A program made the translations under genes and the position numbers. DNA of 64,000 bases from assembly GCA_002841885.1 (NCBI GenBank), contig PHBE01000001.1, positions 248,001-312,000 on the forward strand, read 5' to 3'. A model generated the notes under the pieces. It made no database searches. It saw nothing but the letters and a program-made list of their open reading frames with translations, and was not told the DNA's origin. The DNA is from Deltaproteobacteria bacterium HGW-Deltaproteobacteria-18. Lineage in GTDB: Bacteria > Desulfobacterota > Desulfovibrionia > Desulfovibrionales > Desulfomicrobiaceae. Of this stretch, positions 1-64,000 are shown one piece after another (positions within the stretch are counted from its first letter, which is position 1; each line of letters starts with the position of its first letter).

Positions 1-1
1 C

Positions 2-148
2 ATCACCCTGCGCGAGATCGGCGACAAGTACGGGATCACCCGCGAGCGGGTACGCCAGATCGAAGCCCGTCTCCTGCAAAAAATAAAGGCCCAGATGTCG
101 AGCACCATCCAAGATTTCTCCGCAGAGTGGATTGAACATGAAGAATGA
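2..148 (+). CDS. RNA polymerase sigma-70 family factor, C-terminal end (partial)
   Basis: Open frame entering from the left edge and ending at the TGA at 146-148. The 48 visible residues are sigma region 4.2, the helix-turn-helix that reads the -35 element: LREIGDKYGITRERVRQIE is the canonical recognition-helix stretch. The short tail after the HTH (LLQKIKAQMSS...) resembles sigma-32 (RpoH)-type factors more than the conserved RpoD tail, but the diagnostic RpoH box lies outside the window, so only 'sigma-70 family, possibly RpoH' can be supported. It overlaps the next gene by 11 bp, suggesting co-transcription. Confidence 0.85.
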   Translation: MTLREIGDKYGITRERVRQIEARLLQKIKAQMSSTIQDFSAEWIEHEE

Positions 149-911
149 GACTCTCCTTCGCATCAAGCAGGAAAGCGCAGCTGTAACACCTGACGCCCTG
201 CCAAGCTTTTATACGGCCATGAGCGCGGAGCTCGCCTCCGCCCGGGACACGTTCTTTTCGCACCCCATGGTCCTGCGGTGCCGGGAGGATGTGCTGCCCT
301 TTCTGAACGACGAGTTCGGGCACGGCATCGACCACTCCAAAAAAGTCGCCATCGAGTGCAGCGCGCTGATCCTTGGCGAGGCGGAGGCGCTGGGGCTGGA
401 GCAGGCGCGGAGACTGAGCCTCATGGCCATGCTCGCGGGCCTGCTGCATGACACCTGCCGCCTTGAAGGCGACCACGCCACTCGCGGCGCAGACCTTGCG
501 TTGCTGATCCTGCGGGACTATCCCCTCACGGACGAGGAAAAGCAGATGATCGCCAACGCTGTGCGATGCCATGAAGCCTTTTCGGCTCCGGCCGAGTTCG
601 ACAATCCCGGGACGCAACTTTTGGCCGATGCGCTTTACGACGCAGACAAATTTCGTTGGGGGCCTGACAATTTCATCACCACCCTGTGGGAAATATGTAA
701 TTATCAGGAGTGGACCCTTGAGCAGATTCTGGATAAATTTCCCGCCGGACTTGAGGTTGTGGCGTCCATCCAGAACACGTTCCGCACTCCGGCCGGAAAA
801 ATTTACGGACCGGAATTCATTGAACTCGGGCTCGACATGGGCAAAAAGATTTATCAAATAATCCAGGCATTTTGTAGAAAAAATGACTGCTCCGGACACA
901 TCACTGCATGA
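138..911 (+). CDS. HD-domain protein (putative metal-dependent phosphohydrolase)
   Basis: 257 aa. The centre carries an HD-superfamily signature: GHGIDHSKKVA supplies the first His and LLHDTCRLEGDH supplies the His-Asp pair with a following His, spacing typical of small metal-dependent HD phosphohydrolases. No signal peptide or membrane segment is seen, so it is probably cytoplasmic. The ATG at 138 was chosen over the in-frame TTG at 132 because a GAGTGG-like element lies 7 bases upstream. It overlaps the sigma-factor end by 11 bp and the next gene by 4 bp (ATGA), so it sits in an operon. Substrate cannot be inferred. Confidence 0.8.
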   Translation: MKNETLLRIKQESAAVTPDALPSFYTAMSAELASARDTFFSHPMVLRCREDVLPFLNDEFGHGIDHSKKVAIECSALILGEAEALGLEQARRLSLMAMLAGLLHDTCRLEGDHATRGADLALLILRDYPLTDEEKQMIANAVRCHEAFSAPAEFDNPGTQLLADALYDADKFRWGPDNFITTLWEICNYQEWTLEQILDKFPAGLEVVASIQNTFRTPAGKIYGPEFIELGLDMGKKIYQIIQAFCRKNDCSGHITA

Positions 912-2605
912 TCAGAAAGCTTGTCCTCTGGATCCTTCTTCCCGCCGCCATAGCGGCTTCCCTGGGGTGCGCCCACCAAACCGCATCGGCTCCCCCGCTT
1001 TCGCCTCCAGCTCAAGTTCCGGCCTCTTCCGAAGCCGAAGCCATCTATTCCTATCTGGCGTATCGCGAACTGCTGCAGGAAAACAAGAAAGAACAGGCAG
1101 CCCAGGCACTTGAGCAGGCCATCGCCATCAAGCCCACGCCTGAACTCTACCTTGAACTGGGCAACCTGCACTGGCGCGCCTCCAGATTTTCCGATGCCCT
1201 GGTTGTCCTCAATCAGGGTCTGGCCCGTTATCCGGACTCCGAAGCGCTGGTCAGCACCCTGGGCAAGACCTATGCGGCTCAAGGCCGTTTTGACGACGCC
1301 GTGCTCATCCTGGACGACTACCGCAAGAATCATCCTGAACAGACCGACCTGGCCCATGAAGCCGCGCTCTATCGTCTGGAGCAGGGGGAGTTCGGCGAGG
1401 CAGTGGACAGGCTCAATGCCATCCCTCCAAAAGACGCCACCCCGACAACAAAGTTTCTCCTCGGCAAAGGTTTTTTCGGACTCGAACTCTATGACAAGGC
1501 CATCACCGCCTACCAGCAGGCCGTGGCCCTGGACCCCGAATATTACAACGCGTGGATAGAGCTCGGCCTGACGTACGAAATCCAGAAAAACTATATCGAT
1601 GCGGAACGCGTCTTCGCCAAACTCGTGGATTTGGGGATTGGAAACCAGCAGATCCTCTTTCGCCTGATCGAACTTAACCTGAAGCTCAACAATCCAGACC
1701 AGGCTCTCTCCTACGTGCAACAGGGCGCGGATGATCAAGGGCTGGTTCTGGAAGCGGCCAACCTGCTGCTGAACCAGGATTTCTTTGACCATGCGGCGGA
1801 GCTTCTGGACCCAATGGCCCAGGAAAATCCCATCCCCAGCGACGCACTATTTTTCCTGGCCGTGCTCGAATACGAAGGCCGCGACAATCCGGACAAGGCT
1901 TTGGCCTATCTGGAATCCATTCCCGCGAGCCATCAGCACTATGAGCGCAGCCTGATATTCCGCATCCACCTTCTCCACCAGAAAAATGAGAGGGAAGCGG
2001 CCAGGGAACTGTGTCTGTCGGCCATGACGCTTTTCCCCAAACAGCCGGAATTTCGCATCATCATGGCGGAGATGCACGAATTCGAGAAAGAATATCAAAA
2101 AGCGCTGGATGTGCTGCTCCAGACCACGGGCATGTGGCCGGAAAACACGACTGTCCTCTACCGACTGGGCCTGATCTACGATCGCATGGGACACCGTGAC
2201 CAGGCCATGATCATGATGGAAAAGGTCATCTCCAAGGATCCCGAGCACGCCGATGCGCTCAATTACCTCGGCTACACCCTGGCGGAGCAGGGCCGCGACC
2301 TGGAACGGGCGCAGCTGCTGATCGAAAGCGCCCTCCAGGTCAAGCCTGACAACGGCTACTTCATCGACTCCCTGGCCTGGGTCTATTTCAAGCAGGGCAA
2401 GAACAAGAAAGCCTGGCGCGAGATAAAGCGCGCTGTTCAGCTTGTGGATTCGGACCCGGTCATCTGGGAGCACTACGGCGACATCGCCCGTGCCATAGGC
2501 TTCATCATCGAGGCTCGCAAAGGCTATGCAAACTCGCTGGAGCTTGAAGGCGACAATGCCCAGCAGGTGCGGACCAAACTCAACTCCCTGGGCCGGACGC
2601 GATGA
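908..2605 (+). CDS. TPR-repeat lipoprotein
   Basis: 565 aa. The N-terminus is a lipoprotein signal (basic MIRK, hydrophobic core, lipobox SLGC with the lipidated Cys at residue 21), so the mature protein is anchored to an envelope membrane. The rest is a nearly continuous array of tetratricopeptide repeats, e.g. KPTPELYLELGNLHWRASRF, DPEYYNAWIELGLTYEIQKN and DPEHADALNYLGYTLAEQGR. Such lipoproteins scaffold protein complexes at the outer membrane. Translationally coupled to the HD gene (ATGA overlap) and to the following lipoprotein gene (4-bp overlap), suggesting a shared envelope role. The specific partner is unknown. Confidence 0.85.
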   Translation: MIRKLVLWILLPAAIAASLGCAHQTASAPPLSPPAQVPASSEAEAIYSYLAYRELLQENKKEQAAQALEQAIAIKPTPELYLELGNLHWRASRFSDALVVLNQGLARYPDSEALVSTLGKTYAAQGRFDDAVLILDDYRKNHPEQTDLAHEAALYRLEQGEFGEAVDRLNAIPPKDATPTTKFLLGKGFFGLELYDKAITAYQQAVALDPEYYNAWIELGLTYEIQKNYIDAERVFAKLVDLGIGNQQILFRLIELNLKLNNPDQALSYVQQGADDQGLVLEAANLLLNQDFFDHAAELLDPMAQENPIPSDALFFLAVLEYEGRDNPDKALAYLESIPASHQHYERSLIFRIHLLHQKNEREAARELCLSAMTLFPKQPEFRIIMAEMHEFEKEYQKALDVLLQTTGMWPENTTVLYRLGLIYDRMGHRDQAMIMMEKVISKDPEHADALNYLGYTLAEQGRDLERAQLLIESALQVKPDNGYFIDSLAWVYFKQGKNKKAWREIKRAVQLVDSDPVIWEHYGDIARAIGFIIEARKGYANSLELEGDNAQQVRTKLNSLGRTR

Positions 2606-3372
2606 GGTTTTTTGCTCTTGTCATCCTGTTCGCCGTCCTTGGAGGATGCGCCCCGCAGATACCGATCCGGGATCCGGAGGCGGTTTCGCGCATCTGGTCC
2701 ACCCTGCATCCGAGATCTGCTGCCGGAGACCGCGTCACGGCCCGCTTTTCCATGCAGGTGGCAACCAGCGAGCGCACCGGACGCATGGTGGGACAGCTCT
2801 GGGGCTATCCGGCTTCCATCATCCGCCTGGACCTGTCCTCGGGCACAGGAGCATCGGTGGCCTTGATCCGCGAAACTCCCGACCTCTGGATCGCCTACAT
2901 CCCCTCGGAGAACAAGGCCTACCGGCACGCCCAGGCCCGGGCCGGGCTAGCCCTTTTCCAGATTCCCGTGCCGTTCGACGCCAGGCAGATCAGCGCCCTG
3001 CTCGGCGGCAACCTCGGACCGATCCTGCCGCCGGAATACACGTCTGTCGAAGGAACCCGGGAAGGACGCATCCGTTTCAATTTTTCCTCGGGCGACGTGG
3101 CCTATGTGGAAACCCCGGAAAACATGGAGACGCTGATCCTTGGCGGCAGGAAGGGTTGGACGCTGACCTGTGAAGGGGTCTACTCGGCACCGGCATTTCC
3201 CGACCATGTCCTCTACGACAAACACACTTTTTCATCCCCCAGGGATGGCAAGGCCGTGCTCAGGGTCAAATCCCTTGAAGCCGGCGGAGAATGGCAGAAC
3301 CGCGACCTGGACCTGAATTTGCCCCAGGACGTACAATGGATGCGCATCACATCCGCGCCTCGGCAAAACTAA
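2602..3372 (+). CDS. Outer-membrane lipoprotein, LolB/DUF4292-like
   Basis: 256 aa with a clear lipobox (AVLGGC, Cys at about residue 17). After a short linker the protein is rich in alternating beta-strand patterns: RFSMQVATSERTGRMVGQLWG, SIIRLDLSSGTGASVALIRE, LWIAYIPSENKAYRH, GRIRFNFSSGDVAYVET. This fits the half-barrel LolA/LolB-like lipoprotein fold, and similar proteins are annotated LolB-like or DUF4292. It starts inside the stop region of the TPR lipoprotein (4-bp overlap), so the two are probably made together. LolB function is not established from sequence alone. Confidence 0.65.
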   Translation: MRFFALVILFAVLGGCAPQIPIRDPEAVSRIWSTLHPRSAAGDRVTARFSMQVATSERTGRMVGQLWGYPASIIRLDLSSGTGASVALIRETPDLWIAYIPSENKAYRHAQARAGLALFQIPVPFDARQISALLGGNLGPILPPEYTSVEGTREGRIRFNFSSGDVAYVETPENMETLILGGRKGWTLTCEGVYSAPAFPDHVLYDKHTFSSPRDGKAVLRVKSLEAGGEWQNRDLDLNLPQDVQWMRITSAPRQN

Positions 3373-3392
3373 AACTTCATTGGAGGGAGTGA

Positions 3393-3719
3393 ATGCTCAA
3401 GGACACGTTAAAACCCGTCACCAACGGATTCAAGCTCCTTGCCAGCGAGGGCAAGTGGGTATTCATCAAGGGCTTTCGGCGCTGGGAAATCCGGCAGATG
3501 GAAAAGCGTCTGGCCGAAGAATTCCAGAATCTTGGCCGCAGCTACGCCGCAAGCCACACCAAGGGCGCAGCCTTCGATCCCAAGGCCAGCGACAATGACC
3601 TGACCTTGAAACAGATCAGCTTCCTGCAGGAAGAGATCGCCCATCTGGAACAGGAACTGGCCTCCACCCGGGCCGATTACATCAAGAACCGCGCAGAAGA
3701 ACGCGGCACCGAGGTTTAG
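3393..3719 (+). CDS. Small coiled-coil protein of unknown function
   Basis: 108 aa, preceded by a strong ribosome binding site (GGAGGGAGTG just upstream of the ATG at 3393). No signal peptide or membrane segment. The C-terminal half (LTLKQISFLQEEIAHLEQELASTRADY and on) shows heptad spacing of a coiled coil; the N-terminal half is basic and amphipathic. The stop codon abuts the start of rpiB, so the genes are likely co-transcribed. No family recognised. Confidence 0.6.
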   Translation: MLKDTLKPVTNGFKLLASEGKWVFIKGFRRWEIRQMEKRLAEEFQNLGRSYAASHTKGAAFDPKASDNDLTLKQISFLQEEIAHLEQELASTRADYIKNRAEERGTEV

Positions 3720-4169
3720 ATGCGCACCATCGTCTTCGGCTCCGACCACGCGGGTTTCGGACTCAAGAACATTCTCATGGAGCACTTTGCCGGGCGTTTC
3801 AAAACCATCGATGTCGGTACCCACTCCCTGGATAGCTGCGACTACCCTAACATCGCGGGCAAACTGGCCACCGAAGTGCTGGCACTTGACGCCACGGGCA
3901 TCCTCATCTGCGGCTCCGGCATCGGCGTGTCCATCACCGCCAACCGCTTCGAGGGCATCCGTGCCGCCCTGTGCGCCAACGAATACATGGCCCGCATGAG
4001 CCGCATGCACAACGACGCCAATGTGCTGTGCATGGGCGAACGCATCATTGGAGTCGATCTGGCCAAGGCCATCGCCGACGCGTTCCTCGGCACCGAGTTC
4101 GAGGGAGGACGCCACCAGCGCCGCGTGGACCTGATCGATCGGCAGACCCCCTCGCATCAACAATCATAA
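3720..4169 (+). CDS. rpiB: Ribose-5-phosphate isomerase B
   Basis: 149 aa, the usual length for RpiB. It interconverts ribose-5-phosphate and ribulose-5-phosphate in the non-oxidative pentose phosphate pathway. Diagnostic segments: GSDHAGFGLK at the N-terminus, the catalytic-loop motif LICGSGIGVSITANRF with Cys and Ser-Gly, and the HNDANVLCMGERIIG segment. The ATG directly follows the previous stop codon. It is followed 29 bp downstream by transketolase, forming a sugar-phosphate module that ends with a class II fructose bisphosphatase. Confidence 0.93.
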   Translation: MRTIVFGSDHAGFGLKNILMEHFAGRFKTIDVGTHSLDSCDYPNIAGKLATEVLALDATGILICGSGIGVSITANRFEGIRAALCANEYMARMSRMHNDANVLCMGERIIGVDLAKAIADAFLGTEFEGGRHQRRVDLIDRQTPSHQQS

Positions 4170-4198
4170 CGCCTCTTTCGCACATCACGAGAACCATC

Positions 4199-6172
4199 AT
4201 GACCACCAACGCTTCCCCGATAGATACCAAAGCCGTCAACGTCATCAAGGGCCTGATCATGGACACGGTCCGGGCCTCCAACTCCGGCCATCCCGGCGGC
4301 GCCATGTCCTCGGCAGACTTTGCCTACGTACTGTTCAAGGAATTCCTCAATTTCGATCCCAAGGATCCCAAATGGTTCAACCGCGACCGCTTCGTGCTGT
4401 CCGCGGGTCATGAATCCGCTCTGCTTTACGCCCTGCTTACCTTGCGGGGCAGTCTGAGCGTCGATGATCTCAAGGCCTTCCGCCAGTTCGGCAGCAAGAC
4501 TCCCGGGCACCCCGAACACGACATGACCGACGGCGTCGAGGCCACCACCGGACCGCTGGGCCAGGGTTTCGCCATGGCCGGCGGCATGGCCGTGGCCGAA
4601 GCATTTCTGCGCGACTACCTGGATGCCGAGAGTGCAGGGCATTTCACCTATGCGCTGGTCTCCGACGGCGACGTCCAGGAACCCATCTGCCTCGGCAGCG
4701 CCGCCCTTTTCGGCCATTGGGGACTGGGCAGGCTCATCGTCTACTATGACAGCAACAAGATCCAGCTGGCCGGACCGACATGCCGGGCGGACACCATCGA
4801 CCACAAGGCTCTTTTCGAGAGCATGCACTGGCAGGTCATCGAGATCGACGGCCACGACCACGAGCAGATCCGCAAAGCCATCGTCGCAGGCCAGGCCGAG
4901 ACGGCAAAGCCGACCCTGATCATCGGCCACACGACCATGGCCAAGGGCTGCGCCACTCTGGAGGGAAGCGAATCCACCCACGGTTCCCCGTTGCCCGTGG
5001 AGGAAATCACGGCCACCAAGGCAAAACTCAAACTGCCCGATGAGAGTTTTCATCTTCCCGAAGACGTACTCTCACACTTCCGCGCACGCTTCGCATCCCT
5101 GGGTGCGGCCCGCAATGAATGGGACGGACTGATCGCTGACCGGCTTTCGAACCCCGACTTCGCGGCCAAATGGGAAAACGCGACCACTCCGGTCTGCCAG
5201 CGCAACCTGACCTGGCCGGACTTCGAATCCGGAACCAGTGTGGCCACTCGCAAAGCCTTTGGCGCTTGCCTTGGCGCCATGATGGAACAACTGCCCACGC
5301 TCATGGGCGGTTCGGCCGATCTTGATCCTTCCAACCAGACCGTCAAATTCCGCGAGTTCGCAGGAATTTTCAACGCCGTCAGCAACGCAAAAGGTCGCAA
5401 CCTCTGCTTCGGCGTGCGCGAATTCCCCATGGGCGCGATCCTGAACGGCTTGGCCCTGCACGGCGGCATCGTTCCCTTCGGTGCGACCTTCCTCGTCTTC
5501 TCCGATTACGAGAGAAACGCCATCCGCATGTCCGCGCTGCAGCACCTGCCGGTCCTGCATGTCTTCACCCACGATTCCTTTTTCGTCGGCGAAGACGGAC
5601 CTACCCATCAGCCCATCGAGCATGTCAGCTCCCTGCGTCTGATCCCGAACCTTCTGGTCCTGCGCCCGGCCGACGCACGCGAAAGCGCGGCCTGCATGGC
5701 GGTGGCCCTGAAACAGAAGTCACGACCCTCCGTCCTGATCTTCACCCGCCAGGGCCTGCCCGTACTCGAGCTGCCGACACAGCTGGAAGAACATGTGAGC
5801 AAGGGTGCATACGTGATCCGCGATCCCCAAGGAACAGCCCCCGAGATGCTGATTCTGGCCTCCGGCTCGGAAGTGCATCTGGCCGTGGAAGCCGCCGAGG
5901 CTTGTCCAGAGCTGAAAATCCGCGTCGTTTCCGTTCCGAGCATGGAACTTTTCGACGAGCAAAGCGCCCAGTACCGCGAATCCGTCATGCCCCGCTCCAT
6001 CACCCGCCGCGTAGCCATCGAGGCCGGTCGCTCGGACCTGTGGTACAAATACGTCGGACTGGACGGCAAGGTGTGGGGCATCAACCATTTCGGCGCTTCG
6101 GCCCCGGCCGGCGTGCTGAAGGAAGAGTACGGATTCACCACCGCCAACCTCATCAAGTTCATCAAGGAATAG
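4199..6172 (+). CDS. tkt: Transketolase
   Basis: 657 aa, full family length. Transfers two-carbon ketol units between sugar phosphates using thiamine diphosphate. Seen: the N-terminal SGHPGGAMSSAD motif, the TPGHPEHDMTDGVEATTGPLGQG substrate-loop region in part, the ThDP/Mg motif GDGDVQEP-type (VSDGDVQEPICLG), the pyrimidine domain PTHQPIEHVSSLR with the catalytic His region, and a C-terminal domain ending FIKE. The ATG at 4199 is chosen because homology begins at once (SPIDTKAVNVIKGLIMDTVRA); the same frame is open further upstream across rpiB but that extension is spurious. The next gene begins 1 bp after its stop codon. Confidence 0.93.
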   Translation: MTTNASPIDTKAVNVIKGLIMDTVRASNSGHPGGAMSSADFAYVLFKEFLNFDPKDPKWFNRDRFVLSAGHESALLYALLTLRGSLSVDDLKAFRQFGSKTPGHPEHDMTDGVEATTGPLGQGFAMAGGMAVAEAFLRDYLDAESAGHFTYALVSDGDVQEPICLGSAALFGHWGLGRLIVYYDSNKIQLAGPTCRADTIDHKALFESMHWQVIEIDGHDHEQIRKAIVAGQAETAKPTLIIGHTTMAKGCATLEGSESTHGSPLPVEEITATKAKLKLPDESFHLPEDVLSHFRARFASLGAARNEWDGLIADRLSNPDFAAKWENATTPVCQRNLTWPDFESGTSVATRKAFGACLGAMMEQLPTLMGGSADLDPSNQTVKFREFAGIFNAVSNAKGRNLCFGVREFPMGAILNGLALHGGIVPFGATFLVFSDYERNAIRMSALQHLPVLHVFTHDSFFVGEDGPTHQPIEHVSSLRLIPNLLVLRPADARESAACMAVALKQKSRPSVLIFTRQGLPVLELPTQLEEHVSKGAYVIRDPQGTAPEMLILASGSEVHLAVEAAEACPELKIRVVSVPSMELFDEQSAQYRESVMPRSITRRVAIEAGRSDLWYKYVGLDGKVWGINHFGASAPAGVLKEEYGFTTANLIKFIKE

Positions 6173-6173
6173 C

Positions 6174-7154
6174 ATGGAAGCCCCGCAACGAAATCTGGCC
6201 ATGGACCTGGTCCGGGTCACTGAAGCCGCGGCCCTGGCCTCGGCCCGCTGGCTCGGCAAGGGCGCCAAGAACGAAGGCGACGGAGCAGCCGTGGACGCCA
6301 TGCGGCTGTCCTTCAACACGCTGGATATCGACGGCCGCATCGTCATCGGTGAGGGCGAGAAGGATGAAGCACCCATGCTCTACAACGGCGAGCATATCGG
6401 CACAGGCCGGGGTGCAGCCGTGGATGTTGCCGTCGATCCTGTCGAAGGCACCAACCTGCTGGCTTACGGGCGGCCCAATGCCATCGCCGTGGTCGGACTG
6501 GCCCCGGCCGGGACCATGTTCAATCCTGGCCCGAGCTACTACATGAAAAAACTTGTGGTCCCGGCCCCGGCCAAGGGCGTTGTCGACATGAACGCCCCCG
6601 TGGCCCACAATCTTGAGGCCACTGCCAAGGCTCTGGGCAAAAAGGTTGAGGATCTGGTCATCTTCGTTCTGGACAAGCCGCGCCACAAGGATCTCATTGC
6701 CCAGATCCGCACCGCCGGGGCGCGCATCCAGCTGCACACCGATGGCGACGTGGCCGGAGCACTCATGGCCGTCGACCCATCCTCCAACGTGGACATGATG
6801 TTCGGCACCGGCGGCACCCCTGAAGGCGTTTTGGCGGCCTGCGCCATCAAGGCCCTTGGCGGCGAGATTCTGGCCCAATTCGATCCCCAGTCCGAATCCG
6901 AACGCAAGAACGTGCTCGACTTCGGACTGGACCTGAACCAGGTGCTGACCACTGACACGCTCATCCGCGACGACAACGTCTTCTTCGCGGCCACGGGCAT
7001 TTCGGGCGGCACGTTCCTGGGCGGCGTTTCCTACACCGGCACGGGAGCCACCACCCACTCGCTGGTCCTGCGTGGCAAGACCGGCACCATCCGCCGCATC
7101 ACCTCCACCCACCAGTGGGACAAGCTGATGCGCTTCTCGGCCATCAAGTACTAG
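6174..7154 (+). CDS. glpX: Fructose-1,6-bisphosphatase class II (possibly dual-function)
   Basis: 326 aa, GlpX-type. Hydrolyses fructose-1,6-bisphosphate (some homologues also sedoheptulose-1,7-bisphosphate) in gluconeogenesis and the pentose phosphate cycle. Recognised by GEGEKDEAPML near residue 60, the VDPVEGTN metal site of the Li-sensitive phosphatase fold, and MMFGTGGTPEGVLAACA. Begins 1 bp after the transketolase stop codon, so rpiB-tkt-glpX form one transcription unit for interconverting hexose and pentose phosphates. A hairpin terminator follows at 7177-7216. Confidence 0.93.
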   Translation: MEAPQRNLAMDLVRVTEAAALASARWLGKGAKNEGDGAAVDAMRLSFNTLDIDGRIVIGEGEKDEAPMLYNGEHIGTGRGAAVDVAVDPVEGTNLLAYGRPNAIAVVGLAPAGTMFNPGPSYYMKKLVVPAPAKGVVDMNAPVAHNLEATAKALGKKVEDLVIFVLDKPRHKDLIAQIRTAGARIQLHTDGDVAGALMAVDPSSNVDMMFGTGGTPEGVLAACAIKALGGEILAQFDPQSESERKNVLDFGLDLNQVLTTDTLIRDDNVFFAATGISGGTFLGGVSYTGTGATTHSLVLRGKTGTIRRITSTHQWDKLMRFSAIKY

Positions 7155-7176
7155 ACCCGCGGGCTCGCAAAACACG

Positions 7177-7216
7177 AAGCGCCTCCAGCCGATGTCCGGC
7201 CGGAGGCGCTTTTTTC
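7177..7216 (+). terminator. Rho-independent terminator after glpX
   Basis: Perfect 10-bp stem (AAGCGCCTCC at 7177-7186 with GGAGGCGCTT at 7202-7211) followed by a run of T. It lies 23 bp after the glpX stop codon and closes the core operon. Confidence 0.85.
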
Positions 7217-7290
7217 GTTCCCGCAAATAACGGTGCACCCCCTCATCCTCATCCACCTCCGACGCCTCAATCACCCCCAGCAACGCCACA

Positions 7291-7467
7291 AGGCCCGGTG
7301 TCGTCATGGCCTTGGGGCTCGCCTGCTGTCTGACTGAACCAGGCATCGTTTGTTGAATCGTTGCCCCTGCGCGGCTTCGGATTATCGCCCTGCACGCAAC
7401 GATTCAACTCTACGAGGCCCGAGAAGGAGTTCAGGCGGGGCCCAAGGCCATGACGGCACCGGGCCGC
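7291..7467. repeat. 177-bp imperfect palindrome (inverted repeat pair)
   Basis: Intergenic 7217-7497 has no gene. Two arms face each other: 7292-7315 (GGCCCGGTGTCGTCATGGCC and on) matches the reverse complement of 7442-7465 with very few differences, and a second inner block GTTGAATCGTTGC (7352-7364) matches in inverted orientation GCAACGATTCAAC (7396-7408). The spacing between blocks is similar in both arms, so the whole segment could fold into one long cruciform or RNA hairpin. Could be a miniature transposable element, a degenerate repeat or a structured RNA. Confidence 0.6.
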
Positions 7468-7497
7468 TTTCCGAACAGGATACCCAATCAAAAAAGA

Positions 7498-8028
7498 CTA
7501 AAGCCCCCTGCTCTCAAACCACCTAAATAATCCCAACACAACACAGACAAACACGATGATCACAACCCAGGGCGACACGCCCAGGGTCTCGGGCAATCCG
7601 ATCTTGCCGTAATCGGCCCAGGACAGAACCGTGCGCTGAAAAAAAGGATACAGTTCTGCATAGATTGCCGCACCCGCCAACATGCCGATGATGGCGAAGA
7701 TTGCGTGCCAGCGCCCTTCGCCCAGAGCTCCAACGGAGGTTCCCGGACAGTAGCCCACGACCGCCCACCCCGCCCCAAACAGGCCGCCACCCACAAGAAC
7801 GGCGCCCACGTTCATGGCCTTATGGCTCAGGGTGATCATGCCGGCTCCAGACATTGCGGCAATGCCGACCATGCCCACCATGATGGCCGAGAGCATGAAC
7901 TTGAGGATGGTCATGTCTTTGAGCAGCATGGCACCGACCTGTTTCTCGAAGCGCAATACCCGGCCTTTCTGCAACAGAAAGCCGAAAAGGATGCCGGTGA
8001 CCAGTCCCAGAATTTGTTCCGTGCTCAT
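7498..8028 (-). CDS. YeeE/YedE family sulfur permease subunit (second half)
   Basis: 176 aa, about five hydrophobic segments. Carries the family's conserved cysteine motif VVGYCPGTSVGALGEGRW, which lines the thiosulfate path in structurally known YeeE (TsuA) proteins. GGAGG lies 5 bases before its ATG and the start overlaps the stop of its partner by 4 bp. Single-chain YeeE proteins are about twice as long, so this and its upstream neighbour form a split permease. Substrate (thiosulfate or another sulfur anion) is inferred from the family. Confidence 0.8.
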   Translation of the reverse strand: MSTEQILGLVTGILFGFLLQKGRVLRFEKQVGAMLLKDMTILKFMLSAIMVGMVGIAAMSGAGMITLSHKAMNVGAVLVGGGLFGAGWAVVGYCPGTSVGALGEGRWHAIFAIIGMLAGAAIYAELYPFFQRTVLSWADYGKIGLPETLGVSPWVVIIVFVCVVLGLFRWFESRGL

Positions 8029-8570
8029 CGTGACCTCCTCTTGTAAACGATCGAAGCCACTATTACGCCCACACCAAAAAACATGCCCAGTGCCACAAAA
8101 GCGCTGACGGAAAGCTGCATCATTCCGCTGAGACCGTGCCCACTGGGGCAGCCACTCGCCATCCGGGCACCGATCATGGCCACGATCCCGCCCAGGAAAG
8201 CCCAGACGGCTCGCTTGCCGACGGATGGCCCGAAATGTTTTTCCCAGGTCGGAGGAACGCTTTCGAGCTTGAAGCTCTTGTCCGTGCTCGAAGCGATAAG
8301 TGCTCCGGCGAAGATGCCAAGCACCAGCATGAACTGCCAGTCGACCTTCACCTTTTGCTTGGTGAAATATTCATTGGCCTGCACGTGCTCGGGAATGACC
8401 TGCTTTTCAATGACGCCCACGCCGCGCACAAAGGTGGTCGAGGCACCCAGATAATTTGTTTTTCCGAGCCAGGCCGTCGAGGCATAGGCTGATACAATGG
8501 CCAGCACGCCAACCAATGCTCCGGCCAGATATGGACTCCATCCGCCGGAATCCTTTCTTTTGGGTTTCAT
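8025..8570 (-). CDS. YeeE/YedE family sulfur permease subunit (first half)
   Basis: 181 aa membrane protein. An N-terminal membrane segment is followed by a loop of about 60 residues and then three to four further hydrophobic segments. Conserved cysteine motif RMASGCPSGHGLSG corresponds to the first half of YeeE/YedE proteins. Start fixed by GGAGG 8 bases upstream of the ATG. It is the promoter-proximal gene of a two-gene unit, read divergently from a NarL-type response regulator; the shared 197-bp region probably holds both promoters. Confidence 0.8.
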   Translation of the reverse strand: MKPKRKDSGGWSPYLAGALVGVLAIVSAYASTAWLGKTNYLGASTTFVRGVGVIEKQVIPEHVQANEYFTKQKVKVDWQFMLVLGIFAGALIASSTDKSFKLESVPPTWEKHFGPSVGKRAVWAFLGGIVAMIGARMASGCPSGHGLSGMMQLSVSAFVALGMFFGVGVIVASIVYKRRSR

Positions 8571-8767
8571 ACGACATACCTCCTGTTTGATTGATGCCGA
8601 AATAGCTCAACAGAACAAACCAATGCAAGCTCATCCGCCAGCGTGACATATCCTGAACATACTGAGGACCGTTTGCAGCGACATTGAGCCGGACACACTC
8701 TTTGTGCCAGGCAGGACTTGAACTCCAGCTGATCGCGTGGCATGCATCAGTTTGGGAGAAGTGTACA

Positions 8768-9436
8768 ATGAAAAAAAGAATCCTGCTGGTTGAAGACGAT
8801 GACCTGCTGCGTTTGGGCCTGAAGACCATTATAGAGACCAAAAACGAGTATTCGGTCGAAGCCGACACGGCGAGCGGAAAACAGGCTATTCGTCTTTTCG
8901 ACTCCAATCGTCCCGACGTTGTGCTCCTCGACCTCCTGCTGCCGGATATTTCCGGCATCGATGTTTTGCGTCACACAAAGCGGGTGGCACCAGAAATTCC
9001 AGTGATAGTACTGACTGCCCAGGAAGAAAACGAACTGCTTTTCGAGGCGCTGGAATGGGGAGCAAACTGCTATGTCCTCAAGGGGGCTGGACCGGAAGAA
9101 CTTTTTCTGGGCATTCACTACGCCCTGCGGGACATGATGTTCATCAGTCCCAAACTGGCGAGACTGATCGTGGAAGCCTACCTCTTCGTCAACCGCCAAC
9201 GAAAGGCCATGCCGCCCCTGACCGACCTCACGAGCAGGGAAAGGGAAATCGTCAAACTCATTATCGACGGGAAAAAGAGCAAGGAGATTGCCGACGCGCT
9301 TTTCATCAGCGTCAAAACCGTACACAAGCACAGGTCGAACATCCTGGAAAAACTTGGCCTGAGCAATCTGGCCGACCTGCGTCAGCGCAAAATGTATGTT
9401 CTCGCCGAAATGTATGAAGAGGACATAGAGAAGTAA
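8768..9436 (+). CDS. Response regulator, NarL/FixJ type (receiver plus LuxR HTH)
   Basis: 222 aa. Residues 1-120 form a receiver domain: acidic pocket LVEDDD, phospho-acceptor Asp in VVLLDLLLPDISG, conserved Thr in VIVLTAQ and Lys in CYVLKGAGP. The C-terminal LuxR-type HTH is LTSREREIVKLIIDGKKSKE followed by the recognition helix ISVKTVHKHRSNILEKLGL. The ATG at 8768 was chosen because GGGAGAA lies just upstream and receiver homology starts at residue 3; the frame is open to 8684. No kinase is adjacent. Divergent from the YeeE/YedE pair, which it may control. Confidence 0.88.
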   Translation: MKKRILLVEDDDLLRLGLKTIIETKNEYSVEADTASGKQAIRLFDSNRPDVVLLDLLLPDISGIDVLRHTKRVAPEIPVIVLTAQEENELLFEALEWGANCYVLKGAGPEELFLGIHYALRDMMFISPKLARLIVEAYLFVNRQRKAMPPLTDLTSREREIVKLIIDGKKSKEIADALFISVKTVHKHRSNILEKLGLSNLADLRQRKMYVLAEMYEEDIEK

Positions 9437-9724
9437 TACCGTCGCCTAAAACCCCTTTCCCAAAGCCAACGCATCTCTTGCCGTCATGCGCAAGCAAACC
9501 TCCCCGAATCTGTTTTTCGTCCTCATGATTTGAAAAGCGGCAGAATTACATGTACCATCCATTCAGGACAATCCAAATTTTGAGATTTCAGACGCATGCC
9601 AAAAAAACAGTTGCGGAAAAGATCTCAAAGGAAAACTCGGTAAATCAAGATACATTCGCAAATATGTATGGTTACGCCATTTTCTGAACCCGGATTTTGA
9701 AATCTGAACACATGGAGTTGCCTT

Positions 9725-11074
9725 TTGAAAACTCGAAAATTCGACGTCATCGTTCTGGGCTCCGGAGTTGCCGGAGGCCATATCGCCTCGCGCTGCCACA
9801 AAGCCGGCCTTGATGTCGCACTGCTGGAAAGCCACGGCTTTGGCGGCACCTGTCCGCTGCACGGTTGCGAACCCAAAAAAGTGATGGCCGATGCCGCCGA
9901 GACCGTGGAGCGATTCAACAATGCCTCCGGATCAGGCCCGGTCGGCTCCGCAAAACTCGACTGGACGGAGCTCATGCGCTTCAAGCGCACTTTCACCGAC
10001 GGCCTGCCGGACAAAATCCGGGAGCACTATCAAAACCTTGGCATCCAGACTTTCACCGAGGCCGGCAGATTTGCAGGTCCAGGCACCATCATCTGCGGCG
10101 AGTCACGACTTGAAGCCTCCCGCATCTGCATTGCGACCGGATCAACGCCCAGGGAGTTGCAGATCCCGGGAAGCAGGCACCTGTCATCCAGCAACGATTT
10201 TCTGGCCATGTCCGCCCTGCCGCAAAGAATAGTCTTCATCGGTGGCGGATTCATCGCCTTTGAACTGGCCCACATCGCGGCAGCGGCCGGGGCCCAGGTG
10301 ACGATCGTTCATCGCAGCGGGCGTTTCCTCAAAAAATTCGATGCCGACCTGGTGCAGAGACTGACCGGACATCTGGAAAAAATGGGCGTCACATTCCATC
10401 GCAACTGTCCGCCCCGATCCATCGAAGAGGCTGACGGAGCCTTGCTGCTCAAGGCCGGAGAAGATGGCGGACAACGCTTCGTGGCGGATGCGATTTTCAA
10501 TGCGGCCGGACGCATCCCGGCCCTGGCAGGCCTCGATCTGCCCAGCGGCAACGTCGACACGCGCAATGGCGGGGTCGCCGTCAACGCGTACATGCAGAGT
10601 CTCTCCAATCCCCGGGTCTTTGCCGCCGGAGACGTCATCGCCGAAACCATGCCCCTGACTCCGGTGGCCAGCGTGGAGGCGGAAGTCGTGGCCAAAAACA
10701 TCATCGAAGGCCCAAAACACACGATGGGACCGCACGTAACGCCATTTTCCCTGTTCACCTACCCGCCGCTGGCCGCCGTGGGCATGCTCGAAGAAGAAGC
10801 TCGCGAGCGGGGAATGCAGTTCGATGTGGTTCAGGGTGATGCGGCAGGATGGTCGGAATACCAGCGGATCGGACAAAAATGCGCGGGTTTCAAGCTGCTG
10901 GTCGAAAAAGACACGCGTCAGCTCTTGGGGGCGCATGTTCTGGGTGACTCGGCGGAGGAGACAGTCAACCTTTTCGCCCTGGCCATGCGCACGAAGGTCG
11001 ATGTGGACGAATTGCGTTCCATGCTGTGGGCATACCCGTCTTTTGGCTACGCAATGAAATACATGTTCCGGTAA
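9725..11074 (+). CDS. FAD-dependent pyridine nucleotide-disulfide oxidoreductase (class I-like)
   Basis: 449 aa, family length. FAD-binding Rossmann motif GSGVAGGHIASRC at the N-terminus, redox-active CxxxxC in GGTCPLHGCEPKK, NAD(P)-binding motif FIGGGFIAFELAHIAAAAGA, and second FAD motif VFAAGDVI. Related to glutathione reductase, mercuric reductase and dihydrolipoamide dehydrogenase. Odd feature: the C-terminal catalytic HPTxxE is absent; the aligned place reads WAYPSFGYAMKYMF. Starts at a TTG with GGAG about 7 bases upstream. Substrate unknown. A hairpin follows it and faces the convergent neighbour. Confidence 0.85.
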   Translation: MKTRKFDVIVLGSGVAGGHIASRCHKAGLDVALLESHGFGGTCPLHGCEPKKVMADAAETVERFNNASGSGPVGSAKLDWTELMRFKRTFTDGLPDKIREHYQNLGIQTFTEAGRFAGPGTIICGESRLEASRICIATGSTPRELQIPGSRHLSSSNDFLAMSALPQRIVFIGGGFIAFELAHIAAAAGAQVTIVHRSGRFLKKFDADLVQRLTGHLEKMGVTFHRNCPPRSIEEADGALLLKAGEDGGQRFVADAIFNAAGRIPALAGLDLPSGNVDTRNGGVAVNAYMQSLSNPRVFAAGDVIAETMPLTPVASVEAEVVAKNIIEGPKHTMGPHVTPFSLFTYPPLAAVGMLEEEARERGMQFDVVQGDAAGWSEYQRIGQKCAGFKLLVEKDTRQLLGAHVLGDSAEETVNLFALAMRTKVDVDELRSMLWAYPSFGYAMKYMFR

Positions 11075-11106
11075 CCCGAAAACTACCTGCAAGAAAAGGT
11101 ATCACG

Positions 11107-11134
11107 GCAGGAGCGGCCGTTCGTCCGCTCCTGC
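11107..11134. terminator. Hairpin between convergent genes
   Basis: Perfect 10-bp stem GCAGGAGCGG (11107-11116) with CCGCTCCTGC (11125-11134), 8-base loop, then GATTTT on the plus strand. Placed between the flavoprotein stop and the stop of the minus-strand PEP-synthase-like gene, so it may serve the plus-strand gene and possibly both. Confidence 0.7.
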
Positions 11135-11153
11135 GATTTTCCCCAATCAGGGC

Positions 11154-14100
11154 TCACTCCCGTGGTCGCGTTTCTTCCTGCACGGGGCCGGCCGTCTCCA
11201 GATTCCTGAAATAGGCCGTGGTGTCCCCCTTGGTCCAGAGACCGACGTAATCGGTGACGGTTCGGGGAGCCGTGAAGCGCAGGCCCCGCCCTCCCACCAG
11301 GCCGGCCGTTATCTCCTTGCCCGCCACCGTCACTTCCAGACCAAGCCAGCTGCCCAAAGGCACCTCAATGGTGATACGATCCAAAAATCGTCTGGTATTG
11401 TTGACAAATTCAAGAAGCTGCAACTCTTTCGCAGCGGCATCCACAGCCAGGACCAGGCAATTTCCAACGTTGGTCAGACCGAAAGCCACCCCGGCAGCGA
11501 GGTCCACGCATCCGCCCTCGATGCGCACATCAACCGTGATGCGCCCGTCTTTATGACCGCTGTCACGCTTCACCGCTGCGGGGTAGTAGTGCCGGGCATG
11601 CCGTTTCTCCAGAAACTTCCGGTATCGTTTGCCCAAAACCGAACTCGCCGCGGAATGCAGAGCGCAGGAGACCGTCTGCCCCATGTACGCTCCGTCCTGC
11701 ATGATGACCTCCCGGCCGTCCATTTCGGCAAGGGACCACTGGCCAAAAGACGCATAAAAACCGGGAAGGCGCTTTTCGGAACGATCCAGAAAATCATATT
11801 CCTGCCTGAAGAACATCTCGGTCAGGGTCTGCACCTCCGTCTGGTTCGGAATGGCGAGATCAAGCAGCCTGCTGCAACCCAGCAACCGACCGGTCTGGTC
11901 CAGCACCTCTTCCATGGCCGGGCAGTCCAGCCCCCTCTGAGCGGCCTGCAGCATGTCTCCGCTGACACTCACCTCATAGCCCAGCCGCTCCAGCACATTG
12001 GACAGGAACTCGATACGCAGGGCCTTGCCGGAGATGGTGCCCGCCCCGCCCGAGAACTGCAGGGTCAGGGTGTTGGCATCCGGCTCATCGGAACAGAGCA
12101 CGTCCAGATTCGAATAGTGGTATCCAAACTTGACGCTCAGGTTCAGGTATTCGGCGGAGACCAGGGCGTAGGATTTCGTTTGCGGCGGAACGGCGCCGCC
12201 AGGCCCCATGCTTCCGGACATGAGCGCCATGAAGTTGCGTCCGCTCAGATCCACGTTACCGGCCCAGGTCACTCCCGGATGGGCCAGCCCTCGCCACAGT
12301 GCGGCCATGGGTTTGGAGCGGATGTGCTCCGGAAGAATCTCGTCGCAGGTGCCGAGCCCCTCGGCCAAACCGCCGCCCAGGTCGATGAAATGCATTTCCA
12401 ACGGGATATTGGCGCTCATGCTTCGCGACACCACGGAATCGCCGGCTAGCCTCGAAATGTTGAACATTTCCTCCATGGCCTTTTCGTGGGCGAAGCGGAT
12501 CAGGTCATGCAGGGTGCGACACCCCTTAGGAGTGAACTCCGGCGCCTTGGGATCGGTCAGATTCAGCGGCGAGATGCGCTCCAGCAGCTCGCGCAGGTGC
12601 CTGCCGATGGGCCCCCGATCTTCATCTTCTGCCCGGGCTGGAAGGTTGCGGTTCAATTCGGGGACAAGGCCCAGGTAGACCGCCCCATCCTCGGCCAGCA
12701 GGGTGATCTCCTGGCCGGTGGAAATTTTCGCCGTGGCCTCGCGGGTATCCATCAAAGCCGGAACATTGAACTCCCGGGCCACGGATGCAAGGTGGCTGGC
12801 CACGCCGCCAAGATCGGTGATCAGCCCCCGGACCCGGCTCATATAGGGAGCCAGATCAGGTGCGGCCGTGCGGGCGACAAGGATGGCATTCTCGGCCTGC
12901 TCGGGCGTAAGGTCGGCTGTAACAAGGACTGCCATGCCCGAAACTCTGCCGGGTGACGCCGTTTGCCCTGCCGACAAGACCAGTTCCATGCCTTCGGTAT
13001 TCAGGGCGGGCGAGGGTTTGCCGACAGGGGCGATGCCCAGGGGGCGCGACTGAAGAAAAACGATCCGCCCATCTGCATCCTCAGCCCATTCAATGTCTTG
13101 CGGCACGCCGAAATGAGCCTCAAGCAAAAGGCCTGAACGCACCAGATCAATGACGCTTGAATCCGCCAGGGCGGGCGCCTCGATTTGCGCCTCTTCGCCT
13201 TTGGGCTGGATGCTGCGCTGGACGATGGAGAACGCATCGCGATCAACCCTGAACACATCCGGCGAAACGCTCCCCCCGACCACCTGCTCACCAAGGCCAA
13301 GAGCCGCGTCAATGCGGGCCTGACCAGCCTGCGGGGTGGAAGGATCGACAGTATAGAGGACGCCGCTGGCCTTTGCATCGACCAGATCCACGGCGGCCAC
13401 CGCCATGGGAGTGGCCGCGTCGGACAGCCCGTACCGCAACCGGTACAGGATGGCGCGTGGAGTGTATTTGCTGGCAAGGACGGTTCGAAAGGCCGTGGAC
13501 AAGTCCTCTTCCTTGACCGGCAGCACGCTTGTGTACTGACCGGCAAAGGACGCCGCCGTATCCTCGCCCACGGCGCTGCTGCGCACAGCCAGTTCTGGCT
13601 TGCGGCCAAGCCGCCGGGACAGGGCGAGATATTCGTCCTGCATGGCCTGCTCAAGAGCGCTCGGCAACGGGGCAGCCAGTATTTTTTCCCGGACCATGCG
13701 ACACGCATCCGGGCTGCCAGCCAGACCCGGATCAAAACCGGCCAGCATTTCTTCCACGGATTCGAGCAAGCCGTTTCCACGCAGAAAGAGATCACAGCCT
13801 GCGGTCGTGACGACAAATCCGTCCGGCGCCGGCAGTCCGAGCACATTCGCGATCTGGGCCAAATTGGCGGCCTTGGCACCGGACAGGGGCATGTCCCCGG
13901 CACCAAGCTTCGGAAACGGCAGCGTCAGAGGACCGTCGATGATGGGTCTTTCACGCTGAATCAAGGCCTGCAGCTTTCCAGCCACGGTATCGAAAACAAG
14001 GATAAGCTCGTCGTACCGATGGCCCGAAAGCTCATTCAAGGACTCCACCAGCCCCTTGACCTGATTCAGAAGCTCCGCGCCACGACGCTGAATGAAGGCC

Positions 14101-14267
14101 AAGGTAGCCAGTCCAGCCCCCCGGTCCAGCATTTCAAGCTCCGCAAGGATGCGCAGCGCACGATGGTTGTGCTCCAGAAAGGCATCGTAATGCCGAAAAC
14201 GTCGCGCGCCCGGACCGTCCTGGTCGGCCAGCAACCTGCACGAGTCTTGCTTGGAAAAAAATGGCAT
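11154..14267 (-). CDS. PEP synthase/PPDK-like protein with atypical C-terminus
   Basis: 1037 aa. A helical N-terminal region (about 1-115) precedes a PPDK_N ATP-grasp domain (about 120-430; LSGAKAANLAQIANVLGLPAP, AVRSSAVGEDTAASFAGQYT, GVLYTVDPSTP). A swivelling phosphohistidine domain (about 455-540) keeps its His in DLGGVASHLASVAREF. The usual C-terminal PEP/pyruvate TIM barrel is not seen; instead there are about 480 residues of unfamiliar sequence, ending in a beta-rich segment with VGLWTKGDTTAYFRNLE, a pattern of concanavalin/LamG-like jelly rolls. Start at 14267 chosen because AGGAG precedes it. Function cannot be classical PEP synthase without the barrel; perhaps phosphotransfer to another partner. 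Confidence 0.75.
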   Translation of the reverse strand: MPFFSKQDSCRLLADQDGPGARRFRHYDAFLEHNHRALRILAELEMLDRGAGLATLAFIQRRGAELLNQVKGLVESLNELSGHRYDELILVFDTVAGKLQALIQRERPIIDGPLTLPFPKLGAGDMPLSGAKAANLAQIANVLGLPAPDGFVVTTAGCDLFLRGNGLLESVEEMLAGFDPGLAGSPDACRMVREKILAAPLPSALEQAMQDEYLALSRRLGRKPELAVRSSAVGEDTAASFAGQYTSVLPVKEEDLSTAFRTVLASKYTPRAILYRLRYGLSDAATPMAVAAVDLVDAKASGVLYTVDPSTPQAGQARIDAALGLGEQVVGGSVSPDVFRVDRDAFSIVQRSIQPKGEEAQIEAPALADSSVIDLVRSGLLLEAHFGVPQDIEWAEDADGRIVFLQSRPLGIAPVGKPSPALNTEGMELVLSAGQTASPGRVSGMAVLVTADLTPEQAENAILVARTAAPDLAPYMSRVRGLITDLGGVASHLASVAREFNVPALMDTREATAKISTGQEITLLAEDGAVYLGLVPELNRNLPARAEDEDRGPIGRHLRELLERISPLNLTDPKAPEFTPKGCRTLHDLIRFAHEKAMEEMFNISRLAGDSVVSRSMSANIPLEMHFIDLGGGLAEGLGTCDEILPEHIRSKPMAALWRGLAHPGVTWAGNVDLSGRNFMALMSGSMGPGGAVPPQTKSYALVSAEYLNLSVKFGYHYSNLDVLCSDEPDANTLTLQFSGGAGTISGKALRIEFLSNVLERLGYEVSVSGDMLQAAQRGLDCPAMEEVLDQTGRLLGCSRLLDLAIPNQTEVQTLTEMFFRQEYDFLDRSEKRLPGFYASFGQWSLAEMDGREVIMQDGAYMGQTVSCALHSAASSVLGKRYRKFLEKRHARHYYPAAVKRDSGHKDGRITVDVRIEGGCVDLAAGVAFGLTNVGNCLVLAVDAAAKELQLLEFVNNTRRFLDRITIEVPLGSWLGLEVTVAGKEITAGLVGGRGLRFTAPRTVTDYVGLWTKGDTTAYFRNLETAGPVQEETRPRE

Positions 14268-14387
14268 GGAGTTCTCCTCAAAAAAAAGTGCATCCTGAAA
14301 AATCGTTGTCCGGATCAAAGGCCCATCGCCGCAACCTGCTCGATTTTCAGCCTGGCAGACCATTTCCGCTCCTGCCGAACTTTCAGG

Positions 14388-16316
14388 CTACAGGGGCCAG
14401 AACCAGACCAGAAGCGGGAGTCCGAGGGCAAGGACCACCAAATCCGTAGGCAACCCCATGCGCCAGTAGTCGCCGAAACTGAATCCCCCGGGGCCAAGGA
14501 TCAGGGTGTTGTTCTGGTGCCCGATGGGGGTCAGAAAGGCGCACGAGGCACCAATGGCAACGGCCATCAGGAAAGTGTCCGGATTGACGCCGAGCTGGAT
14601 CGCCGCACCCAGCCCGATGGGAGCCATCACGGCCGCCGTTGCGGCGTTGTTCATGAGATCGGTCAGCATCATGGTCGTGACCATGACCACCGCCAGTCCG
14701 ACAAAGGGATTGCCCTGGGCCACGTTCTCAAGCAGCAGGCGCGCGATGAGATCGGCCGCGCCCGTGCTCTGCATGGCCCCGGCAACGGGCAAAAGCCCCG
14801 CCAGCAGCACAACCACCGGCCAGTCCACCGCCTCGTAAACCGAGCGCATGGGCAACGTGCGCAGCGCCATGGATGCCAGTACTCCGGCGGCGAAAGAGAC
14901 TTCCGCGGGAAGCAGCCCAAAGGCAGCCAAACTCACAGAAATCACCATGATGCCCGTGGCCATGAGCGCCTTGCGCTTGTCGGGGATGCGCAGATCCCTC
15001 TGGGCCAGCGGCACGCAGCCCGAACTGCCCGCGAAGCTGTTCAGGCTGTCAGTCTGCCCCTGCATCAAAAGCACGTCGCCGGGCTTGATCAGCAGAGATC
15101 GCAACCGGGCCATGGTGCATTCTCCCTGACGGGCAACAGCAAGCAGATTTATGCCGTAACGGGTCCGCAGCAAGAGATCGCTGGCCGAACTGCCGACAAT
15201 CCTGGACTCCGGCAGCACGGCCATTTCCATCAGCGAAGTCTCCGTCTCGCGCCCTGAGTCCCCGGATTCTTCTTCAGACGCCTCAAGGTCCGACAGCTCT
15301 TCGGAACTGCCTTCGACACTGTTCGACGGAGTATCACCCACGCCCGTCTCCGTCGTTTCCACTTCATCATCGAACGGATCTTCATCCCCAGTCAGGGCAT
15401 CCTTATGCTCTGGATCCACCTGCTGTTTGTCCTCTTCCAGCTTGAGATCAAGACGTGAAAGCACTTCACTCAGAGCCCCCACATCAGCCTCCAGGATCAG
15501 GATGTCTCCGGCACGCACTATCTTGCCGGGCCGAGGGGAACGGACATGGAGGTCGTGTCGCACAAGATCCAGCATCTGGACGTCAAGCTCCTGCAGAACC
15601 GCCGTGATCTCCTGCACCTGCTTGCCTTCAGAGGCGCTGCCGTCCGGCACGCGGACCTCGGTGATGTAGGCGCTCGTTTCAAATCCCGCGGCTCCCGCCT
15701 GTCTGCGCGCCGGGACAAGACGCCAGCCAACGAGGGAGATAAAGACGACTCCCGCCAGGGTCAGCGGCAGGCCGACCATTGAAAAATCGAACATTCCGAA
15801 GGCGCTCGTGCCCGGCTGGTCGGCTCGAAAACCCGCGATGATCAGGTTCGGTGGAGTGCCGATCAGGGTTGTGGTGCCGCCCAGAATCGACCCGAAGGCC
15901 AAAGGCATCAAGACCTTGCCGGGAGGCAGGTCAAGGCGTCCGGCGACCTGGATAGCGACCGGCATCAGCAGGGCCAGCGCGCCGACATTGTTCATGAAGC
16001 CCGACAGCACCGCAGCCAGGGCGGCCAGGGCGGCGATGCTGAGCGTAGGGCCGGCGCTGGACGGCAATACAGTCCTGGTCAGCACATCCACCGCGCCGGA
16101 AGATTGCAGGCCGCGGCTCAGCACCAGCACGCAAGCCACGGTAACCACGGCGGGATGACCAAATCCCGCAAAAGCTGCCTGCGGCTCGATCAATCCTGTC
16201 AACACGCAAAGCACGAGCGCCCCGATGGCCACCATGTCGTGCCGCCACCTACCCCACAGGAACATGCCGATGACAGCGGCTATGATCGCCATGATGAGGG
16301 CTTGGTCATAGGTCAT
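14388..16316 (-). CDS. SLC13/DASS family transporter with two RCK_C (TrkA-C) domains
   Basis: 642 aa. Two halves of membrane segments (about 1-190 and 445-642) enclose a cytoplasmic region with two TrkA-C-like modules (around 205-285 and 355-430; RVPDGSASEGKQVQEI and VLPESRIVGSSASDLLLRTRY). Family motifs include GFMNNVGALALLMPVA in the first half and LTDLMNNAATAAVMAP in the second, the SNT-like ion/substrate sites. Expected to be a sodium-coupled uptake carrier for an anion such as sulfate or a dicarboxylate. Between the RCK_C modules lies a strongly acidic, low-complexity linker of about 65 residues, unusual for the family. Confidence 0.85.
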   Translation of the reverse strand: MTYDQALIMAIIAAVIGMFLWGRWRHDMVAIGALVLCVLTGLIEPQAAFAGFGHPAVVTVACVLVLSRGLQSSGAVDVLTRTVLPSSAGPTLSIAALAALAAVLSGFMNNVGALALLMPVAIQVAGRLDLPPGKVLMPLAFGSILGGTTTLIGTPPNLIIAGFRADQPGTSAFGMFDFSMVGLPLTLAGVVFISLVGWRLVPARRQAGAAGFETSAYITEVRVPDGSASEGKQVQEITAVLQELDVQMLDLVRHDLHVRSPRPGKIVRAGDILILEADVGALSEVLSRLDLKLEEDKQQVDPEHKDALTGDEDPFDDEVETTETGVGDTPSNSVEGSSEELSDLEASEEESGDSGRETETSLMEMAVLPESRIVGSSASDLLLRTRYGINLLAVARQGECTMARLRSLLIKPGDVLLMQGQTDSLNSFAGSSGCVPLAQRDLRIPDKRKALMATGIMVISVSLAAFGLLPAEVSFAAGVLASMALRTLPMRSVYEAVDWPVVVLLAGLLPVAGAMQSTGAADLIARLLLENVAQGNPFVGLAVVMVTTMMLTDLMNNAATAAVMAPIGLGAAIQLGVNPDTFLMAVAIGASCAFLTPIGHQNNTLILGPGGFSFGDYWRMGLPTDLVVLALGLPLLVWFWPL

Positions 16317-16863
16317 GTTACCACTCCTCCGGGATCCTCATTTCATGCGACGCGCTCCGTAATGGACTGGTCAGGGCAAACGATTAAAAAACATGTTATT
16401 ATTGAAATCGTTACCGAGCCGTGCACAAGGACGGGGCGATTTGGCAAAATCCTCAATCAATAAGCAATCTGCCGGGATTGTCAGGAAAACTCAATCGTAA
16501 ATGCCGTTTCAAGCGGCGCGGCATCAATCCGGCTGATAAACAAGGTTTTTCCGTGTTCGATGACTGGGTCGCAGGCCAAGCATGTCCTATATTTCGATGG
16601 CCAATTTTAGTGATCCCGCTATGAATAATCAGACCGAACTTGGCCGAAATTCCCTACATTCAGTTGCTCTTCCAGGCTCGTCATGGCTGACAACGTTGAT
16701 TGCCTCATTCGTTGAGATCTGCCGAACACATGATTTCGAACCCCTCACATCCCAAGCTTCTGGCATTTTCGTATTTACACTGAGACAAATCGCGGATTCT
16801 CTAATTAAATTTCCTTACGTATTTCTCTTGATTGTTCCATATTTCACATGCTATCCTGACTAC
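16317..16863. other. Gene-poor intergenic region
   Basis: About 550 bp with no convincing gene on either strand. It must contain the promoter of the SLC13 gene at its left end. Open frames here lack ribosome binding sites and recognisable content. Confidence 0.5.
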
Positions 16864-17013
16864 ATGAAAACGACTCTCATTATCGCTACAATGCTCGCCA
16901 TGGCGGCAGCAATCGCCTTGTGGGCAGGGACAAGGCAAAAATTGGGTAAACCGGGCCGTCCGATCAATGTCAGCTTTGATCAATTGAAGGACATGGAACA
17001 CAGAGATCGATGA
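16864..17013 (+). CDS. Possible small single-pass membrane protein
   Basis: 49 codons from the ATG at 16864. The product begins with a hydrophobic segment (TLIIATMLAMAAAIALWAG) and continues with a short polar tail. The frame is open farther upstream (to 16582), but that extension has no ribosome binding site and reads like non-coding sequence. No strong Shine-Dalgarno is seen for the short form either. Stands alone about 100 bp before trmO. Confidence 0.35.
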   Translation: MKTTLIIATMLAMAAAIALWAGTRQKLGKPGRPINVSFDQLKDMEHRDR

Positions 17014-17111
17014 AAATCGTGTAGCGCCTGGATAGAACTTGGACTTTTCCGCGTGATTTACCGATGCCTCCCGTCTTCACGATCCAAAAAAACTAAAAAA
17101 CGGAACCATCC

Positions 17112-17606
17112 ATGGATGAAATCAGCGTCCGGCCCATCGGCGTCATCAATTCCCCTTTCACCGACAGGGCCAACATGCCCATCCAGCCTTGCGGCGCTCG
17201 CGATGTACCCGGCCGGATTGTGCTGGAGGAAACGCTGGCCCCCGGCCTGAGGGACCTGGAGGGATTTTCCCACATCTATCTGCTCTACCACTTCCACATG
17301 AGCCAAGGCTTCGACCTGACCATCGTTCCTTTCATGGAACCGGCCAAGCGCGGCCTCTTTTCCACCCGCGCCCCAAGACGCCCCAACCAGATCGGAATGT
17401 CCATCGTGAGGCTGGAGCGCATCGAAGGCAACATCCTGCACATCCTCGACGTGGATGTCCTGGACGGCACCCCGCTTCTGGACATCAAGCCCTATTTCAG
17501 AACCTTCGACTCCTTCCCCGAAGCCGTCTCCGGCTGGGCCGAAGCCCATCAGGACGAGGCCGGCCGGGTGCGCTCCGACAAACGCTTCGTAGATCCCAAG
17601 GCATAA
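17112..17606 (+). CDS. trmO: tRNA (N6-threonylcarbamoyladenosine(37)-N6)-methyltransferase TrmO-like (TsaA/VirR family)
   Basis: 164 aa, TsaA-type beta-barrel fold. Enzymes of this family use S-adenosylmethionine to methylate t6A37 in tRNA(Thr). Seen: RPIGVINSPF at the start, GRIVLEETLAPGL, LEGFSHIYLLYHFH, STRAPRRPNQIGMSIVRL (the conserved RAPxRPNxIG) and VLDGTPLLDIKPY. Short single-domain form without the C-terminal extension of E. coli TrmO, so the precise RNA target is an inference. Monocistronic in appearance. Confidence 0.85.
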   Translation: MDEISVRPIGVINSPFTDRANMPIQPCGARDVPGRIVLEETLAPGLRDLEGFSHIYLLYHFHMSQGFDLTIVPFMEPAKRGLFSTRAPRRPNQIGMSIVRLERIEGNILHILDVDVLDGTPLLDIKPYFRTFDSFPEAVSGWAEAHQDEAGRVRSDKRFVDPKA

Positions 17607-17706
17607 GCGGAACAAAACGGCCAGACTCTCCCTGCGCGGGCATGGTCACTCAAAAAATCACGCCCACGCCTCCTGACCAAGGCAAGGCCAGGTGTGCGAC
17701 CACGCG

Positions 17707-18030
17707 TCAGTCCCTGTCTTTTTTCCCTTCCTTGAATCCTTGGCCAAACGCGTCCTTGGCCTTGGAAAAACTCTCCTTCCAGACCTGAAACGATTCTTCC
17801 AGTCCCTCTTTGAGTTCATCCCAGGCGGACTCGCCGGCCTCTTGCAGTGCCTTCATCTTCTCTTCAAGCTCACTGCGTTTTTTCCTCACTTCCTCGATGC
17901 GTTCAAGGTAGCCAAGCTTCAGATCCGCCCGAGACTGGTCGGCCTTTGCGGTCAAAAGATCGATTTCGGCATTCCATTCATCAATTTTCGCCTTGAGTTT
18001 CTGCACATAGGCATCTTTTTTTTCCTGCAT
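17707..18030 (-). CDS. Coiled-coil protein, sll1863 stress-protein-like
   Basis: 107 aa, almost entirely helical with heptad pattern (KLKAKIDEWNAEIDLLTAKA, RIEEVRKKRSELEEKMKAL), ending in a charged WDELKEGLEESFQVWKESF segment. It resembles small cytoplasmic coiled-coil proteins annotated as sll1863-family stress response proteins; the role is not known. Start set at the ATG at 18028-18030 because AAGGAG lies about 9 bases upstream; an in-frame start seven codons earlier is less well placed. Confidence 0.6.
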   Translation of the reverse strand: MQEKKDAYVQKLKAKIDEWNAEIDLLTAKADQSRADLKLGYLERIEEVRKKRSELEEKMKALQEAGESAWDELKEGLEESFQVWKESFSKAKDAFGQGFKEGKKDRD

Positions 18031-18426
18031 CAAAATCAGCTCCTTGCACAATTACGGGTTACGCTTTTCCTGCCCTGCTGCTGACGCGCATCCAGACCAT
18101 TTTTTCACTTTCGGCCATTCCCGAGGCACGCTACAAGGCACAATCATATGCTCCAACCAAAATATGTGGTTGAAACAACATGTTAGCACATCCGCTTCAT
18201 GTGCGCCACTTGCAGGGACTGACAAAAAAGACGATCCGGTTCGAAAGATTACCCGCCCAGGCAGGACCTTGAACGGGCCTAATGTTTTCGATGCGTTTGA
18301 AGCGCCTGACCGCCGGTCGGCGGAGGCACGAATTGACCTGTTCGAAACGGATTTGCAGTTTTCCCGGAACTCAGCCCGCGTCTGGCTGCGCGGCATCCAC
18401 CGGCAACACTGCCGAGAAAAGGAGAA
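18031..18426. other. Intergenic region without recognised gene
   Basis: About 400 bp between a minus-strand and a plus-strand gene, so it should hold both promoters. A plus-strand frame spans it, but it has no ribosome binding site and no recognisable protein pattern. No strong hairpin seen. Confidence 0.4.
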
Positions 18427-19386
18427 GTGATGGAGACATTGATCATTGGCGCCGGGGCGATGGGCGGACTGTTTGCAACCCTGCTTGCTCCGCTGATTCC
18501 GGTGAGCCTCTTCACCACCAATGCCGAACACGCCGAGACCATCAACCGGACCGGACTCACCCTCACCGGCATGGATGGCCGGGTCCGCAGGACTTCGGCC
18601 AAGGCACTGACCGATCCAGGTCAGTACGGCCGCCGGGCCGACCTGATCCTGCTCTGCACCAAGGCCCGCTCGACCCCTCAGGCCAGCGAAATCGCAAAGC
18701 AACTGCTGGCCGGGGACGGAGTGGTGCTCACCCTTCAGAACGGGCTCGGCAACCTTGAGCTCATCCAGGCTGCGGTCGGCACCTCCCGCGCCGCCGCCGG
18801 AATCACCGCCCAGGCGGCCACCCTGCTCGGACCCGGACAGATCCGCCATGCCGGAAGCGGCCCCACCGTACTGGCCGCAGGCACCGGACAGGAAAAAAAG
18901 ATCGCCGCCATCGCCGCACTGTTCAACCAGGCTGGGATCTCCACCAGCGTCACCCAAGACGTCGATGCCCTGCTCTGGTCCAAGCTTCTGGTCAACGTGG
19001 GTATCAACGCCCTGACCGCAGTGCTGCGGGTCCCCAACGGCACGCTGGCCGAAATCCCGGAATGCGAAGCCCTCATGGCCCAGGCCGTGGCCGAGGCCGA
19101 AACCGTGGCCCGGGCTCTGGGCGTCAGCCTGTCTGGCGACGCGCAGCTCGAAAGAGTCAAAAAGGTCTGCGCAATGACCAGGAAAAACCAGTCCTCGATG
19201 CTCCAGGACATCAGCAAGGGCAGGCCCACCGAAATCGACGTCATCAACGGCGCCGTCGTCCGCAAGGGCGCCGAACACGGCATACCCACTCCGGTCAACA
19301 AACTGTTGACGGATCTGATCAAAGCGCTCGAAGCCACATCCCCTGAGCGAATCCCCCTTACCTGTAGAAAGCTCCGTCCGGCATAA
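18427..19386 (+). CDS. panE: 2-dehydropantoate 2-reductase (ketopantoate reductase family)
   Basis: 319 aa, usual length. Reduces 2-dehydropantoate to pantoate with NADPH in coenzyme A synthesis. Motifs: IIGAGAMGGLFATLLA dinucleotide-binding start, LLCTKA at the cofactor edge, LTLQNGLGN loop, the catalytic Lys in LLWSKLLVNVGINALTAVL, and SMLQDISKGRPTEIDVINGAV at the C-terminal domain. Start GTG at 18427 or the adjacent ATG at 18430, both behind AAGGAG. Some family members act on other 2-keto acids, so panE is the likeliest rather than certain assignment. Confidence 0.85.
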   Translation: MMETLIIGAGAMGGLFATLLAPLIPVSLFTTNAEHAETINRTGLTLTGMDGRVRRTSAKALTDPGQYGRRADLILLCTKARSTPQASEIAKQLLAGDGVVLTLQNGLGNLELIQAAVGTSRAAAGITAQAATLLGPGQIRHAGSGPTVLAAGTGQEKKIAAIAALFNQAGISTSVTQDVDALLWSKLLVNVGINALTAVLRVPNGTLAEIPECEALMAQAVAEAETVARALGVSLSGDAQLERVKKVCAMTRKNQSSMLQDISKGRPTEIDVINGAVVRKGAEHGIPTPVNKLLTDLIKALEATSPERIPLTCRKLRPA

Positions 19387-19634
19387 TTTCCGCTTTTGCA
19401 GGGTGGTAACTTAAAAAGAACTGGTTTTCTGCGCCAGACTGCCTTTCGCCCTGACTCCCGGAACAAGAAGCCGGCAGAACAAAATACGGGCCATGGTGGC
19501 CCGCAATGATCTGGGTTTTCGGGTACGCCTTTTCGATGGTGACCTCATAAGTCTTTTCGCCATAACCAGGCAGCTTGGAGTGCCTGGCTGTCAGGTCGCG
19601 ACGGCCTCTGATGGGGAAGTTTTTTTAGAAAAAA
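19358..19634 (-). pseudogene. Possible 3' remnant of a minus-strand gene
   Basis: On the minus strand a frame with protein-like composition runs from just after a TAA (about 19635-19637) to a TAA at 19358-19360, with no usable start codon. It reads for example GYGEKTYEVTIEKAYPKTQI, then AGHHGPYFVLPAS and SYHPAKAEIMPDGAFYR. It overlaps the 3' end of panE by about 29 bp. It looks like the tail of a truncated gene whose 5' part has been replaced by the AT-rich sequence to its right. Family not recognised. Confidence 0.3.
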
Positions 19635-19711
19635 TCGCGAAACAAATAACGCGGATAAAATACAAACATATAATAAATACAGAATATTACGCGATACTAA
19701 AACACATGCGA

Positions 19712-19990
19712 TCAAGCAGTCTTTATTTTTTCACGCTTAATAAGGAATATATTTCTAGTATAAATTATCAAACCAGCAGCTTGTCCAAAAATAAATACAA
19801 AATCTCGCCGAAGTATTGCATAGGCAAGCAAAAAAATACTTCCAAACAAACTAAAGTACCAAAAATTTACTGGAATTATACTTTTTTTTGCTTTCTCAGA
19901 AACAATCCACTGAGAAAAAAATCGCATGAAGAAAAAAATCTGGCCTACAAAACCAAAAGCTAATAACCACCACTGCGATAAATATTCCAT
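19712..19990 (-). CDS. Lipid A biosynthesis N-terminal (LAB-N) domain membrane protein
   Basis: About 92 aa, three membrane segments. Pattern WWLLAFGFVGQIFFFMRFFS, QWIVSEKAKKSIIPVNFWYF and LRRDFVFIFGQAAGLIIYTRN matches the LAB-N family of small proteins usually encoded beside ArnT-like glycosyltransferases and thought to help lipid-linked sugar transfer. It begins at an ATG at 19990; an in-frame start nine codons earlier is possible. The DNA is strikingly AT-rich compared with both neighbours, suggesting separate acquisition. It ends the minus-strand group with the glycosyltransferase and phosphotransferase genes. Confidence 0.75.
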   Translation of the reverse strand: MEYLSQWWLLAFGFVGQIFFFMRFFSQWIVSEKAKKSIIPVNFWYFSLFGSIFLLAYAILRRDFVFIFGQAAGLIIYTRNIFLIKREKIKTA

Positions 19991-20048
19991 AAATATTCCA
20001 AGGCATCTAAACGCCATTAAAGTTCATGAAATTCATTTTCATAAAAAA

Positions 20049-21671
20049 TCAATTTTGAATGATGCGACGATCAAGAGCGACAAAATACAATGTCCTGCCG
20101 TCTGAACTGCACACATCCATCCGAGCCTGAGGCTCATATTCGCGTAACATTTCCGGCAAAACCGGATGCTCCCTGCGAGAGGCAAAATAAATCTTATCAG
20201 GGAGTTCCTTTTTTTCGTAATCATCCGGCTCCAAAAATTTGCTTCCGAAAACCCAGGCGTCCTGAATTTTAAGAGAGCCGTCGGACAACACAGGACCTTC
20301 CGAAGCAAAAGAACGGATGCTTTTAAGAGGGACAGACATGTCCCCGACAAATGGCTGAACAATGGCCGGCAACACCAGGCAGCAAAGTCCGAGAATCGAG
20401 AATTTGACAGCGAAAAGACCCGGCAGGTGCTGCGAACGACAGAGTCTGTACAAAAGCACGCAAGCGAACGCACCTGCCCCCGCGATTCCAATCAGTTCAA
20501 GACCGCCGAGGGCCGGAAAATGTGCCCGTAGCCAGTAAAGGGCAATTGGAATTCCAATACACGCAAACCCAAAAATCACGGTGTTCGCCCAAATAAGGGC
20601 ACGCCCGAAGAGCCCGCCCTTTTCCGGATCGCGCAGCAATCCCGTGAGATACACGCCCATGAGCTGGCACAATGGAATGAGAACGGGCAGCAGGTAGCGA
20701 TCTTTTTTCTCAGGGACGAGCATGAGCAGAAACACACTGCCAAGACACCACAAGACCGGACGCCAATATGGCAGCAATGGCTCGACCCGGCTTCGCGCAT
20801 GTCCGGCCCAGAGAGCGGCAAGAGCGAACAACGACCAGACTCCTGTCATGAAAGGAAATTGCAGATAGAACCAGAAAGGTTTGGTGTGTTCCGAAATCCA
20901 GGCGCCCTGCTCCGTAGTAATCATGCGCGCGAAATCGTGTGGCAGCGCCACCCATGCAGCCGCGCCCCAGACCGAAGGCAACACCAGGCCGATTCCCAGA
21001 GCCAGACCCAGCTCCCGGGCATGTGACCGGAGCCCCACCCTTCCACCGGTGGTCAGCAGCGCTATGGCAAAAGGGAGCAGGAGTGCGTAATAGCTGACCG
21101 GCCCCTTGCTGAGGCCCGACAATCCGAGGAGCAAACCCGTCCCAATGGCCAACTTCCTTCTGGGCGAAGAAGATTCGACAATCACCGCCACTCCCCATAT
21201 CGCGGCCAGCATGAAGGCATGGCAATAAATATCCCAGCTGTTGCGGCGGGCCATGAGCACGAACATGTAGCTGGTGCTCAAAAAGGCTGTGCTCCAGGCG
21301 GCGGCAGCCGTGCTTTTCGTCCAGAAACGTGTCAATCCGAAAAATGAAACAGCCAGAAGCAAACCCGCCAAGGCCGATGGGATGCGATTCACCGCGAGAT
21401 CCGTGTCCAGTCCGGAATTGCCGAGCAGCATGGCTCCTGCCGTGAACCATGTCGGCAGCGGTGGTTTGGCCAGTCGCGGCTCCCCGTGCAATGTCGGCAG
21501 AAGCCAATGTCCTGTTTCGATCATTTCTTCTGCAGTTATGAGGTTGCGGGCCTCCATTATGTCCACACCCAGCACATCCCGATGAGCGAATATGCAGGCA
21601 TAGAGCAGAACCATCAGACCAAGCATGCCGCCCAGCAAAACAGCCGGACGATGATTGAAGGCAGACATCAT
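20049..21671 (-). CDS. Glycosyltransferase family 39 / ArnT-like membrane protein
   Basis: 540 aa with about ten or more hydrophobic segments. The first periplasmic loop has the PMT/ArnT hallmark: DVLGVDIMEARNLITAEEMI carries the acidic catalytic residues and HWLLPTLHGEPRLAKPPLPTW the KPPL motif. Such enzymes transfer a sugar from an undecaprenyl carrier to lipid A or another acceptor at the outer face of the inner membrane. Overlaps the start of the following LAB-N direction group and shares 4 bp with the end of the phosphotransferase gene, so the genes are translationally coupled. The sugar donor is unknown; no arnABC genes are in the window. Confidence 0.82.
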   Translation of the reverse strand: MMSAFNHRPAVLLGGMLGLMVLLYACIFAHRDVLGVDIMEARNLITAEEMIETGHWLLPTLHGEPRLAKPPLPTWFTAGAMLLGNSGLDTDLAVNRIPSALAGLLLAVSFFGLTRFWTKSTAAAAWSTAFLSTSYMFVLMARRNSWDIYCHAFMLAAIWGVAVIVESSSPRRKLAIGTGLLLGLSGLSKGPVSYYALLLPFAIALLTTGGRVGLRSHARELGLALGIGLVLPSVWGAAAWVALPHDFARMITTEQGAWISEHTKPFWFYLQFPFMTGVWSLFALAALWAGHARSRVEPLLPYWRPVLWCLGSVFLLMLVPEKKDRYLLPVLIPLCQLMGVYLTGLLRDPEKGGLFGRALIWANTVIFGFACIGIPIALYWLRAHFPALGGLELIGIAGAGAFACVLLYRLCRSQHLPGLFAVKFSILGLCCLVLPAIVQPFVGDMSVPLKSIRSFASEGPVLSDGSLKIQDAWVFGSKFLEPDDYEKKELPDKIYFASRREHPVLPEMLREYEPQARMDVCSSDGRTLYFVALDRRIIQN

Positions 21672-23671
21672 TTCTCCGGGTGGTCCAGATATGTATAAGG
21701 ACCAGAGTCAGGCAGGTTTGGACTTGTTCCGCTCACCTCTTTCGCCTCCTCGTTCACCCAACGGAGAAGACCCGTCTTGAATGCATGGCTGGCACCCTGA
21801 TAATAAGCAATATTACGCCGCATCAACGGATCGGCGGCGCTGTCACTTGACTCGTCACTCAACCCCAGCGCGTCTTCATGGCGACGCATGCCCTGACGGG
21901 GGCTCAAAATCACAAGATTCTGGCCGTCAAACAGACCAAGATGCTGATAATTTCCGATCAGCGCCCGCCCAGACGCAACATCGTCACGCAAGATGTTGCG
22001 TCCAAAGAATGTCGACGTGTAATCGAGGTTCAAGAGGCCAAGCAGAGTCGGAGCCAGATCGATCTGGCTGGCGAGTGTCGAAACCGTCCGGGACTTCAGA
22101 ATTTTGGGTGCAAATATGAACAAGGGAATCCGGTACTTGGCAACCGGGAGGTCCTCCTTGCCTGCACTCCCCGCATTGTGATCGGCGACAAAAACGAAAA
22201 TCGTCTTTTCAAACCAGGGTTTTTGCCGCGCCTGCTTCAAGAATTCTCCGATGGCATAGTCAGTGTATTTGACGGCGCCTTCCCGGCCATATCCTGAAGG
22301 AATGTCGATACGATCTTCGGGATAGGTGTAGGGACGGTGATTCGATGTGGTCATGAGCTGAAAGAAAAACGGCCTGCCCGCCGCGTGATCGATGTCGGCC
22401 TGCCGCAGCGCCTGAGCGTAAAGATCCTCGTCGCACATGCCCCAGGCATTCTTGAACGTGATCTCCGCCTCAGGCACGCTGGTCTGGTCGATGATGCGGT
22501 ACCCGTTGCCGCTGAAGAACGCATTCATGTTGTCGAAATAACCGCGTCCGCCATACAGGAAGACGCTGTCATAGCCGCGGGCCTCCAGTTGTCTGCCCAG
22601 ACTGGCGTATCCGGTTTCCCGGCCGAGGCGTTTGACAATGGATCGTCCCGGGGTCGGAGGCATGGACAGCGTGATGGCTTCCAATCCCCGGTCAGTGCGT
22701 GTGCCGGTAGCATAAAAATTCTTGAAAAACAGGCTCTCAGGCTGCAACCGGTCCAGATTCGGCGTCAGATTGCGAGAATCGCCGAAGGATCCAAGGTATT
22801 TCGCACTCAGGCTCTCGACCGTGACCAGGATGACGTTGAGCCTTCTGACCGCCCCCGGGTTGTCGATATCCCGGCGGATATCAAGAGGATCCGCGCTGAT
22901 GAAACGGGAGTCTGGTTCGGCCAGTTCCTGGCGAAGCAGCCCTCCGAGATCCTCAACGGGCAATGTGGCGTAAAGCTGATCGTAATCGAGTTCGTTATTG
23001 CGAAACGCGGCGAAAAACTGGAAAGGACCATTGCCGGCAAGTTCCCGGCGCACGGTGTTCCCGCCTTCGACGGTAAAATCCTGTCCCACGAAGGCCGTCA
23101 CGAGCAGACAGGCCCCGACGGCCGCCGCGAACAGCAACCCGCGCCCGCGCAGTGACAAAAGAGGCGCCCGAAAAATCCGGTCGATGATTTTGCCTGAGAG
23201 GCCGACGCCAACTGCCGAAAGCATGACCAGTATCGCCAAAAGTGGGTAAACGGGATACGATTCCAGGATGTTGTTGATGACCTCGTTGGAATACACGAGA
23301 TAATCGACGGCTATGAAGTTGAAGCGCACCCCAAACTCATCCCAGAACATCCATTCCGAAACGGCAGTAAAGAGCATAACGAATAGACTCAACCCGATCA
23401 GACCGCGCAGTATCCCTGGTTGCCATCGACTGCGCCAAAAACTTGCGGGACAAAGGACAAGATACAAGGCAATGGGCAGCGCTGCATAGCTGAGAAAACT
23501 CAGATCGTGAACCAGGCCGAGCCCGAAGATGCCAAGGACGCCAAGCAATGTCGTATTGACATCTCCAAAGTGAGTTGCCAGCAAGACGAGGCGGGTAAGA
23601 AAGAAAACAACCAGCCATGCACCCAGGACGATGGCCAAGCAACGCACCTGAGCGTATTTTGAAAGGGACAT
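21668..23671 (-). CDS. LTA-synthase-family phosphoglycerol/phosphoethanolamine-type transferase
   Basis: 667 aa. Five N-terminal membrane segments (to about residue 205) precede an extracytoplasmic alkaline-phosphatase/sulfatase-fold domain. Key sites: NVILVTVESLSAKYLGSFG (metal-binding Glu), the nucleophile Thr region ATGTRTDRGLEAITLS, and FVFVADHNAG with the metal-binding Asp-His. Family members transfer glycerol-phosphate or ethanolamine-phosphate groups to envelope glycans or lipids. ATG at 23671 chosen for GGAGG 7 bases upstream. It is divergent from an OmpR-type regulator gene 105 bp away and couples to the ArnT-like gene. Confidence 0.82.
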   Translation of the reverse strand: MSLSKYAQVRCLAIVLGAWLVVFFLTRLVLLATHFGDVNTTLLGVLGIFGLGLVHDLSFLSYAALPIALYLVLCPASFWRSRWQPGILRGLIGLSLFVMLFTAVSEWMFWDEFGVRFNFIAVDYLVYSNEVINNILESYPVYPLLAILVMLSAVGVGLSGKIIDRIFRAPLLSLRGRGLLFAAAVGACLLVTAFVGQDFTVEGGNTVRRELAGNGPFQFFAAFRNNELDYDQLYATLPVEDLGGLLRQELAEPDSRFISADPLDIRRDIDNPGAVRRLNVILVTVESLSAKYLGSFGDSRNLTPNLDRLQPESLFFKNFYATGTRTDRGLEAITLSMPPTPGRSIVKRLGRETGYASLGRQLEARGYDSVFLYGGRGYFDNMNAFFSGNGYRIIDQTSVPEAEITFKNAWGMCDEDLYAQALRQADIDHAAGRPFFFQLMTTSNHRPYTYPEDRIDIPSGYGREGAVKYTDYAIGEFLKQARQKPWFEKTIFVFVADHNAGSAGKEDLPVAKYRIPLFIFAPKILKSRTVSTLASQIDLAPTLLGLLNLDYTSTFFGRNILRDDVASGRALIGNYQHLGLFDGQNLVILSPRQGMRRHEDALGLSDESSDSAADPLMRRNIAYYQGASHAFKTGLLRWVNEEAKEVSGTSPNLPDSGPYTYLDHPEK

Positions 23672-23776
23672 TTGCAAACCTCCATTAATCTTGCCCCCTC
23701 TCTACCTTCCCTGGTGTGAGTCGATTGTCGTTGTGACGTGAAAAATTCGTGAAACAATCTATCCAAGGCCCGCCAC

Positions 23777-24460
23777 ATGCGCATATTGGTCGTTGAAGAC
23801 AACCCCGACATTCTCGCCAACCTGCTCGATTATCTCCAGCTCAAGGGCTACACAGTCGATTGCGCTCAGGATGGACTTGTAGGCCTGCACCTGGCAGCCA
23901 CCCAGACACACGATCTGATCGTGCTGGACGTCATGCTGCCCGGCATCGACGGCTATCAGCTCTGCAGACGCCTGCGTGAGGACGCAAGGCTCGACATTCC
24001 GATCATCATGCTCACCGCCCGCGACACGCTTGACGATCGCATCCAGGGGTTCAACACCGGCGCCGACGACTATCTCGTCAAACCGTTCGCCCTGTCCGAG
24101 CTCCACGCCCGCATTCAGGCCGTGCTCCGACGGACCAAGGGGAAAAGGTCCCATGAACTGCGCGTCGCCGACCTCATCTTTGACGTTAATACCCTACAGG
24201 TGACCCGTGCCGGCCGGACGCTCAGGCTGCATCCCTTCGGCTTGAGGCTTCTTGAGATCCTGATGCGCAAAAGCCCTGCCGTAATCCGCCGTGAGGAACT
24301 GGAACGGGAACTCTGGGGGGACAACTGTCCGGACAGCGACAGCCTGCGCAGCCATATCCACCAGCTGCGCCAGATCGTGGACAAGTCCTTCGACTCGCCG
24401 CTGCTGCACACGGTGCACGGCATCGGCTATCGCCTGGCGGAGCAGACCGATGATCGCTAG
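23777..24460 (+). CDS. OmpR-family response regulator
   Basis: 227 aa. Receiver domain (1-120): LVVEDNPDI, phospho-Asp in DLIVLDVMLPGIDGYQLC, Thr in IIMLTARD, Lys in DYLVKPFALSEL. C-terminal winged-helix DNA-binding domain (about 125-222): LRLHPFGLRLLEILMRKSPA, SDSLRSHIHQLRQIVDK and VHGIGYRL. Its 3' end overlaps the next sensor kinase gene by 11 bp. Divergent from the envelope-modification group, an arrangement like PmrA/QseB-type regulators next to their target genes; control of those genes is an inference. Confidence 0.9.
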   Translation: MRILVVEDNPDILANLLDYLQLKGYTVDCAQDGLVGLHLAATQTHDLIVLDVMLPGIDGYQLCRRLREDARLDIPIIMLTARDTLDDRIQGFNTGADDYLVKPFALSELHARIQAVLRRTKGKRSHELRVADLIFDVNTLQVTRAGRTLRLHPFGLRLLEILMRKSPAVIRREELERELWGDNCPDSDSLRSHIHQLRQIVDKSFDSPLLHTVHGIGYRLAEQTDDR

Positions 24461-25718
24461 CCTGCCCTTCTCCAAGCGCATAGTCAGCGCCTTCGTTCTC
24501 ATGACGGTAATTGTCAGCGGCTCCTTTTCCCTGGGGATTGTAGCCGTCGTCCATTTTGTCGAAACACAGCTCATAACAAAAGAACTGCACGGCAAACTGA
24601 GCACTGTTCTCCATGAAGACATCAAGGCAGGAAGGATCCCGCGGCTTGACGCGAGAACCCGTTTTTTCGCATCGAACTCCGCCGAGCATCCGATCCCGGA
24701 ACGCTTCGCAGACTTCCCCGAAGGGTTCACGGAGATCGAGGATGAACACGATGCCGCCTATATCTACCTCACCGAACTTAATGGGATTCGATACATGCTC
24801 CTCCAGGAGCAGCAGGAATTTGAGGACCGGGAGGAAATTCTCTTCTCGGTCGTTCTGGCGGGTTTTCTGCTCTCCATCGTCAGCGCCTGGGGACTTGGCT
24901 CGATCATGGCCAGAAAAGTGATGAAACCGGTTGCCCGTCTGGCCAGACAAGTCCGACACGTTGATCAGCTTGCCTCTTTGCCGGCCCCCCTGGCACCGGG
25001 CTATTCCGATGATGAAATAGGTCATCTGGCGTCCGCTTTCGACACCACGCTCGGACAACTCAGGCAATCCATCGAACGCGAACGACTCTTCACCAGCGAC
25101 GTCAGCCATGAACTGCGAACTCCACTGATGGTCATCTCGACATCGTGCGAACTTCTGCTGGAAAATCAGCTGCAAGCCGGGCAACGCGCCCAGATTGAAC
25201 GCATCGCCCGAGCCGCCAAGGAAATGGGCGACCTTGTCAGGACATTTCTGATACTCGCGCGAACAGGCCCTCCCGACATCGTGGAACCGGAAGCGCTTAC
25301 GCTGGTCGAGGTGGCACGGGAACAGGCGGAACAGTGGGAACCGGCCATCCGCGCCAAGGGACTCGACTTCGAACTGATCGACGCCGGGGCGGATTCAGCC
25401 GGCCATAACCCGACTTTCCTGCGCACGGTCATGTCCAACCTCTTGCGAAATGCTTGGCACTACACAACCGAAGGAAAGATTTGCATCGTTTTACGCAATG
25501 ACGGGTTCAGCATTGAAGATACGGGAATGGGCGTCTCTGTCGATGAAAAAAAAATTATCTTTCAGCCATTTTTTAGAGGCAAAAGAGCACGGGGAGATGG
25601 ACTGGGACTGGGACTGTCACTCGTGAAACGAATATGCGAATACCAGGAATGGGAAATAGAAATCCAAAAGAACACACCAAGCGGGAGTATATTCAACATC
25701 TTATTCAAAACAAAATAA
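24450..25718 (+). CDS. Sensor histidine kinase (HisKA type), partner of the OmpR regulator
   Basis: 422 aa. Membrane segment at about 8-35, periplasmic domain of roughly 100 residues, second membrane segment (LFSVVLAGFLLSIVSAWGLG), HAMP-like linker, H-box in FTSDVSHELRTPLMVISTS, N-box LRTVMSNLLRNAWHYT, then DTGMGV and GDGLGLGLSLVKRI of the ATPase domain. It begins at the ATG at 24450, inside the end of the regulator gene; the frame is open upstream but that part belongs to the regulator's other frame. The pair likely senses an envelope signal. Confidence 0.88.
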   Translation: MIASLPFSKRIVSAFVLMTVIVSGSFSLGIVAVVHFVETQLITKELHGKLSTVLHEDIKAGRIPRLDARTRFFASNSAEHPIPERFADFPEGFTEIEDEHDAAYIYLTELNGIRYMLLQEQQEFEDREEILFSVVLAGFLLSIVSAWGLGSIMARKVMKPVARLARQVRHVDQLASLPAPLAPGYSDDEIGHLASAFDTTLGQLRQSIERERLFTSDVSHELRTPLMVISTSCELLLENQLQAGQRAQIERIARAAKEMGDLVRTFLILARTGPPDIVEPEALTLVEVAREQAEQWEPAIRAKGLDFELIDAGADSAGHNPTFLRTVMSNLLRNAWHYTTEGKICIVLRNDGFSIEDTGMGVSVDEKKIIFQPFFRGKRARGDGLGLGLSLVKRICEYQEWEIEIQKNTPSGSIFNILFKTK

Positions 25719-25779
25719 TATAAAAAGTGTAGATACAATGAGTTCAAAATACTCCTGAAACCATTGCAGAAAACATGAA

Positions 25780-25823
25780 CCCGGAAAACTCTTCAAAAAT
25801 TGCATTATCCAAAATTTTCCGGG
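25780..25823. terminator. Inverted repeat between convergent genes
   Basis: CCCGGAAAA (25780-25788) and TTTTCCGGG (25815-25823) form a perfect 9-bp stem with a 26-base loop between the kinase stop and the minus-strand DUF533 gene. Could act as a bidirectional terminator; the large loop lowers confidence. Confidence 0.4.
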
Positions 25824-25856
25824 AGGTCACAGGCGTGGACGCGCAAGGCCACGAGG

Positions 25857-26543
25857 TCAGCCATGTGCCAACTTGGCCTGGCGTTCCAGCTCCATCTTGA
25901 AAGACGGATCCAAATTCATTTTGCGAGCCAGTTCATCCAGATAAGCACGCTCCATGAAATTTTCCTCGTCCACCATCAGCAGACTGGCCAGGTACATTTC
26001 GGCTGCAATCTCGGGAGTCGTGGCCGAAGTCGCGATTTCCGCAGGGTCCATGGGCTTGCGCAGTTCCTGGTCGACCCAGGACTGCAACTCCAGGTCACTG
26101 GTCAACTGCGCGATGCTCTGGTCGATCAATTGCCGTTCACGATCGTCGATATGGCCATCCGCCTTTGCGGCTGCGATAATGGCCCGCAGAACCGCCTTGC
26201 CATGAAATTCCGCCTCGGGAGCAGGAATCCTGTCGAGCGTACGGGGTTGCTGTACCTGGGTAGTGGAGGCGTTGTTCTGCTGCCAGGTGCTGAAAGCCTT
26301 GTAGGCCACCAGGCCTAGCGCCGCCAAGCCGCCGTATTTGAGAGCCGCTCCTCCCATCTTTCGCGCCTTTTTGCTGCCCATGAGCACACCTATTGTCCCG
26401 GCAGCCAAGGCGCCGCCTCCCGCACCCGTGAGCAGGGAACCCAGGGGATTCCCTTGGGCCGTTGCATTCCCCCGGTTTCCGGCATTTTGCAGTGCGCCCT
26501 GTCCTGACTGAAGCAACTGATCAAGAAGATTCATAATGCTCAT
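25857..26543 (-). CDS. DUF533 / TerB-like membrane-associated protein
   Basis: 228 aa. Glycine/alanine-rich N-terminal half (LGSLLTGAGGGALAAGTIGV, GGLAALGLVAYKAFSTWQQ) probably contains membrane-interacting segments. The C-terminal half (about 110-225) is TerB-like: VLRAIIAAAKADGHIDDRER, LASLLMVDEENFMERAYLDE. This is the DUF533 pattern. Function unknown; TerB domains in general are helical and acidic. AGGAG lies upstream of the start ATG. Stands alone between convergent and co-directional neighbours. Confidence 0.75.
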   Translation of the reverse strand: MSIMNLLDQLLQSGQGALQNAGNRGNATAQGNPLGSLLTGAGGGALAAGTIGVLMGSKKARKMGGAALKYGGLAALGLVAYKAFSTWQQNNASTTQVQQPRTLDRIPAPEAEFHGKAVLRAIIAAAKADGHIDDRERQLIDQSIAQLTSDLELQSWVDQELRKPMDPAEIATSATTPEIAAEMYLASLLMVDEENFMERAYLDELARKMNLDPSFKMELERQAKLAHG

Positions 26544-26703
26544 AAAAAACTCCTCGTGAAATGAAGTGACTATTCATGAAAAAGAACACAACGCCACGTC
26601 CGTATTTTCGCCGCCTCGAAAAAGCTTTGTGCCGACATACGTCAGGACCGAAGTAATTCTGATCAAAATGAGCGAATACCGCGACACAGAGGGCCCCGAC
26701 AAT

Positions 26704-27888
26704 TCAGCAAGCCCTTGTGAACTGTTTGCGCTGGTACAATACCCATGTCAGTGGCGCCGTGATAAGGACCAGCATCGCGCTCATGACGATGGATATCCCG
26801 TACGATCCTGTGGCGTCGGCAATAATGCCGCCCAGGGGCGGACCTATGAGCGCGGCCAGACCGTACCAGAGGAAACAAACGGGATATAGGCGGGGAAAAA
26901 GGTCAATCCCGAGTTGGTCGACGATCGAGGCGGCGTAGATGACAAAGCATCCGCCAAAGCCGATGCCCGTAAGCAGCACGGCGACCAGCACGAGGGCAGG
27001 AACGGACGGCAGCAAAAAGAGGAGCATGCTCAGCCCCAGAAATGCCTGGGAAAGAAAGATGGTCAGGTGCGATCCGAGCCGGTCGTGAACCTGCCCCCAG
27101 CCTATCCGACCCATGGCGTTACCGAGGGCAAAAACCGAGATGGCCAGAGTGGCGCTTGAGCTTTCAAGGCCCAGAGAAAGGGCGACGGGCTTGAGGTTGC
27201 CCACTACCAGCAGCCCTGCGAAGGTTCCGCAAAACATGCCAAGGCACAGGAGCAGGAAGTTGCGCGAAGTCAGCAATTTCCAGTTGAGAGCCGGCCGGCC
27301 GGCTTCCTTGTGGCCGGGGGTGAGGCTGTCCGCCTGTGGCTCACGCATAACGAGGGCGCTGCATAGTGCGATTGCGCCTGATCCGAGGCCGATAAAGCGA
27401 AACACGTGCATCACGTCCATGGCGCGGACTACAAGGAGATGCTCGGCCACGACGCTCAGAAAGATGGCCCCGGCTCCGAAGCCCGCGACCGATACTCCGG
27501 TCACGAGCCCCTTTTTGTCAGGAAACCACTTCATGGAGACTGTCAGGGGACAAATGTATCCGAATCCGATTCCGGCTCCGGTGACTACGCTGAGGCTCAA
27601 AAGCAGCATCGGGAAATTGCCCTGCGACAGCGACGCCATCAGATAGCCCGCGGAAAAGAGCACTGCGCCGATCGTAGCCGTGGCACGCACGCCCCGCCGC
27701 TGCAGAAAACGTCCTGCCGGAATCATGACGCAGGTAAAGACCGCGATGGTGGCCCCGAAGATGAAGCCGCACTGACTCGATGTTAAACCGTATTCGGTTG
27801 TCAGAAGCGGAACAAACTCGCTCCAGGCGTAAATGCCTCCAAGAATCATCTGGGTCAGACACCCTGCGCAAAGAACAACCCACTTCAT
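26704..27888 (-). CDS. MFS transporter, oxalate/formate antiporter (OFA) family
   Basis: 394 aa, twelve predicted membrane segments. OFA hallmarks: LGGIYAWSEFVPLLTTEYGL at the start, GAGIGFGYICPLTVSMKWFPD with DKKGLVTGVSVAGFGAGA, and NAMGRIGWGQVHDRLG in the second half. Members exchange oxalate/formate, lactate or related monocarboxylates; the substrate here cannot be told. Start overlaps the end of the upstream winged-helix regulator gene by 4 bp, so expression is coupled and the regulator probably controls its own unit. Confidence 0.85.
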   Translation of the reverse strand: MKWVVLCAGCLTQMILGGIYAWSEFVPLLTTEYGLTSSQCGFIFGATIAVFTCVMIPAGRFLQRRGVRATATIGAVLFSAGYLMASLSQGNFPMLLLSLSVVTGAGIGFGYICPLTVSMKWFPDKKGLVTGVSVAGFGAGAIFLSVVAEHLLVVRAMDVMHVFRFIGLGSGAIALCSALVMREPQADSLTPGHKEAGRPALNWKLLTSRNFLLLCLGMFCGTFAGLLVVGNLKPVALSLGLESSSATLAISVFALGNAMGRIGWGQVHDRLGSHLTIFLSQAFLGLSMLLFLLPSVPALVLVAVLLTGIGFGGCFVIYAASIVDQLGIDLFPRLYPVCFLWYGLAALIGPPLGGIIADATGSYGISIVMSAMLVLITAPLTWVLYQRKQFTRAC

Positions 27889-28193
27889 CTTGAAACTTCC
27901 GTAAAGCGTTCCAGAACTTCAAGGACGTCGCCAATGCAACAGCCGCTTTCCAGGGGATGGCGCAGGCGCTGGTCGCGAAGGATGGTATACCTGACCCGTC
28001 GGCCTTCGCGCGATCCGATCAGATAACCGGCAGCACGCAAGTCGGCAACGATATGCTGGACGGCACGCTCCGTGATGCCGACCTCGGTGGCAATGTCCTT
28101 CATGCGCACTCCCGGATCCCGGGACAGGCAGAACAGGACATGCGTATGATTGGTCAAAAACGTCCAGGAGGACGCCTGGGGGGGAGTGGTCAT
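27885..28193 (-). CDS. Winged-helix transcriptional regulator (MarR/ArsR-like)
   Basis: 102 aa. An N-terminal winged helix: HTHVLFCLSRDPGVRMKDIA followed by the recognition helix EVGITERAVQHIVADLRAAG and the wing YLIGSREGRRVRYTILR. No sensor domain, but two adjacent cysteines (SGCCIGDV) near the C-terminus could bind metal or respond to redox; that is a guess. It is the first gene of a unit with the OFA transporter. A perfect dyad lies about 64 bp upstream of its start and is a plausible operator. Confidence 0.8.
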   Translation of the reverse strand: MTTPPQASSWTFLTNHTHVLFCLSRDPGVRMKDIATEVGITERAVQHIVADLRAAGYLIGSREGRRVRYTILRDQRLRHPLESGCCIGDVLEVLERFTEVSR

Positions 28194-28256
28194 GAGAGTT
28201 TTCCGTGAGGTTTGTGTATGGGCTCAAGATTCGGGACAACATTTAAACGTTGCATA

Positions 28257-28280
28257 ATTCACGAAATATAATTCGTGAAT
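28257..28280. promoter_or_regulatory. Dyad-symmetric candidate operator
   Basis: ATTCACGAA (28257-28265) and TTCGTGAAT (28272-28280) form a perfect 9-bp inverted repeat with a 6-base AT spacer. It lies upstream of the minus-strand regulator gene and includes a TATATT-like -10 on that strand, as expected for autoregulation. It also lies upstream of the plus-strand riboswitch leader. Confidence 0.5.
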
Positions 28281-28488
28281 ACATGCTCGTTTTGCTCGGC
28301 ATATCCTGTCCTGTCAAGTTTGAATAAATCAACTCCAGACAACCAAAACCGGAATAACGGCGTTCTCTCAGGCCACTTTATCGGGACGAGTATCTTCCCG
28401 GCCCTGCTGTCTTTGCTGTTGACGAAATGTTGGCCGTGAAGAACGGAATAGCCATTGACGAATAGCCGCATAGAAAATAGATATCCGC

Positions 28489-28585
28489 CACAGAAGGGGA
28501 GTAACTCCCAGAGGCAAGGTCAACAATACTGGCGCGAAAGCGCTTGGCCCTGCCGTCGGAAACCACCGATGAGCCAGACCTTCAG
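28489..28585 (+). promoter_or_regulatory. Manganese riboswitch, yybP-ykoY class
   Basis: Matches the yybP-ykoY (Mn2+-sensing) consensus in order: AAGGGGAGTAA (28494-28504), GGTCAACAATACTGG (28518-28532), a GCGAAAGC apical hairpin (28533-28540), GGCCCTGCCG (28546-28555), a GAAA-containing loop, and TGAGCCAGACC (28570-28580). P1 forms from GAAGG (28493-28497) with CCTTC (28579-28583). The same CCTTC is part of the 5' arm of the terminator at 28576-28608, so aptamer closure and termination exclude each other: a transcriptional ON switch, as known for the class. Genes behind it: a small membrane protein and a CorC/HlyC-type protein. Confidence 0.88.
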
Positions 28586-28618
28586 CATGAAACACATGCT
28601 GAAGGTCTTTTTTTTTTT
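28576..28618 (+). terminator. Riboswitch expression-platform terminator
   Basis: Perfect 14-bp stem (28576-28589 with 28595-28608), loop AAACA, then an uninterrupted T tract to 28618. No gene on this strand ends nearby, and its 5' arm overlaps the aptamer's P1 strand, so it is a regulated terminator. Confidence 0.88.
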
Positions 28619-28684
28619 GCACCGCTCCGCGTGCCAAAACCCTGAACCACCTTGACGCCAAACGTTCACAGAGGAGACAATCAG

Positions 28685-29239
28685 ATGACCGAACCACGCC
28701 AAAAGCCTATTCAAAACCATTCCAGATCCAAGGCATCCAAACCAGGCAGTTGGGGGCGACGTATTCTCATGGCCCTGGCCTTGACCGGAATCATCGGAAC
28801 CGCTCTTGTCATCACCCTGACCGTACTTGCAGCGCGTTTCATCGGCGGCGCGGTCGACTATCTGCAATCCATGGACATGACGGCCCTGCAATCGCAACTT
28901 TCCGAGGCAGAACTGAAACTTGGCCAACACCAACAGGAAATCATCGAACCTCTTTTGGACAAGCTCAAAAGTGATCGACTGAGTCTCCCGCAGCGTGAGG
29001 AAATCGGGCGGACCATCATGGAAACTCTCAAACCGGAACAGCGCAAGCAAATCGAAGCGCTGAAAAACATCGAATCCGGCTGGCTTGACGAGATGATGGC
29101 ATCCTGGATGCTCAAATTGAAGGAATTGGGTGTACCCACAGGGCTGCCGGAGACAATTTTTCAGAAAAACTTGAACGTCACTCCCTCGAAAAGTGACCAT
29201 GTCAGACAAGATGTAAAAATCCACTTGTCAGGCAATTAA
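28685..29239 (+). CDS. Single-pass membrane protein of unknown function under the Mn riboswitch
   Basis: 184 aa. A basic N-terminal tail (residues 1-30) is followed by one membrane segment (ALALTGIIGTALVITLTVLA) and a mostly helical, charged C-terminal domain (about 60-165; MTALQSQLSEAELKLGQHQQ, LPQREEIGRTIMETLKPEQR). No known family recognised. Start at the ATG at 28685 behind GAGGAG; the frame is open to 28652. It is the first gene after the riboswitch terminator, so its expression should rise with Mn2+. Possibly a partner or regulator of the CorC-type protein downstream. Confidence 0.75.
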   Translation: MTEPRQKPIQNHSRSKASKPGSWGRRILMALALTGIIGTALVITLTVLAARFIGGAVDYLQSMDMTALQSQLSEAELKLGQHQQEIIEPLLDKLKSDRLSLPQREEIGRTIMETLKPEQRKQIEALKNIESGWLDEMMASWMLKLKELGVPTGLPETIFQKNLNVTPSKSDHVRQDVKIHLSGN

Positions 29240-29240
29240 A

Positions 29241-29510
29241 ATGATACAGGCAGGTCTTTTGATTTGTGGAGTAAAAATCATTGGTGCTGAATTGATTTTT
29301 CATGCGGATGCATCGGCTGTCTTGGGGCACTTGCATTTTTATGATATTGTCACTGAATATATATCTATGCGGCCAGCCCATCTAAAAAATATCTTCAAGA
29401 ATCGGACTTGGGAGCCGATTTTGGATTACGGACGTGCCCAGCTTTCGCTAAGACGGCGGTCTGTATCATCGAATGCAGATCTCCACTTGCCGGGCCAGGA
29501 CACCAAATAA
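29241..29510 (+). CDS. Doubtful small ORF between two riboswitch-controlled genes
   Basis: 89 codons filling the gap exactly between the preceding stop and the CorC-type gene, starting 1 bp after the stop. No ribosome binding site and no recognised family; the N-terminus is mildly hydrophobic. The close tiling is the only argument in favour. Confidence 0.2.
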   Translation: MIQAGLLICGVKIIGAELIFHADASAVLGHLHFYDIVTEYISMRPAHLKNIFKNRTWEPILDYGRAQLSLRRRSVSSNADLHLPGQDTK

Positions 29511-29526
29511 CTTCAGGAGAAAATGA

Positions 29527-30819
29527 ATGGATATCGCACTATTAGCAGCCCTCATCATACTCAACGGCATGTTCGCCATGTCTGAGATAGCCCTTGTGAC
29601 AGCACGAAAAAGCAGGCTTCAGCGACTTGTTGAAGACGGTGACGAATCCGCTGCTGTCGCCATGCGCCTGGGGGAAGATCCAACGCAGTTCCTGTCCACT
29701 GTCCAAATCGGAATCACCGCCATCGGCATCATGAACGGCATAGTCGGCGAATCTGCGCTGGCTGGTCCTCTTGCCGCCCTGCTCAACCAGTTTGGTCTTG
29801 ACGAACAAACCAGTTCGATAACTGCAACCACTCTTGTCGTAGTTGTAATCACATATTTTTCCATTGTTGTCGGCGAATTGGTGCCGAAAAGAATTGGCCA
29901 GTTCCATGCGGAGGACATCGCAACCTTCATGGCCAAACCTATCTCGGCACTGGCCACTGTGTCGCGCCCGTTTGTCCTCCTGCTCTCCGTTTCAACTGAC
30001 GGACTGTTACGACTCCTTGGAAAAAAGGAACTGAACAGCGCCAACCTTACTGAAGAAGATATTCACTCCATGCTGGCTGAAGGCTCGCAAGCAGGGCTGA
30101 TCGAGAAGCAGGAACACGAGATAATGCGTAATGTATTCCGGCTTGACGATCGTCAAATCGCCTCGCTGATGACTCCCCGCAGCGAAATTGTTTATCTGAA
30201 CATAGACGTACCTCTGGAAGACAGCCTGGAAAAACTGATGAATTCCGACCATTCCAGATATCCTGTTTGTCATGGCGGATTGCACGACACTCTTGGTATC
30301 ATCACTGCAAAAAGGCTGCTCAAGCAACGCATAAAAGGCGAATCAGGCAACATCGAGGATTATCTCCAGCCCGCCATTTTTGTACCGGAAACCCTTACAG
30401 GAATGAAATTGCTTGAACAGTTCCGAGAGTCGGGCGTGCAAATGGTTTTTGTCATAGACGAATACGGGGAAATACTTGGCCTCGTCACACTCCAGGATGT
30501 TCTTGAAGCTCTTGCAGGAGAATTCAGACCGCGCGATCCCGAGGACGTCTGGAGCGTTCAGCGTGAAGACGGATCATGGCTTCTCGATGGTCTGATACCA
30601 ATTCCGGAACTCAAGGATCGACTGAACCTCAAATCAGTACCCGAAGAGCACAAAGGAAGATACAACACCCTCAGCGGCATGATGATGTGGCTGATTGGCA
30701 GCGTTCCCCGCACGTGTGACGTCGCCGAGTGGGAGGACTGGAGACTTGAAGTCATCGATCTCGATGGAAACCGGGTCGACAAGGTTCTGGCCAGCAGGAT
30801 GAAGGATCCGGAGAGTTAA
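29527..30819 (+). CDS. CorC/HlyC-type (CNNM/DUF21-CBS) membrane protein
   Basis: 430 aa. DUF21 transmembrane domain (about 1-190; LNGMFAMSEIALVTARKSRL, VVVVITYFSIVVGELVPKRIG), a CBS pair (about 205-335; MTPRSEIVYLNIDVPLEDSL, MVFVIDEYGEILGLVTLQDV) and a C-terminal CorC_HlyC domain (about 350-430; DGSWLLDGLIPIPELKDRLN). Bacterial relatives are linked to Mg2+ and other divalent-cation export; the older name is hemolysin. AGGAG lies about 7 bases before the ATG. Its position behind a Mn2+ riboswitch suggests manganese export or tolerance here. Confidence 0.88.
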   Translation: MDIALLAALIILNGMFAMSEIALVTARKSRLQRLVEDGDESAAVAMRLGEDPTQFLSTVQIGITAIGIMNGIVGESALAGPLAALLNQFGLDEQTSSITATTLVVVVITYFSIVVGELVPKRIGQFHAEDIATFMAKPISALATVSRPFVLLLSVSTDGLLRLLGKKELNSANLTEEDIHSMLAEGSQAGLIEKQEHEIMRNVFRLDDRQIASLMTPRSEIVYLNIDVPLEDSLEKLMNSDHSRYPVCHGGLHDTLGIITAKRLLKQRIKGESGNIEDYLQPAIFVPETLTGMKLLEQFRESGVQMVFVIDEYGEILGLVTLQDVLEALAGEFRPRDPEDVWSVQREDGSWLLDGLIPIPELKDRLNLKSVPEEHKGRYNTLSGMMMWLIGSVPRTCDVAEWEDWRLEVIDLDGNRVDKVLASRMKDPES

Positions 30820-31022
30820 TTGAAATCTGGATCAACATCGAACAACTGCGGTAATCCTCAACCGTCATAATGGACCAAGGTCAGCACGGGTGAAGCGAAA
30901 AGGCTGCAAGTCATGTATCATGCAATTCAAATAGCTGATCAGCACGCAAGTAGCTACGAAAACGATACATGTTCGCCCGAGGCAAAATGTCTTACATCAA
31001 TTTCAAGGAGTTTTAATTCTAT

Positions 31023-31988
31023 ATGGCACTAGCTCTTATCGCCGTTATCTGTGGCCTTGTTCTTCTGGTGTGGAGCGCCGATCGTTTTGTCGAAGGCTCG
31101 GCCTCCAGCGCCCGACATTTCGGCATGCCGCCGCTTCTGATCGGCATGGTGATAGTCGGCTTCGGCACCTCCGCGCCCGAAATGGTGGTCTCGGCCCTGG
31201 CCGCCTTGCAGGGCAAGCCGGGAATTGCGCTTGGCAACGCCTACGGCTCGAACATCACCAACATCGCGCTGATCCTGGGTCTCACTGCGCTTATCAGCCC
31301 CATCGCCGTGCATTCGCGGGTTCTGCGCAAGGAGTTGCCCATTCTCGCGGCCGTGACCTTCATGGCGGCATGGCAGCTCTTCGATAGTGAAGTTACGCAG
31401 TTCGAAGCCGCGATGCTCCTTGCCGTGTTCGTCGGCCTGATGGCCTGGACGATATGGCAAGGGTTGCGGAACAAAGAGGATGCAATGGGAAGCGAGATGG
31501 AGCAGGAACTGGATGTCCACGCCATGCCTCTGCGACGAGCGATCTTCTGGATGCTGGCCGGGCTTGTGCTGCTCATCGTGAGCTCCCGCATCCTGGTTTG
31601 GGGAGCGGTTGAAATCGCCCACGGCTTTGGAGTCAGCGACCTGATCATCGGTCTGACCATAGTCGCAGTAGGCACCTCGCTCCCGGAACTGGCCTCTTCG
31701 ATCATTGCCGCCCGAAAAGGAGAGCATGACATTGCCCTTGGAAACATCCTGGGTTCCAACCTGTTCAACACCCTGGCGGTGGTGGGCATCGCCGGCATGA
31801 TCGGCCCCATGACCGTCGAGGCGGAGGTGTTCACCCGGGACATACTGGTCATGACCGCACTGACCCTGTTGCTGTTCGTCATCGGCTACGGCTTTCGGGG
31901 ACCGGGGCGCATCAATCGCGTCGAGGGAGCTTTGCTGCTGGCCTGCTACGCGGGCTACACGGCCTACCTGATCAGTACGGTTTTCTGA
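31023..31988 (+). CDS. CaCA-family Na+/Ca2+-type antiporter (YrbG-like)
   Basis: 321 aa, about ten membrane segments in two homologous halves. Each half has its alpha-repeat: VIVGFGTSAPEMVVSALAAL with GNAYGSNITNIALILG, and TIVAVGTSLPELASSIIAAR with GNILGSNLFNTLAVVG. These acidic and Asn residues form the cation sites. Substrate could be Ca2+ or Mn2+. AAGGAG lies 10 bases before the start. It is 203 bp after the CorC-type gene with no clear terminator between, so it may be part of the same regulated region. Confidence 0.88.
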   Translation: MALALIAVICGLVLLVWSADRFVEGSASSARHFGMPPLLIGMVIVGFGTSAPEMVVSALAALQGKPGIALGNAYGSNITNIALILGLTALISPIAVHSRVLRKELPILAAVTFMAAWQLFDSEVTQFEAAMLLAVFVGLMAWTIWQGLRNKEDAMGSEMEQELDVHAMPLRRAIFWMLAGLVLLIVSSRILVWGAVEIAHGFGVSDLIIGLTIVAVGTSLPELASSIIAARKGEHDIALGNILGSNLFNTLAVVGIAGMIGPMTVEAEVFTRDILVMTALTLLLFVIGYGFRGPGRINRVEGALLLACYAGYTAYLISTVF

Positions 31989-31999
31989 CAACAGTCATT

Positions 32000-32030
32000 G
32001 CCGACTTCCACCCCCTGCTTGGAAGTCGGC
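32000..32030 (+). terminator. Hairpin after the CaCA exchanger
   Basis: Perfect 11-bp stem GCCGACTTCCA (32000-32010) with TGGAAGTCGGC (32020-32030), 9-base loop, placed 12 bp after the exchanger stop codon and before the convergent ATPase gene. No T tract follows. Confidence 0.5.
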
Positions 32031-32215
32031 ACTGTGCACGAAAACCCGATACAATGCCGTTGCAAAACACAGTCTCGCATCGTCAATGATTATGAGCATG
32101 ATGAATGGCACGAATCAAATCGCTGGGCCTGAAACAGTGCGGCTTCATGTGCTTTTTCATTGGCATGTCAGACCACCTCGATTCAACCGGAACCAGAATC
32201 ACCGCGCAGGCTGCG

Positions 32216-34945
32216 TCAGGGAGCGCCATTGACCGCACCCCGCCGCCACCATTTCTCAAGGGAGATAACAGGTAGAACGCAAAATCCCGTCAGGATCGCC
32301 ACCAGCCAGGAACGCATGCCCAGTGCCACGGAGCCGAACAGGCTCTGCATGGGCGGCAGGTACATGAAGCAGAGGTGGAACAGCAGCAGAACGCCCGTAC
32401 TGACAAAGATGACGGGGTTGGAAAAGACGCCCTGGGCAAAGATGGACTCGCGCAGGGATCGGCAGTTGAGCAGGTAGAAGATCTGCGAGAACGTGACCAC
32501 GGTCACGCAGGTCGTCTGCGCCTCGGCCAGGGCGGCCGCGTGGACGGCTGCCGTGAGCGGCAGGTCGCCTATGATGCGGTAGTAATCCCAAAGGAAGAGC
32601 CCGCAGCCGCCGGCGGTCATGATCGTCGCGACAATGACAAGGCGGTAGAGGATGAACCACGAAAAGACCGGCTCATCCGGCGAGCGCGGCTGACGCTTCA
32701 TGGCGTTCGGTTCGAGGGGCTCGAAGGCCAGGGGCACCGAGAGGGTTATGCTGGCCACCAGGTTGATCCACAGAATCTGGATTGGCGACATGGCCATGAG
32801 CAGGACGCTCCTGCCGTCGACCGTGACCGTGGGGAAAAAGAACATGGCCACGCCCAGAATGGCGGCCAGGGCCAGGTTGGCAGGCAGAATGAAGGCCAGG
32901 GACTTGATCAGGTTGTCGTAGACCCGGCGCCCCTCCTCCACGGCCGCGGCAATGGAGGCGAAGTTGTCGTCCATGAGCACCACCTTGGCCGCCTCCTTGG
33001 AAACGGAGGTGCCGGTGATCCCCATGGCCACGCCGATGTCGGCCCGCTTCAGGGCCGGAGCGTCATTGACACCGTCGCCGGTCATGGCGACCACGTGTCC
33101 CATGGCCTGGAGCACTTCCACCAGGCGGAGCTTGTGCTCGGGGGCGACGCGGGCGAACACGTTGGTATTCCTGGCCGCATCCCGAAACTCTTCGTCGCTC
33201 AGCCCCTCCAGATCCCGGCCGCGCAGCGCCCTTGCCTCAGGCGCGAGCAGGCCCAGTTCCCGGCCGATGGCCTCGGCGGTCACGGGATGATCACCGGTGA
33301 TCATCTTTACGGTAATGCCGGCGCGGTGGCAGACGCGGATGGCGTCGATGGCTTCGCTGCGCGGCGGGTCGATCATGCCGGCCATGCCGACAAAGACGAA
33401 GCCGTCACGCTCTTCCCCTTCCTCCAGCCGATCCTCGGCCGCACCTTCCTTGCGGGCGAAAGCGATGAGCCGCATCCCCTGCCGGGCATATGTCTCGATG
33501 GCGTCGGCGACGCGCCCCCGACCCGCCTCGTCCAGGAGGCAGCGCTGCATGACCGTCTCGGGCGCGCCTTTCAGCAGAATCAGCGACTGGCCGTTCATGC
33601 GGTGCAGAGTGGCCATGAACTGGGTTTCCGACTCGAAGGGGATCACATCCAGACGCGGGAACTGCTCGCGCAGCCCCTCGGCGGCAAGGCCGCCCTTGCG
33701 GGCCGCCACCACCAGGGCCGCCTCGGTAGGGTCGCCGGTCGGGACCCAGACATGCCCGTCCTGACGTACGGAGGCATCATTGCACAGAACCGCCAGGGTC
33801 AGCATGTCCTTCAGACCCTGAGGCAGTTCCGCCAGATGCATGCCGTCATGCTCGATTTCGCCGACAGGGTTGTAGCCGACCCCGGAAAGGCGGTACCCGT
33901 GTCCATCCATCCAGGCCACCTGCACCGTCATTTCGTTGCGGGTCAGGGTGCCGGTCTTGTCGGAGCAGATGACCGAGGTGGCGCCCAGGGTCTCCACCGC
34001 CGGCAAATGCCGGACCACGGCGTGACGATTGGCCATGCGGCGGACGCCAATGGCCAGGGCGATGGTGATGACGGCCGGCAGGCCTTCGGGGATGGCCGCC
34101 ACCGCCAGGGCCACGGCGACCATCAGCGCATCGCCCAGGGAGGCGTTTTTGACGAGAACGCCGAAAGCGATGAAGATCGCCACGGCCACCACGACGGCAA
34201 CCGTAATGCCGGCGCTGACCTTGGCCAACTGCCGGGTCAGCGGCGTCTCCAGTTGCACCGTCTGACCGAGCATTTCATTGATGCGCCCCAGTTCGGTGGA
34301 ACTGCCTGTATGCACCACCACCCCCGTCGCCGTGCCCTGCATGACCATGGTACCGCTGTACGCCATGCACAGCCGATCCCCCAGGGGGGCATCCTCGGCG
34401 GCTGGCTCCGTGTGCTTGGCCGACGGCAGAGACTCGCCGGTCAAGGCCGCCTCCTCCACCAGAAAATTCTTGGTCCGGATCAGGCGCAGGTCCGCCGGCA
34501 CCCGGTCGCCGCTCTGCAGGGTCACCAGGTCGCCGGGAACCAGTTGCCGCGCAAGCACCGTCACAGGGGAACCCTCCCGCAGAACCGTCGTCGACTCGGG
34601 CACCATCGTCGCCAGTTCCTCGATGGCCTTGCCGGCCCGATACTCCTGGATGAAGCCGATGACTGAGTTTATGATGACCGCGCCGAAGACAACCGCCGCA
34701 TCCGTCGGCCGGTCCAGAAGCACGGCAATGCAGCCCGCGGCGATGAGCAGCCAGCCTATGGGGTTGTTCACCTGTCGCCAGAAGATGCGCCAGGGGCCCT
34801 CGCCGCCCTGTCGGGGCAGCTCGTTGGCGCCCACCGTCTTCAACCGGCGAGCCGCGTCCTCCCCGCCGAGGCCTGCGGGCGACGTTTCCAGGGCGGCCAG
34901 CACCGCTTCAGCCGAGCGCGCATGCCATGCCTGTTTCTCGAACAT
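32216..34945 (-). CDS. P-type cation-transporting ATPase (type II)
   Basis: 909 aa. N-terminal cation-ATPase domain, actuator motif LTGES, phosphorylation site SDKTGTLT, hinge MTGDGVNDAPALKRADIGVAMG, about ten membrane segments. M4 reads VAAIPEGLPAVITIALAIG, as in Ca2+/Mn2+ and Na+/K+-type pumps. M6 reads WINLVASITLSVPLAFEP, lacking the NxxTD of Ca2+ pumps, so the ion is uncertain. Located next to the CaCA exchanger and Mn-riboswitch genes but on the opposite strand with its own promoter. The DNA is G+C-rich relative to genes on its left. Confidence 0.88.
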   Translation of the reverse strand: MFEKQAWHARSAEAVLAALETSPAGLGGEDAARRLKTVGANELPRQGGEGPWRIFWRQVNNPIGWLLIAAGCIAVLLDRPTDAAVVFGAVIINSVIGFIQEYRAGKAIEELATMVPESTTVLREGSPVTVLARQLVPGDLVTLQSGDRVPADLRLIRTKNFLVEEAALTGESLPSAKHTEPAAEDAPLGDRLCMAYSGTMVMQGTATGVVVHTGSSTELGRINEMLGQTVQLETPLTRQLAKVSAGITVAVVVAVAIFIAFGVLVKNASLGDALMVAVALAVAAIPEGLPAVITIALAIGVRRMANRHAVVRHLPAVETLGATSVICSDKTGTLTRNEMTVQVAWMDGHGYRLSGVGYNPVGEIEHDGMHLAELPQGLKDMLTLAVLCNDASVRQDGHVWVPTGDPTEAALVVAARKGGLAAEGLREQFPRLDVIPFESETQFMATLHRMNGQSLILLKGAPETVMQRCLLDEAGRGRVADAIETYARQGMRLIAFARKEGAAEDRLEEGEERDGFVFVGMAGMIDPPRSEAIDAIRVCHRAGITVKMITGDHPVTAEAIGRELGLLAPEARALRGRDLEGLSDEEFRDAARNTNVFARVAPEHKLRLVEVLQAMGHVVAMTGDGVNDAPALKRADIGVAMGITGTSVSKEAAKVVLMDDNFASIAAAVEEGRRVYDNLIKSLAFILPANLALAAILGVAMFFFPTVTVDGRSVLLMAMSPIQILWINLVASITLSVPLAFEPLEPNAMKRQPRSPDEPVFSWFILYRLVIVATIMTAGGCGLFLWDYYRIIGDLPLTAAVHAAALAEAQTTCVTVVTFSQIFYLLNCRSLRESIFAQGVFSNPVIFVSTGVLLLFHLCFMYLPPMQSLFGSVALGMRSWLVAILTGFCVLPVISLEKWWRRGAVNGAP

Positions 34946-34991
34946 GATGGAAACTTCCTTGGTTATCTTGTTTTCGACCGGAACTTTTCGC

Positions 34992-35000
34992 GGGGGGGGG
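34992..35000. repeat. G9 homopolymer upstream of the P-type ATPase
   Basis: Nine consecutive G residues about 47 bp upstream of the ATPase start codon, in the leader/promoter region. Such tracts can vary in length by slippage. Confidence 0.6.
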
Positions 35001-35121
35001 CCTGACCAGGACGGTCAGCCGCAGTGCATGCCGTCTTGTCGCAGCAATGCCGTCCTCACCCGTAATCGCCGAGCCAAGGCCAGAGGGCTGAAAGGTATCA
35101 ACCCGGCAGCCCGCAGCGCCA

Positions 35122-35568
35122 TCACCGTTGCCCGGATTCCAGGGAAAACGCCAGCGGCATCAGCTCCTGCAACGAGAAGGAACGCTCCGCGCCCGGGACG
35201 ATGATCGCCGCGTGCGGCGCAAGTTCTTGAATCCACTGCCTGCAGGCCCCGCACGGCATGCGCTGTTCGAGAGGCGCGCCCTGGGGCGTATCGACGCAGG
35301 CGACGGCGACGGCGATGATGTCCCTCTCCCCGGCGGCATACGCCGAGGCCAGGGCCACGCGCTCGGCGCACGTGCCGAGGCCGAGGCCGAGGCTGGCGTT
35401 CTCGATGTTTGCGCCCCTGTATATCGCGCCCCTCCCGCCCAACACGGCGGCGCCGACGCGGAACTTCGAGTACGGCGCATAGGCCTGCTGCGCCGCCGAT
35501 GCGGCCTCGGCGAGCAATTTGGCGCGTAGAACCGCGTCGAGACCTTTTCCTGGATCGTTCGGCTTCAT
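35122..35568 (-). CDS. cdd: Cytidine deaminase
   Basis: 148 aa, homotetrameric-type length. Converts cytidine and deoxycytidine to uridine forms in pyrimidine salvage. Zinc-site motifs: GTCAERVALASA (Cys, catalytic Glu) and MPCGACRQWIQEL (two Cys). N-terminal AYAPYSKFRVGAAVLG and NIENASLGLG are typical substrate-binding segments. GGAGG precedes the start. It is the first of a minus-strand, G+C-rich stretch; 82 bp separate it from the ornithine-cyclodeaminase-like gene. Confidence 0.92.
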   Translation of the reverse strand: MKPNDPGKGLDAVLRAKLLAEAASAAQQAYAPYSKFRVGAAVLGGRGAIYRGANIENASLGLGLGTCAERVALASAYAAGERDIIAVAVACVDTPQGAPLEQRMPCGACRQWIQELAPHAAIIVPGAERSFSLQELMPLAFSLESGQR

Positions 35569-35650
35569 CCGGGACCTCCTTGTGCGCGTCCAGCGCGCCA
35601 GCGTTGCGCCGGGCTGTTGCCGCCCGCCGTTCCCCCCATCCTTGCCAGCA

Positions 35651-36610
35651 TCAGACGGTCAGCACCAGCCCGAGCTCACCGGCCTTGCGCAGGGCCAGGG
35701 AACAGACGGCGATATCCTGCAGGGCCATGCCCGAACTGTCGTAAATGGTGATCTGATCGGCGGAGGTCCTCCCCGGCGCCCCGTTCAGCACCGCCCCGAT
35801 GGGCGTGATGCGGGCGGCGTCCACCAGCCCGGCCTTGCAGGCCGCCTCGTATTCGCCGATGGCCAGAGACTGCTGCACCACGTCGGCGAAGAGCGACGCG
35901 CCGGCCACCAGGGCCGTGTCCAACTCCTGCTTGCCCGGCTGGTCCGCGCCCATGGCCGAGACGTGCGTGCCGGGCCGCACCCATGACGCCTCGAAGAGCG
36001 GGCCGCGCGAGGCGGTGATGGTGACGACGATGTCGGCGGCGGCCAGCGCCGACTGGGCGCTCACGCACGCGGCGTCGACCCCCAGTTCCTCGCGGATGCG
36101 CCGCGCGAACGCATCCGCAGCCTCCGGGGAGCGGTTGACCACGAAGACCGTGTCGATGGGGCGCACCTCACGCACGGCCTGCAGCTCGAACCAGGCCTGG
36201 TGACCCGCCCCGAACAGGGCCAGGACGCGGCTGTCCAGGCGGGAGAGATGGCGCACGGCCACGGCGTCCGAGGCCGCGGTGCGCAGGCAGGTCAGGTGCG
36301 AGGCGCCCACGAGGGCCTCGGGGTAGCCCGTGTCCGGATTCAGCAGCAGGGTCGTGGAGGCGTGGGCGGCCAGGCCGCGCGCACGGTTCCCCGGCCAGTA
36401 GCTGCCGACCTTGAGCCCCACCTTGCGGCTGGCCCCGATGAGGCCGCTCTTGATGCTGAAGGAGGTCCCCTCGTCGGGCCCGTGACCCTGGGCCACCGGA
36501 AAAACCTTGGCCAGGCCGCACCCGTATTCCCTGAACATGGCCTCCACGGCCTCGATGGCCTCGCCCATGGTCACGACCCGGGCCGCCACCTCCTCACTGA
36601 CAAACTTCAT
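35651..36610 (-). CDS. Ornithine cyclodeaminase / mu-crystallin family protein
   Basis: 319 aa. NAD(P)-binding Rossmann motif LALFGAGHQAWFELQAV; substrate segment KVGSYWPGNRARGLAAHAST; SADQITIYDSSGMALQDIAV at the end, where the conserved Asp sits. The family includes ornithine cyclodeaminase, ketimine reductases, alanine dehydrogenase and iminosuccinate reductase (BhcD). The neighbour is a D-threonine-aldolase-like enzyme, a pairing also seen in the beta-hydroxyaspartate pathway; the substrate remains open. Confidence 0.82.
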   Translation of the reverse strand: MKFVSEEVAARVVTMGEAIEAVEAMFREYGCGLAKVFPVAQGHGPDEGTSFSIKSGLIGASRKVGLKVGSYWPGNRARGLAAHASTTLLLNPDTGYPEALVGASHLTCLRTAASDAVAVRHLSRLDSRVLALFGAGHQAWFELQAVREVRPIDTVFVVNRSPEAADAFARRIREELGVDAACVSAQSALAAADIVVTITASRGPLFEASWVRPGTHVSAMGADQPGKQELDTALVAGASLFADVVQQSLAIGEYEAACKAGLVDAARITPIGAVLNGAPGRTSADQITIYDSSGMALQDIAVCSLALRKAGELGLVLTV

Positions 36611-36681
36611 GGCTCACCTCAACATCTTAAAATTACAGCCGATTCCGCCTCCGTCCGGGCCAGCCCGCGGCCGTCCCCCGC

Positions 36682-37866
36682 CTACCACCCCATGAGCCGC
36701 GGCCACACGGCCGTAACCGTGTCCCCGCCCGCGCCGATGACATGATACCGGTCATGCTGCGTGACCATGGCGCAGGCGTGGCTGGGCAGGATACGCAACC
36801 TGGTCCCGACCGGGAGGCTGGGCAGGCCCGCCGCGCTGCCCGGTCGCGGAGCCACGATGCCGTGCTCCTGATTGACGCCCGTGACCACGAGATCCGCAAA
36901 GGGGCGGCCATGCACGTCGCAGACCAGGCCGTAGCCCTGGTCCACGGCCTGTCCCGCCGTGCCCCGGTCGCAGGACAGGGCCGTCCAGCCGGCGTCGATG
37001 ATGGCCCAGCCCTTGTCGTGCTGGTGTCCGATGACCGTGGCCAGGACCGAGACGGCGATCTCGTCCGTGGTGCAGATGCCGATGCCCGCCTGCACCAGGT
37101 CGAAAAAGACGAAGACCCCGGCCCGGACCTCCGTCACCCCCGCGTAGCTCCGGGCGGAAAAGGCCGTAGGGGTCGAACCCACGCTGACCACGGGGCAGGG
37201 GAAGCCGGCCTCCCGCAGGATCGCGGCCGCCGTGACGGCCGCGGCGCGCTCCCCTTCGGCCGCTGCGGCCAGGGCTTTTTCGCCGCGCGCCTCGTAGCTC
37301 TCGCCGGCATGGACCAGCACCCCGCGCAGCCGGGCCGAGGGCGCCAAGGCGCGGGCAATGGCCGTGAGCCGCGCCGAGTCGCCGGGATTCACGCCCGAAC
37401 GATGGCCGTCGCAGTCCAGCTCGATGAGCGCCGGGACGGGATCCGCCGGGTCGGACACCGCCGCAACGGCGCGGGCCTGCTCCACGCTGTCCAGCAGGAC
37501 GGTCAGGTCCACCCCGCGCCGGCGCAGGGCCTGCACCCGTGGCAGCTTGTGCGGCGCGATGCCGACGGCGTAGGTGATGTCCGTCACCCCCCGGTCCGCC
37601 AGGTCCTCGGCCTCGCGCAGCGTCGAGACGGTGGCCGGGCCGTGCACGGAAGCCATGAGCCGCCGGGAGACCTCCCACGACTTGGCGGTCTTGAGATGGG
37701 GCCGCAAGACCACCCCGGCCGCTCTCAGACGGGTCCGCAGGCGGGCGATGTTGCGGTCCATGCGCGCCTCGTCCAGGAGCAGACAGGGCGTGTCCAGGGC
37801 GTCGAGGGAGCACGGCAGGCCCTGCGGTGCGCACATTGGTCCGAGAGGCTCGTGACGTTCATTCAT
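36682..37866 (-). CDS. D-threonine aldolase-like PLP enzyme (fold type III)
   Basis: 394 aa. Alanine-racemase-fold enzyme: the PLP lysine lies in LRPHLKTAKSWEVSRR, preceded by LDTPCLLLDEARMDRN. Substrate/PLP segments VLVHAGESY and VSVGSTPTAF, and the C-terminal metal site LPSHACAMVTQHD are typical of metal-activated D-threonine/D-3-hydroxyaspartate aldolases and D-serine dehydratases. Start at 37866 behind AAGGAG; the frame is open upstream. Lies 71 bp downstream-strand of the cyclodeaminase-like gene. Which reaction it catalyses cannot be decided. Confidence 0.82.
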   Translation of the reverse strand: MNERHEPLGPMCAPQGLPCSLDALDTPCLLLDEARMDRNIARLRTRLRAAGVVLRPHLKTAKSWEVSRRLMASVHGPATVSTLREAEDLADRGVTDITYAVGIAPHKLPRVQALRRRGVDLTVLLDSVEQARAVAAVSDPADPVPALIELDCDGHRSGVNPGDSARLTAIARALAPSARLRGVLVHAGESYEARGEKALAAAAEGERAAAVTAAAILREAGFPCPVVSVGSTPTAFSARSYAGVTEVRAGVFVFFDLVQAGIGICTTDEIAVSVLATVIGHQHDKGWAIIDAGWTALSCDRGTAGQAVDQGYGLVCDVHGRPFADLVVTGVNQEHGIVAPRPGSAAGLPSLPVGTRLRILPSHACAMVTQHDRYHVIGAGGDTVTAVWPRLMGW

Positions 37867-37928
37867 GCTGATAACTCTCCTTGCGAAGCGTCCCGGAACC
37901 GTATCACCAGCCCGGGCAAATTCAAATT

Positions 37929-39239
37929 TCAGTTCCCGGCGAGGCCGCAAAGCAGGTGTTCAAGGAGCCCTGCGTCAGCCGCGAGCCGATCATCCCGGTC
38001 AAAGCGCCCGACGCACTGCAGCCCCATCGGAAGACCCGCCGGACCTTTTCCGGCCGGCAGGGAGATCACGGGCAGGCCGGCGTGGGTCCACGGCAGGTTC
38101 ATGGCCGGGTTCCCCGTGCCGGAGCGGCCGGCCGGGGCCTCGCCCGGAGCCGATGGGCAGACCCACACGTCAAGCCCGTGCCGCTGCATGAGCGCGGTCA
38201 GCTCGGAGCGAAGCTTTGCGCAGGACGCCCTCCCCTCGTCGATCCGGACCGCGGGGACTGCCTGGCCCCTGGCAATGAGCTCCGCCGTGACCGGCCGGTA
38301 AAGATGCCCGTAATCCCTGAACCAGCGCGCATGTTCCAAAGCGAACTCCGCTGCGGCAAGGTCGCCGTGCCTGTCCGCGATCTCCCCGATGTTTTCAAGG
38401 CATTCGACCTGAACCACCTCCACCCCGCCCGCCTCGAGGACGGCGACGACCTTCCGGAACCATTCCATGGTGGCCGCCGGAACCTGGTCGAGATACTTCC
38501 CGGCCGGCACGCCGGCCCGCAGCCTCTGCGGCGGGTCGAAGGTCGTCCAGTCGGGGTCGAAGGCCTCCATGACGGGCCGGATGTCCGCAACCCGCTGGCA
38601 GAAGAAGCCAACCTGGTCCACGCTGCGGGAATAATACATCATGCCGGCGGTGGGGATCTTCCCAAGCGACGGCTTCATGCCCGTCACCCCGCAAAAAGAG
38701 GCGGGCCGGATGACGGAACCCACCGTCTGGGTCCCCAGGGCCAGCGGGAAGAAACCTGCGGCCACCCCGGCAGCCGAACCGCTGCTGGACCCGCCTGGGG
38801 TGTGCGCGGGGTTGTGCGGATTCTTCGTCGCGGGGGGCGCGAAATAGGCGAACTCCGTGGTGGCCGTCTGCGCGAAGACGATGGCCCCGGCATCGCGCAT
38901 CATGCGCACGCACGCCGCCTCCTCCCCCTCGAACAGGACGGGCGGGAGCAGGGAGCCGCACCCCATGGGCAGACCGGCGATGCGGATGATGTCCTTGAAG
39001 CCCACTGGCACGCCGAACAGGGGCGGCCGCCGGGCCGGGTCGGGGAACCTGTCGAACAGGGCGTCGATCTGCCGGTCGACATCCCGCTCGTCCACGGGCC
39101 GGGCCAGGATGTGCAGTTCGGGGTCGAGGGACCGTACACGCTCGAGATGGCGCTGGACAAGACGACGCAGCGATTCCCGGGATGCGGTCCTGTATGCATC
39201 GAGTAGCGGGGACGCATTGATGTGGACGGTCTGGGGCAT
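37929..39239 (-). CDS. Amidase signature family enzyme
   Basis: 436 aa. Hydrolyses an amide bond using a Ser-cisSer-Lys triad: Lys in GFKDIIRIAGLPM, cis-Ser and nucleophile in GGSSSGSAAGVAAGFFPLALG, followed by TVGSVIRPASFCGVTGMKPS. Slightly short compared with the larger GatA-like members; substrate unknown. ATG at 39239 chosen for CGGAGG upstream. The gene precedes the D-threonine-aldolase-like gene on the same strand (62 bp), so amide release of an amino acid followed by its conversion is possible. Confidence 0.87.
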   Translation of the reverse strand: MPQTVHINASPLLDAYRTASRESLRRLVQRHLERVRSLDPELHILARPVDERDVDRQIDALFDRFPDPARRPPLFGVPVGFKDIIRIAGLPMGCGSLLPPVLFEGEEAACVRMMRDAGAIVFAQTATTEFAYFAPPATKNPHNPAHTPGGSSSGSAAGVAAGFFPLALGTQTVGSVIRPASFCGVTGMKPSLGKIPTAGMMYYSRSVDQVGFFCQRVADIRPVMEAFDPDWTTFDPPQRLRAGVPAGKYLDQVPAATMEWFRKVVAVLEAGGVEVVQVECLENIGEIADRHGDLAAAEFALEHARWFRDYGHLYRPVTAELIARGQAVPAVRIDEGRASCAKLRSELTALMQRHGLDVWVCPSAPGEAPAGRSGTGNPAMNLPWTHAGLPVISLPAGKGPAGLPMGLQCVGRFDRDDRLAADAGLLEHLLCGLAGN

Positions 39240-39347
39240 GATTTTCCTCCGTGCGCAGCATTCCATGAAGGCCTGGGGCGCGGTCAGTTTTCAGGCGCTG
39301 AAAAAAAAAATGGGAAAACGGGCCGTGGCGGGGCCCGGACCGGGAGC

Positions 39348-39980
39348 TCAGGTCGCCGCGCCGCCGACGAATCCCAGCAGCGCCAGCCCATCGCGGAAAA
39401 GCAGCAGCGCCAGGACGATCAGCACGGCGCCCAGCAGGCGCATGGTCCAGACGTAGACCGATCCCCTGAAGAAGGACCGGGACGAACCGACGGCGACGGC
39501 CAGCGCGATCTTCGCCCCGATGAGGCAGGCGTAGAAACCCGCGACGAAGGCCGCCGGGGCCAGAAAACCCGCGCCCAGGGCCTTGGTCATCATTGGCGCC
39601 CCGACGCTGAACCAGAAAAGGTACGGGTGCGGGCTGAGCATGTTGGCCAGGATGCCCTTGCGAAGCGCCCCCCTGTCTACCTTCCGGGCCTGGAGGTCAA
39701 ACCCCTTGGTGCGCACGCTTTCATACCCCATGGACAGGATGAAAACGCCTCCGGCGATGGAGACGATTCCCAAGATGCCGTGAAAGGCCGACAGCTTCGA
39801 AAGGACGAAAAGCGTCAGGAGAATGATCGGAACGTCGGTGACGACGGGGGCGAGGGCGACTTTGATCCCGGACCTGATGTCATGCCGGAGCGTTTCCGAG
39901 ATGACCAGCGTGAGCAGCGGGCCCGGAGCGAAACCCGCGGACAGCCCCAGAACAGCTCCTAGTGTCAGAAAATATCCCAT
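39348..39980 (-). CDS. LysE/RhtB family exporter
   Basis: 210 aa, six membrane segments. N-terminal GLSAGFAPGPLLTLVISETL and central NMLSPHPYLFWFSVGAPMM are LysE/RhtB hallmarks. Exports amino acids or related metabolites across the inner membrane. The start at 39980 is chosen because homology begins at once; a TTG five codons earlier is possible and neither has a strong ribosome binding site. It is the promoter-proximal gene of the amino-acid block, separated from the amidase by 108 bp with an A10 tract. Confidence 0.82.
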   Translation of the reverse strand: MGYFLTLGAVLGLSAGFAPGPLLTLVISETLRHDIRSGIKVALAPVVTDVPIILLTLFVLSKLSAFHGILGIVSIAGGVFILSMGYESVRTKGFDLQARKVDRGALRKGILANMLSPHPYLFWFSVGAPMMTKALGAGFLAPAAFVAGFYACLIGAKIALAVAVGSSRSFFRGSVYVWTMRLLGAVLIVLALLLFRDGLALLGFVGGAAT

Positions 39981-40174
39981 GTCGGCCCTGCACAAAAAAG
40001 GATGGCCCGGTCACGGCGGCACGCAGCGGGCCACAGGCCGGGAAGCCTGAGAACATAGTTCGCATCCCCGAAAGACACAAGTTGAGGCGCAGCCTAAACA
40101 GCCCTTGCGGCGCAGTGCCTCCGCACGCTCCGAGCGCAAAGAATCGCCGTCTGGCGCCGGGATCTTGGATTGTC

Positions 40175-40474
40175 TCAGCAAAAATGCACGGAAAACGTTT
40201 CGTCCTGGTCATTGACCCGCATTTCATAACGACCTCTCATGGTCACCGTCAGCCCCACGGCCGCTCCGGCACGAACCACTTCGGCCACAAGTCCCGCCAA
40301 CTGATCATCCGGGCAGTCCGCATTGACATGCAGCCCCACGGCTTCATCCGTGTCCGCGAACTGCAGCAAAAAGGCGTTGTGTTCGACAAAGACCAGATCC
40401 TCGTAAGCATACGTAAATCCCAGCCCCATAACGGCGAGCAAGTCCTTGACCAGCCCAAGTGGTCGTTTAGCCAT
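40175..40474 (-). CDS. Small conserved-looking protein of unknown function
   Basis: 99 aa, starting at an ATG at 40472-40474 behind GGGAGG. No signal peptide. Reads as an alpha/beta domain: LVKDLLAVMGLGFTYAYEDL, FVEHNAFLLQFADTDEAVGL, LAGLVAEVVRAGAAVGLTVT, ending ETFSVHFC. No family recognised. Sits alone between the LysE gene and the ABC importer on the opposite strand. Confidence 0.65.
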   Translation of the reverse strand: MAKRPLGLVKDLLAVMGLGFTYAYEDLVFVEHNAFLLQFADTDEAVGLHVNADCPDDQLAGLVAEVVRAGAAVGLTVTMRGRYEMRVNDQDETFSVHFC

Positions 40475-40814
40475 ATGTCCTCCCTGTGATTCATGATGAT
40501 TGATGTCATGCGCGACCAGGGATGCCTTTTCCGGAATCGTGCCAATCCTGACAAAGAGCACTACCATGCAAGAAAAACTCATTATTTCAAACAACTAGAA
40601 TATCTAACTGATATCAGGAAATGATCAATGGCGGAGCAATGCAACCACAAGCCATATATTCCCGCAACAAAAGTGTCGGTAGTGGCAAAACTGTGGATAC
40701 CCACAACCGCTTCCTCCCTTCGGACCGGCAGGCGGTGGGTTTGCGCCGGGGAATCGCCGAAACATTGATTCGCGCCAGAATACGGACTTCGTAAAACGGC
40801 AGAATTTAAGACAT

Positions 40815-40882
40815 GAATACTTGATTAATAACTCACAAGCGAATACTTTTAAAAAAACAGTAACACCAACAACGGAGTATTC
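40815..40882 (+). promoter_or_regulatory. Repeated GAATACT elements upstream of the ABC importer
   Basis: Intergenic 40475-40882 has no gene. Directly upstream of the importer, GAATACTT occurs twice in direct orientation (40815-40822 and 40841-40848) and once inverted as AGTATTC (40876-40882, touching the start codon and overlapping the ribosome binding site). In addition TAC-N13-GTAACAC (40844-40866) weakly resembles the half-site spacing described for NikR in Desulfovibrio. Candidate metal-responsive operator. Confidence 0.4.
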
Positions 40883-42475
40883 ATGTCGCCCAAACCGTAT
40901 TGTCGCCTCGTCCTGTCTCTGTGTTTCCTGGGGCTTGTCCTGTCATTGTTGGCCACTCCCTGCCTGGCCAAGGACACCCTTGTTCTGGCCGTGGGTGGAG
41001 AGAATGCCGAGGGCTACGATCCCACCCGCGGGTGGGGGGCATACGGCAATCCCCTGTTCCAGAGCACACTGCTCCGTCGTGACGCCGATCTCAACATCGT
41101 GGGGGACTTGGCTACATCATGGCAGCTCAGTGCAGACCGTCTGGCCTGGACCGTCGTTCTGCGCAAAGATGTCAAGTTCTCCGACGGCGCGCCCCTGACC
41201 GCCCAGGATGTGGCCTTCACCTTTGAAACCACGGCCAGTGCGGCCGGCCAGATCGATTTGACCGGCATGGCATCAGTAGCGGCCAAGGATGACGCCACCG
41301 TGGTTTTCACCCTGGTGAAGCCGGACATCACTTTCATCGACCATCTCGTTACCCTCGGCATCGTGCCCAGGCATCTCTACGGTCCGGACTATGCACGCCG
41401 TCCTGTAGGCTCCGGTCCATATAAGTTTGTTCAGTGGGATGAGGGCCAGCAACTCATCGTTGAAGCAAACGAACACTATTATGGTGGCGTCCCACCGATC
41501 AAGCGACTGGTATTTCTCTTCACCGAAGAAGATGCCAGCTTCGCCGCGGCCAAGGCCGGCAAGGTCGACGTGGTCGGTGTGCCCTCGTCCCTGGCCAAAC
41601 AGACCATAGATGGAATGAAGCTCCATGTGGTCAGGAGCGTCGACAACCGTGGGCTCATGTTCCCCATGGGCAAGAACGAGGGCAAGACCACTCCGGCAGG
41701 TCTGCCCATCGGCGACGACGTCACCTCCGACCTCGCCATACGCAAGGCCGTCAACTACGCCTTGGACCGCCAAGCCCTGGTCGATGGCATTCTGGAAGGC
41801 TTCGGATCCCCCGCATATGGAGTGGCCGACAACTTGCCCTGGGACAACAGCGCAATTCGCATCAAGGACAATGATCCGGTGAAGGCCAAAGCCATTCTGG
41901 CCGAGGGCGGATGGAAAGATTCCGACGGAGACGGGATCGTTGAAAAGGATGGCCTGAAGGCCGAATTCACCATTGTCTACAACGCCAAGGACAGCCTGCG
42001 ACAGAGCCTGGCGCTGGCCGTTGCCGACATGTTGCTGCCCGTGGGCATCAAGGCTCACGTCTCCGGACGCAGCTGGGACGATATCAAGAAGCAGCTGACC
42101 CACTCCAACGTGGTTGTCTACGGTTTTGGTGACCACAGTCCACAGGAGATGCTCAAACTCTACCGCACTCCCGGTGAAGAGCCCATGTACTGGAACGCCG
42201 GATTCTATTCGAACCCGGTCGTCGACAGTCATTTCGAGCAGGCCATGACCGCTCCTGACTTCAAGGCATCCCTGCCCTTCTGGCAAAAGGCCCAGTGGGA
42301 CGGGACAACAGGTTTCGGCATTCCCGGCGATGCAGCCTGGGCCTGGATGGTCAACCTCGATCACACCTACTTTGTCAGCCAGTGCCTGGACTTGGGCAAA
42401 TCCCAGATGGAGCCGCATGGTCATGGCTGGCCGATCACGGCCAACATCCACCAGTGGAAATGGACCTGCGAGTAA
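40883..42475 (+). CDS. ABC transporter substrate-binding protein, family 5 (nickel/peptide type)
   Basis: 530 aa. Sec signal peptide (LVLSLCFLGLVLSLLATPCLAKD, cleavage after ACLAK-type site near residue 29). Family-5 signature: LATSWQLSADRLAWTVVLRK, VKFSDGAPLTAQDVAFTFET and YYGGVPPIKRLVFLF. EGYDPTRGWGAYGNPLFQST is shared with NikA/CntA-like proteins for nickel or metal-metallophore complexes. First gene of a five-gene importer; ACGGAG precedes the ATG. Two late histidines (MEPHGHGWP) might touch metal. Peptide uptake is the alternative. Confidence 0.82.
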   Translation: MSPKPYCRLVLSLCFLGLVLSLLATPCLAKDTLVLAVGGENAEGYDPTRGWGAYGNPLFQSTLLRRDADLNIVGDLATSWQLSADRLAWTVVLRKDVKFSDGAPLTAQDVAFTFETTASAAGQIDLTGMASVAAKDDATVVFTLVKPDITFIDHLVTLGIVPRHLYGPDYARRPVGSGPYKFVQWDEGQQLIVEANEHYYGGVPPIKRLVFLFTEEDASFAAAKAGKVDVVGVPSSLAKQTIDGMKLHVVRSVDNRGLMFPMGKNEGKTTPAGLPIGDDVTSDLAIRKAVNYALDRQALVDGILEGFGSPAYGVADNLPWDNSAIRIKDNDPVKAKAILAEGGWKDSDGDGIVEKDGLKAEFTIVYNAKDSLRQSLALAVADMLLPVGIKAHVSGRSWDDIKKQLTHSNVVVYGFGDHSPQEMLKLYRTPGEEPMYWNAGFYSNPVVDSHFEQAMTAPDFKASLPFWQKAQWDGTTGFGIPGDAAWAWMVNLDHTYFVSQCLDLGKSQMEPHGHGWPITANIHQWKWTCE

Positions 42476-42483
42476 CCATGCCC

Positions 42484-42519
42484 CTTGCCCGGCAATCCAT
42501 ATCGGATTCGCCGGGCAAG
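42484..42519 (+). terminator. Intra-operonic stem-loop after the binding-protein gene
   Basis: CTTGCCCGGC (42484-42493) pairs perfectly with GCCGGGCAAG (42510-42519); the loop contains a further AATCC/GGATT pairing. No T tract. Positioned just after the binding-protein stop codon, where such hairpins usually stabilise the upstream mRNA or attenuate the permease genes. Confidence 0.6.
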
Positions 42520-42574
42520 CACCCCAGGGGAATCATTTCCCGGACATCCAAGTTTCAGCATCCAGGACAACTCC

Positions 42575-43558
42575 ATGCGCTTCATCAGACATCTGCTCCT
42601 GAGCCTTTCCCGGATAGCGCTCATTATCGCGGCAGTGGCCGTGCTGTCCTTTGCATTGGTTTCACACTCGCCCATCGACCCCGTAGACGCCTACATGGGC
42701 TCGCGCATCATGACCATCAGCCCCGAACACCGTGAACAGATCGCGCGCAACTGGGGTCTGGACCGGCCTGCACCGGAGCGTCTGGCAACCTGGGCCTCCA
42801 ACCTGATCCGGGGAGATTTCGGCCTGTCGATAATATACAATGAGCCGGTCGTGGACGTCATCGCCAAGCGATTCGCGGCATCGTTGTGGCTCATGGCCGC
42901 CGCCTGGGCACTGTCCGGCGTCATCGGATTTGGATTGGGCATCATTGCCGGCATGTATCCGGGCTCTCCAATGGACCGGTGCATCCGCATCTACGCCCTG
43001 ACCCTGGCCTCGACGCCGACCTTTTGGATTGGGCTTATGCTCCTGGTCGTGTTTGCGGTGGGGCTGGGCTGGGCGCCCATATGCTGCGCGGCACCGCCGG
43101 GCGTACCCATGAACGAGGCCTCCCTGCTCCAGCGCCTGCATCATGTGACCCTCCCCGCCTTGACCCTGTGCATTGTCGGCGTGGCCCAGATCGCCATGCA
43201 CACCCGTGAAAAAATGATCGAGATCAGGCACAGCGAGTACGCGCTGTTCGCCCGGGCCATGGGGGAACGAAACTGGGGCTTCATGCGCCACCATGCCCTG
43301 CGTGGCGTAGCCCTGCCGGCCATCACCCTCCAGTTCGCGTCCCTTGGCGAACTTTTTGGCGGTTCAATTCTGGCCGAACAGGTCTTTTCCTACCCAGGTC
43401 TGGGCCAAGCCACGGTCCAGGCCGGACTCCGCGGCGATATCCCGCTTTTGCTCGGCATCGTCATCTTCAGCACTGTCTTTGTCTGTACCGGCAATCTCGT
43501 GGCCGATATCCTCTACTGGCTGGTGGACCCCCGCATCGCCTCGAAGGTGGAGTCATGA
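42575..43558 (+). CDS. ABC transporter permease, NikB/DppB type
   Basis: 327 aa, six membrane segments. GDFGLSIIYNEPVVDVIAKR and the EAA-like loop GGSILAEQVFSYPGLGQATV are typical of NikB/DppB subunits, which form half of the membrane channel. ATG at 42575 chosen because homology begins there (MRFIRHLLLSLSRIALIIAA); the frame is open to 42485 but that part is the stem-loop region. Overlaps the next permease gene by 4 bp (ATGA). Confidence 0.87.
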   Translation: MRFIRHLLLSLSRIALIIAAVAVLSFALVSHSPIDPVDAYMGSRIMTISPEHREQIARNWGLDRPAPERLATWASNLIRGDFGLSIIYNEPVVDVIAKRFAASLWLMAAAWALSGVIGFGLGIIAGMYPGSPMDRCIRIYALTLASTPTFWIGLMLLVVFAVGLGWAPICCAAPPGVPMNEASLLQRLHHVTLPALTLCIVGVAQIAMHTREKMIEIRHSEYALFARAMGERNWGFMRHHALRGVALPAITLQFASLGELFGGSILAEQVFSYPGLGQATVQAGLRGDIPLLLGIVIFSTVFVCTGNLVADILYWLVDPRIASKVES

Positions 43559-44418
43559 ATCGCTTCGAAAAAATCATCGGCACGTTCGGCGATCTGGGGG
43601 CTCCGACCAAGCGCGGCAAAAGGCTGCGTCTCATGCTCGCCTGCATCCTGATTTTCTCCGCCCTGATTGCCGCCGCCCAGATCATGGGTACAAGCGGGCT
43701 GACCACCAACCTGAAGCTTCGCAACATGCCGCCCAGCCTCTCTTTTCCATTTGGCACGGACTGGCTGGGCCGGGACATGCTGACCCGCACCATCCTCGGG
43801 CTATACGAAGGTCTGAAGCTGGGGTTCCTGGCCGCAGCCTGCAGCGGAGTCATCTCCCTGGTTCTGGGCAGCATCGCCGGACTGCGCGGCGGTCACGTTG
43901 ACCAACTCATCTGCGGCCTGATCAATGTCGTCATGTCCACGCCGCACCTGGTTCTCCTCATACTCATTTCCTTTGTCCTCGGCGGAGGCACCAAAGGTGT
44001 CATCCTGGCAGTGGCCCTGTCCCACTGGCCGCAACTGGCCCGGATAATCAGGGCGGAAGTCATGCAGCTCAAAAGCGCCCCCTACATCCACCTTTCCGCC
44101 AGATTGGGCCGCTCCAAATCCTGGATCATCCGGAGGCACATGCTGCCCCATCTTGTGCCCCAATGCATGATCGGATTCATGCTGCTTGCCCCCCACGCCA
44201 TCCTGCACGCCGCCGGCCTGACCTTCCTCGGGTTTGGCGTGTCCCCGCACATCCCCAATATCGGCATGCTGCTGGCCGAATCCATGCGCCAAATCTCCAC
44301 CGGTTACTGGTGGCTGGCCGTGATCCCGGGAGCAAGCCTGGTGATGATGGTCCTGACCTTTGATACCCTGGCTTCCACGGCCCGCGCCCTTCTCAACCCG
44401 AAAACCCGCCAGGAGTGA
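43555..44418 (+). CDS. ABC transporter permease, NikC/DppC type
   Basis: 287 aa. N-terminal membrane segment, then FPFGTDWLGRDMLTRTILGL, the family signature of NikC/DppC, followed by five more segments and the coupling loop YIHLSARLGRSKSWIIRRHM with LPHLVPQCMIGFMLL. Translationally coupled on both sides: 4-bp overlap with the NikB-type gene and adjacency to the ATPase gene. Pairs with the preceding permease. Confidence 0.87.
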   Translation: MNRFEKIIGTFGDLGAPTKRGKRLRLMLACILIFSALIAAAQIMGTSGLTTNLKLRNMPPSLSFPFGTDWLGRDMLTRTILGLYEGLKLGFLAAACSGVISLVLGSIAGLRGGHVDQLICGLINVVMSTPHLVLLILISFVLGGGTKGVILAVALSHWPQLARIIRAEVMQLKSAPYIHLSARLGRSKSWIIRRHMLPHLVPQCMIGFMLLAPHAILHAAGLTFLGFGVSPHIPNIGMLLAESMRQISTGYWWLAVIPGASLVMMVLTFDTLASTARALLNPKTRQE

Positions 44419-44420
44419 GC

Positions 44421-45341
44421 ATGCTCTGCGTATCCAACCTTTCTGTCGACTTTGCCCGCTACGGCCAGGCAACCGGTGCACCGGCGGCCATCCGCTCGCT
44501 GGACCTGAACGTGGAGGCAGGACGAATCCTGGCCGTGGTCGGCGAGAGCGGTTCCGGGAAAAGCCTTCTGGCCCATGCCATCCTTGGGCTGCTCCCGAAC
44601 AATTCCCGTGTGGGTGGTTCCATCACCTTCAAGGGCCGTGTCCTCGACCAGAAGAACGTGCAAATCCTGCGCGGCCGGGAAATCGCCCTGATTCCTCAGT
44701 CCGTGTCCTATCTGAATCCGCTCAGACGCGTGGGGGCACAGGTATTGCGCGCTACCACACTAAGCGGTCTTGGGCCAAAAGAGGCGGCCAAGGTCCGCGA
44801 TGCAGCCTTTGACCGCTACGGATTGGGACTGAAAACCCAGTCTCTTTATCCGCATCAAATATCCGGGGGAATGTCGCGCCGTGTCCTTACAGCCACCGCC
44901 ACCACCGGCAACGCAAGTCTGGTCATTGCCGACGAACCGACCACGGGCCTTGATCAGGCATCGGCGCTCGAATCCCTGCGCCATCTGCGCGAACTGGCCG
45001 ACAGCGGCACGGCGGTACTGCTCATCACCCACGACATCGAGGCCTCGCTGAACGTGGCGGACCAGGTCGCGGTATTCCTTGGCGGCATGGTCGTGGAAAT
45101 TGCCGAGACCGCCGATTTCGCAGACATCAGCCACCTGCGCCACCCCTATACGCGGGCGTTGTGGCAGGCATTACCCCATAACGATTTCATGGATGCACCA
45201 ACGAGATCATACAAGACTGCGGCCTCCGCCCAGGGCTGCGTCTATGCCGCTGACTGCACCATGGCCGGCGCCTTGTGCGGCGAGACGATACCCGCATGGC
45301 GAAAGATGAACGGCGGCCGGGTCAGGTGCCACCATGCTTGA
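44421..45341 (+). CDS. ABC transporter ATP-binding protein, NikD/CntD type
   Basis: 306 aa. Walker A GESGSGKS, Q-loop LIPQSVSYLNPLRRVG, signature HQISGGMSRRVL (a variant in which the usual Gln is replaced by Arg), Walker B LVIADEPTTGLD, switch His in LLITHD. C-terminal oligopeptide-type extension with four cysteines (QGCVYAADCTMAGALCGE). ATG at 44421 follows AGGAG by 5 bases; a GTG six bases earlier is the alternative. Overlaps the next ATPase gene by 8 bp. Confidence 0.87.
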   Translation: MLCVSNLSVDFARYGQATGAPAAIRSLDLNVEAGRILAVVGESGSGKSLLAHAILGLLPNNSRVGGSITFKGRVLDQKNVQILRGREIALIPQSVSYLNPLRRVGAQVLRATTLSGLGPKEAAKVRDAAFDRYGLGLKTQSLYPHQISGGMSRRVLTATATTGNASLVIADEPTTGLDQASALESLRHLRELADSGTAVLLITHDIEASLNVADQVAVFLGGMVVEIAETADFADISHLRHPYTRALWQALPHNDFMDAPTRSYKTAASAQGCVYAADCTMAGALCGETIPAWRKMNGGRVRCHHA

Positions 45342-45939
45342 GGCCCGTGATCTTTCCTTCCGGTACAAGGCCAGGGCGCCGTGGATCTTTCGCAACCTGT
45401 CCATGAGCATCGCCCCGGGAGAGATAATCGGCCTGTCAGGACCAAGCGGCCGGGGCAAATCAACCCTTGCCCGCGTGCTCTGCGGCTACCTGCCCAGTTC
45501 AACAGGCTATATCCACGTGGATGGCAAGGAGCCCAAATCCGGTTATCATCCGGTCCAGCTTCTCTTCCAGCACCCGGAACTGGCAGTGAACCCGCGGTTC
45601 ACCGCACTCCAAATCATGGAAGAGGCCTGGAAACCCGACCCGGCCCTGCTGGACGCACTGTGCATCCGCCCCCAGTGGCTGGAACGTTATCCTCATGAAC
45701 TGAGCGGAGGCGAACTCCAGCGCATCTGTGTGGCCCGAGCCCTCGACCCACGCACTCGCTATCTCGTGGCCGACGAAATGACCTCCATGCTCGACGCCAT
45801 CACTCAGGCGCAGATATGGAAAGTCATCTCGGACCAGGTCCGTACTCGTGGCCTGGGCGTATACGTCATCAGCCACAACACGAGCCTGCTGATACGCCTG
45901 TGTTCCCGCCAGGACGATTTCTTTACCACTGCCGCGTGA
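45334..45939 (+). CDS. ABC transporter ATP-binding protein, NikE/CntF type
   Basis: 201 aa, short for the family because it lacks the C-terminal oligopeptide extension. Walker A SGPSGRGKST, Q-loop LLFQHPELAVNPRF, signature HELSGGELQRICVARAL, Walker B YLVADEMTSMLD (Met where most have Pro), switch His in VISHN. Forms the ATPase pair with the preceding gene. Last gene of the importer. Confidence 0.86.
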   Translation: MLEARDLSFRYKARAPWIFRNLSMSIAPGEIIGLSGPSGRGKSTLARVLCGYLPSSTGYIHVDGKEPKSGYHPVQLLFQHPELAVNPRFTALQIMEEAWKPDPALLDALCIRPQWLERYPHELSGGELQRICVARALDPRTRYLVADEMTSMLDAITQAQIWKVISDQVRTRGLGVYVISHNTSLLIRLCSRQDDFFTTAA

Positions 45940-46160
45940 TTCTTCAGCCCCTGGGAAATAATCCGTCCGAGAACGGTCGAAGCCTCGCATGCTTGCAGGC
46001 ATTGGCATCTCCATGTTATGGACCTCAGCCTTCCCCTTCAATCAACCCTGAGGGCAAATCCAGGCGTAGCTGCAAAAACGAGACTTCCAGAATCTCCCCG
46101 ACCAGACCGGCAAACTCCCCAGTCAAAACCAGATGCGCCCTGCGCAATTGCGATATTGTT

Positions 46161-46203
46161 GATTCTCAATTGACTTGATAGAATTGTGTCTCATTATCAA
46201 TTT
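46161..46203. promoter_or_regulatory. Possible Fur-type sites in a gene-free region
   Basis: Intergenic 45940-46400 holds no gene. Near its middle GATTCTCAATTGA (46161-46173) and TCTCATTATCAATTT (46189-46203) resemble halves of Fur boxes, which are built of GATAAT/ATTCTC-like hexamers in both orientations. Downstream on the plus strand is the chalcone-isomerase-like gene. This is pattern resemblance only. Confidence 0.3.
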
Positions 46204-46400
46204 CTTGAGAGGCACGATCTTACCTGCGCCCAAGACACCACCAATTTATCAGCGAGGTTTGCAACTACGGACTTGCTTTTGGATGTCCAGCAATCCGGGC
46301 TCGATTTCACGATTTCATTTGAAGAAGAGACATATCTCGAGTTTCATCTGATATTATTTTGATTGAAAAATCGCAAATCAAAGGATTCAGGCAATATACC

Positions 46401-46922
46401 ATGCACAGAAAAATCATTGGTTCAATACTTGCTTTTTTCCTTCTGCTTGCTTCCAGTGTTCAAGCAGACACAAGCACTATTTCAAAATATGTTCCGCAAG
46501 CTCAGGCCGTCGGATCAGGCAGGCTCACCTACATCTTCTGGAATGTCTACGATGCCACGCTGTATGCGCCTGAAGCAAAATGGCGCCAATCCGAACCCTA
46601 CGCACTCTCCATATCATACCTCCGAAAACTCAAAGGCGATCAGATTGCCAAGACCTCTGCGGAAGCTATCCGGGATCTCGGATTTTCCGATGAATCCACC
46701 CTTGATGAATGGTATCGACGAATGCTGATGATATTCCCTGATGTTGACGAGAACACCACACTTATCGGAATACGAAGCAAAAAAGGGCAGACAGTTTTCT
46801 ATAACAATGGTAAAATTTCAGGAGTCATATCAGACCCCGCTTTTGCCGATTGGTTTTTCGGGATCTGGTTGAATGAAAAGACCCAAAAACCAGAGTTACG
46901 AAGAAGTCTATTGGGTCTGTAG
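46401..46922 (+). CDS. Chalcone isomerase-like (CHI-like) exported protein
   Basis: 173 aa. Signal peptide (HRKIIGSILAFFLLLASSVQAD). The mature part matches the bacterial chalcone-isomerase-like family: GSGRLTYIFWNVYDATLYAP, ALSISYLRKLKGDQIAKTSA, VISDPAFADWFFGIWLNEKT. Bacterial members are periplasmic and bind or act on lipid-like ligands; enzymatic isomerisation is not expected. ATG at 46401 chosen because the signal peptide begins there; the ribosome binding site is weak. The next gene follows after 28 bp. Confidence 0.78.
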   Translation: MHRKIIGSILAFFLLLASSVQADTSTISKYVPQAQAVGSGRLTYIFWNVYDATLYAPEAKWRQSEPYALSISYLRKLKGDQIAKTSAEAIRDLGFSDESTLDEWYRRMLMIFPDVDENTTLIGIRSKKGQTVFYNNGKISGVISDPAFADWFFGIWLNEKTQKPELRRSLLGL

Positions 46923-46950
46923 TTGAAATAAGCCGCATAAAAAAGGAATA

Positions 46951-47331
46951 TTGAACAGCGTGAAACTTAAAATCATCCTTTTCAGCGTCCTTGTACTCCT
47001 TTGTTCTTGTGGCATCAAAGGAGATAAATACACAAATATGCAGCCCACCCTGCGTTTGGAGGAATTTTTTAATGGCCCTGTCAAATTGTGGGGAATAGTT
47101 CAGGATCGTAGCGGCAATATTGTGAATCGCTTTGATGCCAGGATTGATGGCCAATGGAATGAAAAAAACGGGGTGCTGGATGAACTTTTCACCTATTACG
47201 ACACCGGAAAACAAGAAAAAAGAATATGGAAAATCACCAAAATTGACGACCTGCATTACGAAGGCACAGCCAAAGATATAATTGGCACTGCCAATGGCCG
47301 GGCATATGGAAATTCTGTATATTTGGCTTAA
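46951..47331 (+). CDS. DUF3833-like lipoprotein, C-terminally truncated
   Basis: 126 aa. Lipobox LLCSCG near residue 19. The body follows the DUF3833 pattern: PTLRLEEFFNGPVKLWGIVQ, DRSGNIVNRF, GVLDELFTYYDTGKQEKRIW, YEGTAKDIIGTANGRAYGNS. Family members continue for about 45 further residues (a DDWMY-type segment), but here the frame stops at 47331. The protein may be a truncated, perhaps non-functional copy. Starts at TTG (46951) behind AAAGGA, with GTG at 46960 as an alternative. CHI-like and DUF3833 genes often occur together in lipid-modification clusters. Confidence 0.65.
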   Translation: MNSVKLKIILFSVLVLLCSCGIKGDKYTNMQPTLRLEEFFNGPVKLWGIVQDRSGNIVNRFDARIDGQWNEKNGVLDELFTYYDTGKQEKRIWKITKIDDLHYEGTAKDIIGTANGRAYGNSVYLA

Positions 47332-47539
47332 GGGATGGATATAATAATTGGTGACAGCAGTTTCGGCTTGGCCTTTAAAGACCGGATGTAGGCCATGAGG
47401 GATGGCGTAATCATAATCGTTCATATCTCAAGAAGTTCGGCATCACCGTCGCCGAAGTGAGGGTATCACGCTGAATTCTCAAGTAAAACGCCCCATTTGG
47501 CCCGTACGTCTCTGGCGAAACAGGGTACGAGAACCTGTT

Positions 47540-47995
47540 TTGCGGGAATTGAGGATGGGTGTTTCGCCGGAACTTGTGGCCCTGGCGGTCATCGTTGGCC
47601 TGGTATCTTCCACCTGGCCGCAGATTGGCACCAACCCGATCATGGCTCTTGTTCTCTCGTGGTCGTTCAAGTGCAACAAGGCAATCACGAGTGGCGTCTC
47701 GTTGGTGTTCACCCCCTTTCAATACGCCCTCATGATTCCTTTTCTGCGTCTTGGAGAAACGATCCTTGGCGTCGAACATTTCGAGACAACAGTTCCCGAC
47801 ATCATAAAAATCGTGTTTACGGATCCAATCGGCTCATTCAGCGTTCTCGGCATCCCGCTTCTCCACGCAATCCTCGGTTGGATCAGCGCCTGGGCTCTGG
47901 TCGGCCCGACTCTGTTTTTCCCGACGCGTTGGCTCATACGGCGGGTGTCAAACAGAGTATCCAGACCCGGCGCTGCAAGGATTCAAAACAGCTAA
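47540..47995 (+). CDS. DUF2062-like membrane protein
   Basis: 151 aa from a TTG, with three to four membrane segments. GVSPELVALAVIVGLVSSTW with PQIGTNPIMALVLSWSFKCN and FTPFQYALMIPF resemble the DUF2062 pattern (GxSPxxLALGxAxGxF, then a Pro in a membrane hairpin). In-frame protein-like sequence with basic and Trp residues (VKRPIWPVRLWRNRVREPV) extends upstream to about 47470 without a standard start codon, so the true start may be non-canonical or lost. The segment 47332-47470 between it and the truncated lipoprotein shows no gene and may be a rearrangement joint. Confidence 0.5.
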   Translation: MRELRMGVSPELVALAVIVGLVSSTWPQIGTNPIMALVLSWSFKCNKAITSGVSLVFTPFQYALMIPFLRLGETILGVEHFETTVPDIIKIVFTDPIGSFSVLGIPLLHAILGWISAWALVGPTLFFPTRWLIRRVSNRVSRPGAARIQNS

Positions 47996-48176
47996 GCAGT
48001 ACGGTACTAAAACAACGCGAATAAAGACGATCTCAAACTGATAGATAACTCATCAATATTATAAACCTTAAACATTGCATCCAGCATTTATGTGAACGTC
48101 GACGAACTGTACCTTAGCATGCGCCAGGTAAATTTCGTTGTACCTCAAACAGCTGAAGGTTTTTGTTTGGAGTATT

Positions 48177-48211
48177 GCCCCCTCGCGAGCATTCCGTTGC
48201 GCGGAGGGGGC
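48177..48211 (-). terminator. Hairpin downstream of the chemoreceptor gene
   Basis: GCCCCCTC (48177-48184) pairs with GAGGGGGC (48204-48211), just after the minus-strand stop codon at 48220. G+C-rich stem without a T tract. Confidence 0.5.
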
Positions 48212-48219
48212 AGCGCAGC

Positions 48220-49902
48220 CTAAATCTTGAATTTACTCACCATTTCATCGAGACTCTCAGCCAGGCGGGCCAAAGATTGCGAATTCCCATGCATTGACCG
48301 GGCGGTTTCGGCCAATTCGCCCGAAGTGGCATTGACCGACGTCACATCCCTGGCGATGGTTCGCAGCACCGAATCAGCCTGCGCGACGTTCTCGTTGACC
48401 TGCTGAACGCCTACAGAGGCCTGTCCGACATTGTCGGCGATGTCGCGGGTCGTAACGGACTGCTCTTCCACCGCCGCCGCAATGCTGCCCACGATTGAGT
48501 CCACGTCGTTGATCACGCTGCTGATCTGCCCGATTTCCTGCACTGTCAGCCCCGTGGTCTGCTGGATGCCCTGGATTTTGCCCCGGATCTCCTCGGTGGC
48601 ACGGGCGGTCTGCTGGGCCAATTCCTTGATCTCGTTGGCGACTACGGCAAAACCGCGCCCCGCGTCTCCAGCCCTGGCCGCCTCGATGGTCGCATTCAGG
48701 GCCAGCAGGTTGGTCTGGGAGGAGATGGCCGAGATAGCCTCGGTAACCTTGCCGATATCCTGCGCTGCCGTACCGAGCTCATTGACCTGCACGGAGGCTT
48801 TCCCGGCCGCAGCAACAGCCTGTCCGGTTATGTCCTTGGCCTTGCCGGTGCTGACCGAAATTTCCGTAATGGTCGCGCTCATCTCTTCGGAGCTTGAAGC
48901 CACAGTTCCCATGTTCACGGTAAATTGCTCCATGGACGCGGCGACGCTGTTCATGTTCGCGCTCATTTCCTCCGCCGAGGCCGCGACAGTATTGGAAGTT
49001 CCGGTCATGACATTGGAAGAACTGCTCAGATTGCCTGCAAGTTCCAGCAGCGTATGCGAGGCAATGCGGACCTGACTTGAATTGTTGGCGACGTCCTTGA
49101 TGATTTTGTGCACTCTGTCCACGAACAGATTGAACCACTCGGCCAGATCCTGGGTTTCCGTGCCGGACTGATCCGTGACCCTTTTGGTAAGATCGCCTTC
49201 CCCCTCGGCAATGTCGCGCAGCATGGCGATCATGCGGCCCAGAGGCCCTGTTATACCGTTCGAGATGACCAGGGTCAGCGCCCCACCTACGAGAATGCTG
49301 CCGAATGTGATGATCGACAGAATGAGCTTGAGCCGATCAAAGGCGTCCACCGCTTCCAGACCGGCATCCTTTGCGTCATTCTCGACAATTTCGGTCAGCT
49401 TGTTGATGTGCTCGCGCATGATGTCGAATTTTTCCGCGCCTTCCGTCATGGCCAGATCGACGGCTTCCGGACTATCGCCCCCGGAGGACTCGGCACGCAG
49501 CGCGAGAATCTTTTTTGACACATCTTCCCAAGCCGCCCTGTCTCTGACGTACTGATCAACCAGGCCCTTCTTCTCCGAGGAAAAGCTGACCTCGATGAAC
49601 TTTTTCAGACGGCTGTCCGCCTGCTCCATATTTTCCTTGTATGATTTCATATTGTTTTCATACTCGGTGCTTCCGGGGGCACTCAACAGCAAGCCCCGCT
49701 CGGCCAAGAGCATCTGATGCAGGTCGCGATCCGCTTCGAGCAGGACCGCGGTTCCCGGCAGATCGCGTCTGAGCACCAGAGACAAGTTGCCGTTGATGGA
49801 CGTGGCCATAAAAAAAGCCACCAGCCCCATGATCCCGATCAAAACGACATTGAGGCCTAGGATGACGAACAGACGTCCACGTATGCGAAATTTATTCAAC
49901 AT
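48220..49902 (-). CDS. Methyl-accepting chemotaxis protein
   Basis: 560 aa. Membrane segment at about 12-35, a four-helix-type periplasmic sensor (about 36-195; [16 protein letters not shown]), second membrane segment ([20 protein letters not shown]), HAMP ([20 protein letters not shown]) and a cytoplasmic signalling domain with hairpin tip [20 protein letters not shown]. Relays ligand binding to CheA/CheW at the cell pole; no CheA-binding genes are nearby. No C-terminal CheR pentapeptide. ATG at 49902 chosen because AAAGGAG precedes it. Confidence 0.92.
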
Positions 49903-50061
49903 GACAACTCCTTTGGAGCAAGGTTGACAAAAAGTTGAAATATTCAATCAAGCTTCTTAATACATTTTAATCAAAGCGAATTGAAATATAATCGCCTTCT
50001 CTGATTGTTTTTTGATTCGGCACAAAAGAATCATGTGTTGAATCATGCAACATGCACGTTC

Positions 50062-50436
50062 TCATGGCAAAGCTAAATGATGTCGAATCCGTTCAATCAT
50101 GCGAGACATGCTGCATGGCTTCAAAAGTACATCCCTGCTGCTCATACCCAGAGATTCCAGTTCAGCGGAAAGTTCAGTGTCCACGGAACCGGTGTGAATC
50201 AAAAAACGCCGACACCGGCCAGACGCGGCCCTGATGAAATCACCACCGTGCATGCCCGGCAATCGCATATCCACAATGCACAAATCCGCCCCATCGCGTT
50301 CAAGAATACTCAGGCCCTCCTCCGCAGAAGCCGCAACAAGAATTTCAAACTCATCGTAATCCTCACAATATGCAATGAAACTTGAACGTATCTGTGCTTC
50401 ATCATCAACAATGAGCACCCTATTAAAATTACTCAT
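50062..50436 (-). CDS. Single-domain response regulator (receiver only)
   Basis: 124 aa, a stand-alone CheY-like receiver. Acidic pair VLIVDDEAQ, phospho-Asp in LCIVDMRLPGMHG, Thr in FLIHTGS and Lys in VLLKPCSM. No output domain. It begins 3 bp after the upstream sensor kinase gene ends, so it is the likely phosphate acceptor of that kinase. Confidence 0.88.
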   Translation of the reverse strand: MSNFNRVLIVDDEAQIRSSFIAYCEDYDEFEILVAASAEEGLSILERDGADLCIVDMRLPGMHGGDFIRAASGRCRRFLIHTGSVDTELSAELESLGMSSRDVLLKPCSMSRMIERIRHHLALP

Positions 50437-50439
50437 TTC

Positions 50440-52803
50440 CTATCCCACTGAATTACTGCGCACAGGTAACTCTATGACAAATACTGTTCCGTTTCCAGGA
50501 GTTGATTTAACGCTCATCTTTCCTCCATGTCCATTGGTAATGATGAAATAGGAAACGGATAATCCCAGACCTGTGCCGATACCTGGGGCCTTGGTGGTAA
50601 AGAAAGGCTCAAAAATGCGACGCTGAATATCCGCAGAAATACCAGGCCCGTTGTCCTCAATCTCCATTCGTACCCAGTCTCCCTGACAGAACAGACGGAT
50701 TTCTATGCGCGGTTCCTCGCAGCCTGCATCCAATGCTTGTGCGGAGTTGCGCAGCAGATTGAGAACTACCTGCTCGATATCGGTTTCCGTGCACTCAATA
50801 TTTGGGAGAGGTTCGATGTAATGCTTTACGATCGCTATTTTCTTGAAGTCGAAACTCTTCTTCAGGTCGAAATCATTGGATGCCAACGCGAGCGCCTTGT
50901 CGATGATTTCAGGCAGACTGCAACTCAAGCGATGAGACTGGCTCAGACGACTGAAGTCGAGCATGTGCCGGATGATGCTTGCAGCGCGTAGCGCCGCTGA
51001 TTCGATGTCGGCGACAAACAGGTGGAGTTTGCGCGTTTGAGAATACTGCTCCATCACTTCCAGATCAAGGCCTATACGCTTGGCAACCTCCTGGTTCTTT
51101 GAAAAATCCGGACGCATGCGCTGAGCCAATGTTTGTACAGCCTGCAAGATGATACCAAGAGGATTATTTATCTCATGAGCGATGCCGGCAGAAATGCCTC
51201 CAACGGAAATCATTTTCTCAGTCTGAACCATCATCTCCTGCATTTTTTTATGTTCTGTTATGTCAACCATACTGGCAATGCTGTAATGATCAAGAAAATT
51301 GTAATAGATGAGCATGGTGTGCTCTACGCCATCTTTGGCTGTCACGCGACGTTCGTACGCATCAGGAATGTACTTAAAATCAGTGATTTTGCTGCGCTGC
51401 CAAGATTCCATGACCGACTTTCTGTACTGAGGATCGGGATAAGCTTTCAGCCACCAGTCATCCAAGGATGGAAGGTCGTCCACTGTATACCCCAGAATCT
51501 TGGTGAATGCCTGGTTTACGGCGACAAATCGACCATCATCCAAAGTATAGCAAAGCGGGATCGGAGTCAGATCGAAAAGTCCGCGGAATCTGGCCTCGCT
51601 CTGAATGGTTTGGCTGCGCAAAATTCGCTGTTGTCGCAAAAGGTGCAGCAGCCACAGGATGAGCAGTCCCTCCAGAATGATGAAGGCCAAGGCTGCAAGG
51701 AGATAATATCCGTAACCATGCCACCGTGATTCCGGCTGGTTGATTACATTGACTTGCTCGGAAATTTCGACGGCGGTCGGATCTATGCCCCAGCGTTTCA
51801 TCACCGGATAATCAATGGTAACTGAAGTGACTTCTTCGCGAACCACCGGGATGGAAGCGGGATTCCTTCCAGTCCAGATGCGCAAAGCAAGCCCGGCGGC
51901 GGTTGCACCCTGATAAAAACCGCTATTGACCCAGCCCCCCAAGGCTCCAAGACCAAGATACATCCCTCCATGCACCAATACCGGCCCAGGCGCGTTCTCC
52001 GCAACAAGAGGCATGACGGTTTCGGGATTCAAGGCATGCCCATGTTTATCCTGAAAAAAATCGGAATGATAGACGAGACTCGGGCGGGGAGAATTACGGA
52101 GTTTTTCTATCAGTTCAGCCAGATCAAGTCCTTGCCCCTCGTCCAGAAACACGAATGGCCTGTCGATTCGGCCGGATTGGGCCATTTCTTCCAATATGGC
52201 ACGATTGGCCGCGCCCGTGGTGCTTCTGTCCGTAACCACCAGAATCCGTTCGGCCTGCGGATACAGCTTCAGACCTGTTTCCAGGGTTCTCTCCACATGC
52301 ATGGTTTCGACGACTCCGGTGAACAATGGAGCCTGGTCAAGCATGCCCGGTCTCAGGCCGTTGACGCCGCAGAACACCACCGGAATATCCGCAAAAATGC
52401 TCTGTCCATGCTCAAGCAGAAACAGAAGGGCATCATCATCCAGTGAAAAGATGGTATCGAATTGTTTGCCAACGTATTTCATGGCGTACACTTCCCTTAA
52501 AAGCGAAAGGTAGCCCGCATCTCGCAAACGCTTCGTATCCATATATTCAATGAAGATTGCCGTATCAGGCGGCAAGGTCGTTCTAATGCCTCGAATTTCC
52601 TCATCAGAAAGCGGCATACCGGGATGATAGGAATTGAGAATCAGTACTCGTTTAGGTTGATCGGCACTCTCTCCCTGGCTGGAGGCCGTCGCGATTGGCG
52701 AAAGCATGAAAATCGCGCAGGCGAGGACGGCCGAAGCAAAAATCAATGCGTGCCGCCCTCTATTTGAAAAATGCCGCATAACTATCATACCGATTACATC
52801 CAT
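50440..52803 (-). CDS. Sensor histidine kinase with ABC-substrate-binding-like sensor, PAS and HisKA/HATPase domains
   Basis: 787 aa. Signal/membrane segment near residues 18-40; a periplasmic domain (about 50-345; RVLILNSYHPGMPLSDEEIR, FDTIFSLDDDALLFLLEHG, ILVVTDRSTTGAANRAILEE) resembles ABC_sub_bind/LivK-like proteins; second membrane segment (GYYLLAALAFIILEGLLILW), PAS (about 405-520), HisKA with H-box in ISAGIAHEINNPLGIILQAV, N-box VLNLLRNSAQALD, G-boxes in DNGPGIS and GTGLGLSVSYFI. Several ATGs near the start (52803, 52788, 52779) are possible. It probably binds a small ligand and signals to the adjacent receiver. Confidence 0.87.
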   Translation of the reverse strand: MDVIGMIVMRHFSNRGRHALIFASAVLACAIFMLSPIATASSQGESADQPKRVLILNSYHPGMPLSDEEIRGIRTTLPPDTAIFIEYMDTKRLRDAGYLSLLREVYAMKYVGKQFDTIFSLDDDALLFLLEHGQSIFADIPVVFCGVNGLRPGMLDQAPLFTGVVETMHVERTLETGLKLYPQAERILVVTDRSTTGAANRAILEEMAQSGRIDRPFVFLDEGQGLDLAELIEKLRNSPRPSLVYHSDFFQDKHGHALNPETVMPLVAENAPGPVLVHGGMYLGLGALGGWVNSGFYQGATAAGLALRIWTGRNPASIPVVREEVTSVTIDYPVMKRWGIDPTAVEISEQVNVINQPESRWHGYGYYLLAALAFIILEGLLILWLLHLLRQQRILRSQTIQSEARFRGLFDLTPIPLCYTLDDGRFVAVNQAFTKILGYTVDDLPSLDDWWLKAYPDPQYRKSVMESWQRSKITDFKYIPDAYERRVTAKDGVEHTMLIYYNFLDHYSIASMVDITEHKKMQEMMVQTEKMISVGGISAGIAHEINNPLGIILQAVQTLAQRMRPDFSKNQEVAKRIGLDLEVMEQYSQTRKLHLFVADIESAALRAASIIRHMLDFSRLSQSHRLSCSLPEIIDKALALASNDFDLKKSFDFKKIAIVKHYIEPLPNIECTETDIEQVVLNLLRNSAQALDAGCEEPRIEIRLFCQGDWVRMEIEDNGPGISADIQRRIFEPFFTTKAPGIGTGLGLSVSYFIITNGHGGKMSVKSTPGNGTVFVIELPVRSNSVG

Positions 52804-53526
52804 CTCAATCCGAGTTTATTTATATATCATCTCACAACACGTAAAGACATGGCAAAGTCAAAGCAATCAATTTTCTCTCAGATAGCATCTTTCTTTCGAA
52901 AAAGCTCATGAGGAAACAACTACCGAGATACCTATGGAGGCTGGACATCCGTGCGACTGTATCAGCGAGCACCTTGAAGCTGCAAGCTCCAAATGTCTTT
53001 CCGCTAGATCGTTGAACAACTCGGATGGAGTCTGACCAGCGTTCAGCGCGTCATCTACGCCGAAATCATCAACGGGATCTCCGACCCGGAGAACAAACGA
53101 GCCACGACAAAGAAAACTGCGCAATTCGTCATGGAAGTGAGGGTGAGAGTCTCCAGACGAGTGCGATTCAACAAGATCAGAATTCTCGTGGTTCAAAAAC
53201 GTCTCTGGATCACTGACCGTTGGAGGGTGCGGTCGTGAAACTCGAACTAATGGCTTACCGATCTTCTTCAAAGCTACGTCCAATTCATCGATTCCGGCTC
53301 CAATATCAACATAACAAATAGATTCTTGCTTAATTCATTTACAAATCAAATTTGACTTTACGCCAGACACATGTATTTTAATCAATATTTTCATTACCTT
53401 AAATATTCATTTTAATTATTTTGCCATACTATTCGTAACCATAACGCTTTTTAATTAATTATTTTATAGATATATAATTTTTGATAATTCATTTCTAAAT
53501 TCAAAAAATTTGAGAAGCAACCACTC
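52804..53526. other. Long region without a confident gene
   Basis: About 720 bp. The first part, about 52900-53280, has protein-like frames on both strands but none with a start codon plus ribosome binding site: a minus-strand frame (52906-53283, continuing upstream as YVDIGAGIDELDVALKKIG) and a plus-strand frame of about 75 codons after the TAG at 53009. This may be a decayed gene. The second part, 53300-53526, is very AT-rich and probably holds the promoter of the DUF169 gene. Confidence 0.4.
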
Positions 53527-54300
53527 ATGACATTGCAGCAACAGTTTGCGCTGACATCATGCATTCTTGGACTTCAACGTGAAATCGTTGCTGTTAATTT
53601 TTTTTGCACTGCAGAAGAATTTGAAGTCTATCCTATTCCGCAATTCAAGAGAAAGCACACATTCTGTTCAATGGTGCGTCTCGCATCTATAGGACACGGC
53701 CGCAAGGCGCTGAGCAGTAACTTTCGCTGTCGCGGGGCCAGTGAAGTTTTTCGTTTTGTGGAACCCGGAGCGGATTCAATTTCCGGAGAACGGCTTTTCG
53801 GCTTCGGACTCTATGCGCATCGCGAGCTGGCAGGCAAGGTCCAGACATCCATGGCCCGACTCGCTACCTCCTGTTCCGGCATTGCGGTCCTTCCGCTCTC
53901 GTCCTGCACGTCCCTACCACAAAGTATCGTCATCGTGGTCGACGCCTACCAGGCCATGCGACTGGTCCAGGCGTGGGCGTATCATCACGGGCTTCTCGAA
54001 GATCTCGCGATCGCCGGCAACAGGGGAATCTGTTCCGAATGCGTGGCCAGACCACTGACCACCGGCAAACTCCACCTGTCGATGCTGTGCGCGAACACAA
54101 GGCATGTCGCGCGCTGGTCCGATCAGGAAATGGGAATAGGCCTGCCAGGCGATAAGCTGGGCATATTGCTGGACGGGCTGATCAGAACCATTCCCGCTGT
54201 CGAGACATCCGCTCGGAAGCAAGCCATCTTGCGGCGCTGCGAGGAAGCCGAAGTGGAGTTCTCCGTGCCTGAAGGAAAAGCCTATTTCATACGCGGATGA
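53527..54300 (+). CDS. DUF169 family protein
   Basis: 257 aa. The DUF169 pattern: PIPQFKRKHTFCSMVRLASI, SNFRCRGASEVFRFVE, SIVIVVDAYQAMRLVQAW, GNRGICSECVARPLTTGKLH, SMLCANTRHVARWSDQEMGI and GDKLGILLDGLIRTIPAVE. Conserved cysteines in four segments suggest a metal or cofactor site. Function is not established; members are common in anaerobes. Cytoplasmic by sequence. It is 118 bp before the TRAP operon and may be expressed with it. Confidence 0.8.
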   Translation: MTLQQQFALTSCILGLQREIVAVNFFCTAEEFEVYPIPQFKRKHTFCSMVRLASIGHGRKALSSNFRCRGASEVFRFVEPGADSISGERLFGFGLYAHRELAGKVQTSMARLATSCSGIAVLPLSSCTSLPQSIVIVVDAYQAMRLVQAWAYHHGLLEDLAIAGNRGICSECVARPLTTGKLHLSMLCANTRHVARWSDQEMGIGLPGDKLGILLDGLIRTIPAVETSARKQAILRRCEEAEVEFSVPEGKAYFIRG

Positions 54301-54418
54301 AGTCCGATGTCATCCCTCACGGTGCTCCCATACTTTGAATTGGATTTTTAGGTGCACATTTTCCGGCCCCATCATTTTCTAAATCCAACACCATAACCCC
54401 TGTCATGTGGAGGTTTTC

Positions 54419-55396
54419 ATGCGCATTGTTCTTACCTTGCTGGCTCTCGTATTGATAGTGTCCGCTTCAACTCCTGCCCCGGCCGCAACGTGGAAGATGC
54501 GTTTCGGCCACGACCAGACCGAGCAGAGCCCGCATCAGGATGCGGCGCTCTATCTCAAAAAGCTGATCGAGGAAGGTTCCGAAGGGGACATCGAAGTGAC
54601 CGTTTACCCGAACCAACTGCTTGGAACAGGCGTCCAGATGGTCGAAATGGCCCGGGCGGGAGCGGTGGAGATGATCGCCGTCCCGACGGCCCGAATCCAG
54701 GTGGTGGCACCCGCCTTCCAGTTGCTCGACCTTCCCTTTCTCTTCCCGACGAAACAGGAACTCTATGATGTCCTGTTTGCAGATCTCGGCAGGGAACTGT
54801 TCAAGACCCTGGAATCTAACAACCTGCACGGCTTGACGTACTGGGGCATGGGCTTCAAGCAGTTCACTGGCAATTTTCCGATTCACGCCCCCGCCGACTT
54901 CAAAGGCAAAAAAATCCGCGTGATGCCCTCGCCTGTGATCCGGGAACAATTTCTCGCCCTGGGTGCGAGCCCCGTATCCATCGATTTCCACGAACTCTAC
55001 AATGCCCTGCAGCAGGGCGTGGTAGATGGACAGGAAAATCCGCTTGTCGGCATTACGACCATGAAACTCTACGAGGTCCAGAAACACATGACCCTGTCAA
55101 ACCACGCGTTCCTCGCCTACGGGGTGGTGGTCAACAAGTCCTTTTTCGACGCACTGCCCGACAATTACCAGACTCTCCTGACCGAGGCAGCCGCAAAGTC
55201 CTCCAAATACGAACTTGATCTCATCGAGAAGCGCGACCAGGGCTTCCTCGACACCATCATCAAGGCCGGTGTCGAAGTGAGCACCCTTACTCCCAGCCAG
55301 ACCGCCGCGTTCCAGGAAGCCCTGAAACCGGTCTACGACTGGTTCCGCAAGAATGTGGAAGGCGGGGCCCATTTCCTCGACATGCTGCACAAATAA
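54419..55396 (+). CDS. TRAP transporter substrate-binding protein (DctP type)
   Basis: 325 aa. Signal peptide (RIVLTLLALVLIVSASTPAPAA). DctP-family signatures: GVQMVEMARAGAVEMIAVPT, LPFLFPTKQELYDVL, the ligand carboxylate-binding Arg in FKGKKIRVMPSPVIREQF, and ALQQGVVDGQENPLVGITT. Delivers an organic anion to the QM permease. ATG at 54419 chosen because GGAGG lies 5 bases upstream. First gene of a three-gene TRAP unit. Confidence 0.9.
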   Translation: MRIVLTLLALVLIVSASTPAPAATWKMRFGHDQTEQSPHQDAALYLKKLIEEGSEGDIEVTVYPNQLLGTGVQMVEMARAGAVEMIAVPTARIQVVAPAFQLLDLPFLFPTKQELYDVLFADLGRELFKTLESNNLHGLTYWGMGFKQFTGNFPIHAPADFKGKKIRVMPSPVIREQFLALGASPVSIDFHELYNALQQGVVDGQENPLVGITTMKLYEVQKHMTLSNHAFLAYGVVVNKSFFDALPDNYQTLLTEAAAKSSKYELDLIEKRDQGFLDTIIKAGVEVSTLTPSQTAAFQEALKPVYDWFRKNVEGGAHFLDMLHK

Positions 55397-55404
55397 ACAG
55401 CTAG

Positions 55405-55435
55405 CCCGGGCGGAGAGAACCTGCGCCCGGGTTTT
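55405..55435 (+). terminator. Intra-operonic hairpin with short T tract after DctP
   Basis: CCCGGGCG (55405-55412) pairs perfectly with CGCCCGGG (55424-55431), followed by TTTT. Lies in the 51-bp gap between the binding-protein and small-permease genes, so partial termination could set a higher level of binding protein than of permease. Confidence 0.6.
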
Positions 55436-55447
55436 GGATGCACCACA

Positions 55448-55930
55448 TTGAAACTGCTCAAAATCGGCAACGCCATCCTCACTGCCGTCATCCGGAACAT
55501 CCTGGGCGGCATCATTCTGTTTTCCAGCCTACTGCTGTTCGTCAACGTCGTGATGCGCTACGTCTTTCTCGCTCCGATCTTCTGGGCCGAGGAACTGGCC
55601 CGCTACCTCATGGTCTGGATGATCTTCCTGGGCGCGGGACTCCTGGCCGGTGAAGAGGGGCACATCTCGGTCAATGCGATCACGCGGTTTCTGACTCCTC
55701 GTTCCAACCTGATGCTGTCGCGCATCGTCCGTGTCGTCGGCCTCATCTTCTGCATAGTCCTGACCTGGTACGGCTGGAAGCACGCGATGAGCGTCCGCAA
55801 TTCCCTCCAGGTCACGGCCGCTCTGGACATACCGATGTGGCTGACCTACCTGGCCATCCCCGTAGGCGGAGCGATAATGGTGCTGCGCTATGCGACGCAC
55901 CTGGGACCGCGCAAGGATCCAGAAGAATGA
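55448..55930 (+). CDS. TRAP transporter small permease (DctQ type)
   Basis: 160 aa, four membrane segments. LFVNVVMRYVFLAPIFWAEE followed by LARYLMVWMIFLGAGLLAGE is the DctQ hallmark (the conserved W-x-E-E). Starts at a TTG without a clear ribosome binding site, compatible with reading through from DctP. Overlaps the large permease gene by 4 bp (ATGA). Confidence 0.87.
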   Translation: MKLLKIGNAILTAVIRNILGGIILFSSLLLFVNVVMRYVFLAPIFWAEELARYLMVWMIFLGAGLLAGEEGHISVNAITRFLTPRSNLMLSRIVRVVGLIFCIVLTWYGWKHAMSVRNSLQVTAALDIPMWLTYLAIPVGGAIMVLRYATHLGPRKDPEE

Positions 55931-57210
55931 TCGCGGCCGTCTTCCTCCTGCTCGCCATCCTGATCGGGCTCAATGTGCCCATATTCATTTCACTGGCGGC
56001 GACGGCCTTCATCATCTTCGCCGCCTATTCCAGAATACCGCTGGAGATCCTCCCGCAGAGAATGTTCGCGGGGGTCGAAGGGATGACCCTCCTGTCCATC
56101 CCCTTCTACATGCTGGCCGCCCAGATCATGGGCCGCGGGGGCGTCACCGCACGGCTGATCAATTTCGCCCGGGCCATGGTCGGGCATCTGCCAGGCGGCC
56201 TGGCCATTTGTGGCGTGCTGAGCTGCCTTTTTTTCGCCGCCATCACAGGCTCCACCGCCGCCACTGTCGTCGCGGTCGGCAGCCTCCTCTACCCGGCGCT
56301 GATTGAAGCAGGGTATGACGAACGCTTCTCAATCGGGCTGGTGACCTGTACGCCCCTGCTCGGAATGATCATCCCCCCAAGCAACGCCATGATTATCTAC
56401 GGGTCCATTTCAACGGTCTCTGTCGGAGCCCTTTTCATGTCAGGGTTCGGAGCCGGGATCGTTTTCGTCGCCCTGTACTCGGCCTGGTGCTTCATTTATG
56501 CGAAATGGCGCAAGCTGCCCCTTCTGCCGCGCGCCAAACTCAAAGAAGTCCTTCACACCGGATCGGACGCATCCTGGGGATTGGGATTTCCCGTCATCAT
56601 CCTCGGCGGAATCTACACGGGAATCTTTACCCCAACGGAATCCGCCGCCGTCGCAGTCGTGTACGCAATCTTCATCACGGTGTTCATACACAGGGAGCTC
56701 AGCATCCGGGATTTGTGGTCGATCTGCTGCCAGACCGGCGTGATGTCCGCCCGCATCCTGATCATGGTCGCCGCCGCGACGCTTTTCTCGTGGCTGCTCA
56801 CAGTCGAGAACATCACCACGCAACTGGTCTCTCCCATCTTGGCGTTGCAGCCCTCACCAAACGGCGTCCTGTTCCTCGTCAACGTGCTCATGCTCGTCAC
56901 CGGGATGTTCATCGACGTGTTTTCCAACATCCTGATAATATGCCCGCTCGTCTCACCCCTGATTCATTCCGCTGGCATAAGCGACCTGCATTTCGGCATC
57001 ATCGCAGCGATCAACAGCGACATCGGCAACATCACGCCGCCCTTCGGGCTCAATCTCTTCATCGCGAGCGGTGCCTTCGGGGTCAGCTATTTCAGCGTCA
57101 TCCGAGCCGTGCTTCCGTGGCTTGGTCTGGCACTGCTGTGCCTGGCCATCGTCACATATGTCCCTGAAATCAGCCTCTGGCTGCCGAAACTGCTCTACAA
57201 GACGATCTGA
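55927..57210 (+). CDS. TRAP transporter large permease (DctM type)
   Basis: 427 aa, about twelve membrane segments. FAAITGSTAATVVAVGSLLY, GLVTCTPLLGMIIPPSNAMI, FPVIILGGIYTGIFTPTESA and INSDIGNITPPFGLNLFIAS are diagnostic of DctM. Catalyses sodium-driven import with the DctP and DctQ proteins. Start at the ATG at 55927 overlapping the DctQ stop; the upstream open frame is out of register with the family. An IS3-family remnant lies just downstream. Confidence 0.9.
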   Translation: MIAAVFLLLAILIGLNVPIFISLAATAFIIFAAYSRIPLEILPQRMFAGVEGMTLLSIPFYMLAAQIMGRGGVTARLINFARAMVGHLPGGLAICGVLSCLFFAAITGSTAATVVAVGSLLYPALIEAGYDERFSIGLVTCTPLLGMIIPPSNAMIIYGSISTVSVGALFMSGFGAGIVFVALYSAWCFIYAKWRKLPLLPRAKLKEVLHTGSDASWGLGFPVIILGGIYTGIFTPTESAAVAVVYAIFITVFIHRELSIRDLWSICCQTGVMSARILIMVAAATLFSWLLTVENITTQLVSPILALQPSPNGVLFLVNVLMLVTGMFIDVFSNILIICPLVSPLIHSAGISDLHFGIIAAINSDIGNITPPFGLNLFIASGAFGVSYFSVIRAVLPWLGLALLCLAIVTYVPEISLWLPKLLYKTI

Positions 57211-57270
57211 AACAGCCCATACGCCAAAGCTGCCCGGATTCCTCAATCGCACTTCAGTTCGCAACCCCTC

Positions 57271-57740
57271 ACCATAGGGCGTACGACTTTGTCTACGATG
57301 CCTGCGCGAACGGGCAGCAGATCAAATCTCTGACCGTGATGGACGAATACACGCGTGAATGCCTGGCTATAGACGTTGCCGGGAGCATCAGGTCGGGCTG
57401 GGTGATCGAGGTGCTGTCCCGCCTGATCAGCGAACGTGGAGCCCCTCTGAGTCTGCGTTCTGACAACGGCCCGGAGTTCGTGTCGAAGGCGCTGCTCAAA
57501 TGGGCGGCTCGGGAGTCTCTGGATCTGGCGCTGATTGAGCCCGGGAAGCCGTGGCAGAACGGTTTGAACGAAAGTTTTAACGGTAAATTTCGCGACGAAT
57601 GTCTGTCGATGGAATGGTTCCGGTGTCGGGCCAAGGCTCGGGTTGTGATCGAGGAATGGTGACGGCACTACAACTCCGTTCGCCCGCATTCAAGCCTGAA
57701 CAACATGACACCCGAACACTTCTGTCGGCAGTATGGATAA
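57271..57740 (+). pseudogene. IS3-family transposase (orfB) fragment
   Basis: Encodes the C-terminal part of the DDE integrase core: YDFVYDACANGQQIKSLTVM, VMDEYTRECLAIDV with the first Asp, SLRSDNGPEFVSKAL with the second Asp and EPGKPWQNGLNESFNGKFRD with the Glu. Truncated at the 5' end at about 57271. An in-frame TGA at 57660-57662 replaces an expected Arg/Trp codon after EEW, and the frame continues RHYNSVRPHSSLNNMTPEHF to TAA at 57738. Not functional as it stands. Confidence 0.85.
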
Positions 57741-57799
57741 AACCTGAACAGGGGGAAAACCCTCAAGACTTGAGTGGTCCGAAGTTTCCCGGCAGGTCA
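57271..57799 (+). mobile_element. Remnant of an IS3-family insertion sequence
   Basis: Contains the transposase fragment and, at 57775-57799, TGGTCCGAAGTTTCCCGGCA followed by GGTCA, which has the look of an IS3-family right terminal inverted repeat. No left end or orfA is seen before the DctM gene, so only the right half remains. Confidence 0.7.
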
Positions 57800-58107
57800 G
57801 TTCCTCCAGTCCTGCCATTCCGGCCAGCGGCTGTTCACGATTCTGAACACAACCAAACCGAGCCACTTCTCTCTCACTGTTTTACCCGTTCACCCCTTAT
57901 CAGTCAGAGAAGGGGTGACACTCCCGTCACGCCTCCAGAAAATTCATTAGCTGTATCTTTCTTTCCCCAAACATTGCATGTAGGTATAAATTATTTCTGA
58001 TTCATACCCGAAAATTCGCAAGTTTTGTCGCCGCAGCAACTTCAAGCAAAATATAAATGGCTGTGTAGAAAGATATAACCACAAAAAAGATCCCCAAGGA
58101 CTATTTC
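57800..58107. other. Intergenic region between IS remnant and hybrid kinase
   Basis: No gene. Contains an inverted repeat CACCCCTT (57891-57898) with AAGGGGTG (57910-57917), and AT-rich sequence before the kinase gene that probably holds its promoter. Confidence 0.4.
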
Positions 58108-61100
58108 ATGGAAAGACAGCTAATATTGAACGCTGTCCTGGAGACCACTCGTGACGGGTTCTGGCTCGTTTCGTTCGACGGTTTCATAAAGGACGTAAAC
58201 AGCGCATACTGTCGCATGTCTGGCTACGACAGACAGGAGCTCATTTCCAGGCACATTTCCGACCTCGACACGCACGATGGCCCAAGAGAAGTCCGGGAAC
58301 GGCTCAAAGCCATCAGGCTCAAAGGCTCGGAACTCTTTGAATCGAAACATATTCGAAAGGACGGCGGCCTCTTCGACGTTGAAATTTCAACAACGTGGCT
58401 CGACCTTTCTGACGGTCTGTTTGTGGCATTCCTTCGCGACATCACCGTGCGCAAGGAAAGCGAACAGGCACTGCGCCAAAGCGAGGAAAACTACCGGCAG
58501 CTTTTCGAGGCCGGGTCAGACGCCATCTTCCTCATCGACAACCAATCGGGACGCATCCTTGAGGCCAACTCTGCGGCATCATCACTCTATGGCTACAGCC
58601 ACGCAGAGCTTCTGGACATGCGCAACCTCGACCTCTCTTCCGAACCGGAACAAACGAACCGCGTCACGCGCACATCACCTCCCGACCCGGGGCAGGTTGT
58701 GCACATTCCCTTGCGCTACCACCGCAGGAAAAACGGACAGACCTTTCCCGTGGAAATTTCCGGTCGGTTCTTTATTCATCAGGACCGCCCGGTTCATATC
58801 GCAGCCATTCGCGATATTACGGAAAAGCAAACAATAATCGAAGCGCTCAGGGCCAGCGAAGAGCGTTATGCCCTCATTCTCAAAGGCTCTAACGACGGCT
58901 TCTGGGACTGGGACCTTAGTAGCGGTAAAGTTTTCTTTTCCGACAGATGGAAGGAGATCATTGGGTTTAATCCCGAGGAAATCTCCAATGAAGTGGAGCA
59001 ATGGTCCAGCCGGCTGCATCCGGAAGATCTGGCGCGAGTGATCGAAGAAAACGAACGCTGCCGACGAGGTGAAATTCCGTCTTTCGCAGTGGAATACCGG
59101 ATGCTTCACAAGGATGGCTCCTACCGCTGGATTTTTGGCCGTGGCTCCTCGAAATGCGACACTCAAGGCCGTGTCATCCGCCTGAGCGGAACCCACTCAG
59201 ACATAACTGTTCGCAAGGAGGCTGAAAACGCGCTGCGTGACAGCGAGGCGAGATACCGCCAACTTTTTGAAGCCAACCCTCATCCGATGTGGGTCTACGA
59301 TCTCGAGACACTGCGTTTCTTGGCTGTAAATAATGCAGCCGTTTCGCATTATGGCTTCAGCCGTGAAGAATTTCTACGCATGACGATCGACAACATCCGA
59401 CCTGGTGAAGACCTGCGGGCTTTGCTGAAAAACGTGTCCAACGTGACCGGCGGCTTGGACAAGGCGGGTGAATGCCAACATCGCAGGAAAGACAATTCCG
59501 TTATTCATGTCGAGATCACGTCCCACGCTCTCACATTTGGGGGACGCAAGGCAGAGCTTGTGCTCGCTCATGACATCACAAAACAAAAAGAATCCGAAAA
59601 GCGCCAAACGCTGCATGCACGCGTCCTGAGCATACTCAACCGCCCCAACGAATGGACGGATCTCCTCCTGGACCTCCTCAAGGAAATCAAGGAGTTCAGT
59701 GCAATAGGCGCGGTCGGCATCCGACTCAAACATCTTGAAGACTATCCGTATTATGTTCAGGATGGTTTTCCCAATGATTTCATTATTAAAGACAACCTTC
59801 TAGCCTTTAAATCGGACGGTTCTGTCCGGCGCGATGAAAATGAACAACCGATTCCAGACTGCACATGCGGCATGGTAATTACAGGAGACTATCCGCCAGG
59901 GCATCCGCTTTTTTCACCCGGCGGAAGCTTCTGGACCAATGATCTGTCCGCGTTCCGCGATGAAAAAGACAAAACCGGGCTAAATCTCTTTACCCGCCCC
60001 CATTGCCTCCAGCAAAACATCCGATCGTTAGCCATAATTCCTTTGCGCAGTGGCAATACGACCATCGGTCTGTTACAGTTCAGTGACCACAAGCCAGGGC
60101 TTTTCAACCCTGAGCTTATCTCCTTCTTTGAAGAACTGGGACACAGCATCGGCATTGCTTCGACCCGCATGAACGCAGAGCGCAAGCTCCGTGAAAGCAA
60201 GGCCCTTCTCGACACGGCTGCACGCATCGCCCGTTTCGGCGGATGGAGTGTGAATCTTGCCAAAAATACGGTCGAATGGTCCGACCAGGTGGCCGCCATT
60301 CACGACATGCCTAAAGGTTATTCCCCCAGTGTTGAAGAAGGAATAAATTTCTATGCCCCCCAGTGGCACGAAAAAATCCAGGCGGTCTTTGGGGCTTGCA
60401 TCGAGCAAGGCGACCCCTATGACGAGGAGATGCAGATTGTCACTGCAACAGGAAATCACGTCTGGATCCGAACCACGGGTGAGGCGCTCCGCGATAAAAA
60501 CGGCAGAATCATTGGCGCCCAAGGAGCCTTCCAAGACATTTCTGAACAAACGCAGATTAAACTCGCCCTCATTCAGGCCAAAGAGGATGCCGAGGCGGCA
60601 AACAAGGCCAAAAGCGCCTTTCTGGCCAACATGAGTCATGAAATACGTACTCCTCTGAACGGTATCATGGCCATGATGCAACTTTTGGAGATGTCCACTC
60701 TCAACGCCGAACAGAATCAATTCGTTTCCATGGCAATCAATTCGGCCGACAGATTGACCCGATTGCTCTCTGACCTGCTCGACATCTCCCGCATTGAGGC
60801 TGGAAAAATGACCCTTCATGAAGATGAAATCAGACCGGCGGACCTCTGTCGATCCGTTCTTGAACTTTTCCTCATTCCGGCTCGCATCAAAGGAATTCGA
60901 TTGGAGCACTCCATCGATCCCACTCTTCCGGCCACGCTGCTTTGTGATGAATCGAGACTGCGACAAATTCTTTTCAATCTCGTTGGCAACGCGGTCAAGT
61001 TCACAGAGAAGGGCGAAGTCAAGCTTGAGTTGACGTCGTTAACGTCCCAAAACGGTCGCGTTCAAGTTCTGATCAGTGTTACCGATACGGGCATCGGCAT

Positions 61101-61767
61101 TCAGAGCGACCAACTCGACAAACTCTTTCAGCCCTTCGTGCAAATCGAAAACTCCTATACCAGGAGATTCCAGGGCGCAGGCCTCGGTCTGTCCATCGTT
61201 CGCAGGCTCGTGCAGTTCATGGGTGGGCACATTTCCATAGATAGCGTGTACGGAGAGGGAACGGCAGTTCACGTGATGCTGCCCTTCAAACTGAAGCAGG
61301 ATTGCGACGCAGGGCATATCCCCAATCGCGACGAGGGGGGGACACCTCAAATATTGCGAGTGCTGCTGGCCGAAGACGAATCATCCAATGCCGCCGGTAT
61401 AAAGGTCCTGCTCCAAAATTGCGGACATGTTGTCACCGTGGCTGGAAACGGCAAAGAGGCGCTTGAACAACTCGAACAAAACGATTTTGACGTGATCCTG
61501 ATGGACATTCAGATGCCGTTCATGAACGGCATCGAAGTGACGCGGGCAATCAGATCGTCAGACAAATTGGGTTCAAAGAAAAACATCCCGATCATCGCCA
61601 TGACTGCATACGCCATGAGTGGGGACAGAGAAAAATTCTTGGCTTCGGGAGTTGATGGGTACTTGGGCAAGCCCTTCAAACTTCAGGACCTACTGCAAAT
61701 TCTAAAAAAACACACCCCGGGCCTGGGACAATGTGATCGCCGAATGCGTTACACCCATCGCGCATAG
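58108..61767 (+). CDS. Hybrid sensor histidine kinase with five PAS, one GAF and a receiver domain
   Basis: 1219 aa, no membrane segments, so cytoplasmic. PAS domains at about 1-120, 123-245, 250-375, 378-495 and 700-818, recognisable by RDITVRKESEQAL, RDITEKQ, HSDITVRKEAENAL, HDITKQKESEK and QDISEQTQ. A GAF-like domain occupies about 505-695. HisKA with H-box FLANMSHEIRTPLNGIMAMM, N-box QILFNLVGNAVKFTEKGEV, G-box GAGLGLSIVRRLV. Receiver (about 1085-1205): VLLAEDESSN, Asp in DVILMDIQMPFMNG, Lys in GYLGKPFKLQ. AAGGA precedes the ATG. Signal not known. Confidence 0.9.
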   Translation: MERQLILNAVLETTRDGFWLVSFDGFIKDVNSAYCRMSGYDRQELISRHISDLDTHDGPREVRERLKAIRLKGSELFESKHIRKDGGLFDVEISTTWLDLSDGLFVAFLRDITVRKESEQALRQSEENYRQLFEAGSDAIFLIDNQSGRILEANSAASSLYGYSHAELLDMRNLDLSSEPEQTNRVTRTSPPDPGQVVHIPLRYHRRKNGQTFPVEISGRFFIHQDRPVHIAAIRDITEKQTIIEALRASEERYALILKGSNDGFWDWDLSSGKVFFSDRWKEIIGFNPEEISNEVEQWSSRLHPEDLARVIEENERCRRGEIPSFAVEYRMLHKDGSYRWIFGRGSSKCDTQGRVIRLSGTHSDITVRKEAENALRDSEARYRQLFEANPHPMWVYDLETLRFLAVNNAAVSHYGFSREEFLRMTIDNIRPGEDLRALLKNVSNVTGGLDKAGECQHRRKDNSVIHVEITSHALTFGGRKAELVLAHDITKQKESEKRQTLHARVLSILNRPNEWTDLLLDLLKEIKEFSAIGAVGIRLKHLEDYPYYVQDGFPNDFIIKDNLLAFKSDGSVRRDENEQPIPDCTCGMVITGDYPPGHPLFSPGGSFWTNDLSAFRDEKDKTGLNLFTRPHCLQQNIRSLAIIPLRSGNTTIGLLQFSDHKPGLFNPELISFFEELGHSIGIASTRMNAERKLRESKALLDTAARIARFGGWSVNLAKNTVEWSDQVAAIHDMPKGYSPSVEEGINFYAPQWHEKIQAVFGACIEQGDPYDEEMQIVTATGNHVWIRTTGEALRDKNGRIIGAQGAFQDISEQTQIKLALIQAKEDAEAANKAKSAFLANMSHEIRTPLNGIMAMMQLLEMSTLNAEQNQFVSMAINSADRLTRLLSDLLDISRIEAGKMTLHEDEIRPADLCRSVLELFLIPARIKGIRLEHSIDPTLPATLLCDESRLRQILFNLVGNAVKFTEKGEVKLELTSLTSQNGRVQVLISVTDTGIGIQSDQLDKLFQPFVQIENSYTRRFQGAGLGLSIVRRLVQFMGGHISIDSVYGEGTAVHVMLPFKLKQDCDAGHIPNRDEGGTPQILRVLLAEDESSNAAGIKVLLQNCGHVVTVAGNGKEALEQLEQNDFDVILMDIQMPFMNGIEVTRAIRSSDKLGSKKNIPIIAMTAYAMSGDREKFLASGVDGYLGKPFKLQDLLQILKKHTPGLGQCDRRMRYTHRA

Positions 61768-61800
61768 TCGCGCACTCACGCATAGCCACCCAGGAGCGCT

Positions 61801-61817
61801 GCGCATCAAATATGCGC
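61801..61817. terminator. Small hairpin between convergent signalling genes
   Basis: GCGCAT (61801-61806) pairs with ATGCGC (61812-61817) between the kinase stop and the minus-strand stop codon at 61820. Short, no T tract. Confidence 0.3.
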
Positions 61818-61819
61818 TC

Positions 61820-62935
61820 TCAATCCGGCTCTTTGCGCACCAAGACATAAATGGGTTCCTTGACACCAAGAATGGCCCCGAAGTTCCGGAATCGCTCCAG
61901 CATGGAGTGGGAGATTGTCTGCCCTCTATCCAAGAGGACAACTCCCTTCTCGCTCATCACCGGTTCCATGAGCAGCATGCCTTCTTGCAGTTCATGAAGG
62001 TCTAGCCCTATTATTTCACTGTAATTCCTGCGTTCGACGACCTCGCCCAAGGCCGCGACAACCCTGCCATCGTACGAATTGGGCATCTTGCGCATCCGCT
62101 GCAACGCATCCTCCGTAGAAACTCCCGACGCCTCGAAATCTGAAAAATCGAGTGCCGCTTTAAGCATACGTGCCCCCACGCAAGGGTTTTCCGCCAGAGG
62201 CGTCTCGTGTTCCGAAACAATCTCGATCACACCTTCAAGCCGGGGTATGTTGCGCAGAAGATTCCCTGCGATAGCCGGATGCATGAGAAAGATTTTTTGC
62301 TCTTCAGCAGACAGATCCTGACCGCCCAATTTACGTTCAAGAATTTCGTGGGGCAGCGAAATACAGCCCACCAGGCTGAGCATGGCCGCAAGCTCGTACT
62401 TCCAAACGTGATCGAGTTTAAGCAATATGGCCATATCCGTCATGAGGCTCTTTGCCTTCTCGGCCCTGCCAAACGCCTTGGGACTGACCTGGGCCAGAAG
62501 TTCGGACAATACCTGAATGCACCCCCGCAGGGTGCCGTGCAGGAGCTGCCGCTCGGCCATGACTAGGCGGTATTGTCGCAGGCCATCGTTGACCGCCGCC
62601 AGCAAAGCATCCGGGGCACAAGGCTTGGTCAGCAAACGGAAGATGGCGCCCTGGTTGACGGCCGATACGGCGGTGTCGAGGTCGGCATGTCCCGTCAACA
62701 TGATGCGAACGGTGTCGGGCCAGCGTTGCCTGACGGCCCCCAGCAGTTCCACGCCGCTCATGTTAGGCATTTTCAGATCAGAGACTATCACGGCCACTGG
62801 CCCGGTCGATTCCAGAAATTTCAGTGCCGACATGGGGCCATCTGCCGTTTCAATCTGAAAATGCCTGCTCAGATTGCGCCGAAAGGTCTCCAACACGAAT
62901 TTCTCATCATCGACGAACAGTATCCGCTCGCTCAT
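61820..62935 (-). CDS. Response regulator with HD-type output domain
   Basis: 371 aa. Receiver (1-120): ILFVDDEKFVLETFRRNL, phospho-Asp in VAVIVSDLKMPNMSGVELL, Thr in RIMLTGHAD, Lys in RLLTKPCAP. The rest (about 140-365) is helical and resembles degenerate HD/HDOD-type output domains in receiver-HD-GYP proteins (KYELAAMLSLVGCISLPHEI, EQKIFLMHPAIAGNLLRNIP). The canonical HD and GYP pairs are not seen, so phosphodiesterase activity is doubtful. Start at 62935 behind GGAGAGA. Convergent to the hybrid kinase. Confidence 0.8.
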   Translation of the reverse strand: MSERILFVDDEKFVLETFRRNLSRHFQIETADGPMSALKFLESTGPVAVIVSDLKMPNMSGVELLGAVRQRWPDTVRIMLTGHADLDTAVSAVNQGAIFRLLTKPCAPDALLAAVNDGLRQYRLVMAERQLLHGTLRGCIQVLSELLAQVSPKAFGRAEKAKSLMTDMAILLKLDHVWKYELAAMLSLVGCISLPHEILERKLGGQDLSAEEQKIFLMHPAIAGNLLRNIPRLEGVIEIVSEHETPLAENPCVGARMLKAALDFSDFEASGVSTEDALQRMRKMPNSYDGRVVAALGEVVERRNYSEIIGLDLHELQEGMLLMEPVMSEKGVVLLDRGQTISHSMLERFRNFGAILGVKEPIYVLVRKEPD

Positions 62936-63230
62936 TTGCGTCTCTCCACGACCCACTCGGTGAGTTCGTTCATATTTCGGTTTCCAGGCATTCCGACCGC
63001 ACGTCATCCCGGAATTCTTGGTTGTGCCTTTCAAGTCCAGCTTGGCTCATGCGCGCAACCTGTTCGCTCTAAACACGCTCTGACTCTTTCATAAAGTCGG
63101 AGACTGCTGACTTCATCCTGGTTTTCATGACCTCAGTAGCCAGAGGTCGCAAGACTCAGAGCCATATCTTGCATGGACCCTGTTGCGGCTTCGATAAGGA
63201 AGATCGTCTCTTTTTCAAGCCGCATGTCGT

Positions 63231-64000
63231 TCATAGCTCACCATCAGACTCCCCATCGACTGGATCTGGTTCAAGACAGGGGGAAGTCGTGTCATCGTCT
63301 TGCGAAATAACCACTCGATTACGACCAAGCTCCTTGGCTCTGTACATGGCCTTATCGGCCCGCTCGATCACGGCGCAAGAGGTGTCTCCATTCCGGCACA
63401 AAGCCCCGCCAACAGAAACAGACACCCGTAATGTCATCATCGGCAGATCGAGACCGCTTAGCTCCACAAGCATCCGAACACGTTCAGCTACTTGGCGCAA
63501 TTCCTCCGGAGCGATATTCGGCAACAGACAGAGAAACTCCTCCCCCCCAAAACGGCAGACCCGATCCGTGGGGCGTAGTCCGTTTTGCAGGGCGCGGGCC
63601 ACGAACCGGATAACCCTGTCACCTACCGGATGCCCATGGGTATCGTTGACGCGTTTGAAATGGTCGATGTCGACAAACAGCACCCCGAAAATTTGGCCGT
63701 GTTCACGAAAAGCGCCCATGAGTTCCGAAAGCCTTATTTCCGCAAACTTGCGGTTGCCGATGCCGGTCAACTCGTCTTGGTAGAGGCTTCGTTCCATATC
63801 CTTGAGCTGACGGAACATATCCTCCTTGCTGGATGTGTCGACAAAGATCTCGATGGATCCCGCAATTTCGCCGGAACCGTCCCGCAAAGGCAATGCGCGC
63901 ACCTGCACCGGAACTCGATAACCGGCCTTGTGATGCAGGTAGACGTCGACGACACGAGGGGTTGCGTCGTGCATGGTGGCCATCATCGGACATCCATTTT
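63231..64000 (-). CDS. PAS-GGDEF diguanylate cyclase (partial; 5' end outside window)
   Basis: At least 256 residues visible. The end of a PAS domain (DVYLHHKAGYRVPVQVRALP, GEIAGSIEIFVDTS) leads into a GGDEF domain (about 95-225 from the window edge): DELTGIGNRKFAEIRLSELM, VLFVDIDHFKRVNDTHGHPV, active site RFGGEEFLCLLP, with an RPTD inhibitory I-site five residues before it. Predicted to make cyclic di-GMP and to be feedback-inhibited. The frame is open to the window end, so the gene starts outside. Confidence 0.9.
   Translation of the reverse strand, partial: NGCPMMATMHDATPRVVDVYLHHKAGYRVPVQVRALPLRDGSGEIAGSIEIFVDTSSKEDMFRQLKDMERSLYQDELTGIGNRKFAEIRLSELMGAFREHGQIFGVLFVDIDHFKRVNDTHGHPVGDRVIRFVARALQNGLRPTDRVCRFGGEEFLCLLPNIAPEELRQVAERVRMLVELSGLDLPMMTLRVSVSVGGALCRNGDTSCAVIERADKAMYRAKELGRNRVVISQDDDTTSPCLEPDPVDGESDGEL

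Follow-up and report, generated by a model that had tools for sequence, protein, structure and literature searches.

A probable yybP-ykoY manganese riboswitch and putative transcriptional ON switch ahead of a predicted cation-export operon in Desulfovibrionales

In the Lactococcus lactis yybP-ykoY switch, helix P1.1 competes with a transcription terminator, and stabilization of P1.1 by Mn2+ prevents termination (PMC11087558). TerC and UPF0016 are known Mn2+ exporter families (PMC13274385, PMC9334652), and a YrbG-type CaCA gene is listed under yybP-ykoY in Vibrio vulnificus as a prediction (PMC13274385). A survey that includes the Desulfovibrionales (PMC3766115) may already list some of the targets described here. 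In the 64-kb stretch of DNA that we analysed (the window), positions 28493-28618 very probably form a yybP-ykoY Mn2+ riboswitch that serves as the transcriptional ON switch of a predicted cation-export operon. The elements of the leader are as follows.

28455..28483, + strand: promoter-like site, TTGACG (28455-28460), 17-nt spacer, TAGATA (28478-28483)
28493..28583, + strand: yybP-ykoY (Mn2+) aptamer, 91 nt, three-way junction form without helix P2
28493..28497, + strand: P1.1 switch helix, 5' strand GAAGG, pairing with 28579-28583; compensatory changes phylum-wide
28498..28503, + strand: L1 loop GGAGTA, invariant in 20 aligned genus copies, counterpart of L1 in PMC6754395
28504..28507, + strand: P1.2, pairing with 28571-28574, supported by covariation
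28513-28522/28545-28554, + strand: P3A
28523-28530, + strand: L3 loop ACAATACT, aligned to ACA48UACU52 of Xanthomonas oryzae (PMC6754395)
28531-28535/28540-28544, + strand: P3B
28555..28570, + strand: P4, strands 28555-28559/28566-28570, supported by covariation
28576..28618, + strand: intrinsic terminator, 14-bp stem 28576-28589/28595-28608, loop 28590-28594, T-run 28609-28618

A preliminary description had placed the riboswitch at 28489-28618; the element itself was recovered, with the aptamer running from 28493 to 28583 rather than starting at 28489, and the conserved blocks follow one another on the + strand as had been described: GGGGAGTA (L1), TCAACAnnACT (L3), GATGAGC and AGACCTTC. Both the L1 GGGGAGUA block and the 3' AGACC block are present in the aptamer, and 28470-28620 folds with a stability 5.7 SD beyond that of shuffled sequences. 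The ACA at 28523-28525 matches ACA48 of X. oryzae, so that 28525 is the counterpart of the Mn2+-contacting adenosine. P1.1 is kept across the phylum by compensatory pairs (GAAGG/CCTTC, AAAGG/CCTTT, CAAGG/CCTTG); the first pair of P1.2 is an A-C mismatch in the window and G-C in most copies. This mismatch and the extra L3 nucleotide relative to the X. oryzae type could make affinity or selectivity differ. At the position following P1.2 (28575, aptamer position 83), the window shares a C with many of the genus copies linked to Tim44; most of those linked to TerC or CaCA have an A there. Helix P2 of the four-way junction is absent, a 5-nt linker standing in its place. A new structural class was considered on this account and dropped, since Escherichia coli alx also appears to be without P2 and a three-way form has been published (PMC9495176).

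At the Rfam gathering threshold, no match was found anywhere in the 64-kb window. The RF00080 search that the preliminary description had called for thus returned nothing over the 45-bit cut-off, and at a relaxed threshold a match at 28488-28632 (14.4 bits, E = 0.049). This outcome is close to the absence of a hit that the description had named as its refutation, a criterion that proves too strict. The same model gave the proven mntP switch of E. coli K-12 only 41.6 bits, again under the cut-off, and in Rfam release 15 did not list the alx switch of that genome at E = 0.01. Because proven members are rejected by it, the threshold is an annotation cut-off rather than a defining feature, and the low score of the window element is not a refutation; the gathering score was therefore rejected as sole yardstick. 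It follows that annotation with the current RF00080 model at its gathering score overlooks real members, those of E. coli included, and undercounts the class. Homology was established instead with two covariance models built without any gammaproteobacterial sequence, R1 from 20 distinct copies that DNA similarity had revealed in Desulfomicrobium and R2 from 72 copies, which score the window aptamer at 104.7 and 94.6 bits, respectively. Both recover the experimentally proven E. coli leaders (compared at L184:4462-4558 for mntP and L185:5377-5499 for alx): R1 finds the alx leader at 26.8 bits (E = 1.3e-5; the match stops 82 bases short of the alx start) and the mntP leader at 15.3 bits (E = 0.03), and R2 scores them at 38.5 and 33.5 bits.

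Near copies of the window riboswitch number 23, in 12 of 16 Desulfomicrobium genomes, and matches occur in 56 of the 199 genomes of the order and in 26 of 395 genomes sampled from the phylum. Across 72 aligned copies, 97.7% of cells are standard pairs and 23 of 29 pairs are changed on both sides, a result that is approached neither by any of 500 shuffles nor by any slid register. Since the alignment had been fitted to the model, these counts are biased towards the structure, but an earlier MAFFT alignment of 20 copies agrees with it. Helices P1, P3 and P4 are thus conserved by covariation. Together with the spread of copies across the phylum and the recovery of alx and mntP, this bears out the earlier assignment to the yybP-ykoY class. 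The source genome carries three copies: that of the window, one at C2:4506 preceding a Tim44-like gene, and a longer one at C2:53324-53494 (L001:1510-1626), which lies before htpX, has its own overlapping terminator and looks like it contains a P2 helix. Six other Desulfomicrobium genomes have comparable copies linked to htpX, which R2 scores at 25-35 bits.

Upstream of the aptamer, the TTGACR motif of the promoter-like site recurs at equal distance from the aligned + strand copies; a consensus promoter scan did not list the 28455-28483 site. Downstream, the terminator has a perfect 14-bp stem with a run of ten T behind it, and other terminator-like sites in 28200-32300 were no more frequent than expected by chance. 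As previously proposed, a P1 strand is common to aptamer and terminator: 28579-28583 sits inside the terminator 5' arm. A terminator overlapping the P1.1 3' strand was found, by a strict test, in at least 58 of 70 copies. With folding energies that leave out tertiary contacts and metal, the computed probability of P1.1 stays near 0.8 while the transcript grows to 28598 and has dropped to 0 by 28604, the terminator having taken over its 3' strand. In sequence and computed folding, the terminator and the ligand-stabilized helix exclude one another, as befits a transcriptional ON switch. Because this arrangement equals that of the L. lactis switch, an ON direction and Mn2+ as ligand appear likely by analogy; Mn2+ is also well supported as the presumed ligand by family membership and by the TerC and UPF0016 genes behind sister copies. 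At low Mn2+, the terminator (28576-28608) would capture the P1.1 3' strand (28579-28583) and RNA polymerase would halt at the T-run. At high Mn2+, the ion would sit between L1 and L3, dock the aptamer and stabilize P1.1, keeping the terminator from forming, so that transcription could proceed into the genes for the 184-aa protein and CNNM and, most likely, on to that for the CaCA exchanger. Such an operon would answer an excess of manganese by exporting cations, and its best candidate exporter is the CaCA exchanger. The reading frames behind the switch are as follows.

28685..29239, + strand: 184-aa protein with one likely membrane helix
29241..29510, + strand: 89-aa ORF, no family match and no relative seen
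29527..30819, + strand: CNNM/CorC-type membrane protein with CNNM, CBS and CorC_HlyC domains
31023..31988, + strand: CaCA-family exchanger, YrbG-like, over cut-off for TIGR00367 (calcium/sodium antiporter)

The gene order is thus 184-aa protein, CNNM, CaCA; the 89-aa ORF is probably not a gene. For the 184-aa protein, no Pfam or NCBIfam family was found, nothing in the genome, viral and plasmid collections searched, and weak chance-like matches only among PDB sequences; its relatives are confined to a related genome, G011 (68%), and, weakly, to G004, and the mean pLDDT of its predicted structure (47) is too low for a fold search. The CNNM/CorC-type protein has PaeA as its best NCBIfam match, below cut-off. 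In Bacillus subtilis, loss of a CorC-type Mg2+ exporter protects from Mn2+ (PMC9334652), for which reason an Mn2+-induced CNNM would, by analogy, be most sensible if it exported something other than Mg2+. The CaCA exchanger matches PF01699 at 235.5 bits in two stretches, corresponding to two Na_Ca_ex domains over cut-off. The source genome has one MntP gene, and neither TerC nor UPF0016 was found in it. A P-type ATPase gene at 32216-34945 on the − strand, convergent with the operon and nearest to the PMR1 (Ca2+) type though under the NCBIfam cut-off, was dropped as an effector because it lies on the opposite strand; the related gene in G011 follows a riboswitch copy and shares its strand.

The first genes behind 70 copies encode a Tim44-like protein (23), a 430-aa CaCA (17), UPF0016/GDT1 (14), TerC (9), a 320-aa CaCA (4), the 184-aa protein of the window (1) and others (2). 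The 430-aa type is counted as CaCA because of its weak sequence similarity to the window exchanger and its clustering with it, rather than from Pfam. Of the two others, L134 reads as a TerC gene, its frame running from the aptamer end, and L146 opens with a small protein that by eye resembles a zinc ribbon. Since TerC and UPF0016 are first genes behind copies, known Mn2+ exporters share this RNA. Among the first genes that follow the riboswitch in Desulfovibrionales, those for a Tim44-like protein of about 300 aa are the most frequent (L083-L118). The preliminary description had taken the effectors at this locus to be not the usual ones, which holds for CNNM and the 184-aa protein, found behind the switch in two genomes only (the source genome and G011), and does not hold for CaCA exchangers, which lie directly behind 21 of the 70 copies and, given also the V. 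vulnificus precedent, are no odd target; the type to which the window exchanger belongs is itself among those found immediately after other copies in the genus. In G011, the parts occur in the orders RNA-CaCA-CNNM, RNA-Tim44-short CNNM-CaCA, and RNA-truncated Tim44-184-aa relative-P-type ATPase. It is also worth noting that, in this genome, the CNNM gene about 1.1 kb behind one RNA (L100) appears to be without most of the membrane domain, and that the gene behind another copy (L101, G011:C7) resembles, by eye, a chimera of a Tim44-like N terminus and a DUF533 C terminus, the latter like that of window positions 25857-26543 (also by eye).

The riboswitch might be real and control the 184-aa gene and perhaps CNNM only, with CaCA read from its own promoter; the CaCA start lies 203 bases past the CNNM stop, and there is a weak promoter-like site at 30449-30476, near chance level. 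We consider this unlikely, as CaCA and CNNM follow riboswitch copies in other orders in G011, and in a tree the window CaCA falls among CaCA proteins of the genus that are linked to the riboswitch, outside the main group of those that are not, to which the other CaCA of the source genome belongs; one unlinked protein (G004) falls inside the window-CaCA clade, so that the riboswitch label needs two changes on the tree. An operon reaching the CaCA gene is most likely.

As for the ligand, the aptamer could be a form of yybP-ykoY that has been retuned to a divalent ion other than Mn2+, such as Ca2+ or Mg2+, which would fit a CNNM (Mg2+) and a CaCA (Ca2+) protein as targets. Such variants are likely to exist (PMC7266159), the mgtA aptamer of Streptococcus pneumoniae reportedly has a higher affinity for Ca2+ than for Mn2+ (PMC9495176), and genus copies share the extra L3 nucleotide. 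Nonetheless, the identical 8-nt L3 form precedes TerC in the genus, the metal-contacting adenosine is retained in all copies tabulated and the model also finds E. coli alx, leaving only a slim chance for retuning. A reading in which the element simply terminates transcription from the upstream region, or is an attenuator of an unrelated type, and resembles yybP-ykoY by chance would agree with the RF00080 score under the gathering cut-off and is extremely improbable, being already contradicted by covariation across the phylum, by recovery of the E. coli switches and by the TerC/UPF0016 link.

Under the Mn2+ riboswitch reading, an RNA of known ligand assigns a metal to transporters whose substrates would otherwise be guessed to be Ca2+ or Mg2+, pointing to CaCA exchangers, and perhaps CNNM proteins, as Mn2+ exporters in sulfate reducers, and tying two proteins of unclear role (Tim44-like and HtpX) to manganese stress. 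While the switch itself is ordinary, Tim44-like proteins and the HtpX protease are new as targets within the literature searched: no paper was found joining yybP-ykoY with Tim44 or a manganese riboswitch with htpX, and the few papers mentioning both yybP-ykoY and CorC showed no link in those examined, all three being weak as evidence of absence. It is possible, if somewhat speculative, that Desulfovibrionales have an enlarged Mn regulon in which several yybP-ykoY copies per genome co-induce HtpX, Tim44-like and CaCA/CNNM proteins, with CaCA exporting Mn2+ where TerC and UPF0016 are absent, as here; HtpX and the Tim44-like proteins would then act as membrane quality-control or assembly proteins.

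Among characterized systems, the L. lactis yoaB leader, a transcriptional ON switch, resembles the window element in its L1 GGGGAGUA, in an L3 with the Mn2+-contacting A, and in a P1.1 switch helix that shares its 3' strand with an intrinsic terminator; in contrast, the window element has no P2 (three-way junction) and precedes different genes. Compared with the L3 of X. oryzae (ACAUACU; PMC6754395), that of the window (ACAATACT) has one extra nucleotide after the Mn2+-contacting adenosine. E. coli alx carries GGGGAGUAAC, as does the window, whereas both alx and mntP differ from it outside the core and encode TerC- and MntP-family proteins. The S. pneumoniae mgtA Mn2+ riboswitch is likewise reported to be a three-way-junction yybP-ykoY aptamer (PMC9495176), but controls a P-type ATPase, while the P-type ATPase of the window lies outside the operon on the other strand. 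V. vulnificus yrbG is a RegPrecise prediction only, where a YrbG-type CaCA stands under yybP-ykoY as in the window (PMC13274385), CNNM and the 184-aa gene not being mentioned there.
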